A DNA stretch of 64,000 nt from Henricia sp. BOLD:AAB3569 (taxonomy: Eukaryota > Echinodermata > Asteroidea > Spinulosida > Echinasteridae): assembly GCA_037783545.1 (NCBI GenBank), contig JBBELK010000620.1, positions 744,001 to 808,000 of the forward strand, given 5' to 3'. This document shows positions 1-64,000 of this stretch, one piece after another (position 1 is the first letter of the stretch; every line of letters starts with the position of its first letter). The notes under the pieces were generated by a model that was not told the DNA's origin, searched no databases, and saw nothing but the letters and a program-made list of their open reading frames with translations. A program made the position numbers and the translations under genes.

Positions 1-8
1 CTTTCCAG

Positions 9-3000
9 TTTGCAGCGGTCAACTTGGCATTTGAAGATGACCAATCGGTAGACAAGGCTTCCATTGCGTAAGTTGAGGCTGGTTCATACCAGTGAAAATT
101 GCATAATGGAAACCAGGGTTGTAGTATATAAATATCACATGGTTTGAAGGTGGATAGTCGATATTAGCTCCCCGAGGTGTTGAAAGTTGACACGCTAGAT
201 CCCGAGGCTGAAGGCCAAGGGAACTAGCGTGTTTAACTTCTTATACCGAGGGGAGCTAATATCGATTATATACGTGCGCATAACGTGTGTAGCATAGCTG
301 TGCACCAACTATGCAGCTGGGCGCGTCACGTAAACATCAGCAAGACGGTAATGGCGGAATCTCGACAAAGTCGTTTTGTCGTCTGTCTAGATGATGAAGT
401 CCTTAAGAAAATAAGAAAAGTGGCCTACAGTGAAAACTGTGTCGGGTGAAATGTGCTACTAAAGTGCCAGGTGATTATGCTACAATTTGCTGTAAATATA
501 TAACTTTTCCGCCGTAGACCAGCTTCCGAAATTGAAACTCGAAGGACCACTGTCATGACTGTGACTGTGTATCGTTACTTTTAACCAACCAGATGACAAA
601 CATCTAAACGTTCGGTATATAAAACAAATATTGACTGCTGTTTATTCGGGTCATGGTTAAGATTATAGGCCCTCGGTGATCTCGAAGCCATGACTGTGCC
701 CCTCGGCTTCCGCCTCGGGGCATAGTCATGGCTTCGAGATCACCTTGGGCCTATAATCTTAACCATGCCCCTCATTGCAGTCACTATTTGTATACTAGCC
801 ACCCGAAATGAACTATGTGATATTTGTTTTACCATACCTCATACATATTCTTCCCCAGTTTGAAATCACTGACCGCAGGAAAACGATGAGTAAAAATGTG
901 CAGCCATCTTTTTCATGCATTCAGCTTTTTCATGCATTGGGAGTATGCAGTCCTGTGCAGCTAACACACACAGGGACTAATCAAACACATCAGCTTTCAT
1001 TACCCTCACAGGTACCCATTTACTCCTGAGGGAAAAGAGAGGCAATTCATTGCAAAGTGCCTTGCCTAGGGGCACATAAACCATGGACAAGGGCAGACGT
1101 GGATTCGAACCCACGACCTGCAGAATTAACCAATGTCTTGATTTCAATTCGCTGGACTGCTTATCGGCCATGATACCCTATAATACACTATCTCCACATT
1201 TTGAGCAAATTTCTATTATTTTGCTGTTTTCTTCTAATCTACAGCCATGTGAGTGAGCCAGAGAGTGAGGTTGGCGTGTGCCGAGTCAGCGTCGCCATAG
1301 GAGAAGATGATGAACTCCCACAAGTAGAAGAAGAAGAACCTCGATACGTCACCGCAAGTAAGAAATAAAAATAAAACCCTGGGAAACTTTATATATATAT
1401 CAAGTCCTGACTGTATCAGTATTATTATTATTATTATTATTTCTTTCTGGTATTCATACCAAGGATTCCTCAATAGTGCTCATTGGACTGTCAATCGCAA
1501 GCGTGAGGAAACCCATGATGAATTAGAAATGGCCAGAGACACCGGGGATGATCCCCCTTTGCTCTTCACGAAAGAATACTCTGGGATCTTTAGAGTGCGT
1601 TACCATTACCTAACACACTGGACCCACGGCTTTACATCCCTTCCGAAGGATGGAGCAAGTGTGGTTGAGTGCCTTGCTCAAGGGCACAGGTACCGCAGCC
1701 GGGGGGAGGTTTGAACCCGCAACCCCAAGTTTTCACCTATGATTGCAAGTCAATGACCCAAACCGCTCGGCCACGGTACCCCACTTACTGGCAGCTTTCA
1801 GTGTTGGGTGATGGCCAATACAATATTTGCTCTCATCTGGTTGGGGAAAACTACTGGCATTCTGTATTAGAGATCTGTTAACTTATCTGTTACATTGTGC
1901 CACTTACAGCAGCTTAAAAAATGTCTACTTTCCGCCGGCAACGTAACAAACATGACCTTTATTTAAGTCGTCACAGACATGGACCCCGTTCTCACTAGAG
2001 AAAGCGCTTCGTTCGACGATGATTCAATGAAGAGTTTTCCTGATGTGAATGCACGCCTCTCCATTCGACGATGAAGCAAATAGCTTTATTCGACGAAGGC
2101 ATCGTTGCATTCGATGAAGAAATCGCTTCATTCGATGAAGCAAATTTTCAATAAGAACGCTCCCTTCGTTCGACGAAGCAATTTGGCAAGCCTGGTTGCA
2201 CAAGCGCATTGTGTGTCAAGCGCCCAGCAAGCGTTGTTTTGACGCGCCACTGGAAAACCACACAGCGCATCTAGACGTGCAAAGCGCATGTACGACCTCC
2301 CACAGCTTCATTCGATCTTCGTTAGCGGTCGCTTATAATGTGTACGGTATCGCTCTTCGTTCGAGCTTCGTTCGATCTTCGTTAAGTGATATGTGAACGC
2401 ACGCTTCATTAACTAACGATGATTAACTAATTTTCGTCGAACGAAGCAATTTTCTAGTAAGAACGGGGTCCTTGACAAAATGTTGTTACTTAGGGTGTAC
2501 CTTGTTGTGAAACGATTGACATAAAAAGTAATCGTCCTTCTTTTCTATTCTATTTAGCTATCGGCACTGAAACAGTGTCTCCATTACAGAAAGGACCTGA
2601 ACAGTATGAGTCACAGGTAACCATTTTTGTCAAATTTATTTTTCTGGTTTGAAGCAGGTTATTTTCATACTTCAAGAAGCTAATTTCAAGATTTTGTCCT
2701 TGGAATCTTACAACAGGAGCTTGTACTTGACTTCGAGTTTGAAGAAGATGAAGCGATTTCCAGCTTTGCTCACATTCACACCCAGGAGTTTAATGGTGAA
2801 GAATCGCAGAAGAATGGGGACATCGATGAGATGCTGATTGGGGCTGATGGACAGACAGAGTCAGGTGACAAGTCGGGTGACATGGGGGGTGACAAGTCGG
2901 GTGACCAGTCGGGTGACATGGAGGGTGATGCGTCAGGGGATCAGTCGGGTGACAAGTCAGGTGATCAGTCGGGTGACAAGTCGGATGACATTTCACCTGG

Positions 3001-3421
3001 CAAGGCGGATGACAAAGTTGATAACATGACAGATGACAAATCAGGTGACACATCACATGACAAATCAGATGACTATCCGCATGACAAACCGGATGACAAA
3101 CCTCAGTCAGGACAAACCCTACCCCATAAGCCGTCCGTAAGCTCCACTGAAGGTAGTTCCGGAAACCCAAATAAAGAGATGACCTCTAAGGGGCCGACCC
3201 AACCCACCCCTTCGCCTCCTAAACCGGACCCAACCGACCCTAAAGACCCAACGACTTCAACACCAGAAACTCCTAAGGTAGTTCATTTTGACATGACAGA
3301 ACATGTTTCAGACCGAAGCAGTTCCTGCGCTTCCTCAGACAGCACTCCGATGCTGGATTTCGCTGGCGGATTTGAGAAAGTTCCAGACTTTCTCAGGGAG
3401 GTTGAAGTTACTGAGCTTTAG
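9..3421 (+). CDS. 3' part of a gene for an acidic, repeat-bearing protein of unknown function
   Basis: Four exons join in one open frame with canonical splice sites: 9-67, 1245-1357, 2558-2616 and 2717-3421 (TAG stop at 3419-3421). Intron phases match at each junction (phase 2, 1, 0), and each acceptor follows a pyrimidine tract, so the chain is unlikely to be chance. The 5' exons lie outside the window, so the start is unknown. The visible part is about 311 residues and very acidic, with Glu/Asp runs in exons 2 and 4. A tract of roughly 80 residues repeats a four-residue unit of the SGDK/SGDQ type. A Pro/Thr/Ser-rich stretch follows, and the protein ends in EVEVTEL. No membrane segment, signal peptide or catalytic motif is visible. 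It looks like the disordered C-terminal tail of a larger protein. I do not recognise the family. Open frames on the opposite strand here are shadows of the repeat. Confidence 0.72.
167..265. repeat. Imperfect hairpin in an intron
   Basis: The arms GATATTAGCTCCCCGAGG and its complement near 240-258 enclose a second inverted pair around ACACGCTAG/CTAGCGTGT. The hairpin lies in the first visible intron of the acidic-protein gene. It is probably a small inverted-repeat transposon; no target duplication was identified. Confidence 0.55.
648..775. repeat. Imperfect hairpin of about 125 bp
   Basis: Arms starting GGTTAAGATTATAGGCC (near 655) and ending GGCCTATAATCTTAACC (near 766) pair over about 55 bases each, with a GC-rich loop near 705-720. 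It is another short foldback element in the same intron. Confidence 0.6.
1019..1175 (-). repeat. tRNA-derived SINE fragment
   Basis: The motifs GCCTTGCCTAGGGGCAC and GGATTCGAACCCACGACC are typical of echinoderm short interspersed repeats. The second is the complement of a Pol III B-box, so the element points to the minus strand. Similar text recurs at 1580-1790, 30885-31015 and 31485-31720. Confidence 0.55.
1421..1442. repeat. ATT trinucleotide microsatellite
   Basis: About seven tandem ATT units in the intron after the exon ending at 1357. Confidence 0.8.
1580..1790 (-). repeat. tRNA-Leu-like SINE copy
   Basis: Read on the minus strand, the right part has GTGGCCGAGCGGTTTGGG (A-box-like) and GGGTTCAAACC (B-box-like) spaced as in a tRNA. 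It continues into the common tail with CTTGAGCAAGGCACTC. A clearly related copy lies at 31485-31720. Confidence 0.6.
1981..2471. mobile_element. Non-autonomous inverted-repeat element of about 490 bp
   Basis: The ends GGACCCCGTTCT and AGAACGGGGTCC form terminal inverted repeats, extending inward with TCGTTCGACGA/TCGTCGAACGA. The interior repeats the motif TTCGTTCGACGAAG and variants many times. No coding potential and no clear target duplication were seen. It lies in the intron before the exon at 2558. Confidence 0.65.
2860..3108 (+). repeat. 12-bp coding minisatellite
   Basis: A degenerate 12-bp unit close to TCGGGTGACAAG repeats about 20 times inside the last exon of the acidic-protein gene and encodes the SGDK-type tract. 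Units decay towards the 3' end (SDDI, ADDK, PDDK). Confidence 0.8.
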
Positions 3422-3639
3422 ACGTCTTCCCTTGTAACAATTTCTTCCCTATTAAACCTATTCCTTTGTAAAACTACCAGCTTATGCAGATTGTCGTAGT
3501 TAAACAAACGTTTTGCTGCAGAAAGTGCCATAGATATCCCTTTCGATGTGTACATTTCTTGAAAGGGACTTCTTTTTTCGTCCAATTTCCTGTGACTGAA
3601 GGGGCTATGAATTACTGCTTTTATGGAATTATGTCTTTC

Positions 3640-4050
3640 CACGGTAAAGGGGGCATTTTGGCAACACGGACCATATTTTCTAGAAAATACCTTTGTCTGG
3701 TCTCAAAATAAAAGAAAAAGGTTTCAGTTGTTCTGAAGAGATAAAAAGTGTTACAAATAGTGTGACAACATGCCTTTCTAAAAACCCTGTGTACAAATTT
3801 CCAATATACGCTCGTAACAGGGACGGTCTAAAATGTAACACAAGTGTCCTTCCCGGTTACGAGCGTATATTGGAAATTTGTACACAGGGTTTTTACAAAG
3901 GCATGTTGTCACACTATTTGTAACCCTTTTTGGGCCTAAGTTATCTCTTCAGAAAAACTTATTTCTTTTATTTTGAGACCAAACAAAGGTATTTCCTCGA
4001 AAATATGGTCTGTGTTGCCAAAATACCCCCTTTACTGTGGAAAGACCCAC
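3640..4050. mobile_element. Long palindromic element, copy 1
   Basis: Two arms of about 190 bp run from TCTTTCCACGGTAAAGGG near 3632 to CCCTTTACTGTGGAAAGA near 4048. They include the pair TCCAATATACGCTCGTAAC and its complement around a short loop near 3820-3850. A diverged second copy lies at 35865-36262. No coding capacity was seen. It sits just downstream of the stop codon of the acidic-protein gene, and its AATAAA near 3705 could be read as a polyadenylation signal. Confidence 0.75.
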
Positions 4051-4647
4051 GCATGTCTTCGTCTTCTGTGTGCCTTTTATAAGATGTTTCTTAACATTTA
4101 TAAAGCAATTATTGATGCGAAATAAAATTAGAAAAAAAATATAAAAAAATACAGTAGGTTCATTAATCTCCTAAGCAATATAATCTTCACACTTTTAACA
4201 TGCAGACTTTTAACTAGTGGCTTGAAACGTTTAAGATTCTAATTTGAACAGCGAATCAGTTTTATTTGATATTCGACCATTGTTATACCAATGAGCTTTA
4301 AACATTTTACACAATGGTCTACAAACATCGATAATAATTATTATTTTTTTATTCATTAATTTGTTTCTGTTAATTATGTTTTTTATGTTTTGTTTTTGTT
4401 ATCGTTTTTTTTTATTTTGGGGGTTACCCTTCATAAAAAAATAAGCCATTCCATTTACTACTTTTTGTTCATAAAAATACGAATGTGTCCTTGTATTATG
4501 TAACAACCAAATAGATTAAATTGTTACGGTTTTTCAAATCATCTGCTAAAATTCTGGACTATTTACTTGTATATTTCCGAGAAAGTCTATCTTTTCAGGA
4601 ATATTTTTGTACTAATATTAAACAGCAAGAAGCAAGTTTGATTTTAA
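4051..4647. other. AT-rich intergenic DNA without recognised features
   Basis: Very AT-rich sequence with T-runs near 4330-4430. I see no splice-supported ORF or repeat boundary. Confidence 0.5.
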
Positions 4648-4975
4648 AGGCCCTATGTATCATTTGCAAGATAAAACTTTTTACAGATTCGTGGAATACG
4701 AGTGTAACATATCCAAGGAAGAATATTGGTAAACTAGCCTGAAGAAATTTTAGCTACTTAGATGCATCAATGCTTCAGAAAACCTTCAAAATCTATGGAT
4801 TTTGTGTACAACTACAAGTGAATGGTAAAAAAAACTACCTTCGCTTGTCAATTTCCAGCATGAAATACCATTTTGGACGGAAATAAATTCATGTGGTGTT
4901 TGTTACCATTGCTATCAACACTTTGAGTAAGGTTTTTCTTGTCAACTGATGAAAAACAAATGACACAATGGGCCT
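4648..4975. mobile_element. TTAA-flanked non-autonomous element (328 bp)
   Basis: TTAA at 4644-4647 and 4976-4979 flanks ends AGGCCCTATGTATCATTTG and, on the other strand, AGGCCCATTGTGTCATTTG. A TTAA duplication with AG termini fits Kolobok- or piggyBac-type transposons. It is non-coding. Confidence 0.75.
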
Positions 4976-5371
4976 TTAAACTGGTGCACATTGTATTTTA
5001 CGTGACCGTTGATGACAGAACACTTGAAGTTTACTAGGTTACGAAAAGGCATCGGAACGAGGCTGCCCCGATACCGTTATTTACACATCGTGCCATGAAC
5101 ACATTTTTGCTTTTGTATAGTTGCGATTGCACGCATGACCGAAAGTGATATCACACGTCCTTTCAGAATACAATTGATTATTTAGATCAACGGCAAAGCG
5201 AGGGTGATGTCTTTGACCACTTCGAAGGGAGCGGTTATTTACCGTTCCCCTCAGGTGAATAGGTGCGTGGTCCGTGCATAATCGCCTTTTGGCAAGTTTC
5301 TTGGTCAATTTGGCGGGTTTAAATGCATTTTTCTCCTCGGTCAACAATACCCGCTCAATCACTGAACGAAG

Positions 5372-8300
5372 ATGATGTGGTACGCACAAGACTCATTGGG
5401 TTTCACATACCCGCTAGTTCTCTGCGTGGTTCTTGCGTTGACGACTCGAATCCTTCTGAGGGTCCGACGCCAGCCCCCCGGGCCCTGGGGCTTCCCGTGG
5501 GTCGGGATTGTCCCGTATCTGGTTTTTGCCGAATATGTCAGGGGTCTTCAACGCCATGAAGCTCTGGCGAAGCTGGCAGCGCGTTACGGGGCCGTCTTCA
5601 GCATGACCGTGTTTGGGCGCTGTGTGGTCATCCTTTCTGATCCGGAGATTGTGAGGGAAGCTTTCACACGACAAGAATTCAACAACAGACCTGAGATTAA
5701 AGTGGAGCATATTCCGACGGGAACAGGTGAGAACACAACCTAATAACCATCCGATCGACAAGTTGGGATTAAAGGCGTCTTTCCTTGGGTCCGTTTTTCA
5801 TCCGTTTGGCGTGCGTTGCGTTTGCGCTCTGTATCGGTCTATGGAGCGATGCAAGACGGATGAAAGACGCAAGACGGATGAAAACGGAGCAAAGGAAAGG
5901 CGCCTTTACTCGGATTCTTCTGAAGAATGTAGAAATAATGGAGGCATGCAGTCACTAGTAGTAGACCGGTCAAACACACTGAACGGTTCCACTAGACAAC
6001 GCATAAAAACACGACAATGATGGACAATTTGTTGATGATATTTGACAGGGTTCCACAACAATTTGCAACAGTTTATTTTCGGTATCATGAAAAACTAACG
6101 CCTTCTTTCTACAAGAATATTAAATAAAAAACTCTAAATTATCACAAATATCAGTGAAATTGCCCACTTCACGCTCTTCGAGCTCGGCCGACCGGCGAGG
6201 CCCGCGGGTGCCGATGCCCGGTGTTGAAATTGAGAATTTCTCGCTGGAAAATCTTGCCCAATCTTAACTATTTAGGGCGCACTTAAAAGCTTATGACACG
6301 ATCTTTCCATTTCTGCTTGCGCGTTTTAGCTATAGTCGACAGTTTTGGGTAAAAACAAAGCGCGCAACTTTCAACGAAAAATAAGAACGATTGTCTGTAC
6401 TGTCTCCAGGTGAAATTGTGGGAATGAAATCTGCCATACTGCAGTAGAAATCAGGCCGCAAAATCTGGTATTTTGTGCTGCAAAACTCAACTTTTAAGAA
6501 TTGTTTTTAAGTTTTTAAATTTGTTTCTCTGAACCTGTTGTCATATTGTGTACTGTACCTACTGACACAATTTCAGCTAAATAGCATCATCAGAACCTGA
6601 GAGATGACTTTTTTGCATATGTAATTAGTTTGACTTAGTCTCTAGAGCACAAATTATTGAAATTTTGTCTTTTAGCCAAAATTTGGGCCACTGTTTCACA
6701 AGAACTGAAAATTAGTATTATTTGTAACACACTTATATTTTCAATAAAGGCAGCAGACATTCATATATGTAAAAATGACACGTTACATTGCCTCAGATCA
6801 CCAAGAATAAGGCATCTCAACTACACACCTTGAAAAGTAGGCGATTTGGGCTTAAAAGTTGGCCTGTTTGTGAACTTACTGGCTTTTTTAATGCACTGTA
6901 TTTAAATAATGGGGTGTATAACTTGGGAAAGAAACACTGATATGTAAAGTTTGGGTGATTTACTTCCAGGAAAGGAGCAAATAAGATATTTAAAGCCTAT
7001 GAATATAATAGAAAAGTTGGTGTGAAATCAAATTTTTTTTGATTTTTGCCATTTATTTGTTGAGTTGTCTAGGAATTTGTCATTTTTTCAAAACCTTTTT
7101 TGGCCATAACTTGGGAACCCCTGTATATACCGATATTCAAAATTCAAAGTGTTTTGTAATCTACACAACAAAGTCCTTCAGGGGAATTGTAAATTTGATT
7201 CAAAGAAGCGTTTTTAATTTGTTCATTGTCCTGCCTACTAGTAGGATAGTTTAAAAGAAGTCCATCAATTTCTCCAGCCCAAGTCTTTAAATTCTAGCTT
7301 ATACCTGAAAGTTTAAAGTGGCACCACCGAACAACTTTATTTCATAACGTTTTGATTAACCCTTTCAGTGATTTTTAACAGTGCACATTCATTCATTTAA
7401 TGGACCCATTTATTCATGAATGCAAATTGAGTTGTTTGGTTTATCCTGTTTGTTATATTTGTAAAAAAATAAAACCAACAGTCACGGCATCCAACCATTC
7501 TGTGTGCCATGCTCGCATGACAACGTCATGTCGTTTGTACACTGTAAAAAAAAAGTTGGTTTTTTTTACGGTATTTCCCTGGCAGTTTGGACGCCAGTGC
7601 AATACCGTAAATAAACTGGAAACTGTCAATTGACAAGTCCACTGTAAAATCACAGTCTACAATGAGTTGTAAAAAAACGGCAGCGCCCTTGTTAATTAAC
7701 ATCGGTTTCCCTTGTAAGAACACAGTATTTAAAGTTGCACTGCCCGTGTTTGGGCCGTTTTTTTTTTTAAAGTTAAATAGGTATTTATCTAGAATAGAAA
7801 AAGTTATCAGCTTTCATTTGGTACCAAGAACGTAAAAATCCGTCAAGGATTAATGCCAGTCGATTAAAAACAAGAAATGATTAAATGGCTGGCTGGTCAA
7901 TTAATCGACAGGGTTATGACGTTAATGTACATGTGCGCGTACATGTGTACATTGTACACATACTATGTACATATGAGCGTACGCGCACATGTACAACATG
8001 TGAAGCACGTTTCAAGAAAAAGGCTTGTATCTCCAATTCCCGACGTCGGAAATTTAAGTTTTTGATATTTTTCGTTACAGAGACATGTAAGCTTTCTAAA
8101 TTCGTTCGCTTGTGTAAATTAATTTTTTTAATCCTTTCACCCAAACACGGGCAATGCAACTTTAAACTGTAAATTCACCAAATTCCGAGCATATACCAAC
8201 AGTCTGTCCATATTATTTTACGTCGCACATTGGTTACAAGTATGCCTTTCTTGTGTATTAACAGGAACGGGTTAGTGAAACTCTGTGTAAAAACAATTTG

Positions 8301-11300
8301 TACAGTGTGGAATATTCTTATGGAATCAATTGTGTAAAGCAATTCCGCTGTCCTTCGCCACTGAAAGACAGATTAGCCCTTTCAGCCCCAATGGCGACTT
8401 AGCCCGTGCACTGTACCACGCTTGAGCACCAATGGCCACCGCGTTCGTTTGGTGTATGATACAACAGGGGTCGCCATTACGATTTTTTTTGGAAACGACA
8501 CGTGAAAAAACCTGCAACAAAATTGAATCTTCTTGCCTAAATTTCAGCATCATGGCTGATCGCGATGCAGAGATACTTGAATAATTGTTTGCAGACAGTG
8601 ACTCTGACATGGATTCTATGAGTTCATCCGAAGAGTCCGCTGAAACTAGCCACGAATCTGATGAATATTCTCCGTCTAAGTCTTCAGACTCGGATATTAC
8701 ATCGCACAGTTAGTGTGAGTGTAATGGTTGCACACACATTAAATAGGGCTCCCATAGGAACCAATGCTAAATGCCCAATTTTCAAAAATCATTTAAAAAT
8801 ACCCACAACTCTCTCAGCGTCTGGAGACGACAACCAAAATACACATTGATATCTCATATTTTTAATTCTGTTCAATTTTATAGGGGTAATCCGTCACTTT
8901 CATTCCCTAATTTCCACATATGAAACAAAACTACCCCTGCAAGAGTGAAAATTGCCAAACAGACCAGCGCCATTTTGAAAAAAAAATCACATTCGCTACT
9001 GGGGAAAATAGGGCAACTTTCACGAGCTACATTCTCCAAAATGTTTGTACTTGGAAGAAAAAATACCCCACATCACGATGGTGGCCAGTTTCCCCACAAG
9101 ACCCCACTTGTTCAGCTCGAAATTCTCTCTAAGAATTTAAGGGCATACAAAATATTCATGAGCTTGGCGCACAGATCCCTGCCTATTTACTTGGGTGCAC
9201 CTATGTGAATTAATGTATGAACTCGCGGTGACCTTGTGCCAGTATGCCATGCACGTAGCACGTGGGACTGCATGGGAGCACTGTGTGAATAAACAATATG
9301 GGCACTGCAGGCTGCATGCGCATAAACAAATATGGGGCTGATAGGGTTAATGGACAGTTTACAACTCAAATCTGTCTTTTTACGGGAATATGCTTTGAAA
9401 CTTCCACCAATGCCATTAATTTACAGCATTGCCTTTAAATCAATGGCATTATGTTAATCAACAGTTTGAACGGATGTATTTACATGCAAAACCTCTGTAA
9501 AACCAGAAATACTGTCCGACACCGTTATTGTACACGAAGAAAATCTTGTAATTTTACGGGAATTTTTTACAGTGAGGCTTGGCAAAAGTTAGGTGTGAAG
9601 TTCATTGTGAACCATCTCTGTGTGAGTTCGGCTTGGGAAATATAAAACGGCAAACGATCCCAGACGTGCCTGTAAAAATAAGTCAACAAATGATTTTAAA
9701 ACGCTTTTTCAAAGACAAAACTTTCGCGAAGAGTATCTCAACGCTTTGAGATCGTAGACGGACGTTTTAGTGCCAGTATACAAATATTACGGGGTGGGTT
9801 CGGGAAAAACATAGGAATTTGTATTCAACATTTCTCAAACGTTACTGCGAGATTGTGTATTTCAAAGAACACCCATGGCGCTCTAGTTAAACCTTAAAGG
9901 ATTAAAACAACTTTGAAGGTCACGTTCTGTCGTTCAGAAATGTATCGTGTGGTGACGATTTGACAGAACTCAAAACTGATGGACAATGACGCAATTTCTT
10001 CAAGAGATTTTGAAGAATTTGGTCCGCTGGAACTATTCAGACTGGGATTATTTCTTCCATTGTTATAGCTTTTACGAGGTTTGTGAACTTTGGGCAGTAT
10101 TTGTGACGTGAAGGTCCCCTCCCGTGTTATCGCTCCTCGTATCCAACCATGGCCTTGTGCTTACATGTATGCGGACACACTTTGATCTCCTAAGGCCTTT
10201 TCACACTACCCACTTTCGACCCGGGTAACTTTCTACCATGGGTATAGCTGCAAATAACTTGGATTAAATTTAACCCGGAGTTTCGTTTCACACGACAATT
10301 GTTAACCCCGAGAAACACTTATCCGGGTCGTCTCTTACACGGGTCATCAGCGACCCTTTTCCAACTGCACTTCTGCATTCACACATGTATTAACCGGGCA
10401 ACCAAGGGCGTGGTTTGCGACCATCAAGGAACGTATTTCTGACACGATTACTGATTCAACGATCAGCTTCAGTCCGTCAGCAACCAAAACGGATGAAAAG
10501 TGATCATTGGTTGAACTCGTCTTACAAATCGTTACGACAATAAACGAATTCAATTACGAAGTACTGACGACACGTTTCCGATTTATTCGTCGTCAACTTC
10601 GCGTAACAAAATTACAGTTGCTTGTGAAAAATCGATCTACTGATCATGCATTATAACAACATAGCAGTCGACATGAAGACATCGCTGGCGATAAAGCATG
10701 CATGCTTCTTGTCATTGGCTGTTTCGGGACACAGTACCCGAAATAGCCTTTTTTTTTTTTTTAATATTTTTTCTTCTTTTATTGGCTGTTTGGGGACACG
10801 TACCCAAACAGCCTTTGTTTTTGTTCAGATTGTTTTGGCTGTTCCGCGGTATCCGGTCACGACCGGTACAGCCTTTGTTTTCGTTCAGATTCTATTTTTA
10901 TTTTTGGCTGTTCCGATACGGTTGAAAGTGGTGCAGAGTATCTGGATGGGGTCAACAGTGTTAGACTTCGAGTCCAAAACATTGTGGCGATGGACTTTGA
11001 ACTTGCTCACTTCCAGTCCAAACCGGAAGTGGTCCTTAATTTAAAAACGGTAGGAGGTATTGAGATGGGGTCAAGTGTGTGAGTGTCAGAAGCCCTCCGG
11101 CTTTCCAAATATATGTGATGACGTCATCGTACGAAATAGCGACCTCTAGCGACAAGATGATTAATAATTAAATATTCAGAAAGTAGGATTGACAATTGGA
11201 GATGAATTCATAAATATTCAAAAATCAATAAAGAAAATCAACCGTTTGACCTACGATCTTGATTACTTCGCCATATACGATCACTAACAATGGTCTTTAA

Positions 11301-14300
11301 GGTGCGCAGATGGCTTGACTTTTGACTTGGTTTCCTATTGGTCAAACAGATTTTGCCTTGCATTTGAGAGTGGTACAAGATATCTGGATGGGGTAAACGG
11401 TGTTAGGCTTCCACTTTAGGGTGGAGTATAAAAAAACATCAAGTCATCAAACTACGGCGTAATGAGCTTGATCGGAAAATGTCACCTTGCATGGCTTTTT
11501 CAAAGACGTATAAATACATGTATAATTTACTAATAAGGGGTTATTTTCTGAATAACTCATGGTTTGCGTGACTTCACGGTTAAGTGACTTGCACTTTGAA
11601 GTCGACAATTTCAAAAAGCCGTTAATGCAAGGATACATTCACAATACAACTATTCACGCTAGCGGAACGAACTGGATTTGGCTAAGTGCTGCATGTTTCT
11701 TTATTGTCAACCTGTCACGGTGAGTTATCACCGGCGGATGTCGCATTGGGAAAACTTGTCCATTGGAACAACGAGTTGGCGCCTTCGTTCTGGGTGCACC
11801 TCACTAAATAGGCAACAAATTGATGCGTGAGCTCATGCATGAATATTTTGTATGCCCTCAATGTTTTCTATTTTAAAGGGGAGTTGAGAGCTTTTGTGCG
11901 GTTGGAACAGCTTCCATTGCAATCGGTGATCTTGTTGTAACAACACAATGGCACCACACAGTTCACAAGTCAGTACTGCAAGCCAAGCGCGCAGAACCTT
12001 TTAACCCGCTTTGCTCGCTAACCCGGGTCGGAAAGTGTCGTCGTTTCCCACGGCAAACGTTAACCCGGAGAATCGTCTCAAGGCCACCGTTAACCCCGAG
12101 ATTGGTGGGTTAAACTACCTCCCGACCTGGGGCCGATTTCACTAACGTTAAAATTTGCAATCATCGCAAGAACGATCGCTAACTTCAATTCCATTGCACG
12201 CTAAGTTGCGATGGATTTCGAGTTTAGCGATGGATTTGGGCATTAGCGATCATCGCTAAGCGTTAGTGAAATCGGTCCCAGGGCTAGACGTTACCCGGAT
12301 TAAGTTGGATTTTTTGCCATTTAACCCGGGTAATTCGTAACCCCGAGATTTGCCGTGGGAAACGAACCATTAACCTGGGTAATCTCGGAGTTAAATATTT
12401 CTGTTACCAGGGTAATCTCGAGGTTAAAGTGTTGTGGGAAAAGGCCTCTATACATTCAATTATATATTGTGGTATAGTTTAGTTAAGCTCAACTTCTCGC
12501 GGTATAGTTAAAATACCTGTCTTAATCATTTCAACAAATGAAAACCCCAAAAATTACAAAAAGATATAACAAAACCAGCGGCGTCGCCATAAGGGGGGGG
12601 GGGGAGGGGGTGGGGGGGTGGTGACACCCCTATTATTCATTTAGTCGGCAAAATCCTGGTACCGTCGACAACTTCACGGTGCTGTCGGCAACTAGAATGT
12701 GAGAAATATAAGAATTAAAGTGATACAGCAACGCTCATCAAAACGCCACGGCTATATCGGCAATGCTGTTAGGAAAAGAGCAAATAAGATATTTAAAGCC
12801 TATGAATATAATACAAAAGTTTGCGTGAAATCACAATTTGTTTATTTTTTGCCATAAGGGGGGGGGGGGGGGTGGTGGTGACACCCCTATTATTCATTTA
12901 GTCGGCAAAATCCTGGTACCGTCGACAACTTCACGGTGCTGTCGGCAACTAGAATGTGAGAAATATAAGAATTAAAGTGATACAGCAACGCTCATCAAAA
13001 CGCCACGGCTATATCGGCAATGCTATTAGGAAAAGAGCAAATAAGATATTTAAAGCCTATGAATATAATACAAAAGTTTGCGTGAAATCACAATTTGTTT
13101 ATTTTTTGCCATTTATTTGTTGAGTTGTCTAGGAAACGGTCGTTTTTTTCAAAACCTTTTTTGGCCCTAACTTGGGAACCCCTGTACCGATATTCAACAT
13201 TTAAAGTGTTTTGTAATCTATACTCGGCAAGGTCCTTTAGGGGAATTGTAAATTAGATTCAAATAAGCACTGTTAATTTGTTTATTGTCCTGCCTACTAT
13301 TACGGCGCTGGTAATACAATACATTATGTATGTCTGCATGCACGTGTTGTCCCGCGAGGGCGCTCACCTACTCACCAGCTCCTCAACCCCCCCCCCCCCC
13401 CCCCCCCCCACTCCCCCACAAATTGTAAAATGGTCTAGCGACACCGCTGAACAAAACCCAACCTGTATACATGTATACTAAAAAAATGTACATATTTTAT
13501 GATGGATTATTGTATGCTTTTATTCCTCAATACATAGGCCTTATGTACAAAAAAACATTGAAGGGTGTCTTAAACTTATGCAAATCAATGCCTATCATCC
13601 ACAGGTGTTGCCTTGGCGTGCGGTGAACGATGGAAGCAACAAAGGAAATTCACAATTCGAGTCCTGGAGAAGCGCGTTTACCAGGACAAAATTACCAGGG
13701 AAGTTGCGAACCTCATGGAAGCTTTGGCCAATACGGCAGGCAAACCCTTCAATCCTAAATACCACCTTAGGATCTGCGTATCAAACAACATCACCGACCT
13801 CCTGTTCTCTACGAAGCACAACTACAACGACCCTGATTATAAGAAGTACCTAGACATGATCTCAGAAATTACGGATCTCATGGGGTCTGCGGGAGCGGCT
13901 CACAGTATCCCCCTGATCTGCCGTCTTCCTATTCCCTCAAGAATCCGCCTCTCCAAGCTTCTGGTGTCTGAGTTTAATGACATACGGGACATCGTCAAGA
14001 CCCACCGGGACAGCCTGAAACGCGGCAGCCCCCGGGATTACGTCGATGAGTACTTGGATGAGATACTCGGCCAGAAAGAGAAAGGATCAGCCTCTGAGAT
14101 CAACGACCAAAATCTTCCAGAGACTCTGGTACAACTCTTTTCCGCTGGAAGTGAGAATACCTCCACCACACTACGATGGGCGATTCTCTACATGATCGGA
14201 AACCCGGAAGTTCAGACTCGAGTACAAGACGAGTTAGACCGCGTAGTTGGCCGTAATCGGCTCCCAGAGTTCTCCGACGAGCCTTCTCTGATCTACACCC

Positions 14301-15184
14301 GAGCCACTCTTCTGGAGGTTCACCGGCTCGCCAGCGTGACACCTTTTGGCGTTGCTCACGCCTCATCCTCTCATGATGTCACCTTCCGCGGGTGGACCAT
14401 TCCTGCCAACTCAGTCATCTTCCCAAATGTCTGGGCTATTCACCGGGACCCTAAGATCTGGAAGGAGCCGGACGTCTTCAACCCAGAAAGGTTCATCAAA
14501 GAGGACCAGATTGTCAAGGAACATGTCCTTATTCCATTCGGTGCAGGTGAGTCGAACACTTAAACCCAATATAATTTTACCAAGGCCTAACTTAATTATA
14601 CTACAACAAAATGTGCTATAAAAGGAAATTAACGTCATTGTCCTGTGAAAGTTTCATGCTTTATTCTTCCAGTGTCTTTTGAAAACCGAATTATACCGAA
14701 TAGGCCTACACATTCAATACAACCCTTTGGACACCATACTCATCGGAGTACTTATGCCAAAACATTCGCGAAGATGATGCCATTTTCAGTCGTGGTCCCT
14801 GACTCTGTTTATGAAATACAAACTGCAGATTGGGATGGTGCCACTCTATATATGCGTTTTCTAACTATACTGTTCTCCAGTCTGGTATCATCCAACCATC
14901 ACCGTACATTTGTATAAAACTGATTCTTGGGACACGATTAAAAATGGCTCCCATGTGAATGAGGTTTACATTATTTTTTAGTATTTATTTTTCCAATTTT
15001 TGCAGGTAACCGGGCCTGTCCGGGCCGCAATCTCGCCAGAGTGGAAATCTTCATTATCTTCACTCATCTAATGCATCGCTTTTCCTTCCGGAAGGTCAGC
15101 GGGTCACCAATCTCCTTCCGGGGTCACGGCAGCTTTGCCCGCGTACCGGGGGATTACTTGGTGCAAGTATCTGAGAGGACATAA
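5372..15184 (+). CDS. Cytochrome P450, CYP2 clan (complete, 3 exons)
   Basis: Exons 5372-5726, 13605-14546 and 15006-15184 give 491 residues, the usual length of a microsomal P450. Both introns are phase 1 with GT-AG ends. The order is: N-terminal membrane anchor (about 10-30), Pro-rich hinge PPGPWGFPWVG, C-helix W128xxxR132, I-helix FSAGSENTSTT (297-307), ExxR at E356-R359, FNPERF, and heme loop FGAGNRACPG with thiolate Cys437. These make it an ER-membrane heme-thiolate monooxygenase that takes electrons from P450 reductase; the substrate is unknown. Unusually, the I-helix residue that is normally the oxygen-activating Thr is Asn303. Intron 1 is about 7.9 kb and filled with repeats. A possible poly(A) signal at 15310-15315 lies inside a TTAA element. 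The convergent P450 at 17075-20944 has the same exon plan. Clan assignment is firm; the subfamily cannot be told from sequence alone. Confidence 0.93.
5773..5905. mobile_element. Short TTAA-type palindromic element
   Basis: The ends AGGCGTCTTTCC and GGAAAGGCGCCT pair. TTAA precedes the left end and TTAC follows the right end. The interior has CATCCGTTTGGCGTGCG-like repeats that recur at 49625-49985. It lies in intron 1 of the plus-strand P450. Confidence 0.6.
6960..7255. repeat. Interspersed repeat, copy shared with 13035-13300
   Basis: The motifs GAGCAAATAAGATATTTAAA, CTTGGGAACCCCTGTA and TTGTCCTGCCTACTA occur in the same order at 6975-7245 and 13033-13300 in direct orientation, both within intron 1 of the plus-strand P450. 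The family is unknown. Confidence 0.7.
7540..9574. mobile_element. Possible composite element with CACTGTAAAA ends
   Basis: CACTGTAAAAAA at 7540 and TTTTTTACAGTG ending at 9574 form inverted ends about 2 kb apart. ACGG near both ends strengthens the pairing. The interior holds a nested TTAA element at 7733-8161 and no recognisable transposase. The ends could also belong to two separate elements. Confidence 0.4.
7733..8161. mobile_element. TTAA-flanked non-autonomous element (429 bp)
   Basis: TTAA at 7729-7732 and 8162-8165 flanks AGTTGCACTGCCCGTGTTTG and its near-exact complement at the right end. A central palindrome of alternating GTACATGTG motifs lies at 7926-7995. It is non-coding. Confidence 0.75.
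10717..10925. repeat. Tandem hairpin-forming repeat
   Basis: Three successive stem-loops begin GGCTGTT and end ACAGCC or ATAGCC, at about 10717-10748, 10784-10813 and 10837-10873. A fourth begins near 10906. T-rich spacers, two of them holding TTTGTTTTYGTTCAGATT, separate them. The stems differ while the ends are kept. Confidence 0.65.
12127..12283. mobile_element. Small inverted-repeat element (about 157 bp)
   Basis: CTGGGGCCGATTTCACTAAC and its complement at the right end bracket an interior rich in GCGATCATCGC-like motifs. It is nested in the larger element at 10193-12447. Confidence 0.65.
12583..13107 (+). repeat. Tandem duplication of about 265 bp with G-runs
   Basis: The block from GCCATAAGGGGGGG through GACACCCCTATTATTCA to TTTATTTTTTGCCAT occurs twice (about 12583-12850 and 12851-13107), with only a few differences outside the G-run. 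The second copy continues into the repeat shared with 6960-7255. Confidence 0.8.
13387..13410. repeat. Poly-C tract
   Basis: A C-run of more than 20 bases in intron 1 of the plus-strand P450, about 195 bp before the exon at 13605. Confidence 0.85.
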
Positions 15185-15271
15185 ACCCCCGACCATCATG
15201 TAAAACGCAAGAACAATATCAGGTTCATTGAAGGATTGAGGAGTTTCAAAGGGTCTCTGTGCTTTCCTTAA

Positions 15272-15806
15272 AAGGCCCTGTAGATGATCTGTTTTTGAGC
15301 GATTCTGCGAATAAAACCATTATAAATCAAAAGAAACACATCAACAAACTCATCCGAAGAAATTTCAGCTTTGTCAAATGTACCACGTTTAAAAAAACAA
15401 TGAAAATCCATATGCATTTTTCTGGTCTTGGCGGGGTGTTTCAAATATTCGTTCTCAGTTGATCGGGTACTATGTGGCTTGCGTCATGCACCCTGTGGCG
15501 CACATACTGTGTGTGCGCGCAATCCAAAAATGCATCGCGTTGGAACACGCACACGCAGTACATAGGGCGCCCGTGCATTTTGGACCGCGTAGATGCGAAC
15601 CAAAAATAAGTAAATCGTTTGCAAACGATCTACATTATGTGTAAATAATTTCATCTTTACGGATTATTTTCTGGTAAAATTATATCATTTTGAGCGAAAA
15701 CCTTTCATTGGATAGTTGCTATTAATTCAATCTTTACTTTCAGAACTTTTCCCCTGTAAACTCGTCGATTACTTTTTGGGGTCATTGTAAATGATCCACT
15801 GGGCCT
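15272..15806. mobile_element. TTAA-flanked non-autonomous element (about 535 bp)
   Basis: TTAA at 15268-15271 and 15807-15810. The ends are AGGCCCTGTAGATGATC and, on the opposite strand, AGGCCCAGTGGATCATT. It starts about 90 bp after the P450 stop codon and contains AATAAA at 15310, so it may supply the 3' end of that mRNA. Confidence 0.7.
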
Positions 15807-16378
15807 TTAAAGGAAGGGACAACAGGGTTGCCTAACTTTGTACGCCTCATGTAAGTCGCCATCTTTTGCACATTCGGCGCATTTTTCCCCCATAGGTTAG
15901 GCTAACGAAATATATGCAATGGTGAATATACTTCAACAGTTATAGCAATTAAACATATTATTAATCATGTCGTCTTCTTTTACATCTGCACTTTATTCCA
16001 TACACAATTCATAGATTAACTACCTTGGCATATATACCATAACCCCTCATAATATGACATAGATTTTCACACTTCCAAATTGTATTTTCGAATAATTATA
16101 TTCATTCCATTTAATTCCATAATTCTTTACTCTTTGTAGACAATATTATAAATTCTTATAAGCCTATATATATATATCTTGTAACATCTTGTTTACTTTG
16201 AATTCATCGCGAACATAAACGTTTCATTTTTTTTTAAGTTTTAAAGAAACTATAGCTGCTAATAAAGCAATTGTTTTATTAATTCGTTTCAATTTTTAGT
16301 AACGTGACCATTAACTCATCACGAAAGGTTGTCAAGTCATATTTCAGCTGACTATTAAAGTTAGAACACATCTTTGAG

Positions 16379-16535
16379 CAAGTTCGGGCGGGCGATTACA
16401 GTTAACGAATAACCTAACTCCTGGGCTTGGTTCCCCTAGACTAGTCAGACTATATATCTAGTCAAACCACGCAGCGTTCGGGTGATAGATCGACTATGGT
16501 TAGTCTAGTTAACTAAAGTCGCCCGCCCGAACTTG
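16379..16535. mobile_element. Short inverted-repeat element (157 bp)
   Basis: CAAGTTCGGGCGGGCGA pairs with its exact complement at 16519-16535. The interior contains inverted CTAGACTAG/CTAGTC motifs. It abuts, and seems to have replaced, the left end of the next element. Confidence 0.7.
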
Positions 16536-16537
16536 CC

Positions 16538-16983
16538 GACTGGTAATCTCGAAAATCAGAAATGTTCACAGATTTACGCCTAACTTACACAATATAAACA
16601 TGATGACGGTAGTAAACTTCCCCTGAAATGGTTTATCTAAAGTGCTATAGTTTTTGAGAAATTAGTAAAACAATTAATTTTCGTCTCATGAGACGAAAGT
16701 TCACTTCGCCCCAAAACCATTTCGCCCTGCACCACTTCACCCTTCGTCCGAATGCTACTTCGCCCCAAAACACTTCGTGCACAGGCCGTGGTTCAGGGCG
16801 AAGTGGTTCAGGCGAAATAGTTTTGGGGCGAAGTGACCGTAAATACTTTTTTGACTTTTCTCAAAAGTTAGACAAAGTACGGAGCTGATTTTTGCTCAGG
16901 TTGGTTTTAACCATTCATATTATCTTCAAACACACAGGGAGATAAAACCGTTTGTAACGGTTTACCAATCATGTGTTCTGCCT
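16538..16983. mobile_element. TTAA element, copy related to 21730-22244
   Basis: It shares, in inverted orientation, the sequence around TCGTCTCATGAGACGAAA, the repeated TTCGCCCCAAAACC motifs and the end TTACCAATCATG...CCT-TTAA with the element at 21730-22244. The left end is missing beside the element at 16379-16535. Confidence 0.65.
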
Positions 16984-17074
16984 TTAAGCATATTTTTTTG
17001 TACCACATTGTATTAACATGTTATACCGCATTATATCTCGTTTTTAAACATGAAATTATCCACAGTGTGAGGCT

Positions 17075-20000
17075 CTAAGATCGTTCGATGGCCTGCAGTA
17101 GGTATTGGGCCGGGACTCGAGCGAAACTCCCATGACCTTTGAATTCCAGTGGCGGCGAGTTGTCGGCCTTACGGAACGTGAATCGATGAAGGAGGTGTGT
17201 AAAAAGAAGGTAGATCTCCATCCGTGCAAGATGGCGTCCGATGCAAATCCGGTTTCCTGCAAGACAAATATATTTTAAATCAAGTTAGAAGAGCTAAAAT
17301 TTCGTCGCCTTCCATCCATGATGTAACCATGGTTCTAATCTCATCCGGGCCGCCATTATGTTTTTGTTTTAAAGACATAGGCAAGGAATTTCATGCCTTC
17401 CGATTGGTGCATTCATTGCATTGAAATTGATATTAAATATATATATTTTTCCTAACACCGTGAAGGAGTTATTTTTTAAATTACAGCAAAGCAAGAGTTA
17501 TAAGTGGTCTAGTGGTACTGGTAAGGTAGTTTGTGAACACCCTTTTCATACCTATTATTTATGTCAATCACCAACAGCGGAATGACCACCACTTACAGGG
17601 ATACATTAACAACATACATATTTAAAATGCATGTACTACAACACCCCCATTTATGCACCCAAATGCCTCTTAAATATAAAACCGTTGTATACTCTTTAAA
17701 AAACAATGAATTTAATTGACTGAAGTTGGAAGATGATGAACAAAATTATGTGGTGGTACTGAGGAATTTACAGACCTCTCTTCGAAAAGACTTTACTGAC
17801 GTTGCCCCAAACACATCACACATCCCATGAAGCCGGTTGTAAGTGGATGAAATTCTCGAGACAAAGCCTTGTCTGGTAACCTCAACACGCGCGGCTCCAT
17901 GGGATGTGTAAGGTGTGGTTGGCAGCGGACCTAGTTCGGCGACTTGGCACATGCAGGCTGAAAGGATTGGCGTCTGTGACATTAAATACATTATGAACAT
18001 GCTTATACAAAAATACACAATCACTGATAGTTCTTTTGTCAAGGAGGGTCTGAAGTCGAAACATGTCACAAAGCTCTAAATATGAGGGAGAATTGAATGC
18101 AGTGGTATGATTATGTACATGTAGGGTCCTATACATGAAAAACAAATACCGTCTCTGAACCCGTTCTATCCTATCAGACTGAGACTTAGAGATACAGTTA
18201 AATACAACAGTGCAGTATAAATGAGGTCTAATTAATGTACAATACAAGGTGCGCAAAACATGTTCATTCTTACAGGATCTAAGATTACGCCATACTACAC
18301 CAGCCATGCGATTTGCTTTCTTAATTAAATGGCCAACATACAGTGGTTTGTTGTCATTTTGCCTCGAAATTAGAATCACACCCAACAATTTCCTCATAGT
18401 TGTGTCCTGCAGTGGTTTGAGATGTCCATTATTATTATTTAATTTTGGACACAGTCAAGGGTCGTGAACAAGACCTTAAGGTCCGTATAAAATCACTCCC
18501 CGGATAAAAAGGATAAACGATTAAAAAGAAATCTCGGGATTAAAAAAAAGATGGCATAAGGTATAAAACGTGAATAAGAGTATTAAAACAAGCAAACTTA
18601 ATAAAAAGGTATTAATAAAAAGGTACAAAAAAAAAAACAACAACACCGAGATTTAGTAGACGCAATTAAAACGAATATGAATAAAAGCTACGTGGTAAAA
18701 TGAGTTGGACAATTATTGAAAAATAATACAACACCGTTTTTGAAGCCAAAATGTTCTCCCACGTGCAAACTCAACGACAGCTTTTCTCGTCGCCGTTTTA
18801 AAAGAAATTTGGGTGTGATTCTAGATCTAATTTCGAGGCAAAATGACAACAAACCACTGTATGATACGGGATACCCGTAGGGACAGAATAATTCTGTCTT
18901 ATAGTAGTAAGGCTAAATTAGCGAATGGCTATACAGAAGGTTTTGTCGAGTTCAATGCTGGTTCTACTTCATGTAATTATCCTTTTCATCAATTGGGGGA
19001 GACTCTGAAATATTTCTCAACTGATTGCGATGATTTTTTCGGCCTTGATTGGTCAGACGATGATTGTAAGCCTGGATCCTACAAGTTTCGGCGATGTTTT
19101 CACATTAATGGCAAAGGGAAATCCACATTTGGAGCACCAAAGCACTTACCCGCGCTGAAGGAGACGATGTTCTCTTCTCCCGTTATCGATCCATCTTTAC
19201 TAAAGAACCGCTCTGGGTTGAAGCTGGTGGGATCTTTCCAGACCTTGGGATCGTAGTGAATTGCCCATGCGTTGGCGAAGACGGTGGTTCGGGCTGGGAT
19301 GGTATAGCCGTAGAGATTGAAATCATCCGTGGACACGTGTGCAGCTCCTAGTGGCGCCACTGTGGCGGCTCTTTGAAGCTCCAAAATGGCGGCTTGGGTA
19401 TAGGGTAAGGCTTCTTCATCGGAGAGTTGAGGCATCCGTTCACGCCCAACAACCCGGTCAAGTTCCTCTTGGATTCGAGTTTGTACCTCTGGGTAGGCGA
19501 TCATGTAGAGCAGGCCCCAGCGGAGCGTGGTGGCGACGTTCTCCGTACCCGCCGAGAAGATGTGGATGAGCGTCTGGGGGAGATTCTGGTCGCTGATGTG
19601 GGATTCTTCCCCTTCTCTTTTCTTAGAAAGGGCTTCGCTAAGATAGGCATCTGTGAAGTCCCTGGGATTGTCCGGGTCAAGGTTCTGACGATGCGTCTTG
19701 ATTATACTCACGACTCGCCTCAAGTGGCCCAATGTCATCTTGGCCAACCGTTCCATGGAAGCCAGGGGGAGGTATTTGAGCAAAGGGACGCTGAGAATGG
19801 CCCCGGATGTTCCCATCAGATGGGTAACCTCGGCTAAGTCGTCTAAGAAGCCTTTGAAATCACTATCGTTGTACTCGTGGCGGATGCTGTACAACAAAAA
19901 CGAGATGATATTGGAGACACAGACCATCATGTAGTATTTAGGGTCGAAGGGCTTGGCTTTCTGTTTGGCCATCTCGTCCAAGACCGCCTTGACCTCTTGT

Positions 20001-20944
20001 GATATCTTCTGTTCGTGCTCGGGTCGTCCGGCTCCCAATTTCTCCAAGGTACGGATCGTGAAGGTGCGTTGCTCCTTCCAGCAATCACCTGATGCGAACG
20101 CAATACCTGTATTGACCACAAACAACGTCATCCAATAATTGTTCTGCTGTAATAATTCAGGGAGAATACGTAGTTATTTTGATGTAAGAGTGTTGGTTTC
20201 CAGATACAGGGAAATGCACTTTCATTGCCAAGTTTGGCGGAAAGAGTTGAGTAAATGGGTTCAGACCTTGTGTACAAAACATATGAGATGGCTGTATCGT
20301 GTTTAAAGGATTTTTCCATTGTTTTGGTTTTATATCAAATCTGCACTTGCTGATAGTGATACCAAAAGGCAGAGGCTCGTCAATGCGCGCGTGAGGCCAA
20401 AATCGTGCCACGAAATACGCAGCTATATAGCAAAGGCATGGAGCTGCGTAATTCGTGACACTAATTTGGCCTCACGCGCGCATTGACGAGCCTCTGCCTT
20501 TAATAGGTAGGCCTAATTTAAGAAAAATATCAATGATCAACTTCTCAATTCTTACGTTGAATTCCTACCTTTCCCGATGGACATTTTCCCTATCTTCATT
20601 CTTGGACGATCGTTCATCTCGCGTCGTTGGAACGCGTCCTTAACGGCTTCAGCCGTGTTCAAGGCGATCACGGTACGACCGAACGCCGAAAGATTAAACA
20701 CCCTGCCGTACTGGGCGGCCATGGTGGCCATGATTTCATGTCGGTTTATTCCGTACCACCACTCCGTCAGGAGCAGATAAGGAACCGCGCCAAAGTACGG
20801 CAGACCCCGGGGCCCTGGGGGTAGGTTCCCGGGGCCGCCACGGTGCCCACGTAGAACATAGATGATGCAAAGCGACACTAGCAGAAGCAGCAACGCTTTA
20901 CCGCTGGTTGCGAACTCATGGACGTAACTCAGTGCCCATTCCAT
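17075..20944 (-). CDS. Cytochrome P450, CYP2 clan (complete, 3 exons)
   Basis: Exons on the minus strand are 20944-20569, 20106-19150 and 17256-17075, giving 504 residues with two phase-1 GT-AG introns at the same protein positions as in the plus-strand P450. Seen in order: an N-terminal anchor rich in Leu/Ile (about 16-33), hinge PPGPRGLPYFG, C-helix W135xxxR139, I-helix FSAGTENVATT (309-319), ExxR at E368-R371, FNPERF, and heme loop FSAGNRICIG with Cys449. The last exon (59 residues) is too short to stand out as an ORF and was found by following the splice phase. It should be an ER heme-thiolate monooxygenase; the substrate is unknown. As in its neighbour, the usual I-helix Thr is Asn (N315). 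Intron 2 (17257-19149) holds a LINE fragment. The two genes converge with stops 1.9 kb apart, so the pair arose by inverted duplication or a later inversion. Confidence 0.93.
17750..18425 (-). mobile_element. LINE (non-LTR retrotransposon) reverse-transcriptase fragment
   Basis: The minus-strand frame at 18397-17882 reads as the C-terminal end of a CR1/Jockey-type reverse transcriptase: LGVIL, then IKKANRMAGVVWRN, then LYCTLIRPHL, then DRIERVQRR. The order and spacing are characteristic. An overlapping frame (18069-17746) indicates frame disruption. The endonuclease and most of the polymerase domain are absent. It is a 5'-truncated, dead copy within intron 2 of the minus-strand P450. Confidence 0.8.
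18812..18862 (+). repeat. Inverted partial duplicate of the LINE fragment
   Basis: The stretch GGGTGTGATTCTA...TTTCGAGGCAAAATGACAAC matches, in opposite orientation, 18342-18390 of the LINE fragment, except for six extra bases (TAGATC). It suggests an inversion during insertion or a later foldback. Confidence 0.75.
20366..20499. mobile_element. TTAA-type hairpin element, family shared with 51526-51665
   Basis: AGGCAGAGGCTCGTCAATGC pairs with its complement at the right end, and TTAA follows at 20500-20503. The interior has CACGAAATACGCAGCT. The same layout recurs at 51526-51665 and partly near 50690-50755. It lies in intron 1 of the minus-strand P450. Confidence 0.7.
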
Positions 20945-21729
20945 TTTGGCCGAGTTTGTTTCCAGATTTGCTTTTCAGCAAAAGGACCAACCAACTTATA
21001 TATCCTAGTGCTCTCGTTGTGTCTTAATGGCACTTTATCGCAAAAAAGGGTTGTATGTACCCTGGGGTTAAGGTTGTACCCTTTGGTCTTTGTACATTTA
21101 GCTATACACTGCACTATGAACAGGGGCGGATCCAGGAATTTTTCCAGGAGGCGGTTTTGCCACCAGGGAGGTGTTTTTACGTCAGCTTGTTTTGGACAGG
21201 CGGACACCAAAAAAAATGCATTACATTATATTTTATGGTGTCGGAGCAGGGAGGGGTTTTGACCTCGGCAGTGGTCAGCACTCGGCAGTGGCCGAAACCT
21301 TAAACAGGGTCGAAATGGACACGTGGGAATTTCTATGCGCGCAACGGCGAGTTCAACGGTACCACTTCGGACACGATAGGACATTGTGTTCTCGAGTTAC
21401 GTCCGAAAATGTGTGCAGGTGAGTGATCATCGTAACGCTATGGGATTTCGTACTTGGACTGGCGATCTCCATAGGGTTTGTACACGAAGGTAACGCTATG
21501 GGAAATATGTGTACAACTTGATTACCTTCTCACGCTCCTTTAAGGGGGTTCGGACACTACCGTATTTGGGTGCGGCCACAAGTTATACATTTCAAAAATG
21601 CCCACAGGTGTCCATTTCGACCGTGTTTAAGATTTCGGCCACTGCTGACCACTGGTCACTACCTCAGAAAAATTGCGGTACCTTGGGCATTCCGAAAATG
21701 TCCACTATTTCCCCGTACGACCGAGTTAA

Positions 21730-22244
21730 AGATAGTATACATGATTGGTAAACTGTTACAAATAGTTTTATCCCCCTGTGTAATTGAAGATATGCATGAT
21801 TAAAACCAACCTGAGCAAAAACCAGCTCCGTACTTCGTCTAACTTTTGAGAAAACAGTAAAAAAAAGGTTTGCAGTCATTTCGCCCCAAAACACTTCGCC
21901 CTGAACCATTTCGCCCTGAACCACGGCCTGTGCACGAAGTGGTTTTGGGGCGAAGTGGCATTTGGGCGATGTAGTGTTTGGACGAAGTAATTTGGGGCGA
22001 AATGGCACTCGGGCGAAGTGGATTGGGGCGAAATGACACTTGGGCGAAATGGTTTTGGGCGAAATGAATTTTCGTCTCATGAGACGAAAACTAATTGTTT
22101 TACTCATTTCTCAAAGACTATAGCACTTCAGACAAAACCATTTCAGAGGAAGTTTTCTACGGTCATCGTGTTTATATTGTGCAAGTTAGGCGTAAATCTG
22201 TGAACATTTCTGATTTTCGAGATTACCAATGATGTATACTGCCT
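21730..22244. mobile_element. TTAA-flanked non-autonomous element (515 bp)
   Basis: TTAA at 21726-21729 and 22245-22248 flanks ends AGATAGTATACATGATTGG and, on the opposite strand, AGGCAGTATACATCATTGG. The interior is built from repeats of TTCGCCC and its complement GGGCGAA, each followed by a short variable segment, plus the palindrome TCGTCTCATGAGACGA. Confidence 0.8.
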
Positions 22245-22442
22245 TTAAATATTTCGGCCATTGGACTTACCAATGGCATGCACAAGCCTATGGGGACTTA
22301 AAATTTTTCATAAACCTATGGAGTGACCATCGGTACAGAGACTAAGTCAAAATTCACACAACGTTACGCTTTGACCACTATTGCGGCCGCAAGTTATTAT
22401 CTTGAGGCCGCACGTTTTTTAGAAACATCTACCACCCTTTAA

Positions 22443-22968
22443 AGGGCCCCTTATTTAGGATTTTTATCAATGAAATCTATGCTTTAAAACCACTCTATAA
22501 ACTCCGTTAAAGTCATAAAAATCCTATTTGGAGCTTGCTTTGGGGGTTAAAACAAAGTTTTTTTTGTTTTTAAGGTCACGATGTCACAAGAGGCAAAAAC
22601 AAGAAAATCATATTTAACTGTGCACAAAAGATTCCCCTTTTTTCTCAATTTTCCTGAAACTTTTGTAATCCATGGCTGTTTGAGTTTGTTTTACATGTTG
22701 CCTGCTGTAAGCCATGACAAAACTGGGGGTAGAAACTGCAGCAATTTGCCACAAGTCCAACTTGAAGCCTTATGTTTTTTCTTAACTTTTCCCTTCTGTC
22801 TTCCTTATGTGATGCACTCAAAACAGCGCCCTCTGTCTGTGATTTATTGCAATGAAATCTTCAAAGTTGAAAAAGTCCAAACGAACAATAGTATGTCTTG
22901 CTGAACAAGTATTCCGTCATTATGAAGCAAAGCTTAGGCACAAAGTTGTTTAGCATGTCGCAGGCCCT
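22443..22968 (+). mobile_element. TTAA-flanked non-autonomous element (526 bp), copy 1
   Basis: TTAA at 22439-22442 and 22969-22972. The ends AGGGCCCCTTATTTAGG and (opposite strand) AGGGCCTGCGACATGC are short terminal repeats. An inverted copy of about 499 bp with the same TTAA flanks lies at 45419-45917. The 107-residue ORF inside is not conserved between the copies. Confidence 0.82.
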
Positions 22969-23199
22969 TTAAAAGACATGCACCACTTTTTGAAACACAC
23001 ACCACCTCGTCAAAATGGCACTAATGGGGCTTCGTAGTATTGGGTTATTCCACTTTGCAAGGTGCGGATGGGAAGCACTAGTAATGATCGCGACAATACA
23101 ATGACTCAGTATCTAAAACGAGCCTGCCAGTGCTATTAATAGACAGCCAAAGTGTGACGTGTTGCCATGGTAATTGGCTCTAAACATCCTATAGACCCC

Positions 23200-23353
23200 T
23201 ATAGACCGTATCGAATAGCCGCCATCTTGTGGGGCAGTTTCTTTTTTCCTTGAGGACATGCATTATTGCACATATTGTCCTCCAATTATTGTTGAAGCGG
23301 TTCAAGTAACAAAAGGTGCCCCACAAGATGGCAGCTTTTCGATACGGTCTATA
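23200..23353. mobile_element. Short inverted-repeat element, possibly mariner type
   Basis: TATAGACCGTATCGAA and its complement at 23338-23353 continue inward through CCGCCATCTTGTGGGGCA and its counterpart. The terminal TA could be the duplicated target, as for Tc1/mariner derivatives. Confidence 0.6.
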
Positions 23354-24482
23354 CCTTTTGTTAACGCACCACCCCCTAAAACTTGAAAGGAATTCCTTTA
23401 AAATCCTTGGATATTTGAGACACAATGGGGAAACCTCCTAAAACCTAGAAGGAATTCCTTTAATATTCCTTGGAATTTTCTGTGTAGATGAGCTTTCATG
23501 TTAATGTTATTTAATTGCTAAATAATTCGAACCAACCTTTCAACGCCGGCTCGCTCGATGGTCGAGTGATGGTGGGGGGAGGGGCGCAGCACTAGGTATG
23601 CGGTTCTATGTACGGGCATTGTGAACAAAGGTTTAGATCTTTATATAATATATTATTTAAAAAACTGTCGAAATAATACTTTGGCTTGAGCTACAATTTT
23701 AAAATATATAAATATCTCGTGATGCGCTTGCTCAAAACACACAAAGGTCCATATCCTCGCCCTATGGACCATGTAATGTACGATAAGTGGTCGATTTCAG
23801 AGTTGAAGTAGAGTAGGACGCCATCGCGTTTGTACCACCTACCCCACTGGCATGAAATGCACTGAGAGTCGGGTGATTGGGATGTGATTAAACAGCGTCA
23901 TACTCCAATGTCTCGCTAATCGCCGGTACGTGTAAGCATTTGACACATGAAGTTGACATTCGAAAAGGAAATAAGTTGCTTTTTCATTGCGGAATTTGTG
24001 CGGAGGATCAGGTAAAAATCGCAACACGCTTCCCTATAGCGCACATGCGGATGTGTGGCCGTTTCTCAAAACAACTATATGCGCGTTGCGGTACAGTCTG
24101 CTTCAGTCCAGCATAGTTTAGACCCCAAAAATAGATGTTGTGTTCAAATTTATGATTTCGTTTGTATGTAAAATCCTTAAGTTTCGTATGAGAAACTTGT
24201 AGATGTGGAAAGAGTGTCGCGTCAGCATCGATGTTGTGAAGGAAACTCGTCAGCAGCCGCCGTCAAGTGAAAAGTTATTAAAAGGTAAGAAATAGCCCAA
24301 AATTTGGAGCCGATTTCAGATACAGTCGCTCAATTTATTTGCTCAAAAATGATATAATTCAAAGCACATGTACATTACGAGTGTTCATTATATTTATTTC
24401 AACGCCATATTTGGTATATTGTGCCTGATCACAATCAAATGAAACAACCAAACTTCAAGGGATGAAAGAAGAAACATAATAT

Positions 24483-25296
24483 GGGCCTTTTCAGGATTTG
24501 AACTCGAGACACCTGACTCACCGGGCAGATGCTCTACCAGCTGAGCTAAGGCATTGTGGTATATACTCCCTCAGATTTTCCCCAAGACCTCAGACACGCA
24601 GGGCAGATGCTCTGCCAGCTGAGCTATGAGACACAGTGGTATACTGCCTCGGGTTTTCCCCCAAGACCTCTGACACACAGGGCAGATGCTCTGCCAGCTG
24701 AGCTATGAGACACAGTGGTATACTGCCTCGGGTTTTCCCCCAAGACCTCTGACACACAGGGCAGATGCTCTACCATGCAGCTGAGCTGTGAGGCACAGTG
24801 ATATACTGCCTCGGGTTTCCCCCAAGACCTATGATACACCGAGCAGATGCTCTACCAGCTGAGCTACGGCATAGTGGTATACTCCCTCAGGTTTTCATAT
24901 GAACCAATTTTTCCCCGTAAGCGTTCTCTTTAAAAAGTTAGGTCCCCCCCCCCAACCCCCCCCCCCCCCCCCCCCCTCCCCCCAATACCTCTGACACATA
25001 GGGCAGATGCTCTACCAGCTCAGCTATGAGACACAGTGGTATACTGCCTGGGGTTTTCCCCCAAGACCTCTGACACACCGGGCAGATGCTCTATACCAGC
25101 TGAACCAATTTTTCCCCGTAAGCGTTCTCTATAAAAAGTTAGGTCCCCCCCCCCCCCCCTCCCCCCAAGACCTCTGACACATAGGGCAGATGCTCTACCA
25201 GCTCAGCTATGAGACACAGTGGTATACTGCCTGGGGTTTTCCCCCCAAGACCTCTGACACACCGGGCAGATGCTCTACCAGCTGAACCAATTTTTC
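24483..25296 (-). repeat. Tandem tRNA-like units, reverse strand
   Basis: Nine units share (minus strand) TAGCTCAGCTGGTAGAGCAT followed by CTGCCC and a GTCAGAGGTC-like segment. Only the first unit (about 24485-24558) keeps a B-box, GAGTTCAAATCC, and a partial acceptor stem (GCCTT/AAGGC). Its anticodon loop is 10 bases, so it is not a functional tRNA. Later units are interrupted by C-runs and by a repeated AACCAATTTTTCCCCGTAAG segment. Related to the array at 41062-43285. Confidence 0.75.
24945..24980. repeat. Poly-C tract in the tRNA-like block
   Basis: C-runs interrupted by AA and T; a shorter related run occurs near 25146-25165. Confidence 0.8.
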
Positions 25297-25944
25297 TCCG
25301 TAAGCGTTCTCTTTAAAAGGTTAATTTTGTTGTATGGTTCGTAGTATATATGGTGCTTTTTGTTTTTGACTTCAATTGTTTGTTATTGGTTTTGTGTGTT
25401 TTTGTTGTTATTTTGACTGTTTGTCGTCGGGAATGGTTTTGGTTATTATTTCCTACAGCTTCATTTACACATGAAACCGGATCAGGAGCGGGACATGTAT
25501 GTTCGAGCACGCGTTCTGAGTTGGACATGTGTCATCTGGGTGCCAATTCCTTATCACTATTCATACCATACATTTTTGTGTCCTCTCATTGAAAATAGTT
25601 CAAAATCTTGTGTAAACACGGTCTTATCATGATTAATTCCCTCTGGTTCACGTAGGGCTGTTAAGTTGAAGCGTGAATTAATTTGAAGAAAACACAACGA
25701 GCGGGCCAAAGGTTTTGTCCACGTAACTGAGCTCATGTACAAAACTCCGAGGCGTGGGAATACGTTTGCTTCCGTGTTTCATGCAAATCCATGTGAAATT
25801 GTAGGTTTTATATCAAAGCCAAAAATTCTAAGCGAGGGTTAAAAAAAGGTGGGAATGGCCGTGAATACAGTTCTTGTCTGCGTTAAATAGAGCGGAGAGT
25901 ATCCTTGTTAAGTCACGCATGTAGTATTATTTTGAAGGGTTGTG

Positions 25945-26560
25945 CTATGGCGTATGATACGTTGAAATATTCGATAATGCACAAATATATGTGCGATGTT
26001 AAATATATATGTCCGATGTTTTTTCATATGTGCGATGTTTTTTTCATATGTGTGCGATGTTGAAATATATATGCAATCATTTGACATATATTTCGTCAGT
26101 ACTCCTAAATCCACGCGGTCCTATTTCTACGCACTCACCTTAATGTTTGCCAGCCAATGCGCGCGCGTGCATAAGCGTTAGGTGCGCAGAATATGGAGGA
26201 TCGAGGATATATGCAATGTTTTTTCATATGTATGCGATGTTAAAAATATATATGCAATAATTTGACATATATGCAATGTTAAAAATATATGTGCGATATT
26301 TCGACATAAATGTGGGATATTTCAATGTGTGGGGTCGCGGTGTTCGTGATATGTGGGCATGATCTTTCATAGATTGGTTCCCGATCCCTATAGATTGGTT
26401 CGGTTATTGCGAAAGTGTGGAATATGTGGACGGGAACCAGTCTAGATCTTTCAATGTATGTGCGTAAACGGAATTGTGGGTAGCACCTAGACTGGTTCCC
26501 GCTCCACATATTCCACATACAACGACTGAATAATTCAGTCTGGTCAAAACTTTGTGGTCC
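25945..26560 (-). repeat. Interspersed repeat, inverted copy of about 53.85-54.31 kb
   Basis: A block of ATATGTGCGATGTT-type repeats is followed by GATCCCTATAGATTGGTTC and CCACATATTCCACATACAAC. The same parts appear in reverse order and complement at 53850-54310. Confidence 0.75.
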
Positions 26561-26699
26561 GGGTACCAGACTGTAGTTAGGTAGCACCCAGCTATTAATC
26601 ACGTGATGTGTATCACGTGATGAGAGACACGTGCGCGATGATGACCGTTTCTCCTTTGTTTATTCAGAGACGTAAAGAGAATAAGTGTTATGGCCCGGT

Positions 26700-26825
26700 C
26701 GCTGAATTTTTTTTACACCACTGCGAGGGGAGAACAATGGGGTTTGTACCTTTTTAGCGTCTTGAGAGGAGACTATATAATAGGTTAGGGTTCAGGGTTA
26801 GGGTTTAGGGTTGTTTATTTAGGCG
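26700..26825 (+). repeat. Repeat shared with 50036-50145, with telomere-like motifs
   Basis: TTTTTACACCACTGCGAGGG, GGTTTGTACCTTTTTAGCG and GAGACTATA occur in the same order in both copies. At 26781-26813 four or five degenerate TTAGGG-like units follow (AGGTTAGGGTTCAGGGTTAG and onward). Confidence 0.7.
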
Positions 26826-26887
26826 TGACATAATTGAATAAACCATACCACACCAGGCTACGCGCCGGATGAAGGTCACCCGCAAGG

Positions 26888-27540
26888 CCAAGTTTTCAGT
26901 AAAAAATGGGTTTTGTTTGTCTGTTTTAACTTAGCAATCATACAATACCTCCCAAAAATAATATCGACGGGGAATTTTTTTTTAAGGCAATCCCCAGTTT
27001 GGATGTGGAAGCAAAAAGGTGAATTACGTTTGGAATCAGATAAATTATTTTGCAAAACATCGGTCGATCTATTTCCGGCGATATCCTTAAAATATATACA
27101 GATATTTGAGAACGTGAAATTTCTTAAGTTATGGTAACGAGAAAAATTTGACAGACAATAAAATATCAAAATATCAATTTCCATGGGAAAAATGGGTCGC
27201 CCCCCCCCCCCCCCCCCCCCCTCCCCCACCCATGTTGATACCATATAATTTTTCATATTTTTCTCATGACCATTCTGAAATTTCGCGTTCTCAATCCGTA
27301 TATATTGCCGGAAAAAGACCGATGTTTTGCACAATAATATATCTGGTTCTTTAGAAAAGTGCAACTAGTAATTATAACCTATTTGGCTACCATGAGCAAT
27401 TTCATAAAGCTTCCACATCCAAACTGGGGATTGCATTGAATTGTTTTCCTCGTCGATATTATTTTTGGGAGCTATTTTCATTGCTAAGTTAAAACAGACA
27501 AACAAAACCCACTTTTTACTGAACACGCTCCTTTAACGGC
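26888..27540. mobile_element. Long palindromic element with a poly-C centre
   Basis: The left arm (about 26890-27150) and right arm (about 27240-27540) pair with moderate divergence: GGGTTTTGTTTGTCTGTTTT with AAAACAGACAAACAAAACCC, and CCCCAGTTTGGATGTGGAAG with its complement. A C-run at 27199-27222 sits near the axis. TTAA follows the right end (CTCCT-TTAA). Confidence 0.7.
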
Positions 27541-27661
27541 GAGTCACCCTTGCAGGCCCCATATTTCTGACCTTCATTCGTCGCGTAGCCTACTAGTATG
27601 GTGTGGTACGGTTTATTCAGTGACGTAGGATAAGTGTATATCCCGAGCTAGGGGTCGAACA

Positions 27662-27750
27662 CCGTGACCGTTGGAAAAATTACCATTTCAAAAGCACAGG
27701 AACACGGTTCAGTGATTTTTAGTGTAGAACCATTGCCTAGGCAACTAACG
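27662..27750. repeat. Fragment of a repeat also present near 55.03-55.11 kb
   Basis: AGTGTAGAACCATTGCCTAG and neighbouring text match the complement of 55033-55110 (TTGCCTAGGCAATGGCTCTA). Confidence 0.6.
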
Positions 27751-28033
27751 TACAACTACACTATATCCAGCACGATATATGTGACAAACGGATCCCACCC
27801 CTCTCCGAGCTCCCCTTATATTAACACGTACTCCCTTCCCTTCTGTTAACCCATGTGTTAACACACACACTCCCCTAAAAACAAAGGAATTCCTTGGATG
27901 TTTGAGACACAATGGGGGAACAATGGTAGGGGGAGGGGCATACCCTCTGCCACATCATGCTGCATATACATTCCTAAGATGTTTAAATAACGATAGGAAC
28001 AGGTGTACTCTCAGATGCTATGTGGGCGTCTGC

Positions 28034-28098
28034 TTGGGCGATTCCACGCTGGAGTCGAGTAGAATCGATTCCACGCTGGAGTCGAGTAGAATCGATTC
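28034..28098. repeat. Direct duplication of about 30 bp
   Basis: GATTCCACGCTGGAGTCGAG followed by TAGAATC occurs twice in tandem. Related GAATCGATTCC motifs recur to about 28450. Confidence 0.75.
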
Positions 28099-28228
28099 CA
28101 CTTTAAGAATCTGAGTCACTATTCCAAATTTTCAGGAATCGATTCCTTTTATCTAGATTCGATCCCCAGTGATAGGTTGCCGAATGCCGATTCTTAGAAA
28201 TTCCGGAACCAAAATACACGGATTTTGC

Positions 28229-28325
28229 TGTCTTCCTTTCGCAAGGGTCTTTGCTGCACGCTGCACACCGAGTTACCGAGTTTCCGGTGTGCAGCAAAGA
28301 CTCTTGCGAAAGGAAGATGGGGTTT
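28229..28325. repeat. Hairpin of about 95 bp
   Basis: CTTCCTTTCGCAAGGGTCTT pairs with AAGACTCTTGCGAAAGGAAG; the arms enclose GCTGCACACCG/CGGTGTGCAGC. It lies upstream of the small spliced gene beginning at 28580. Confidence 0.7.
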
Positions 28326-28579
28326 TGCAAGAGTACTCGGCTTGGTTCTGATATCATATCATAAACGTTCAGTACCGCTCAGTGCCACTTATGGAATCGA
28401 TTCCGGGTAGCTAGAATTGCGATCGATTGGAATCGGAATCGATTCCACAAATGCTGTCCAGAGTCGCCCAAGCCCGCGTTTCCATTCTTCGGTTACGTAA
28501 CCACCGCATTCCGGACGCAATGAACCGTGGAAGCAGCAGGTAGATTTTGCAACAGACGAACTGCCGACGGCCGGTCAAG

Positions 28580-31500
28580 ATGCAGGTGATGATACGGGAC
28601 GTCCTCGACACGCTAGTGGGATTTTTAGGTACGTAAACTACGATTGTAACGGTTATCCTATTCCTATGTTTTCATGCTATGTGGGAATGGTAAAGATTAA
28701 AGTTTTTGTGGGTCTTTTACCTACTCGACATGCTTGAAGAAGGGAAAAGTAATATGTGGGGTTCGGGATTTAAAATACGTGGGTTGAGTTAGACCATAGT
28801 CAGCAAGGAACAGTTCCTTGCTCTATGGTTAGACAAGCTTAGGTTACCTCGGCTCGATTTTTTTCATGTGGTAATCTCTAAAAGATTAGGCTACCACATG
28901 AACAATTTCGAGCCGAGGTGCCCTTAATTGTCCAGGGTTGAGTGAAATGAACTTGTTATGATTCCTTGCTTATAATGGGGCTTAATCAAGTAACCATCCT
29001 TCTAATCTGATTGTTGTTTTCGCTTTCAGGATGGAGTCGTGTACTACCATATGACGGCGGCGCCTTCATGGAAAAGGTAAATTGCGGATCTGTTAAAACT
29101 CTTAATTGGAAGAAATTCCTGAAAGATTTTACTTTAATACCTGCAATTTCAACTCTTTGTACAAGTCTTATGGACTTCTTTAACAAAATTAAGGTTTTTT
29201 GTTATTTTATTCTTTAGGTTGAACAATTAAGATGTTAAAGAAATTACCTCCTGGAATCAATAGATAATCCAATTTTAAGATATACTTCCCACTTGCACTT
29301 TTGTCGGAAATGTTGCATTTCTGAGATAAATAAATAATAAAACTACCGGTACCGTACTGCAGAGAGTAAGACAAAATCACAGCGAGTAAGCGCGACAATA
29401 GAGGCCGCTGCATGCAAGCGTACATAGTTCATCTTGTGCACCAACTAAATGCAATTTTTGAAGAAGAAAATGTCATTTTTCTTTAGAAAAGCAACATTTG
29501 CGACAAAATTGCATGTGTAAACTGGAAAGTATATCTTATAATTGGATTATCTGTTGATTCCAAGAGGTAATTTCCTTAAAATCTTTGTTCAACCTAAACG
29601 AAAAAAAAACTTTTTTTATTCAGGCTAAAATAATATTTTCACAACAAAATTTCACTTTTTTAGCAGAAGATAAGCTGTATGAATGAAATAATGCAGGTAT
29701 TTAAGTAAAATAGGAAAGAATTCTGTTTACTGGCTGCCACTTATTCTCCTTATGACTTAATAACCATCAAAATATTTGAAAGGGAAGTGAATTGTGCAGT
29801 AACAAACATTCAAAAATTTTCTTGAAAATACTGCCCTGTTCCATAGGTTTAACACACGGCGTCTCAGTGGCAACCAGTGAACGGAATTCATACCAAAACA
29901 AATTCTGATCATCTTCTCAACTTTTACCGAAACATGAATTTTATAGTGGATAGTGTAATTTTGGAAAGAATTTACAAGTCGGACATCACATAAGCTTTCC
30001 TGCACTAAACCCATTGGACAACTGGGAATAATTCCCGGTATTTTTTCCCTTATACATTGAAAATACATTGCGTAAGCGCGACATAAGTTATTTTAAAGGA
30101 AAACAATTCTGATTAACTTCTCAACTCTTAACTAGAATTCTCTTATTTAATCCACATAGGAACAATTTAAAATTACCACAAAACAATAATTAAACAAAAT
30201 GAGGCCATTTTGAATGATCATGGTTAGGGTTTTGGGAACCTTTTATTTATTTTATTAACAGCAATACTTTGTCTTTTCTCCTCAGGTTTTTGATCACCAG
30301 CCAAGGGTCCAGTTTAAATGTAAGTATCATATAGTCTCTATTGTAACTTTAAAGATGCATTGTTTGAGCTTGGAGCCAATTTTACCATGAATATCTGGGC
30401 ATGCAATTCTTAGGTTGATGTTAATGATATAAATAGGGTATTTTTTTTCGTATACATTGAACAAAGATTTTAAGGAAATTACCTCCTGGAATCAACACAT
30501 AATGTAATTTTAAGATATACTTCCCACTTGCACTTTTGTCGCAAATGTTGCTTTTCTGTAGAAAAATCACGTTTTCTTCTTCAAAAATTGCCTTCAGTTA
30601 GTGCACAAGATAACCATTCACACGCGCGCGCAGCGCCCTCTGTTGTCGCGCTTACGCACAGACCGCTCGCCGCGTCATTTTGTGCATTACTTTATGCAGT
30701 AATTTTATCATTTATTTATCTCAGAAATGCAACATTTGCGATGGAAGTGTCAGTGGGAAGTATATATCTTAGAATTGAATAAGCTATCGATTCCAATATA
30801 TAAATTTACCCAAATCCGTGTTCAATGTATATGAAAAAAATACCATAAATAGTACTGGAGTTTTATACATTCACCACCAAAGTAGGTACCTATATTGTTC
30901 TGTGTGGAGAGGCAATTTATGGTAAAATGCCTTGCCCAAAGGCACATCTACAACCTTTTGAATTAACCAAGGTATTGAGTACATGACACCTGACTGTTTG
31001 GATATCTAAATTTCATATTAAAATTGGCCCAGACATTTTTTTGTGTTTTTACTTGGTTTATTGATCATAAAAAGGCAAATCCTGGGTGTCCGTGCATGGT
31101 AATGAACCCCACGTATATTTTGAAGGAAAGAACTAACCTCCAAATTTAAATCTTGTGGCAAAAAGTAAAACTAAAACAAAATTGGAATATGTGGCCCTGC
31201 AGTGACATGAAAGAAACTTGGCTTGAGAGATGATGAAAATCAATACCTGCATTTTCCGGAAACCATTAGTTTTTGATAATTTTAAAACTAATTAAGTTAG
31301 GAAAATAACTAAATTATTGGTCTTTTCGCAATTTCATTGCTTGAGAAATCAGCGGCAAAATCAGTGTACACAAATAAATTTACTGATCAATTTCTGGTGT
31401 CCTTTAATAGCGCATTTCATGTCTCTTGACATCTCAATGCGAACCACCTCAATATTGATACATAGATCGGCAAGTGGCGGCTAAGCCAGAGACATTGGGA

Positions 31501-34500
31501 AAATTCCCCTTCTCTTCCGAAAGAATGTTCTAGGATCTTTAAGATGCATTACACAATGCTGGACCTATGGCTTTACATCCCATCCACAGGATGGAGCAAT
31601 TGGGGTAAAGTGTCTTGCTCAAGGGCACAAGTACCTCAAGTAGTCTGAAAACCACAACCTTCGGGTGTTTCCACCTGAAGTTTGTAAGTTAATGACCCAA
31701 ACTGCCACGATACTTATAACTCATTCTGCAAATTACCTGCACTATGCTATTAAAGAAGAAAATATAGCAACGTATTTGTATCCGTATATCATCCTGAAAC
31801 CTGTGCACATCAAGTTGAATTTGCGAAAAGGCTACATGAATACATACATCGTACGGACTTCACCTACTCATCTGTGTCAAAAGTCGGAAGGTTCCATGTT
31901 GTGCATGGCCACAATTTTCATTCAGACATGCTGGTAAATGTACAGCACAAAATCAAATATGTTTGGCATGTAGATTAAACAAACTTTACTTATTGCATAT
32001 GTGTGAAGGGAATGAATTTACTTGCTGAAGTGGTTTAAAATTGGAGTACAAACTGCATGTTACAACATGAACTGTCTGCCATTATAATACATGTATTCCA
32101 GCAAACATATCAACATTCACTGTCCTTATAGGTACCCATTTACTCCTGGGTGGAGAGAACCCACGTTTAGAACTAAATCATTAGGGAGGTTTTCGCACCG
32201 TCACGGATACCGATACGTCATGACTTTATGCGCGTCTCGTTACGCGTAACCGTATATAGTACACATGTTTTCATATGCGTGAACAATGGTTATTGGCCTC
32301 CATACGCGTAGCATAAAAACGGATACCGGTTATGCAGATTTTTCGCTTTTTCCGTGATGGATTAATAAGTTTTATGCATTTCGTTTCTTTGTGATGTATC
32401 TTCCATGAATACCGATCGAATTTAATGAATCATTCCCACGTGAAAGTGAGGAAAATCTGCTGCAAACAAAGCCAAGCACAGAGCATATTTAGCAGATGAA
32501 TGTATGCACGTAGTCACACAGTGCGAAACCCAGTTCAGTGAGCGCATCAACGTGAACGGTTACCGTTATCCATATTCGTCACCTTGCGAAACCTCTCTAT
32601 TGTCTCAAATGCAATCCACGCCACATGAATTGACCTTTTCTTTTTTGTAGAAAATGAAATGTGTAACATGCAGTTTGTGCTCAAAACACGAGAATGGCTA
32701 ACAATTGTTTCTAAGCAAATTCTTAAATTTATTTTTTTTTTTTTTATAGGGAAAAAACCCTTAATTCTTACCTATAAATTTATAATCATTGAAAAACCAT
32801 AAACAAGTTTGTGTGCATTTTCAAAGTTAAAACTAAATTAACCTGGTTTTATGAGGAAAGAATTCAGTACTCAATCATCAGAAAACCGGAGGATTGGCCA
32901 AAAAATGTAATTTTGTTTTTGAAAAATGTGTCTGACAGCTTGGGCTGATTTTTTGTGATCATGACTAGAAATCGGCAGTGGATCCAGGCACTATCTGGGT
33001 AGTGCTTGAAATGTCCATAAGCCTGGGCCAGGTTTTTGTGATCATGACTAGAAATTGGCAGTGGATCCAGGCACTATCTGGGTAGTGCTTGAAATTTCCA
33101 TAAGCCTAGAACCGCTACTGATTTCCAGTTATACTTGCAAAAACTTGACTCTGGCTGTGCAACATCCAACTCATTTTAGAATAAGTCACATTTTTTCGGG
33201 TAAATTTTGGGTTTTTCCTGATCAAATCTGCAATTTTTTGGCTGTAACATTTTACATTCTAATAAAACTAAACATGTGGAAATTTTCCTGTCAACCCATT
33301 TAGTGATCACGTAAACTGGACATGTTTAAATAAACCTATGTGTGTGACATTTTGAAGCATTTCCGGAAAGTCAAGTTTGACTGTCGATTTCTCTCTTGTT
33401 GCAAAATAATTTTCCTTGAATTTTATATAATTGGAAAGCCCTGTTATTCCTCTTTACGGTGTGTCATTTGTTATGATTAAGCAATTGGGGGATGTGCAGT
33501 ACAGCTGAATACGGGGCGGGTGTAATGTCACAAAATGCATTGCTATTGTCAAAAAGTGCATTGACACATTCCCATCCTCAAAGCAAAAGGGGAATGCACG
33601 ACAATAGCAATGAATTTTGTGACATTTCACTTTCCACCCACCCCTGTATTCCGCTATACTACACATCCCAGAATCGATTAATCATAACAAATGACACATC
33701 ACTGTAAAGAGGAATAACCGGGCTTTCCAATGATACAAATTTCAAGGGAAATGATTTAGTAAAAAGAGAAAAATCGTCATTCAAACTTGACTTTCCAAAC
33801 TTTTTTTGAGGAGTTTAGCATGGTAGTCATCTACAGGGCGCACCTTATAATAGTACAGCATTTGTTTCAAATTTATCTGAAAGTTCCTTTTTACAGGGGG
33901 GGAAATGTATGTTACGTCAGAAATGTCACACACGTAACAGACATTTTTTCCCTGTAAAAAGAAATTTTCAAGTAAATTTGAGACAAATGCTGTATTATTA
34001 TATAAGGTGACCCCCTGTAGATGACTTCCATGCTATATTAATGCAAAAGTATTCACCAACAGGAAATTTATTGAACATAATACAGTTCAAAAAGCTACAC
34101 ATGATTTCCAGCTAAAAGGTACTTTTTTGTGCGACTGGTAAATTGTTTTAGGCAAATGGAATAAGTTATGAGAAATTTAACTCAAAAATAATTTTGTTTT
34201 GGTATGAAATGCATTGTAAATTGTGTTGATCTGAAATTAATTTTTGTAATTTTCTTTTTCAGAAATGGGAGCTCATGAGGCTGCAAGCAGGGTTGTAGTC
34301 AAGTCCACCACAAGTCCCTGGGTCTTAATTCAAGTCACAGGCTACTCAAATGAACTCCAACAAAAGCATTCGTTTGTGCATGCTCATCCTTTGCTTCTGG
34401 ATGTTTGACGGACTCGACTACAACCTCGGTTCCAGACGGAATAGTTTTTAAATCTTTTCGCGAGTGATGTCTTTGTGCGTCGTAATCTGGAACAAATTGC

Positions 34501-34670
34501 CGATGGTATTTTTAGTCAATTTTCAGTTTATCGTCATGTTGTTACTAACAATATGTAACTTAATTGTGATTTACCAAGTTACAAATGTTGTATTTTACTG
34601 ATTTGTTTCTTGAAATTGCAGTTATCGATTGTAATTATATTTTCTTGTTTTACAGTGAATGTTTAATAAA
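28580..34670 (+). CDS. Spliced gene for a 43-residue peptide of unknown function
   Basis: Four exons with strong splice sites: coding from the ATG at 28580 to 28628, then 29030-29076, 30286-30319, and 34263 onward. The last exon completes a TAA (T from exon 3, AA at 34263-34264) and runs on as a 3' untranslated region to AATAAA at 34665-34670. Phases agree throughout (1, 0, 1). The peptide starts MQVMIRDVLDTLVGFLGWSR, has a mildly hydrophobic N-terminal helix, then GG and a charged end QPRVQFK. There is no signal peptide and no family I recognise. An in-frame TAG upstream fixes this ATG as the first possible start; a short upstream ORF overlaps the leader. Introns 2 and 3 carry hAT-type and palindromic elements. 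The alternative is a long non-coding RNA with a chance ORF. The exon-intron structure is more certain than the protein. Confidence 0.5.
29195..29610. mobile_element. Inverted-repeat element, diverged relative of 30437-30844
   Basis: The arms contain GAAATTACCTCCTGGAATCA and its counterpart TTGATTCCAAGAGGTAATTT, then GATATACTTCCCACTTGC on one arm and its partner on the other. Flanking duplication is unclear. It lies in intron 2 of the small spliced gene. Confidence 0.7.
30437..30844. mobile_element. hAT-type non-autonomous element (408 bp)
   Basis: The terminal inverted repeats begin GGTATTTTTTTTCGTATACA. The exact 8-bp duplication ATAAATAG lies at 30429-30436 and 30845-30852. An 8-bp duplication is diagnostic for hAT-like elements. 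The interior arms match the element at 29195-29610. Non-coding; in intron 3 of the small spliced gene. Confidence 0.85.
30885..31015 (-). repeat. SINE fragment
   Basis: GTAGGTACCTATATTG, GGAGAGGCAATTTATGG and AAATGCCTTGCCCAAAGGCA match the repeat family at 1019-1175 and the start of another fragment near 32130. Confidence 0.55.
31485..31720 (-). repeat. SINE copy related to 1580-1790
   Basis: It shares GGCTTTACATCCC, GGATGGAGCAA, CTTGCTCAAGGGCACA and GTTAATGACCCAAACTGCC with the earlier copy, in the same orientation. Confidence 0.65.
32945..33112 (+). repeat. Tandem duplication of about 82 bp
   Basis: The unit containing GTGATCATGACTAGAAAT, GGATCCAGGCACTATCTGGG and CCATAAGCCT occurs twice in direct orientation with three or four differences. 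Confidence 0.85.
33355..33800. mobile_element. Long palindromic element
   Basis: The arms pair from GGAAAGTCAAGTTTGACTG to AAACTTGACTTTCC, and inward through GGAAAGCCCTGTTATTCCTC, TGTCATTTGTTATGATTAA and CACAAAATGCATTGCTATTG. The axis is near 33565. Several dozen mismatches show it is not recent. It lies in intron 3 of the small spliced gene. Confidence 0.75.
33828..34042. mobile_element. Palindromic element (about 215 bp)
   Basis: AGCATGGTAGTCATCTACAG pairs with CTGTAGATGACTTCCATGCT. The inner arms pair TTTTTACAGGGG with CCCTGTAAAAAG. It lies immediately beside the previous palindrome. Confidence 0.75.
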
Positions 34671-35099
34671 TCATTTTAATTGTATTTCTTTGTACACCAT
34701 TTTTATTAATGTTTTCTTTAACAGGTAGAGGAGGGAAACCTCCACTTCAATACGTTAGAAAATCGTACAGGGGGCAACCCCTGTTCGATTTTCAAATTAT
34801 AAATTTGGACCACCGAACCCTGGACTATCTGTAAAGACAATAGCAATTAGGACCTTGCATAAATTAAGTTAATGAACATTTTACTTGAATATATTACTTG
34901 GTTTACTTATTGGAGTACAGAATAAAATGAGACTTGTTTACAAATGAAACTTTTGTTGTCAGTGACTTTTATTTTGACTTTGGAAGTTACTTTAACTATA
35001 TAACACTATTTAAATAAGATTGTTTACAAACAACTTACTATATTTGTTAACATTAAACAATGCTACAAGAGAAATAAATACAATTGGTTGTTAAATAAG

Positions 35100-35480
35100 A
35101 CGTCAATGTTTACAAACTGATAGTCATTTTTTGAAAGAATAAATTGAGCAAGTTTTGGTTTGTTTACAAACAGATAGTCATTTTTTTGAAAGAATAAATT
35201 GAGCAAGTTTTGGTTTGTTTACAAACAGTCATTTTTGAGACACTGAAGAGTTGTGTGCTTAGGGATGGATAGAAAATTCAATGTTTACAAACTGTTAATC
35301 AATTTTTGGAGAGAGGCTTGAACAAATTTAGGACAGCTTGTTTGTTTACAAGCTGTTAGTCATTTTTTTTGAGACATTGAAGAGTTGTGCTTAGGAACTG
35401 ACTGTAGGATGGATAGAAGGTTTTTTCTTCTGTTGATTCAATGTTTACAAACTGATGAATAATTGATGCAACTGGAGAGA
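35100..35480. repeat. Degenerate tandem repeat with TGTTTACAAAC core
   Basis: Six units of 51 to 98 bp each begin with TTTGTTTACAAAC or a close variant, at about 35108, 35159, 35215, 35281, 35343 and 35441. Two are nearly identical and carry GAAAGAATAAATTGAGCAAG. It overlaps the end of, and region beyond, the last candidate minus-strand exon, so it may be transcribed as 3' untranslated sequence. Confidence 0.75.
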
Positions 35481-37098
35481 GGCTTGGACAGCAGAGCTTC
35501 TTGTTGTTGGAAAGTTGCTTTGGGTTTTTGTGGGAACTCTGTGGCAGAAGGTTCAATCATCCTGATTTCTTCAACTTGTGTCTGCGGGGGAAAAGTTAAA
35601 AGTTTTTAAACAGTATAGTAAATCTACAGATGGCAACAAATGCAACATTTCCATATTTGTTGAATCAGATCATGTTTTTCTATGCTGTAAACTCAGGCAT
35701 GCAACTGTGTTAAAAGGGAAATGCAAACAAATCTCCGACTTTGTACAGTGTTTTTTAATTTTCGATGGTGCAGATGAGGAAAAGTTGCATGCCTGTAAAC
35801 TGCAACTCCTGAAGGCCCAATGGTCATTTTTCGAAAACTGGAGATACTTTATACAGTAAAGAGGGCATTTTGGCAATACAGACCATATTTTTGAGAAAAT
35901 ACCTTTGTCTGGTCTCAAAATAAAAGAAATAAGTTTCAGTTGTTCTGAAGAGATAACTTAGGCCCAAAAAGGGTTACAAATAGTGTGACAAATGCCTTTC
36001 TAAAAACCCTGTGATCAAATTTCCAATATACGCTCGTAACCAGGACGGACACTTGTGTTACATTTTAGGCCGTCTGTGTATATTGGAAATTGGTATACAG
36101 GGTTTTTAGAAAGGCATGTTGTCACACTATTTGTAACCCTTTTTGGGCCCAAGTTATCTCTTCAGAACAACTGAAACTTATTTCTTTTATTTTGAGACCA
36201 GTCAGAGGTATTTTTTGGAAAATATGGTATGTGTTGCCAAAATTCCCCCCTTACCGTGGAAAATGCCAGTATATTGGGGCTCACCGTGGGTCAATCTTGG
36301 CCACTCTGAAGACGATGCAGTGAGGTCTGCTAAAACAGATCTTGAAAATATTCAGCTCCTGGTCGACATCGCTTGGCACACACGTCTTTGTCACCTGTCA
36401 CAAATTAAGAAAACATAACGACTACATTATAAAATGCAAGTTTAGAGAAAATTAAAAGTTGATGAATTTTTCAATTTGGCTGGAAAAATGAAGACACGTT
36501 AGGTTGCTTACAAAGATTCACATCTGATTTGTTTACAATCATGGATTGCCTCACACATGTTGGAGTTTACAAATAAACTGCTTTGGAGAAATTAACGTGA
36601 AGTGTAGAGCAATTAAAATGCAAGATGAGAGGCATTTCCGCAAATATTTGAATGTGTAGTGGAATCTTCCCCACTGAGTGTTCACTGTATCAACTGCAGG
36701 CTACATTCACAATCAGAGTTGATTGGGATGGTAGAGACGACCCTACCGGGGTACATCAGTATGGATTTTCAGCAAAGACAAAAAAATATTCAGAATTTAA
36801 CTGTGAAACGTACCAAAACAGGTTGGAAACTGGCAAAAATTGTTTTCCTGATAATTTCTGAAACATTTTTTAAAAGGTCATATATTTTTATGCCGATTTG
36901 TGCAAATAACTGCTGGACTAACCCCTTGTGATTAAAAAAAAAATTTATTGTCATAAAATTGACCCAAAATGGATTTGCAGTAAAGATGAACAGAACAATG
37001 GACTGTGACTTACTGATACTGTAGGTCAACACTGGCCAGATTTCTTCTCCCAGCAAATCTCAACATGATGGGTGGTGCATATGAACAGTAGCCACAGA
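35438..37098 (-). CDS. Candidate 3' exons of an unrecognised minus-strand gene
   Basis: Three exon-like intervals have good splice sites on the minus strand. 37098-37014 (donor GTAAGT) is open in one frame (CGYCSYAPPIMLRFAGRR...). 36394-36285 is open only in phase 0 (VTKTCVPSDVDQELNIFKIC...AKIDP). 35581 onward has acceptor CCCCCGCAG. The last can be read as 47 residues from TQVEEIRMIEP to a TGA at 35438, or, joined by phase to the middle exon, as a short tail ending HKLKKSG. AATAAA on the minus strand lies near 34972. The first and second intervals do not join in phase, so an exon is missing or they are alternative. They may continue the gene at 38606-43819: its exon ending at 39521 joins the 36394 exon in phase 0. 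No family recognised. Confidence 0.38.
35865..36262. mobile_element. Long palindromic element, copy 2
   Basis: It matches the element at 3640-4050 over most of its length: GGTCTCAAAATAAAAGAAA, GGGTTACAAATAGTGTGACA, TTCCAATATACGCTCGTAAC and the complementary arm. The right end abuts the donor site of the candidate exon ending at 36285. Confidence 0.8.
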
Positions 37099-37439
37099 CT
37101 AAAAGGGAAAGAAAATATATAAGTTAACTAAGTTACAGTACTTACAAATCAGAGCTACATGTAAAACTTCAAACCAAATATCTAACACTAAAGTGGAAAA
37201 TGTGTGGAGGTATGAATGAACTTAATGCATTTTATGAAAGCAGAATTGATCCAAACAAAAGATGGTTTATTTTAGCTAGTTCATCCACACTGCTACAACC
37301 GCAGCAATGCTATCATCTAACTAAATATGACGGTGCCAAATCGGTGCCAAAACAGACAACAGGCCCGCAAATGTTATGGAGTTTGAGCGGAATTTGCTCA
37401 AAGATGTTTTAGTAATTAAAAAAGAAAATACAAAAATGT

Positions 37440-38520
37440 GCCTTACAAAAGTGCTTAAAAGATCTGCTCGGCTGTGGGTTTGAGTCCCACCCAAGCACTG
37501 GTTTTTAATGATTCAAACTGACAGTCCGACACCAGCTCACTGAGTGGGCGAGTGGTTAAGACAACTGCTCTACAATGCAGAATGCTGTGGGTTTGAGTCC
37601 CACCCAAGCACAAGGTTCTAACATAGTTCTTGGGAAAGCGCTGAGCACATAGCAAAAATAAATATCGTCAAAAAGGGGCAAGGGATTAGTTGTGATGCCA
37701 ACTGCTCAACGATTCAAATAGACCCTTTTGCACCAATGCACTGAGTAGTTGAATAATTTGAGACAACTGCTCTAGGTTCAAGTCCCACCCAACCACATTT
37801 TGATGTTTTTAGCAGTTCTTATCAATTTGACCAAGAAAGGGCAGTTGTGATTCAGACTGGCCCTTTGATACCAGCGCACTGAGTGGTCAAGTGGTTAAGG
37901 CAACTACTCTAGATTAGTTGTGATACCAACTTCCATGATTCAAATTGGCCCTTTGACACCTGCGTAATGATTGGTTGAAAGGTTAAAAAACAACTGCTCT
38001 AGAATTCAGAAGGTTGTGGGTTCAAGTCCACCCAAGCACAGGTTTTAACAGAGTTCTTGGGAAAGCTCCGAGCATAAAGTGCTGATAAATTGCATCAGAA
38101 AAGGGCAGGGGATTAGTTGTGAAACCAACTGGCTCTTTGAGACCAGTACACTCAGTGGTCGAATGAGTGAGGCAACTGTTCTAGGTTCCAGTCCCAACTG
38201 CTCCATGATTTGAACCAGCACACCGAGTGGTCAAGTCAACTGTTGTAGTAGAATGTAGGAGAATGAGGATATGGGTTCGAGTCCCACCCAAGCACATTTT
38301 GATATTTTTAATTGTTCTTATAAATTGTCGGAAAAGGGCAAGGGATTAGTTTTGATACTAAATGTTGCAAGAATCAAACAGGCCCTTTGACACCAGCACA
38401 CCGAGAGGTTGAGTAGTTAAGGCAACTGCTTCAGAATGCAGAAGGTTGTGGGTTCGAATCCCACCCAAGCACAAATTGTTAACATAATGATAGTTCTTGG
38501 GAAAGCACTGAGCAAAAGTG
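37440..38520 (+). repeat. Cluster of degenerate tRNA-derived SINE units
   Basis: Seven or eight partial units carry CGAGTGGTTAAGGCAACTGC-like A-box text and GGTTCGAGTCCCACCCAAGC-like B-box text. Between them recur TTCTTGGGAAAGC and GGCCCTTTGACACCAGC. None has a paired acceptor stem that would make it a tRNA gene. The resemblance is to a tRNA-Leu/Ser-type head. Confidence 0.7.
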
Positions 38521-38605
38521 CTGTAAGATTATATTGGGAAAGAGCAAGCTATTCCTAATGTAGAGAAGTAGTAACAAGCTGATGATTACAATACCTAAAA
38601 GCTGC

Positions 38606-41600
38606 TCATGATGACAAATGAATTCCAACAAGAGAGAGACATGTATGTGGAGTCCAATAGTCCAGGTGAGGCCAAGCATGGGCAGCAACACAAGGGAGCT
38701 TCATAAATTGGTCCTGTTAAAAGGAAATCAAATGAAATGCATGAGTATGTAAAGTTTACTTAATTACTCTGTTGTGAATGTGGGTGGGTCTTTAAAGCCT
38801 AGCGTACATCCACATTGCAACTGGAAGCAACTAGTGGCAACTGGTGTTTCCGCCAACTGGAAGCAACTCGCGGCAACTGGGAGCAACTGATCAGTTGATC
38901 AAAAAGGTTGATGTGCTCGTACTTGCAACTACTGGCAACTGGAGTTGCCGCGAGTTGCTCATGTTCTACCTTCTGGCAACTGTAGTTGTACCCAGTTGCG
39001 GTCAGTTGCGTCAATGTACATGCACACGTAGTTGCAACTAGTTGCTGTCAGTTGCACGCGTGTGTCTGAATACGTGCGCGCACATCGACAGCAACAGTTG
39101 CTTCCAGTTAAAAGGTCAATGTACTGTAGGCTTTACCAATTTGCCGTGTCGATGTGTGCGCTTTGAAAACTGGATGTTCCCAGTTGCTGCACACATCGAC
39201 AGCAACTGATGGTCGAGTTGCTTCCAGTTGCAATGTCGATGGACGCTAGGCTTAACAGTGTTCAACAGAAAAACCAACTTTCTAAGTAACAGAAATGAGG
39301 AAAACATACTGACAAATTTGTTTGATGGTGCTCATCCCACAAATTATGTTCATAACGAACGGGACAAACTGTTAGAGAAATGAACAGGCTTTCCAATGAT
39401 ATCATAGCACACATTGCTAGAAATACAGTAACTTTTTAGACCCTCCCTCCCCCCCTGTATGCATGGCGTACACAGTTGCTCCAACCTCTTCACCCCTGTA
39501 CGCATACGCATTCCATATACCTCAGCATTAGTAAGCATTGGTAAATGGTTCAGTACTTCATGTATAGTGCTATATACTACTAACGATTCGCATGTCGCCT
39601 CCAAAATCTGAAATAAATGAGATTGTTTTTGCATTTTTTTTACACATAAAATGACATCAAGCATCAGAAACTGCAGATTTAATGGGAAAAACCTAAATTG
39701 AGGAGTGAAAAAAATGTGAGATGAGTGACAAAAATGTGTGTCCTGTCTAACATGTTTGTCAACTTGTCCAATTCCTTTCTCGTTTTAGTAAAAGCAAATT
39801 TTCAGTTTACGTACATACGCATTGGCTTGGACCCTCCCCCCTGCCACCCTGTACGAAATGTCAACAACCCCCTCCCCCCTCCTTTATGGACGGCCCCTAA
39901 CAGAGACATGATGATCAACAAAACAAAGTTTGCAAAAATCTTTGAAAGGTGTATTCAACTCTTGTAGCTTTTTGGCTGGAAGTAAATGTTTTTGGACTCT
40001 TGAGCCACTGTGAGTAACATGCCGTAGTAGAAACAAACATATTTGGGAAATATGGTATGTAAATGAGCAATTTTTAAAATTAAAATTTTGATAAGGATAG
40101 TACACCTGGTGTCAGTATTAACTCATTTCATTCAATGCATTGGGGCATTCTGGGTAGCATCATGATGAAACCATGGCCACTATGTGACTTCTAAAAAATA
40201 AAACTGGAACTCAGTTTCAGGGGGTATACACCATGCATGAATAAACATGAGAAAATATTGGGGCATTCTGGGTAGCATCATGATAAAACCATGGCCATGA
40301 TGTGACTTCCAAAAAACAAAACTGGAACTCAGTTTCAGGGGTATACACCATGCATGAATAAACATGAGAAAATATTGGGGCATTCTGGGTAGCATCATGA
40401 TAAAACCATGGCCATGATGTGACTTCCAAAAAACAAAACTGGAACTCAGTTTCAGAGGGACACCATGCATGAATAAACATGAGAAAATATTGGGGCATTC
40501 TGGGTAACTTCATGATGAAACCATGGCCATGATGTGACTTCCAAAAAACAAAACTGGAACTCAGTTTCAGGTGAACACCATACATGAGCAAGGGCAAAAA
40601 AATTAAAATTAGCATGCTGCAGTGACATGTAAATAAGTAGCAGATTTGCATAATTTATTAAGGCAAGAACAGTACATCAATATGTCAGTATTAATTAATG
40701 GTGCAGTAATATGTAAATTAAGCATTTATTTGCATAAATTTGAATACGAACAATTGAATACCACACAAACTATTAAAGTTAAATGCCTGCTGCAAGGTAG
40801 ACTACTCTACCAGGGGCTGACATCCGTAGAAATTCAAGGTGCCATTTTAGTAAGCAAACTACCGGTAGATGCACCTCATGTCCGTTTGACATGACTCTCG
40901 CGGTTGCTGATTTTTTTCTGATCCCATAGTTTGGTTGTTTCATTTCAATGGTGATTAGGTACCATACCAAATATTGTTTTTGTTACTTTGCTCAGTTGCG
41001 GTCCCATGCAACAATAAGAGAACAATTGGGTTCTTGAGGGAAAACCTGAGGAGTATACGGTGCCTTATAGCTCAGATGGTAGAGCGTCTGAGCTGTAGCT
41101 CATCTATCTGGTGAGTCAGAGGTCTTGAGGGTGTACATACTATACTACTGTGCCTTATAGCTCAGCTGGTGGAGCGTCTGCGCGGTGTGTCAGAGGTCTT
41201 GGGGAAAACCTGACAGAGTATACCACTGTGCCTTATAGCTCAGCTGGTGGAGCATCTGCCCGGTGTGTCAGAGGTCTTGGGGGAAAACCTGAGGGAGTAT
41301 ACCACTGTGCCTTATAGCTCAGCTGGTAGAGCGTCTGCCCGGTGTGTCAGAGGTCTTGGGGAAACCTGAGGGAGTATACCACTGTGCCTTATAGCTCAGC
41401 TGGTAGAGCATCTGCCTGGTGTGTCAGAGGTCTTGGGGAAAATCTGAGGGTGTATACATGTACTACTGTGCCTTATAGCTCAGCAGGTAGAGTATCTGCC
41501 CGGTGTGTCAGAGGCCTTATAGGTCAGCTGGTCGAGTATCTGCCCGGTGTGTCAGAGGTCTTGGGGAAAATCTGAGGGAGTATACCACTTTGCCTTATAG

Positions 41601-43819
41601 CTCTGCGGGTAGAGCATCTGCCCGGTGTGTCAGAGGCCTTATAGGTCAGCTGGTAGAGTATCTGCCCGGTGTGTCAGAGGTCTTGGAGAAAACCTGAGGG
41701 AGTATACCACTGTGCCTTATAGCTCAGCTGGTAGAGCATCTGCCCGGTGTGTCAGAGGTCTTGGAGAAAACCTGAGGGAGTATACCACTGTGCCTTATAG
41801 CTCAGCTGGTGGAGCATCTGCCCGGTGTGTCAGAGGTCTTGGGGGAAAACCTGAGGGAGTATACCACTGTGCCTTATAGCTCAGCTGGTAGAGCGTCTGC
41901 CCGGTGTGTCAGAGGTCTTGGGGAAACCTGAGGGAGTATACCACTGTGCCTTATAGCTCAGCTGGTAGAGCATCTGCCTGGTGTGTCAGAGGTCTTGGGG
42001 AAAATCTGAGGGTGTATACATGTACTACTGTGCCTTATAGCTCAGCTGGTAGAGTATCTGCCCGGTGTGTCAGAGGCCTTATAGGTCAGCTGGTCGAGTA
42101 TCTGCCCGGTGTGTCAGAGGTCTTGGGGAAAATCTGAGGGAGTATACCACTTTGCCTTATAGCTCTGCGGGTAGAGCATCTGCCCGGTGTGTCAGAGGCC
42201 TTATAGGTCAGCTGGTAGAGTATCTGCCCGGTGTGTCAGAGGTCTTGGGGAAAATCTGAGGGAGTATACCACTTTGCCTTATAGCTCAGCTGGTAGAGCA
42301 TCTGCCGGGTGTGTCAGAGGTCTTGGAGAAAACCTGAGGGAGTATACCACTGTGCCTTATAGCTCAGCTGGTAGAGCATCTGCCCGGTGTGTCAGAGGTC
42401 TTGGAGAAAACCTGAGGGAGTATACCACTGTGCCTTATAGCTCAGCTGGTAGAGCATCTGCCCGGTGTGTCAGAGGTCTTGGGGAAAACCTGAGGGAGTA
42501 TACCACTGTGCCTTATAGCTCAGCTGGTGGAGCGTCTGCCCGTTGTGTCAGAGGTCTTAGGGAAAACCTGAGGGAGTATACCACTGTGCCTTATAGCTCA
42601 GCTGGTAGAGCATCTGCCCGGTGTGTCAGAGGTCTTGGGGAAAACCTGAGGGAGTATACCACTGTGCCTTATAGCTCAGCTGGTAGAGCATCTGCCTGGT
42701 GTGTAAAAGGTCTTAAGGAAAATATGAGGGAGTATACCACTGTGCCTTATAGCTCAGCTGGTAGAGCGTCTGTCTGGTGAGTTAGAGGTCTTGGGGAAAA
42801 TCTGAGGGAGTATACCACTGTGCCTTATAGCTCAGCTGGTAGAGTATCTGCCCGGTGTGTCAGAGGTCTTGGGGAAAATCTGAGGGAGTATACCACTTTG
42901 CCTTATAGCTCAGCTGGTAGAGCATCTGCCTGGTGTGTCAGAGGTCTTGGGGAAAACCTGACGGAGTATACCACTGTGCCTTATACGGTAGCTCAGCTGG
43001 TAGAGCATCTGCCTGGTGTGTCATAGGTCTTGGGGGAAACCTGAGGGAGTATATTACTGTGCCTTATAGCTCAGCAGCTGGTGGAGTGTCTGTCTGGTGA
43101 GTCAGAGGTCTTGGGGAAAATCTGAGGGAGTATACCACTGTGCCTTATGGCTCAGCTGGTAGAGCATCTGCCTGGTGTGGCAGAGGTCTTGGTGAAAATC
43201 TGAGGATGTATACCACTGTGCCTTATAGCTCAGATGGTAGAGCTTCTGCCCAGTGAGTCACAGGTGTCAGGTTGGAATCCCGATAAAGCCCTTACGACTT
43301 TTCTCTCATCCCAAGTGTGGATGCCACTGTAACTATTCGCCACGACACAGATTACACTACGAGAGGCATGTCAAACAGACACAAGGCGCGTCTAGTTTGC
43401 TTATTACTAAAATGGTGCCTTTACATACTTCACTTTATTGAATTGATTTCGCACGGGTGGGCTATCTTGCACTTTTGCTGTTATATCATCTTTGAGGAAG
43501 CCCTACCCATGCATGCCTATAAGCGGAAGCTAGACAAGTTTTAATACAGTGGAAAGTCACCATAAATGGGCATCGTATCTGAACCATACAAGTGTTTGTT
43601 TTGGTGGCGTTTGACGCGAACAAATGATTGGGAGCCATGAGCGATGTTCACTGTAGCTGAATGTTCTTTTTGGTGTTCACTATAGCGAATTTCCACTGTA
43701 ATAAAATTGGAATGATGGCCAAAAACTCACCTCTCCTGTGTTTTCAGTATCCATGGCAACACGTCCATTTTTGTAGTGTGTAATATGAAGCTCCACAGTC
43801 TGTGGGCTCCATCTCCAAT
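38606..43819 (-). CDS. Candidate exons of an unrecognised minus-strand gene
   Basis: Three intervals join in frame with canonical splice sites: 43819-43731 (WRWSPQTVELHITHYKNGRV, continuing to NTGE), 39607-39521 (ILEATCESLVVYSTIHEVLN, continuing to TNAE) and 38713 to a TGA at 38608-38606 (DQFMKLPCVAAHAWPHLDYW, ending HLSS). Lengths are 29, 29 and 35 residues. The first exon begins two bases into a codon, so at least one upstream exon is missing. The third interval may be an alternative terminal exon, because skipping it joins 39521 to the exon at 36394 in phase. Residue composition looks like a globular protein. I cannot assign a family. Intron 1 contains the tRNA-like array, and a TTAA element lies in the next intron. 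Confidence 0.4.
38796..39251. mobile_element. TTAA-flanked element packed with GCAACTG motifs (456 bp)
   Basis: TTAA at 38792-38795 and 39252-39255. The ends AGCCTAGCGTACATCCACAT and (opposite strand) AGCCTAGCGTCCATCGACAT are inverted repeats. The interior holds more than 20 copies of CAACTG/CAGTTG-type hexamers in both orientations. Confidence 0.8.
40140..40600. repeat. Four tandem units of about 117 bp
   Basis: Each unit carries GGGGCATTCTGGGTAGCATC, ACCATGGCCATGATGTGACT and ACTGGAACTCAGTTTCAG. Units start near 40142, 40258, 40376 and 40491. Minus-strand ORFs here (FVFWKSHHGHGFIM repeats) are products of the repetition. Confidence 0.85.
41062..43285 (+). repeat. Tandem array of about 30 tRNA-like units
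   Basis: The 78-bp unit reads GCCTTATAGCTCAGCTGGTA, then GAGCATCTGCCCGGTGTGTC, then AGAGGTCTTGGGGAAAAC and a TGAGGGAGTATACCACT linker. Some units are cut to about 45 bp. The 5' half is a good Pol III A-box (TAGCTCAGCTGGTAGAG). The B-box is lost in all units except the last (near 43220-43285), which has GGTTGGAATCCC. Ordinary units therefore cannot fold as tRNA. A 562-bp block is duplicated (about 41229-41790 and 41791-42352). The long plus-strand ORFs (SSAGRASARCVRGL repeats) are artefacts of the array. Confidence 0.85.
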
Positions 43820-43869
43820 CTGTGAATACATAATGAACAAAAATTAGCAACTGTGACAGAAATGCAACC

Positions 43870-44440
43870 AATCCAGGCTTTGACATTAACCAAAGTCACG
43901 AAGGCCAATGGCCTCATGCCCTGCTGAGTTGGCCCCGATGCCCCTTCAAGATACACTTTCTGAAGCCAACTTGGCCATCATGCCCTATTGAGCTCGTGCC
44001 AATGACGTCATTTTGGGAGTAAAACAATGCTGCGTCGTTGTGGAAGCAATGTGCGTGCGTGTTGTGTGTCCATAGCGCGCGTAACGCGCTATGATGAGGC
44101 TCCCATTGGTGAACTAAACCGCGTTACGCCCACCAGAGACACACACAACGCACACGCACATTGCTTCCACAATGACTCGGCATTATTTGACTCCCAAAAT
44201 GGCATATTCGCACGTGTTCGAAAGGGTTTAATCCCAGGCTTTGACATTAACCAAGGCTACCAAAGCCAATGGCCTGATGCCCTGCTGAGTTGGCCTCGAT
44301 GCCCCTTCAAGATATATACTTTCCGAGGCCAACTTGGCCAGCATACCCTATCCCAGGCTTTGACATTAACCAAGGCTACCAAGGCCAATGGCCTCATGCC
44401 CTGCTTAGTTGGCCCCGATGCCCCTTCAAGGTACACACTT
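43870..44440. repeat. Three repeat units interrupted by a hairpin
   Basis: CCAGGCTTTGACATTAACCA, GGCCAATGGCCT, CATGCCCTGCTGAGTTGGCC and GATGCCCCTTCAAG recur at about 43873-43990, 44232-44350 and 44352-44440. Between units 1 and 2 a palindromic insert of about 200 bp (43995-44205) pairs TTGTGGAAGCAATGTGCGTG with CACGCACATTGCTTCCACAA. Confidence 0.75.
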
Positions 44441-44924
44441 TCTGTAAAGCTATACTTTCTGATAAGCTGATAGCAAAAAAAGGACATGTCAAATTGACCT
44501 CTCATGCTCCTTGATCCTTCCATTTTTATGCCCAAGTTAATTTTAGCTTTGTTTACAAAACTAGCCCCTGTTCAGCCAGGTGTGAAATTCCCAACATGAT
44601 GACGACGTTAATAACAACTCGAAACCTATGTCTACCGATATTTCAATATTTGTGAGCCAATTTTCTAAAAATACTACAATTTTCATTTTATGATCTACAA
44701 TTTTATGAGTGTCTACTTTTTCTGATACACCCTGTATAACTTCAAATGTTGATAACTTAATATATCTTCGAGCAGACTTGAATCCGTCGTTTTGATTGGT
44801 GGATCCATGGCAACCAACAGTGTGATAATGTTTCATAATACTCTTCCGATTCTCATATTGCACTCTGCGTATCGGTAAATGCACCATGGTATTCCAAGAT
44901 AACTGTGTCCCTACGCATATGCGC

Positions 44925-45255
44925 GGAATACATGTAGTACTTGCAGAGTGCGCGTGTTATTAGTGCGTCAATTTTGCTTGAAGATAATATTAGTTATCCT
45001 GCGAGCATGAGTGGAATACGGCATTATCATGATTATGTAGGAACGTGACAGTCAGACGTCACGTGACCACATTCGTGTGACTAACTATGTTCCTTTTTGT
45101 CTGTCGCCTGAGGTGTATGATTTTTAAACATCTATATCTGGGAGGTTTTAATTTTGTCAAAAAATTAGTTAGTCGTACATTATTACGTAATGAAACTATT
45201 TATAGCCTGATACCCAAAATCTTGGAATCGTCCAGATTGTACCGTTACATTGTTT
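44925..45255 (+). repeat. Interspersed repeat, inverted copy of about 52.50-52.71 kb
   Basis: GTCACGTGACCACATTCGTG, GTCGCCTGAGGTGTATGATT and TAGCCTGATACCCAAAATCT all recur as complements at 52500-52712 in reverse order. Confidence 0.75.
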
Positions 45256-45418
45256 TAAATTGTTATAAATAATATAAAGAAATTTATATTGATAAAATTT
45301 CCACTTTGTCTGTTTTGTTAGTTTGCTTTATTTGTATTTCTTCTTTCAAACAAACAAATAAGAAAGAAACAACCTGCAGTAAAACCCCCGTTGATAATTT
45401 TTAATTTAATTTGCTTAA

Positions 45419-45917
45419 AGGGCCTGTGACATGCTAAACAACTTTGTGCCTAAGCTTTGCTTCATGACGGATTACTTGTTCAGCAAGACATACTATTGTT
45501 CGTTTGGATGTAAAATCAATAAAAGGTGGCCTTTTTCAACTTTGAAGATTTCATTGCAATAAATCACAGACAGAGGGCGCTGTTTTGAGTGCATCACATA
45601 AGGAAGACAGAAGGGAAAAGTTAAGAAAAAACATAACCCCCAGTTTTGTCATGGCTTACAGCAGGCAACATGTAAAACAAACTCAAACAGCCATGGTTAC
45701 AAAAGTTTCAGGAAAATTTAGAAAAAAGTGGAATCTTTTGTGCACAGTTGGATGTGATTTTCCTGTGTTTGCCTCTTGTGACATCGTGACCTTGGTCATG
45801 AATATGCATATTTTCATTAGCATAAAAACTAAAAACCTTTGTTTTAACCCCCAAAGCAAGCTCCAAATGGTTTTAAAGCATATATTTCATTGATAAAAAT
45901 CCTAAATAAGGGGCCCT
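45419..45917 (-). mobile_element. TTAA-flanked non-autonomous element (499 bp), copy 2
   Basis: TTAA at 45415-45418 and 45918-45921. The body is the inverted counterpart of 22443-22968 at clear similarity, with small insertions and deletions. The 102-residue ORF inside is not shared with copy 1. Confidence 0.82.
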
Positions 45918-45925
45918 TTAAGGGC

Positions 45926-46700
45926 GGTCTGGTTGGCGTAGTGGTTCTTTCCTCGCCTTTCCTCTGGCGTAACCGTTTCGAATCCTGGGCGTGTATGTGG
46001 ATTGGGTTTACCCCTAGAACTATGGGGGATAATGTATCCCCCATAGGTAATGTTGTTTTTTTCCAATATGGCGGCGCCTGAACTTTAAGATCGGACAGAA
46101 ACGTTTTCGGCTAGCGCAATAATCCGCTGCCCAATCGCCACCAAACTCCGTCTGATAGTTCTTGAGACACTCACCTTGCGTGTGTCTAAGGAATTTCGGT
46201 ACCATTTGTCCATTAAATTCTCCTAAAAAATGTTAGGAAATGAACGGGAACATGTGCGATGCGTCCACATGCTGGCAAGGCATTCGGTAAAAGCCGGAGT
46301 TGCCAGAACTCCCAAAGTTGCCGGAACTGCTTGGATTTTTTATTGGTCCCAGCTGTTCCGGCAACTCCGGGAGTTCCGGCAACTACGGCTTTTACCAAAT
46401 GCCTGGATCACGCATGTGGATGCATCGCACATGTTCCCGTTCATTTCCCAACATTTTTTAGGAGAATTTAATAGACAAATGGTACCGAAATTCCGTAGAC
46501 ACACGCAAGGTGAGTGTCTCAAGAACTATCAGACAGAGTTTGGTGGCGATTGGGCAGCTGATTATTGCACTAGCCGAAAACGTTTCTGTCCGATCTTAAA
46601 GTTCAGGCGCCGCCATATTGGAAAAAAACAACATTACCGGTACCTATGGGGGATACATTATCCCCCATAGTTCTAGGGGTAGATTGGGTTAGCAGTCCCT
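45926..46700 (+). repeat. tRNA-derived SINE split by a transposon
   Basis: GGTTGGCGTAGTGGTTCTTT (A-box region) and TTCGAATCCTGGGCGTGT (B-box region) at 45931-46000 continue after the inserted element, at about 46682-46700, as GATTGGGTTAGCAGTCCC. Confidence 0.6.
46009..46681. mobile_element. Near-perfect palindromic element (673 bp), Mutator type
   Basis: The ends TACCCCTAGAACTATGGGGG are inverted repeats, and the two arms of about 330 bp match almost throughout. The 9-bp direct repeat GATTGGGTT at 46000-46008 and 46682-46690 is the target duplication; 9 bp is typical of Mutator-like elements. The plus-strand 146-residue ORF and the minus-strand ORFs are mirror images of the palindrome, not genes. 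Confidence 0.85.
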
Positions 46701-47770
46701 ATAGTATGACGAACATCTTTAAAGAAAATATTCACAAATACAAAATAAATTGTGCTCATCTTTAAAGAATTGAGAAGTTTATTATGGCTTCAGAACTCGT
46801 GTACAAACAGACTGGAAAATTTCTAAGTGTTTCCTCACAAAATCTTAAACTATTCTCACCCAAAATATTGGTTTTTCCCATCAAATCTGCACAGGTTAAC
46901 CCTTTTAACGATGCTTAATAAGTCAACAGGGTCAGCTTCTCAACTCTTACCGATAGGTATATAGTATCAGTACAAGGTGCATAACATTACCTAACTATAG
47001 GTAGCGAGTTCAGTGAAAAACGTAAAATTGACGATTGTATCTGGAAGCGTGGGGAAAATGGCCCAAAACTTTGCGATATTTAGAATAGTTCTAGTTGCTC
47101 AAATTCGATTTTAAAATAATTTTTGAAGAGATGGAGGATCCCTTTTTCAAGTGATGTCTCAAATTGTACGAAATGCCGAGTTTAACACTGTAAAATTTAC
47201 CTTCCAATTTGACATACTCGGCAAATTATTTTTGTGGGTTGCCGAAGGGCGCGGCCATCTTGCTTGATGACGTTGCAGACAGACGTCATCAAAAGGCCTC
47301 TGTGACCTTTCTCTTTTGACTTATGACCTTTGTTCCGTTTTCATCGTGAAGATTATGAAACACGCTCTCGATTGATACCATGTTTGTTGTATTTTGGTGG
47401 AGGGGACACCGTCGTCTAGTCTGTTTATTTTGCACTAAAAACAGGTAATTTTCATGTTCAATTTGTAAAGAAAATGATGGATTTTAAGTACTAAAGGAAT
47501 TTGAGACACCATCTGAAACCATTATAAATGAAAAGAATGGATATTTTTAGTTCAGAATGACATAAAAAATGACAGTTTAGCGCTAGCGAAAAATGGCGAC
47601 ACATAAATTTTCAACGCCATGTAACTTAGTCCGAGACCTACTTCAAAACGTAGCGTATCACTAGCAGGAGCTCATGGGGCCGGTGTGTATAAATTGCGGG
47701 CCTCCTATACCTGGCGGCGCCGGCGGGGATGGGTGATGGGCGAGGTGGGTAGGCATGACATGTCATGTAT
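46700..47770. other. No recognised features
   Basis: No ORF with splice support, repeat boundary or RNA gene was seen. Some GC-rich sequence lies just before the minisatellite. Confidence 0.5.
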
Positions 47771-47775
47771 AAGGG

Positions 47776-48246
47776 TTGATGCCAGGGCGGGGCTGATGCC
47801 ATAGGGTGGGGCTGATGCCATAGGGTGGGGCTGATGCCATAGGGTGGGGCTGATGCCACAGGGTGGGGCTGATGCCACAGGGTGGGGCCGATGCCACAGG
47901 GTGGGGCCGATGCCACAGGGTGGGGCCGATGCCATAGGGTGGGGCCGATGCCACAGGGTGGGGCCGATGCCACAGGGTGGGGCCGATGCCACAGGTTGGG
48001 GCCGATGCCACAGGTTGGGGCCGATGCCACAGGTTGGGGCCGATGCCACAGGGTGGGGCTGATGCCACAGGGTGGGGCTGATGCCACAGGGTGGGGCTGA
48101 TGCCACAGGGTGGGGCTGATGCCACAGGGTGGGGCTGATGCCACAGGGTGGGGCTGATGCCACAGGGTGGGGCTGATGCCACAGGGTGGGGCTGATGCCA
48201 CAGGGTGGGGCTGATGCCATAGGGTGGGGCTGATGCCATAGGGTGA
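47776..48246. repeat. 19-bp minisatellite, about 25 copies
   Basis: The unit is CACAGGGTGGGGCTGATGC. A central block (about 47884-48055) has GGCCGATG instead of GGCTGATG, and both edges use CATAGGG. Because 19 is not a multiple of three, the minus strand is open in all three frames with the same 19-residue period (PHPVASAPPCGISPTLWHQ), so the 187-242 residue ORFs are artefacts. Confidence 0.92.
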
Positions 48247-48249
48247 GGC

Positions 48250-49620
48250 TGGGTGGGGTTGATGCTTGGGGCCGATTGGCTGGATTGAATAGTAGGGCTG
48301 GTGTGTGGGGCTGGTGGGTAGGGCTCATGGGCAGGGCTGATGGGAGGGGCTGACGGGCAGGGCTCATAGGCGGGGCTGGTAGTACAATTCTGGTTTTTTT
48401 TAAATGCCATGTAGCAACCCAACTATCCATCATTGCAGCACCGTCCAGTCAGTGTGTCGAAAAAGACGGTCAAACCTCAATTTTTAAACAAACCATATCT
48501 TTTCTATATTTAAAGGTATGGATTTGATTCCAACATCAACGACTAGAGTTTTAAAAGGGCTTTTTAATGATACTAAACATGTTAGCTTTCATAAAAGGAC
48601 GAAATAGTAACTTGTGATAATATTAGGAGAGCGATGTCAAATCAAAATTTACAGACAGGAAGTAGGAACGTGACAAAAAAATTTAAATTTTAAATATTGG
48701 AATTATTTTTGTGCCAAAATGTGCAGTCTTGAGTCAATAATAAGACCACGTAAAAATAATTTGACAACTTTGCCTAAAACAAAAGATATGGCCAGTTGAA
48801 CCATGAAAATTGACGTCGATGTGCGTTTGCATGTGCTACTTTGAAAAGCCGTAACTTCCCTCATACTGGTCCGAATGTCATCAAATTTTATCCACAGTTA
48901 GTAGATTAATCAAATTTTATAACTGTATTAGTTTAATTAAATAAAATTTGTTTTTCTAATTATATAAAAAAACTCCAAATTTTTGTTATTTTTGACGCCG
49001 CCGATCTTGATGGTTTGAAACTTTAATAAAAATATCACGTCAGTAAATGTTAATTTTTGGAACAAAGATTTGGTTAATCCTGAAAGAAAAAAGAAAGTTT
49101 GTTCCAGTAAAAAAAACAACTTGTAATTTGCTTTAAAAAAGATGTGCAGCAAGTCAGAAACCCCCTTGATGGAATAGGCTAAACCATTTTTATTATCCCA
49201 ACCGGCGATTGCCGGAGAGGCGATACATATTCATATACAACAGCAGGCTTTAAGCAACGTACACGTGTTGGGCATAAAGTGGCCTTACACATACTGTACC
49301 CATTGCCATAAAGTTCTATAGGCGTAGGCCAGCGGCGTCGCCAGACCTTTGAAAGTGAGGGACAACCTAATTTGGGTGCTTACAAGACTTATGATTTCTT
49401 GTCTTTTCTTTTTAGTTCGGTGGTGGGTTTACATTAATTCTATCAAACAAATTTTGCAAACTTTTTGGTTGAGTTTACTAACGCTCATTCACACAATCTT
49501 TTTAGGCGATTGTTGTGCGTGCATTTTTGTGCGTGTCACTTCACGGAAACGCGCCACGAATATATTTTGGATGGTGAATTTAGGTGGTTGCGATTGTTTA
49601 ATTTTCTGTGTGTCGGTTTA
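48250..49620. other. No recognised gene; AT-rich
   Basis: The first 130 bp continue diverged GGGCTGGT/GGGCTCAT motifs from the minisatellite. The rest is AT-rich without supported ORFs. GCGGCGTCGCCA near 49332 also begins the repeat at 12580. Confidence 0.5.
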
Positions 49621-49624
49621 CACC

Positions 49625-49985
49625 AAATAAAGGCGCCTTTCCTTTACAGGTCGATACGTTTATTTTATCCATCCTGCATGTTTCATCAATTTGCATCTCA
49701 ATCGCTCTATGGACCGATACAGACGAACAGGTGGAGCAAAACGCGCACGCAAGACGGATGAAAAAAAGGATAAGGCGCCTTTCCATTGGTCCATTTTTTA
49801 TTCGTCATGCGTTTTCCATTCGTCATGCGTTTTCCATTCGTTTGCATAGGGTTTGCGTCTGAATTGCTCCATAGTACAGACGGACGAGCGCAGCGCCAAC
49901 GCAACGCACGCAAAACGAATAAAAATTGGACCATCGGAAGGATAGTCCCCTTTTTAGGTAAAGCCCGGCGCCTTCTCATATCGTA
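49625..49985. mobile_element. Compound palindromic element with GGCGCCTTTCC ends
   Basis: GGCGCC near 49632, 49773 and 49969 marks two adjoining foldback units. The inner arms contain GACGGATGAAAAA and CATTCGTCATGCGTTTTC (in tandem). It is related to 5773-5905. Confidence 0.6.
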
Positions 49986-50035
49986 GGTCCGTTTTGCGCG
50001 TTGCGGTAGGCCTATAGCCGCGCGCGTAATTTTTT

Positions 50036-50145
50036 TACACCACTGCGAGGGGAAAATGAGGAGGGTTTGTACCTTTTTAGCGTCTTGAAAGGAGACTATA
50101 ATAGGTTAAGGTTTAGGGTTGGTTATTTTGAAGGAATTTAGGGTT
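50036..50145 (+). repeat. Repeat shared with 26700-26825
   Basis: It has the same order of TTTTTACACCACTGCGAGGG, GTACCTTTTTAGCGTCTTGA and AGGTTTAGGGTTGG, in direct orientation. Confidence 0.7.
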
Positions 50146-50169
50146 TTTAATGTGGTCGGTTTGCAACAA

Positions 50170-50245
50170 GCTTCGTGGTCTGGTTAGAAGAGAGCTCGAC
50201 TTGCAATCATAAGGTCCCTGGTTCGAATCTCAGTGTTGTTTGGGA
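50170..50245 (+). repeat. tRNA-like SINE head
   Basis: TCGTGGTCTGGTTAGAAG, GACTTGCAATCATAAGG and CCTGGTTCGAATCTCAG have the order and spacing of tRNA A- and B-boxes. The acceptor stem does not pair well, so it is not called as a tRNA gene. Confidence 0.5.
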
Positions 50246-51525
50246 TTTTTTGAAATGTTATTATCGGTTTCTTCTTTTTCTCTGAGAGTAAGAGTTCTGG
50301 CTATTTCCAAGATTGTCACTTCATAAGTAGGTAGAATCATCAAATGTTAAAGTTTATTTGATAGTTGTGGAACCTATTTTATCTTAAAGAGCTTTCAAAA
50401 TGGAATTAAATAAGGGGTCTCCTAGCTCCATAGGGCGAGCGCTTCTCAAGTTATTGAAATTTTAAAGTTGTATTTTTTGCCTTAAAATGAGACTCATTTT
50501 GGTTAAAATAATTGTGACCAGTCATTGCTGGATGTTTTTGTCAAAACAAATGGTTAAAATACGTATCCGCACTTGTGACCGGGCCGAGCATCGCCGCATT
50601 GCAATAAAGTTTCGCAACAGACACCATACATTGTGCCAACAATTAGCTAGGCCTGCCAGAAAACCGGGACCGCTTTTGACTATATATAGACGTGAGCTCA
50701 AGCAGTCAGATATTGCGCGGCGTATTTCGTGGCGCTGACGAGACTATGCCTTTAATCAGACTCTGGAGGCAGAACGGAACTTCTGCCGAGCACTGACCTA
50801 GTTTGCGTATAGAGCTAGCACGCGCCAATCCTTTTGGCGCGTGCCAGAAGAGTCTGGCCACGTGCCGCCTGGGGTTATGTATTACATTGTATAACATTGT
50901 ACATGTATTACTAATTCTTTGTATTAGTCTTGCTTCCTGTGCGGTGTGCTTATGATGCACACGGGACTTCGTTGTTGTGTTGCGGTATGTTAGCTGTGCA
51001 GTAGTAAAAGTTGGAGACTATTGAATGATAACTCGGCTTTGTCTTTCTTGTGGAGTCGGAAATCCTGTGACTGTGTCCCTTTTCTGGCGTTTAAGTGCGG
51101 GAATTAAGGAAATAACACTTGTTAGGCCTACTACAAACAAACACATATACACACACACACGTCTCGGAAAAGAATTCAAAATTTCAAAGCACTGAAATGA
51201 AATAATGATGTGTTTTATGACTACCCATTGTTTAAACACAAGATGGCATTTTCGACCGGCGATTTCTTTCTGGTCAAATCAGCAGCATGCAAAATGAAAA
51301 AAAAATTCATTAAAAACCACCATTCCATCCAAAAGACATCCAAACTTACGCCACAAAGTAGCATAATTCTTAGTGGATCCCATAAGGTGATCACGTTAAA
51401 TCACGACGCTTCTTTATTTCATGTTTCAAACTCATTTGGTTTTATTGTGCGAGCTATTGGGTTAGTACTCAGTACACAAATCGCCTTTGAGGGTATGACT
51501 AAAACAATACATTTTTGGAGGTTAA

Positions 51526-51665
51526 AGCCACAGGCTCGTCAGCAATGCGCGCGCGCCAAAAAGATGACAAGAAATACGCAGCTCCATGCCTTTGCTATGA
51601 TGGAGCTGCGTATTTCGATCGTGGCACGAATTTGGCGGGGGCGCATTGCTGATGAGCCTGTGCCT
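51526..51665. mobile_element. TTAA-flanked hairpin element (140 bp)
   Basis: TTAA at 51522-51525 and 51666-51669. The ends CACAGGCTCGTCAGCAATGC and GCATTGCTGATGAGCCTGTG pair, as do the inner GAAATACGCAGCTCCAT and its complement. Same family as 20366-20499. The 190-residue plus-strand ORF crossing it is not considered real. Confidence 0.78.
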
Positions 51666-52494
51666 TTAAGGCCTTTCTGCGCGTACATTTTGACGCGCAT
51701 CGCTTTGAGAAAAGGCGAGGTGGAAGCAATATCGATATGGAGTTTAAAAGATGCACTGAAAATCATAGAATCACACACATAAAAAAATCACACCCGGGTT
51801 CATTGGTGGTTTTCGGGGCATCGTTCAACTTTATAAATGTATTTCCTCCCATGTCGCTGGTTTCTTTTTTTCACAAAGCGGTATCGTGTGCATCAAATGT
51901 ACGCACTATTTGTATTTACTTATGTTTCCAAATGAATCAAATTAGCCTTTTTGAAGCATGGCGGACACAGTTATAAGGGCGCGCGTTGAAGTGGGTAAAA
52001 CATTTTTCACTTTGCACTCTCTTTGTATTATAATTGCAACATGAAAATCATGTTTTTGGAAAGAAATACAATTGTTAAACAAATTCATACCCAAATAAAA
52101 TTGCGCCCTCTCCTTTTGTTCCGCCATTCTGTACTTCTATAATCCAAATGCTTTATTTACACGTAAAGGGTGGCTAATGCTGCCGTGGCGTTCACTTACG
52201 AACTGGATTGCACGCCCACTTCATAAATATGCATTTCCAAGTTGGAGTATAGAGTCGGACTATACCATTATTGGACACAGAATAGGGGTTTCATTTAGCT
52301 TGCACGTGGCGAGTCGGTTTATAACTGATTTTCCGAATCAAAGCAAGCCATCGTCGCAACGAGAAACTGTCTTCAAATTTTCACACATTGCATGAATAAA
52401 TCTCGATTTCATTTTCTATTCCTTAGAAATGTTAATTTTGCCCATGAAGATAGGAACTTAACAGTTTGTTGTGGTCTAATTTTTACTCCATTTT

Positions 52495-52715
52495 TTCCTC
52501 TTGAGCAGCATGGACGATTCCAAGATTTTGGGTATCAGGCTATAAATAGTTTCATTGTGTACAATGTACGATTAACTCATATTTAAACAAAATTAAAACA
52601 TCCCAGATATGGATGTTTGAAAATCATACACCTCAGGCGACAGAAAAAAAACTGAACGTAAGTAAGTCACACGAATGTGGTCACGTGACGTCGTTTGTCA
52701 CGTTCCTACAGGAAG
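52495..52715 (-). repeat. Interspersed repeat, inverted copy of 44925-45255
   Basis: AGATTTTGGGTATCAGGCTA, AATCATACACCTCAGGCGAC and CACGAATGTGGTCACGTGAC are complements of the earlier copy in reverse order. Confidence 0.75.
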
Positions 52716-53203
52716 TGGTCAAATTTTAATGTAAAAAAATGGCATAACTCAATAATGGTTTGAGATATGAAGCTGATTCAAACACCGTTGGATTTCTCTT
52801 GGAACGAGCTTTCCATTAATACCATATTTGTTATGATTTGGGTAAAGAATCTAAAATCCACTGAACTCACTTTCTATGCGTATAGCCACTCGGCGGCGAA
52901 GCTGCACAGCCACAGGCGCCGACCCACCAATGCGCCGACGTTGTTCACAAAGATTCATGACGAATGCAAGCAAAATCGATCGTGCCAACTGGCTTCGGCG
53001 CCCCTCAGTTTGGCGTGAACAGACGAGCAGGCGAACATCTCTTGTTCCAAAAAGCAGGCCACGGAATCCCCAAATTTGACACAAAACGTGTCTTTGTTGT
53101 TCATTGTTTTTGCTCGTAAGGCCATTTCGACATTTTCGCGGCCATTTTGAAGGAGGTGCAAAGAGCGCCCTCAAGCGACGCATGTGCGTGCACAAAACAT
53201 ATC

Positions 53204-53670
53204 TAAGGCGGCTTCGCGCACTGGATACAACTTCGCAATTAATTTGTTTGACTAATTAAATCGATGGCTTTGACTATAAAGCTGGTTGATTGTGATTCTA
53301 TATGAGTTGTTCTTATGCTTCAGTTGAAAAATCTAAATTAAAAGTGCCTTCTTGTCTGAATAAATCGCATTTTAAGACCCCTTCTTATTTCCCAATTTCT
53401 TTAAGATTAAGGCGGCTTAATTTCGGCACTGGATACAACTTCGCAATTAATTTGTTTGACTAATTAAATCGATTGCTATGACGATAAAGCTGATTGATGA
53501 TGATTCTACATGAATATTTCTTATATTACAGCTGAAAAATCGTAACAAAAAGTGCCTACTTGTCTGAATAAATCGATTTTAAGACCCCTTCTTATTTCAT
53601 AATTTCTCTAAGCTAGAAGGCGGCTTAATTCGCGCACTAGATACAACTTCGCAATTAATTTGTGTGACTA
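53204..53670. repeat. Tandem repeat of about 210 bp, two and a quarter copies
   Basis: AAGGCGGCTT, GGATACAACTTCGCAATTAA and TTTTAAGACCCCTTCTTATT recur at about 53204, 53411 and 53619. The third copy breaks off near 53670. Confidence 0.85.
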
Positions 53671-53849
53671 ATTACGTCAACTTGGTCAAATCCGTAACCG
53701 AAGTTTGCAAGCTTGATAGACTGCTGCGTGAAATTGCACTTTAGTTTCTGTCATTTAATCTGCCATGCTGATTTATTTTTGGTACAGGCCTATTGGGGCT
53801 GGTTTTCTTTGTATTTGTGCCAAATATCACGCACGCAAATCCACTCCTC

Positions 53850-54310
53850 ATATTCAGTCGTTGTATGTGGAATATGTGGAGCGGGAACCACTCTACGCAC
53901 ATACATTGAAAGATCTAGACTGGTTCCCACAGGAGAATAGACTGGTTCCCGTCCACATATTCCACACTTTCGCAATAAGCGAACCAATCTATAGGGATCG
54001 GGAACCAATCTATGAAAGATCACGAACATATCACGAACACCGCGACCCCACACATTGAAATATCCCACATATATGTCGAAATATCCCACATATATTTTTA
54101 ACATTGCATATGTCAAATTATTGCACATATATTTTTAACATCGCATACATATGAAAAAAACATTGCATATATATGTCAAATTATTGCACATATATTTTCA
54201 ACATCGCATACATATGAAAAAACATCGCACACATGAAAAAACATCGCACATATATATTTAACATCGCACATATATTTGTGCATTATCGAATATTGCAACG
54301 TTCCACACGC
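53850..54310 (+). repeat. Interspersed repeat, copy of 25945-26560
   Basis: CAGTCGTTGTATGTGGAATA, GGGATCGGGAACCAATCTAT and then a block of AACATCGCACATATATTT-type repeats. Fragments of the same family also occur at 54525-54555 and 54830-54880. Confidence 0.75.
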
Positions 54311-54924
54311 CATATTGTGCGACAATCACACCCGATTGGTCTTCGCAGCAAGGGATATTGCTTCTTCTTTTTATACCGGAACGTTCGCAGGTAATGTGGC
54401 AGAATTCTGCAATGTATAGCTACGACACGTATCGTTTTCAAATATAATCGAACTGTTCTGGAATTATCACACGAATATCATTAATAATGCATCAGTTATT
54501 ATTATAGGCCTACCCATGATAGTAGACTGGTTCCCGTCCACATATTCCACACAGGAGAATATAAGGACAGGTAAAGAGCGCTTCATATTGATCTGTAATT
54601 GGTCGTCTTTGCGCGTGCGCATTGTGTTTTTTATATTTAAAAATTGGCCAAGTCCTTTGCTTTAGGCAATGTACTTTATTTACATAATTGGATATGTTCG
54701 ACACGCACGGCCAAGTTACAAATGTCAATTCAAAATCTGCGCACTTACTAAAAATGTAAAAAATAATAATAACCACGTGACGGGCAGAATTCTGCCCGTT
54801 ATGGCTGCCCTTTACCGATCCCTATATTTTCGCAAAAAGCGAACCAATCTATAGGGATCGGGAACCAATCTACCCATGATAGATGCCCCATTGCTTTTTA
54901 TGCGCGATATGATCAGGATATGTT

Positions 54925-55165
54925 CAATAGACACAGACGTCAAAGTGACGAATAGTGTCGGATGTGTTGGCATGGCAACTTTGGAGGTAATAGACTGCCG
55001 AAGTGAATAGGCCTACGTCATCTTTTGTTGGTTGCCTAGGCAATGGCTCTACACTAAAACTCACTGGACCGTGTCCCTGTGCTTTTGCAATGGGACTTTT
55101 TCCGACTGCCATGATGTTTATTGCCAATTGCCATGGCAACCATCCTCTTGCAACAGTGCTCCTTT
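54925..55165. repeat. Interspersed repeat directly before an OAS exon
   Basis: It shares TTGCCTAGGCAATGG and neighbouring text with 27662-27750 and ends GTGCTCCTTTAACG, like the end of the element near 27540. Only about 20 bp separate it from the splice acceptor at 55184-55185. Confidence 0.55.
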
Positions 55166-55185
55166 AACGCACTCCCTCACTCCAG

Positions 55186-55731
55186 AGTTTACCAACGGCC
55201 GTGAAAGACGCGATCCTATTGGTCAAATATTGGAGGAAGCGTCGTTTGGCTCTGCGAACCGACAAACCAACGGCGCACTTCTATGAATTGTTGGTGATCT
55301 ACTGCTGGGAAAGGGCGGGAAACCCTGAAGTGTTTGATCTTGCCGTGGCGCTCAAAAGTGTGTTGATGGCTTTGGGTGATTGGAAGAGCATCCACGTCAC
55401 GTGGGAGGAAAGCCGAAGTCTCGTGTATTCACGCAGAATTGCCGATGGCAAAATAAGAGATATTCTTTCGAGGTAAGCCTACATTTAAGTACATCTGAGC
55501 ACATGATGTACCAATGCTAAGCAAGTTTGTGTATTCATGGTTTGAATATTCGTGTTCTTTTTCAGGTCAGGTGATTACGACGGACCAATAGCGCTCGATC
55601 CAGTTGACCCTCGGCTTGAGTACTGCGCAGGCGTCAAAACTCTCATCTGGGACGAGATCTCGCGCATGGCGAGAGATACTTTGCTGGAGCCGCTGTTTCG
55701 GGGTTGTTCCGAGTGGAAATTTGAAGGCTAA
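55186..55731 (+). CDS. 2'-5' oligoadenylate synthetase-like protein, C-terminal exons
   Basis: Two exons, 55186-55472 and 55566-55731 (phase 2 GT-AG intron), encode the last 150 residues and a TAA stop. The sequence follows the OAS C-terminal domain in order: AVKDAILLVKYWRKR (family LIRLVKHWY), then FYELLVIYCWERAG (family YALELLTIYAWE), then HVTWEESRSLVY, then PIALDPVDPRLEY (family ILDPADPT), then an acidic/aromatic end. OAS enzymes polymerise ATP into 2'-5' linked oligoadenylates when they bind double-stranded RNA. The nucleotidyltransferase half with its catalytic Asp residues must lie upstream, but I found no exon for it back to about 49 kb. Either the intron is very long or the gene is a fragment. 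A poly(A) signal AATAAA lies near 56231. Family assignment is strong; completeness and activity are unknown. Confidence 0.85.
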
Positions 55732-55799
55732 AGCCCAGAAAATATAATTTTCTTGTCATTTAATTGTCGGCTAAAAAGATAGACCCAATATTACAGGGT

Positions 55800-56554
55800 G
55801 CATTTCTAGAGAAATTACACATAGGCTTCGTTGTACCAGAGAGAGAGAGTTCTTACAGTCTAAACGTTAATTGTTTTAAATTTAGCATGTACAATCTGAG
55901 CAGAATTTTGCTGTAGTTTCACATTTTTGTGTCAAATTCTTAAAATAGAAGTAGTGTATTTCCGTGTAGGCATACCCTCTTTATGTTTTGTGTACCCCCA
56001 GTGCCGTAGAGGGCGTGGTTCAAAGTGTCCTACAGTGTCCACAAATCCGGCATCTTGTATACTTGTCCTAGAAACGAGACTTGCAGGATGGGAGTGTTCG
56101 TCCATCCACACGTTCGTAATAATGATGTACGGCTGTTTACGTCGCTTTTAATATCTGCCAAATTTCGTGCAATCATTTGCCCCGCCGTTAAAGCATTGCG
56201 TGAGAACTTGGTACGTTTAAGGAGTGCTCCAATAAAACATCAGGAATTCTACATCATAATTCGGTCTGTATTGATTGAGGTTTGGTGAGGCGTGTTTATC
56301 TTACAGCGCGCGCTTTTCAAATAATTTCAACATAATATATGACAGGAAAATACTTGGGCTTCAATTATTTTCGGGGTCAACGTAAAACATTGCTCGGTTT
56401 AATGTCCGAATCTGCATCGTCGGCAGAATATTGCTGATACGTCTGGTTACGTTCCAATAAATGTCACGCAACTGGAAAATGTTGTCCAATTCAACTCGTC
56501 AGAGGTTCCGTTTCAATATTTAGTTTTCGACCTTACAAATACTTTCAACAAGTC
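55800..56554. other. Likely 3' untranslated and intergenic DNA
   Basis: Contains AATAAA near 56231 and no further ORF with splice support. Confidence 0.45.
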
Positions 56555-57150
56555 CTTCTACTGGCATGCCACTTACAAAAGTCCCCCTTATGCTGCATCA
56601 CTTACAAAAGTCCTCTCTCTACTTGCGTGCCACTTACAAAAGTCCTCCTTGTATTTACGCGCCACGTATTTACTAAAGTCCTGGGCTGCGTTCCAAACAC
56701 GCGAACGGTTCGTTAACGTTGGCGCGAACGTTTGCTCAATGTGGAATGGGTTGTTTGCCAAAATACATTGTCAAGATGGCGGCCCCACAGTCACAGCAGT
56801 CGTACCGACGTTGTAATGTGGCTCTCCGCTGCTTACCAAATTTTTGAGGAAATGTGACACGTTGTCATTGATTGTGTATCGCCAGCGATAAGGGAGAAAA
56901 CCACGAAAGGTGCAATTTACTTGTTATTTTCCAAACTACAAACCATCGTCTGTCATTTTTCATGTCGCGCACGCCATTTTGAAATCACTCGCGAACATCG
57001 CGAACAATCCAAAAGTTTGTTGGCCAACGTATGCGGACGTTGGCGGCGCACAATTCGCTCCACTCGAAAAGTTCGCCAACGTTTGCAAACGTTCGCGTGT
57101 TTGGAACGCAGCCCTGTTTCTACTGGCGCGTCACTTACAAAAGTCCTCTT
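56555..57150. repeat. Minisatellite split by an inverted-repeat element
   Basis: Units of about 31 bp containing CCACTTACAAAAGTCCT recur at 56560-56690 and resume at 57125-57150 (CACTTACAAAAGTCCTC). Confidence 0.7.
56692..57116. mobile_element. Inverted-repeat element inside the minisatellite
   Basis: GGGCTGCGTTCCAAACACGC at the left pairs with its complement at the right. Subterminal GAACGTTTGC/GCAAACGTTC motifs add to the symmetry. No transposase ORF. Confidence 0.75.
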
Positions 57151-57243
57151 TCTCCTGAAAGAATGCCGGAACTACTTGCGAACAGCGCGTCACGTGCGCA
57201 GACGACGCATGACACAATGACGTCACAGCTTGTTTAACATAAT

Positions 57244-58053
57244 AATTATGGGCGTGTTTGTTTCATGACAGATCCGAATCCAGATCCCGGGTTGTTTTGC
57301 CGCGCAGAAACAAACGAAACTGCTCTCAACTCGGATCTCATATCACGTGAATTGCAATTTATTTACCAAATTTGTCAAATTTCTCCCACGACATTCATCG
57401 TAAATGAACAAGTTTGTATCGTGTGTTGCCTCTGACAATGCATAGTTCCGACCTGTCAATCAAGCCGAACCCGCGACCAATCACAAAAGAACTATCAGAC
57501 GGCGCCCACAAAGGTCAAAGTGATGCAATCATCACAAACAATCCGCGATGTTCTGCCCATACAGTTTGTATGTTGTATGCGCCAGTGACCGGGTGAATTT
57601 TGGTTTCAATGTTAGGCGATTCGCTGTTTAAAGGTAGGAAAGCGCATTTTTATGAAAGATATGTCATCCCTGCATTACTAGCCCTTCGCTCAGTGTGTGC
57701 TACGGTAACTGTCGAACTCAAAACATAAATACCTTTGGGTTTTCTCCAATGAATCTGTGCTTTCCATGCCGAGTCCCGTTGCTTTGTACGTAGTCTCGCC
57801 ATTTTTTTGCGATGGCTTGTGAGCACATAGCAACAATATCCAAGGGGGCGGGGTTAACTGGGCAATCTCGGAACTATGCATTGAAACGACACGGTTTTAC
57901 TCACACAAATCTTCGCCATTTTGGATCTAGCGCTGAACTATCTCTCGAGAAGGATTCCACAGATCACAGATCTCGATCAGGATATGCGCGAAGTGAACGA
58001 GTTCACCTTGGATCTGCGCAAATCTGGATCCGTCCGAAACAAACACGCTCATA
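57244..58053. mobile_element. Non-autonomous inverted-repeat element (about 810 bp)
   Basis: TTATGGGCGTGTTTGTTTCA at the left and (opposite strand) TTATGAGCGTGTTTGTTTCG at the right. The inner arms pair TAGTTCCGAC...AACCCGCG with GCGGGGTT...CGGAACTA. No coding content. Confidence 0.65.
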
Positions 58054-59200
58054 AGATTCGTTTTCTCTAAAGTTTTCCTGGAATGAAGCCAAACCAGTGG
58101 GAAAATAACAACTTGTACTGTCTTGTTACTTTGCTATTACCTTATATTTATGCATGACATGTGCACGAGCCCGCACAAAATAATCTGAAATGAATTTATG
58201 ACTTGAGGGACCAAGTGTGATGCGAGTGAAAAATGGCGCGAGTTTATGACAGGCGTGTCGACCCTTATTAATGTGTCAAAAGTTTCACATGGAGCAAGCT
58301 AGACTAGTTCAAAGTCGGACTTGTGTTTCACGAGGACGACAGTTCTATATTATTATTAGTGGCAAGTTTAAAATGTATCACCCGCCAAGAATGCGCAAGG
58401 GTGACTCCGTCAAAACAAACTGTCTTGAAAGTACTGAAATGGTCGTTTTAAATGAATCTCCTACATTTAGAATATCCACAGATCGTCAGCGTGAACTCTG
58501 ACCTTGTGTGACAGGTTTCTACTGTTAGAAAACTGGACCAATCGGAGTTCAGGTGCTGACAATAGTATATTCAGTGATAGAATTTCGGTACCACCCTCTG
58601 TTTCGGGAAGGCAAGCCAATCAACAATCATTCTCTCTGCAAATTGACCAATCAGAATGACGTTGTCTCATGTTGAACGGCGTGCATGCGTACGGCTACAG
58701 AAGGCACGTATTAACCAACCAATCAAAAACAAACGATTTTTCTGGCCTTCCTTTAAACAATTAACAGACACTCGATGAAAGAAATACTGCGTTTTTATAT
58801 TTTGTCAGGTGTGTAGGCCTAACTCTAACAGCAGCGACCGAGTCGGGGCCCCGGGAGGTCTGTTTTACACGTCAACTTTGAACTAATGTTACCAATCTGT
58901 TTTGAAATGTTTCATATTAAAGTTTAGACCATGACATCATTTCGGATTATCTTTGGCTTTCGTCTTTCGCGCACGGGTCCGCGTAAATACGTAAACTGGT
59001 TATATTTTATTTTCTGCCTCAATATATTTGTCATCTGTCGAAACGAGCGCGTAAAATATGCGTCTGGTATTCAGATGATGTGCACGCAGGGGGTTGGTCG
59101 TGAAAAATGCAAAATGGCCCATCATAGCGAAAATGGTCTTTGCAAAGAGTAGGCCTGGTGTGTTTATTTCGGTTCCTGAAGTAAATGTGACGCTCCGACC
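58054..59200. other. No recognised feature; possible promoter region
   Basis: No splice-supported ORF. It lies upstream of the small signal-peptide ORF at 59262. Confidence 0.4.
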
Positions 59201-59261
59201 ACCAATGATCGTCAACCAAAGAGGAAATTGCAAAGAAAATATAGTACTTGTATACAAAATT

Positions 59262-59423
59262 ATGCCGACATCATTTCAGCATGGAATTCAGTTCAGTTTA
59301 GTTCTCTTAATTTTGACGGTGTCCACACTGTTCCAAACTCCGTCGTATTCGCACGCCGCGCCACCCGGTGGAGCACCCAGCGGCAGCGAGTCGCTCAGAC
59401 GACCCGGCTGCCGCACGCTGTGA
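59262..59423 (+). CDS. Putative small secreted peptide precursor (53 residues)
   Basis: Read from the ATG at 59262, the frame gives MPTSFQHGIQFSLVLLILTV and continues STLFQTPSYSHA before APPGG. This is a textbook signal peptide with a short n-region, a hydrophobic core SLVLLILTV and small residues before the likely cut after SHA. The remaining 21 or so residues contain an Arg-Arg pair and one Cys and end GCRTL, then TGA. The ORF is locally GC-richer than its surroundings, as expected for coding DNA. The same frame is open upstream to 59094. It could be a single-exon peptide, the first exon of a longer precursor (possible donors are weak), or chance. No known neuropeptide family is recognised. 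Confidence 0.33.
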   Translation: MPTSFQHGIQFSLVLLILTVSTLFQTPSYSHAAPPGGAPSGSESLRRPGCRTL

Positions 59424-59570
59424 ACCACGCCAAGCAAATTACTATTAGAACGATGATGATACACACAGAATTATTACAACGCAACAAAAAATGACCATGA
59501 TAAAGTTGCCTGACCACTTATCGGAGGGTTTCATAGAGGGCGCCCCCAGGCATCACTATAAGGGGATCCG

Positions 59571-59669
59571 TGGCCTTTTTCCAAATCTGGACTTGGGCTC
59601 AGGCTCAGGCTCAGGCTCCGGCTCCATGTAAACCACATGGAGACGGAGCCGAGATTTGGAAAAAGGCCC
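59571..59669. repeat. Hairpin with GGCTCA hexamer repeats
   Basis: GGCCTTTTTCCAAATCT pairs with AGATTTGGAAAAAGGCC. Inside, GGCTCA/GGCTCC repeats four or five times near 59596-59625, with ACATGGAGACGGAGCC on the other arm. Confidence 0.75.
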
Positions 59670-59831
59670 CTGTCTTACTTCAGGGCTTGCAAGTTTAGAC
59701 TTCTTGGCAAGTGTGTTTCTTTATGACAATTTGTTGTACCGTATACATGTAATTTAAAGAGTAGACATGGTGCCCGTTCATTTGAATTTTTTTTGGTGAT
59801 CTGTCATGCGCAAAGGTTAGGCCGAAACTAA

Positions 59832-59964
59832 GGCTGTATCCGAATCAGTGGCTTTGGCTGTGGCTATGGCAGTTGCTATATGCTGTTGCTATGGGCGGAC
59901 AATGACAGTCCTGGGAAACAGCATAGCCACAGCCACAGCCAAAGCCACTAATTCGGATCCAGCC
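59832..59964. mobile_element. Harbinger-type short inverted-repeat element (133 bp)
   Basis: The ends GGCTGTATCCGAATCAGTGG and their complement are flanked by TAA at 59829-59831 and 59965-59967, the target duplication expected for PIF/Harbinger elements. The inner arms pair TTTGGCTGTGGCTATG with CATAGCCACAGCCA. Confidence 0.78.
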
Positions 59965-59999
59965 TAAGGTAGTAGGTCATTGGAAGCTACCCAAGATAC

Positions 60000-62900
60000 C
60001 CTGCGTTTCCTCCGGAAAAGTATGTGGAATCGCCCTTGGTGCGATTTAAATTCGTAAAAAATACCCTTAATTACCAAATCGGACATAATTGCCCACTATC
60101 CCGCATAATTGTTCAATGAAGTACTAGTATAGGCTAGTCTAGGGTTGAATCGTATGCCCGGTCATTGACCCCTGCACGTGTATTACTGCAATTTGTAATG
60201 TCGTGTTGTAGCCTGAATACATTTTCGCGGGTTTAAATGGGTTTCCTATGCCCACTTCATTAACTGGTTAACGTTTTCCCTCATTCATGTTGGGTTTCCA
60301 GAAATTGTGGCCACAGTCCATTAAAATTTAGTTTACCCCTGTAATTGTATTAGCAGTTCCGGAGCACACACAAGAAGCATCTCACTGCATGGCTTATGTC
60401 GGTTGTAATGCACCGTGGCGTGTTATGGTGTATGTGTTATAAAACTGTTTATGGGCCCATAACCACTGTATAATTTGCCATGACCCCAAATTCACAGATT
60501 AAAATCTCTTGTTGTAAATCCCGGGTAAATCTTTCGCCTCGTTTGTAAGTGAGATATGACCACCAGCCAAGCGTGGCCTGAGTAAGTGGTCACCGGTCTA
60601 CGGTCGGCTGTCCATCTGTGTCAGGTTCCCTGAGGGCATGGTATTATGAAGTAGGCCATTACATCATATGTGCCAGTCTAATTTGGCCGGCCAATCGCGG
60701 CATTACAACATAAGATCGTTTTACATGCATGCTGTACCATACAACTCTGCGATTCGTACAAACGGCACATGTTGTTAGAAACACGAGCAGTATACCACAA
60801 TTATTATAGAGACCACAACCTTATAAAATTAGACCTACCAAGGAAATGGAGGCGCAACACACTTTGGAGCTATTAAAGTAAACGTGAGATTTTGAAAACA
60901 AAATAGAAGCGATTTGACCGTCGATAGCTTTTATTTGGCGCAGCAGTTATTTCTGAAATCGGATATTAGAACGAACATTATTAGCCCACTTTATTGAGTT
61001 TAGCTCGCGAAACTTTCCGGGACTCCAGGGTCACGACTACCGTGGCCATACTGCCAGTGCCCGCCTGCTCGACGGCACGGCCTGCCCGCGCCCACGGCCG
61101 ACCGCGCACGGTGGGGTCTCGCTTTTGGCGGCACTAGAAAAATATTGTTGCTCGGGTGGTCCGGCGTGGGCCGAGGGTGGCGACCCAAGGATTTGGCAAC
61201 TTGACCCCGGGTCAAGACTGCAGAAGGCGCGCTAATAATAACAAGAACTCCGTGGCCCGTGTAGTTTGGGACGTGATCGGCGTGTTTGTTGTAAGAAGCC
61301 GTTTTGGCGATCCTCGGGGCGAGATTAACGTCTTAGATGAAGTAGTAATGACTGACTAGTTAGTGGTCCGGTTGTGCGTGTGTCTCAGAGCACAATGCAG
61401 AGCATAGTTTGGCTAACAACTCGCAGAACTCTCGCAGAACTCTCGGAGAACAATCGAATTATTGGAATTTTAGAGTGCACGGAGCAGCTTTACTTATAAT
61501 AAAAGCAAATGCGCAATGAGTGGCATATTAATAAGTCAAATTTACGCCCATTTGCAACGACCTTGCTTTATACCATACAAAATTAGGAATATCCGTTGGT
61601 GCCGAAAAATGACGCAGAGCGACGGATATCGGCGGATATCAGCATTTTCTCAAATCATTGATATTATTTACTGATTTAAACATTGACCAACAAGTTAGTT
61701 AAACGAGCAACAGTGAAAGCTGTTGTAATACCGTAATAAATATTTAGCTGAATAGATATTATTTTTTATATGAAACCTTTGCAGAATGAAATTATACGCC
61801 ATTATTTGTTAAAAACAGCCTCGTTTTCCTTGAAAAATAAACGTGTCCCCATAATTTAAAAGACAAATGCAGCTTTGCTCATTACATATTCAAGCTATAA
61901 ACGGCTCTGGTGGTCTGATTAAGATAAAAGACCTCATTTTCATCGCAAGTATTTATCAACCGCTATTCAACAAGCTTGGAGCTCTATTTGGCATTAAAAT
62001 GCCACGGCACCTGGGCCCAAACATTAACACAACCTTTTGGTGGTATACACTTTGTTTTGAAGACCACATGGTATAGGTTGACATTGGTGTAGTGATTGAT
62101 GCAGAGTGATGTAGATGTTGAAGGTTTAAAATTGGAAAACACGAAAAAGGTGCTACTAGTTTTTTAGCAAGGAGTGAGCGATTAGGTGTCGAAAGACGCC
62201 CGTTTAGCGGTCAATACTCGTGGGACCTAAATTGGGCGTTAAGTGGAACAAAACAATGTCTTTTCAAGAACAGAGTGGTTTCGGTTTGGAAAGAGAATTC
62301 AATTTTGCGTTAGTTTATCAATTGGCCTCGCCCTCTCCTTCTTTAGAAGTAGTTTGATGAACTTGTTTAAACATTATTTGGTCTTTTGCACCATATTACA
62401 TTTTGGAGACTTGAATTAATCAACCAATTATTGCATATGAAAGTTTTTATTTTTATTTTTCTACGTTTAAGTTTGTTCTTGGGAATCATTATGATGCAGG
62501 CACGGTATTTTACAACTCTGTGGATTTTCCTTATGTAAAAAAAGCCTTATTGTTGCTTTTATAAGTTTTGTTCAACAGCATTGCTATAATTATTTTATAT
62601 CGCCATATGGCACTGCATGCACAGAGAGCTAATTGTTGGATAAATACCCAACTGGAGCGACCGTACATATTTGGCCTGGTTTTGTAGCCGCACGATGACA
62701 GACGGAACTGCCCTTAGTGTGTTTTTATAGCAAGCAATGGATGGCACCATTGGGAGTTACGCCAATTCCGCAAGCACGAATCGCTGATTGTCAGATTAAC
62801 AGCGAAATCCCGTGTTAATTTACATTTCCTCGACGCTCTGAGGTAATTTTATTGCCACTTCGAGAGTAACTCAGTCTTTTCTTTGAAGCCGTGTGATGGA

Positions 62901-63030
62901 AACGACCTCAGCAAAGATGTAACAAGCATTGACTATTCGTACTTAGCCATGCTCAGTTTAGTAAGTTCTAAAAATCGCGTTTTAAAATATCCCTGTTTTT
63001 AATTTGACTGGTGATGGGTGATATATTGTA
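60000..63030. other. No recognised features
   Basis: A GC-rich patch at about 61010-61340 stands out from the AT-rich surroundings but has no supported gene. Short ORFs at 61156-61359 and 61867-62076 lack splice support or recognisable motifs. Confidence 0.45.
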
Positions 63031-63130
63031 TTGTATTGTATTATTTTTGTTGTTTTAAAGATGTACACTGGGAGAACAAATTTCACATTTTTAATGTGAT
63101 TAATAAATAAAATTGAATTGAATTGAATAT
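63030..63130 (+). repeat. Possible LINE 3' tail
   Basis: TTGTATTGTATTGTATT is followed by TTAATAAATAAAATTGAATT and ATTGA repeats. Poly(A)-signal-like AATAAA with short tandem repeats is typical of CR1/L2-type LINE ends. No body of the element was identified. Confidence 0.4.
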
Positions 63131-64000
63131 AGGCCCTATTGTTATAAATCTTTTGGAGGCTTTTAAACTGTCATCTCTAATACTTGTGGAATGTGTTGAG
63201 AGAAAAATATGAGCTGAGAACAAAATCATACGGTGTTTGTTTGTTCATTGAAATGAACAAATCAGTTTATATGGGGTTAAAGTACGGCTTTATGACTGTT
63301 CAACTCGCGTTTCTTTGAATTCTGGAGACGAACCAAGACTTTTGATGTAGTTCAGGGGTTATGATGCCATGTTTATTTGCCTTGTCTCCTTGCGATAAAG
63401 ACTGGGCTCAGAGGTGCACACAATTCTCCGAGGATTATTGCCAAAAGGTCAGGGGTCGTGGGCTAAAGGTCTTGCGTTTCTTCAGATAGGAAAGAAGATT
63501 CTCCGTGGTCGAGACGGTGTTTGTTATTTTTGTCTCCCAAAGCTAGAAAAATTTGACGTCAGAAATTGGTATACCAGAACAAACCGAGGTGACTTACAAT
63601 ACATATTGTGCTATGCTTACTTTGGATAGATCGAAGTTGAGCAAACTTTACACGAGCGCATGAACTTGAAACTTTTCAACCGATTTATTGTTTTTGCAAT
63701 AGCCTAATGAAGTAAACTACTCCCCGGGGCAACGTCCAGTTCCCGGGGTTAAACCAGAAACGGCTGACAATGTCAGAGCCCAATCGCAGAAGTCCTCAAT
63801 TATCACAGAACATCCTTCGTTTTCGCTGCTTCCTGCCTCGCAATTTTCGACCTGTCAGCATCCTAATCACCGAGTTGGGTTGATATTCTTAGTTATGAAG
63901 TGTTTCCTGGGTCTTGAAGAATTAGTCACGGTTCAAGATGACCACTCTTGCACTTTACGTTATGGGGTAATCGCAGGAAAAGACCAAGAAGACCTAAGGC
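63131..64000. other. No recognised features
   Basis: The 71-residue ORF at 63414-63629 shows no domain or splice evidence. Confidence 0.45.

Follow-up and report, generated by a model that had tools for sequence, protein, structure and literature searches.

The window analysed here, a stretch of 64,000 nucleotides of Henricia sp. DNA, carries two neighbouring P450 genes, A and B, both intact and each made of three exons (Table 1). They lie tail to tail, gene A on the forward strand and encoding 491 amino acids, gene B on the reverse strand and encoding 504, so the term "convergent" used in a preliminary description of this DNA holds as a statement of orientation. All four introns have GT..AG borders and both reading frames are uninterrupted. 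The PF00067 profile matched the protein of gene A with 334.4 bits over residues 35-483 of 491, and that of gene B with 341.1 bits over residues 42-498 of 504 (cut-off 22.8). With this match, the heme-Cys loop, ExxR and PERF, A and B are members of the cytochrome P450 superfamily.

Table 1. Features of the two P450 genes and of the flanking inverted repeat in the window
Feature	Position	Strand	Remarks
Gene A exon 1	5372..5726	+	Start codon, hydrophobic N-terminus, hinge PPGPWGFP; GT donor
Gene A exon 2	13605..14546	+	C-helix to start of heme loop; PF00067 core; AG/GT splice sites
Gene A I-helix AGSEN, residues 299-303	14144..14158	+	N303 codon AAT at 14156-14158
Gene A exon 3	15006..15184	+	Remaining heme loop FGAGNRACPG, stop codon
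Gene B exon 1	20569..20944	-	Start codon, hydrophobic N-terminus, hinge PPGPRGLP
Gene B exon 2	19150..20106	-	PF00067 core
Gene B I-helix AGTEN, residues 311-315	19538..19552	-	N315 codon AAC at 19540-19538
Gene B exon 3	17075..17256	-	Remaining heme loop FSAGNRICIG, stop codon
Inverted repeat, left arm	16541..16987		Pairs I1-I5, 81-95% complementary
Inverted repeat, right arm	21726..22228		Pairs I1-I5, 81-95% complementary

Several repeats were observed in and around the genes. The inverted pair of a repeat of about 450 nt encloses the entire gene B and may be the mark of an inversion that set the two genes tail to tail. Intron 1 of gene B holds a 60-nt inverted repeat (20365-20501), 93% complementary with a 17-nt loop, and intron 2 an open reading frame on the reverse strand (17882-18454) that resembles, by eye, the end of a non-LTR retrotransposon reverse transcriptase. 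Intron 1 of gene A contains, at 12601-13112, a 255-nt unit in two tandem copies (98% identical) and, at 6968-7101, a piece related to it. Finally, the repetitive open reading frames at 42175-42780 and 47638-48448 look like minisatellite arrays in frame.

Clan placement and the I-helix residue

The 44 PDB sequences listed for gene B at 1e-60 belong without exception to CYP2, CYP1 or CYP17. For exon 2 of gene A, the same holds for the best 43 of the 57 listed at 1e-20, the weaker ones including CYP21 and plant P450s. With CYP1, CYP2 and CYP17 as their closest relatives, both proteins are, as judged from sequence, members of the CYP2 clan. Neither set of listed PDB sequences (57 for A, 44 for B) holds a CYP7 or CYP8 enzyme, and on this ground the CYP7-clan membership that the I-helix residue described below might suggest was rejected. 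When a model of exon 2 of gene A was compared with the PDB by fold, the best 50 of 998 matches were all CYP2 enzymes, with CYP2A6, 2A13 and 2D6 at the top. This model covers exon 2 alone, lacks the heme and has a mean pLDDT of 71.7, with an average of about 60 for model residues 181-190 around the residue of interest, and is thus uninformative on side-chain geometry.

The hinge PPGPxGxP, WxxxR, ExxR, NPERF and FxxGxRxCxG are all intact in A and B; the earlier statement that everything else needed for a working enzyme is present was confirmed at the level of these motifs and no further. The I-helix motif [AG]Gx[DE]T[TS] is matched by neither protein, as both have Asn at the T position, immediately C-terminal to the I-helix Glu. 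The preliminary description had reported this replacement in both genes, and the codons AAT (N303) and AAC (N315) were verified. The alignments place the Asn at the position of the conserved CYP2 threonine: over the I-helix stretch, A aligns without gaps with CYP2D6 and CYP2A13, as does B with CYP2B35 (5e58), and the paralogues align to both proteins at the same column. The residue that follows is Thr304 in A and Val in B. CYP2B, 2D6, 2A and 2C enzymes, which provide the best sequence matches and the fold match for the exon-2 model, share with A and B the I-helix frame, its acid, ExxR, PERF and the heme loop; A and B differ in having Asn where the CYP2-clan animal enzymes of the four alignments shown (three for A, one for B) have Thr, as do 30 contexts of their own genome. 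The motif [AG]Gx[DE]T[TS] is usual in the CYP2 clan and is no condition of membership.

Distribution and origin of the asparagine within the genome

We surveyed the I-helix contexts of 106 fetched loci from the 740.7-Mb genome. These represent part of the places listed among the best 92 of 445, 122 of 186 and 114 of 183 candidates; they partly overlap, and some are the same place twice or both haplotype copies. The residue was readable in 105 of the 106 loci (the exception being L106), giving 58 distinct contexts with 48 Thr, 4 Ser, 3 Gly and 3 Asn, where a context is a distinct string and not a gene (those of L102 and L103 differ in length only). Among loci matching gene A at a phmmer E-value below 1e-20, 33 distinct contexts were found, 30 with Thr and three with Asn, namely A, B and a frameshifted copy. 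This third copy, at locus L076, differs from L077 by one base of length within the motif, and its upstream frame reads aca, a Thr codon; its Asn is a frameshift artefact, so that only A and B carry Asn among the surveyed contexts. Judged from these contexts, the Asn of A and B is not ordinary local variation. The Gly contexts come from P450-like exons at L101, L102 and L103 (contigs C156, C386 and C451), where the site falls close to the end of a short match and the reading is uncertain. Elsewhere in the assembly, contig C955 contains COX1 three times at a spacing of 16,221 bases, which is the size of contig C2104, and therefore appears to be a head-to-tail concatemer of the mitochondrial genome. 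Translated with table 9, the COX1 of the assembly agrees with an echinoderm source: AAA codons fall at conserved Asn sites (QIYNV, DRNVNT), and taking AGA/AGG as Ser and TGA as Trp yields an uninterrupted protein. As flatworms use table 9 too, this counts as support for an echinoderm and not as proof.

A and B are identical at 246 of 486 aligned positions over their full length (51%). They are mutual best matches in the genome among the matches listed, with 51% identity over exon 2; identity in the other large-exon matches listed does not exceed 43% to A or 39% to B, and some short matches score higher (for example, 53% over 135 residues to A). In a tree of 25 exon-2 domains, A and B group at 100/100 and the distribution of Asn takes one change of state; only two rows were labelled, and shuffling the labels gave an equally low count 15 times in 500. 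In this tree five of the 22 inner branches are open and 14 starred, and some long branches come together. The pair itself is firm, its point of attachment uncertain. Since A and B are sisters, a single ancestral change accounts for both residues; two independent changes from Thr to Asn were considered and rejected, as the tree requires one only. Between A and B, dN is 0.42, and dS was not computable, which we take as saturation. These values point to an old pair, and inheritance from the common ancestor of A and B is the best reading of the shared Asn, with a single origin among the compared genes of this genome.

The preliminary description had offered selection or an ancestor already carrying Asn as explanations of the shared change. 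The ancestor is borne out by the single group and the single change. Selection for the Asn itself is only weakly backed: its retention through different codons at a dN of 0.42 would fit constraint and is weak evidence of such selection, because about half of all residues are common to A and B anyway. In addition, we scanned for other shared changes by comparing A and B with 18 CYP2-type paralogues, five distant rows being left out. At 14 exon-2 positions, the residue common to A and B occurs in none of the 18, of which more than 60% agree on a single residue. Most striking among these positions are S187 (Gly in 18/18), N303 (Thr in 18/18) and A369 (Pro in 14 and Met in 4 of 18).

Asparagine at the same place in other P450s

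Among PDB sequences, Asn was found at the I-helix place in CYP7A1 (WASQANTIP), CYP8B1 (WASQGNTGP) and CYP8A1 (WATQGNMGP). The Asn of CYP7A1 falls in the N303 column of the MAFFT alignment, in which a gap of one column follows some residues later, and that of CYP8B1 was placed through its gap-free alignment with CYP7A1 across the I-helix stretch. By their deposited names, CYP7A1 is a monooxygenase, CYP8B1 a hydroxylase and CYP8A1 prostacyclin synthase, an isomerase. These CYP7-clan enzymes share the Asn with A and B but lack the I-helix acid, which A and B keep as Glu; CYP7A1 and CYP8B1 are thus imperfect models for our pair. Two other comparisons were made by description: with P450cin (CYP176A1), a soluble enzyme from bacteria that is served by a redox partner of its own, and with the plant CYP79 family, which carries out oxime chemistry.

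What follows draws on the portions of the cited papers that were available. P450cin has Asn242 instead of the conserved Thr and is a competent enzyme, about 80% coupled, in which Asn242 is reported to hydrogen-bond to or direct the substrate and not to act as a functional substitute for Thr (PMC8398027, PMC9355150). Judging from the title of a D241N study cited there, P450cin also keeps the acid and so combines it with Asn as A and B do. In soybean CYP79 members, Asn is fifth and Pro sixth in the oxygen-binding motif (PMC9048032); this Asn-Pro pair is matched neither by A (NT) nor by B (NV). P450eryF (CYP107A1) is another natural loss of the conserved Thr, with Ala in its place instead of Asn (PMC10741444).

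Engineered changes at this place have differing effects. According to a title in the reference list of PMC13161928, T252N of P450cam is efficient. In BM3, T268N lowered turnover and coupling and left the enzyme strongly uncoupled (PMC11900375), so that Asn is not neutral in every scaffold. T310A of human aromatase retained 36% and 27.5% of activity and produced more peroxide, and the acid of the acid/Thr pair was needed (PMC9366932, in the part available); the Thr is therefore not absolutely required. By analogy with these enzymes, Asn at the I-helix place is not by itself a sign of exotic chemistry. The hint of unusual chemistry given in the preliminary description is not supported as a default, since CYP7A1, CYP8B1 and P450cin carry Asn yet are hydroxylases; the isomerase CYP8A1 and the CYP79 enzymes carry it too.

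Within the CYP2 clan, the case looks rare among the sequences compared, even as Asn recurs across P450s. The published motif table for three cnidarians has Asn in 0 of 83 motifs (PMC8110760), and that for the annelid Capitella in 2 of 28 counted rows (PMC4229089), CYP39B1 and the gapped CYP3067A1, grouped by the authors with CYP39 and with CYP7/CYP306, respectively. These counts, made on the portions of the tables available, leave out the annelid row CYP372B1 and two cnidarian CYP20A1 rows without the motif, and trim two cnidarian motifs of seven letters to six. As the cnidarian authors set aside genes lacking the motif as fragments, their table is biased towards the usual motif, and few rows of the Capitella table, itself a subset, are obviously of the CYP2 clan; both are soft controls. 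Given these tables and the limited survey, the rarity rests mainly on this one genome. For 41 human P450 transcripts, the accessible text of PMC12534787 reports no asparagine near the cofactor. This underlines the rarity of Asn, yet it is difficult to reconcile with CYP7A1 and CYP8B1 unless the distance limit or the set of that survey leaves out their Asn. No CYP2-clan enzyme with this Asn and a known activity was found among the PDB matches listed or in the literature searched, which also yielded no echinoderm study of the residue; nothing on the residue after the I-helix acid was found in PMC5036807, and PMC7827799 and PMC6153880 treat other changes.

Proposed role of the asparagine

We consider it probable that A and B are paralogous, functional microsomal CYP2-clan monooxygenases in which the Asn positions a substrate or a water molecule. 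A one-base change in an ancestral gene (codon ACY to AAY) would have replaced Thr by Asn, and duplication would then have produced A and B. Both enzymes would still draw electrons from P450 reductase and activate O2, with protons delivered through the retained Glu beside the Asn and ordered water. The Asn amide would hydrogen-bond the substrate or a near-iron water and fix its orientation, much as Asn242 does in P450cin. Such enzymes would be expected to accept a narrower range of substrates with regioselectivity and not to perform new chemistry, and some uncoupling to hydrogen peroxide might occur. The need for the acid in aromatase, as given in the accessible text of PMC9366932, was counted in favour of the monooxygenase reading, as A and B keep theirs. 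Counted against it were the loss of turnover and coupling in BM3 T268N, the isomerase activity of CYP8A1 and the missing acid of CYP7A1 and CYP8B1.

It is unlikely that A and B are slightly damaged or relaxed copies in which the change was tolerated after duplication, with poor coupling or vestigial activity. The strong uncoupling of BM3 T268N (PMC11900375, seen in part) would agree with this, as would the Thr found in all 30 other readable contexts of the nearer relatives and the further conserved sites altered in the pair. Against it, the frames, splice sites and motifs of both genes have stayed intact despite a long divergence (dN 0.42), and the Asn has been kept in both by different codons.

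We regard as quite unlikely the view that A and B act outside the normal O2/NADPH cycle, as isomerase-, dehydratase- or peroxygenase-type enzymes on an endoperoxide, hydroperoxide or aldoxime, so that the proton-relay Thr is dispensable. CYP8A1 has Asn at the same place, echinoderms make oxylipins, and S187 and A369 are further unusual residues of the pair. Yet A and B keep the Glu, and the acid is absent in CYP7A1, CYP8B1 and CYP8A1; their sequence and predicted fold are plainly those of CYP2 enzymes; and four of the five P450s with Asn named here (CYP7A1, CYP8B1, CYP8A1, P450cin and CYP79) are oxygenases. A related idea, that the Asn marks an echinoderm-specific CYP2-clan family with a dedicated reaction (rearrangement of oxylipin or sterol peroxides, or oxime formation) to which S187 and A369 are co-adapted, likewise has a slim chance of being correct. 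Least probable is that Thr304, directly after the Asn of A, assumes the alcohol role through a small register shift and leaves A functionally ordinary. In CYP199A4 and BM3, a second Thr there reportedly helps to uphold the hydrogen-bond network (PMC9366932, in the part available), and Thr304 could be a partial stand-in for the alcohol, but B has Val at the matching place and the shared Asn cannot be explained in this way.

Several far-apart P450 lineages, CYP7/8/39, CYP79, P450cin and here a CYP2-clan pair, thus have Asn where the proton-relay Thr usually stands, probably through independent origins. A CYP2-clan Asn with the acid kept, alongside many Thr paralogues in the same genome, would offer a clean test on a microsomal scaffold of whether this residue tunes substrate orientation, coupling or reaction type. 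The Asn of A and B is a variant with working precedents elsewhere, and its interest would be greater if it did mark a conserved echinoderm family with a reaction of its own.
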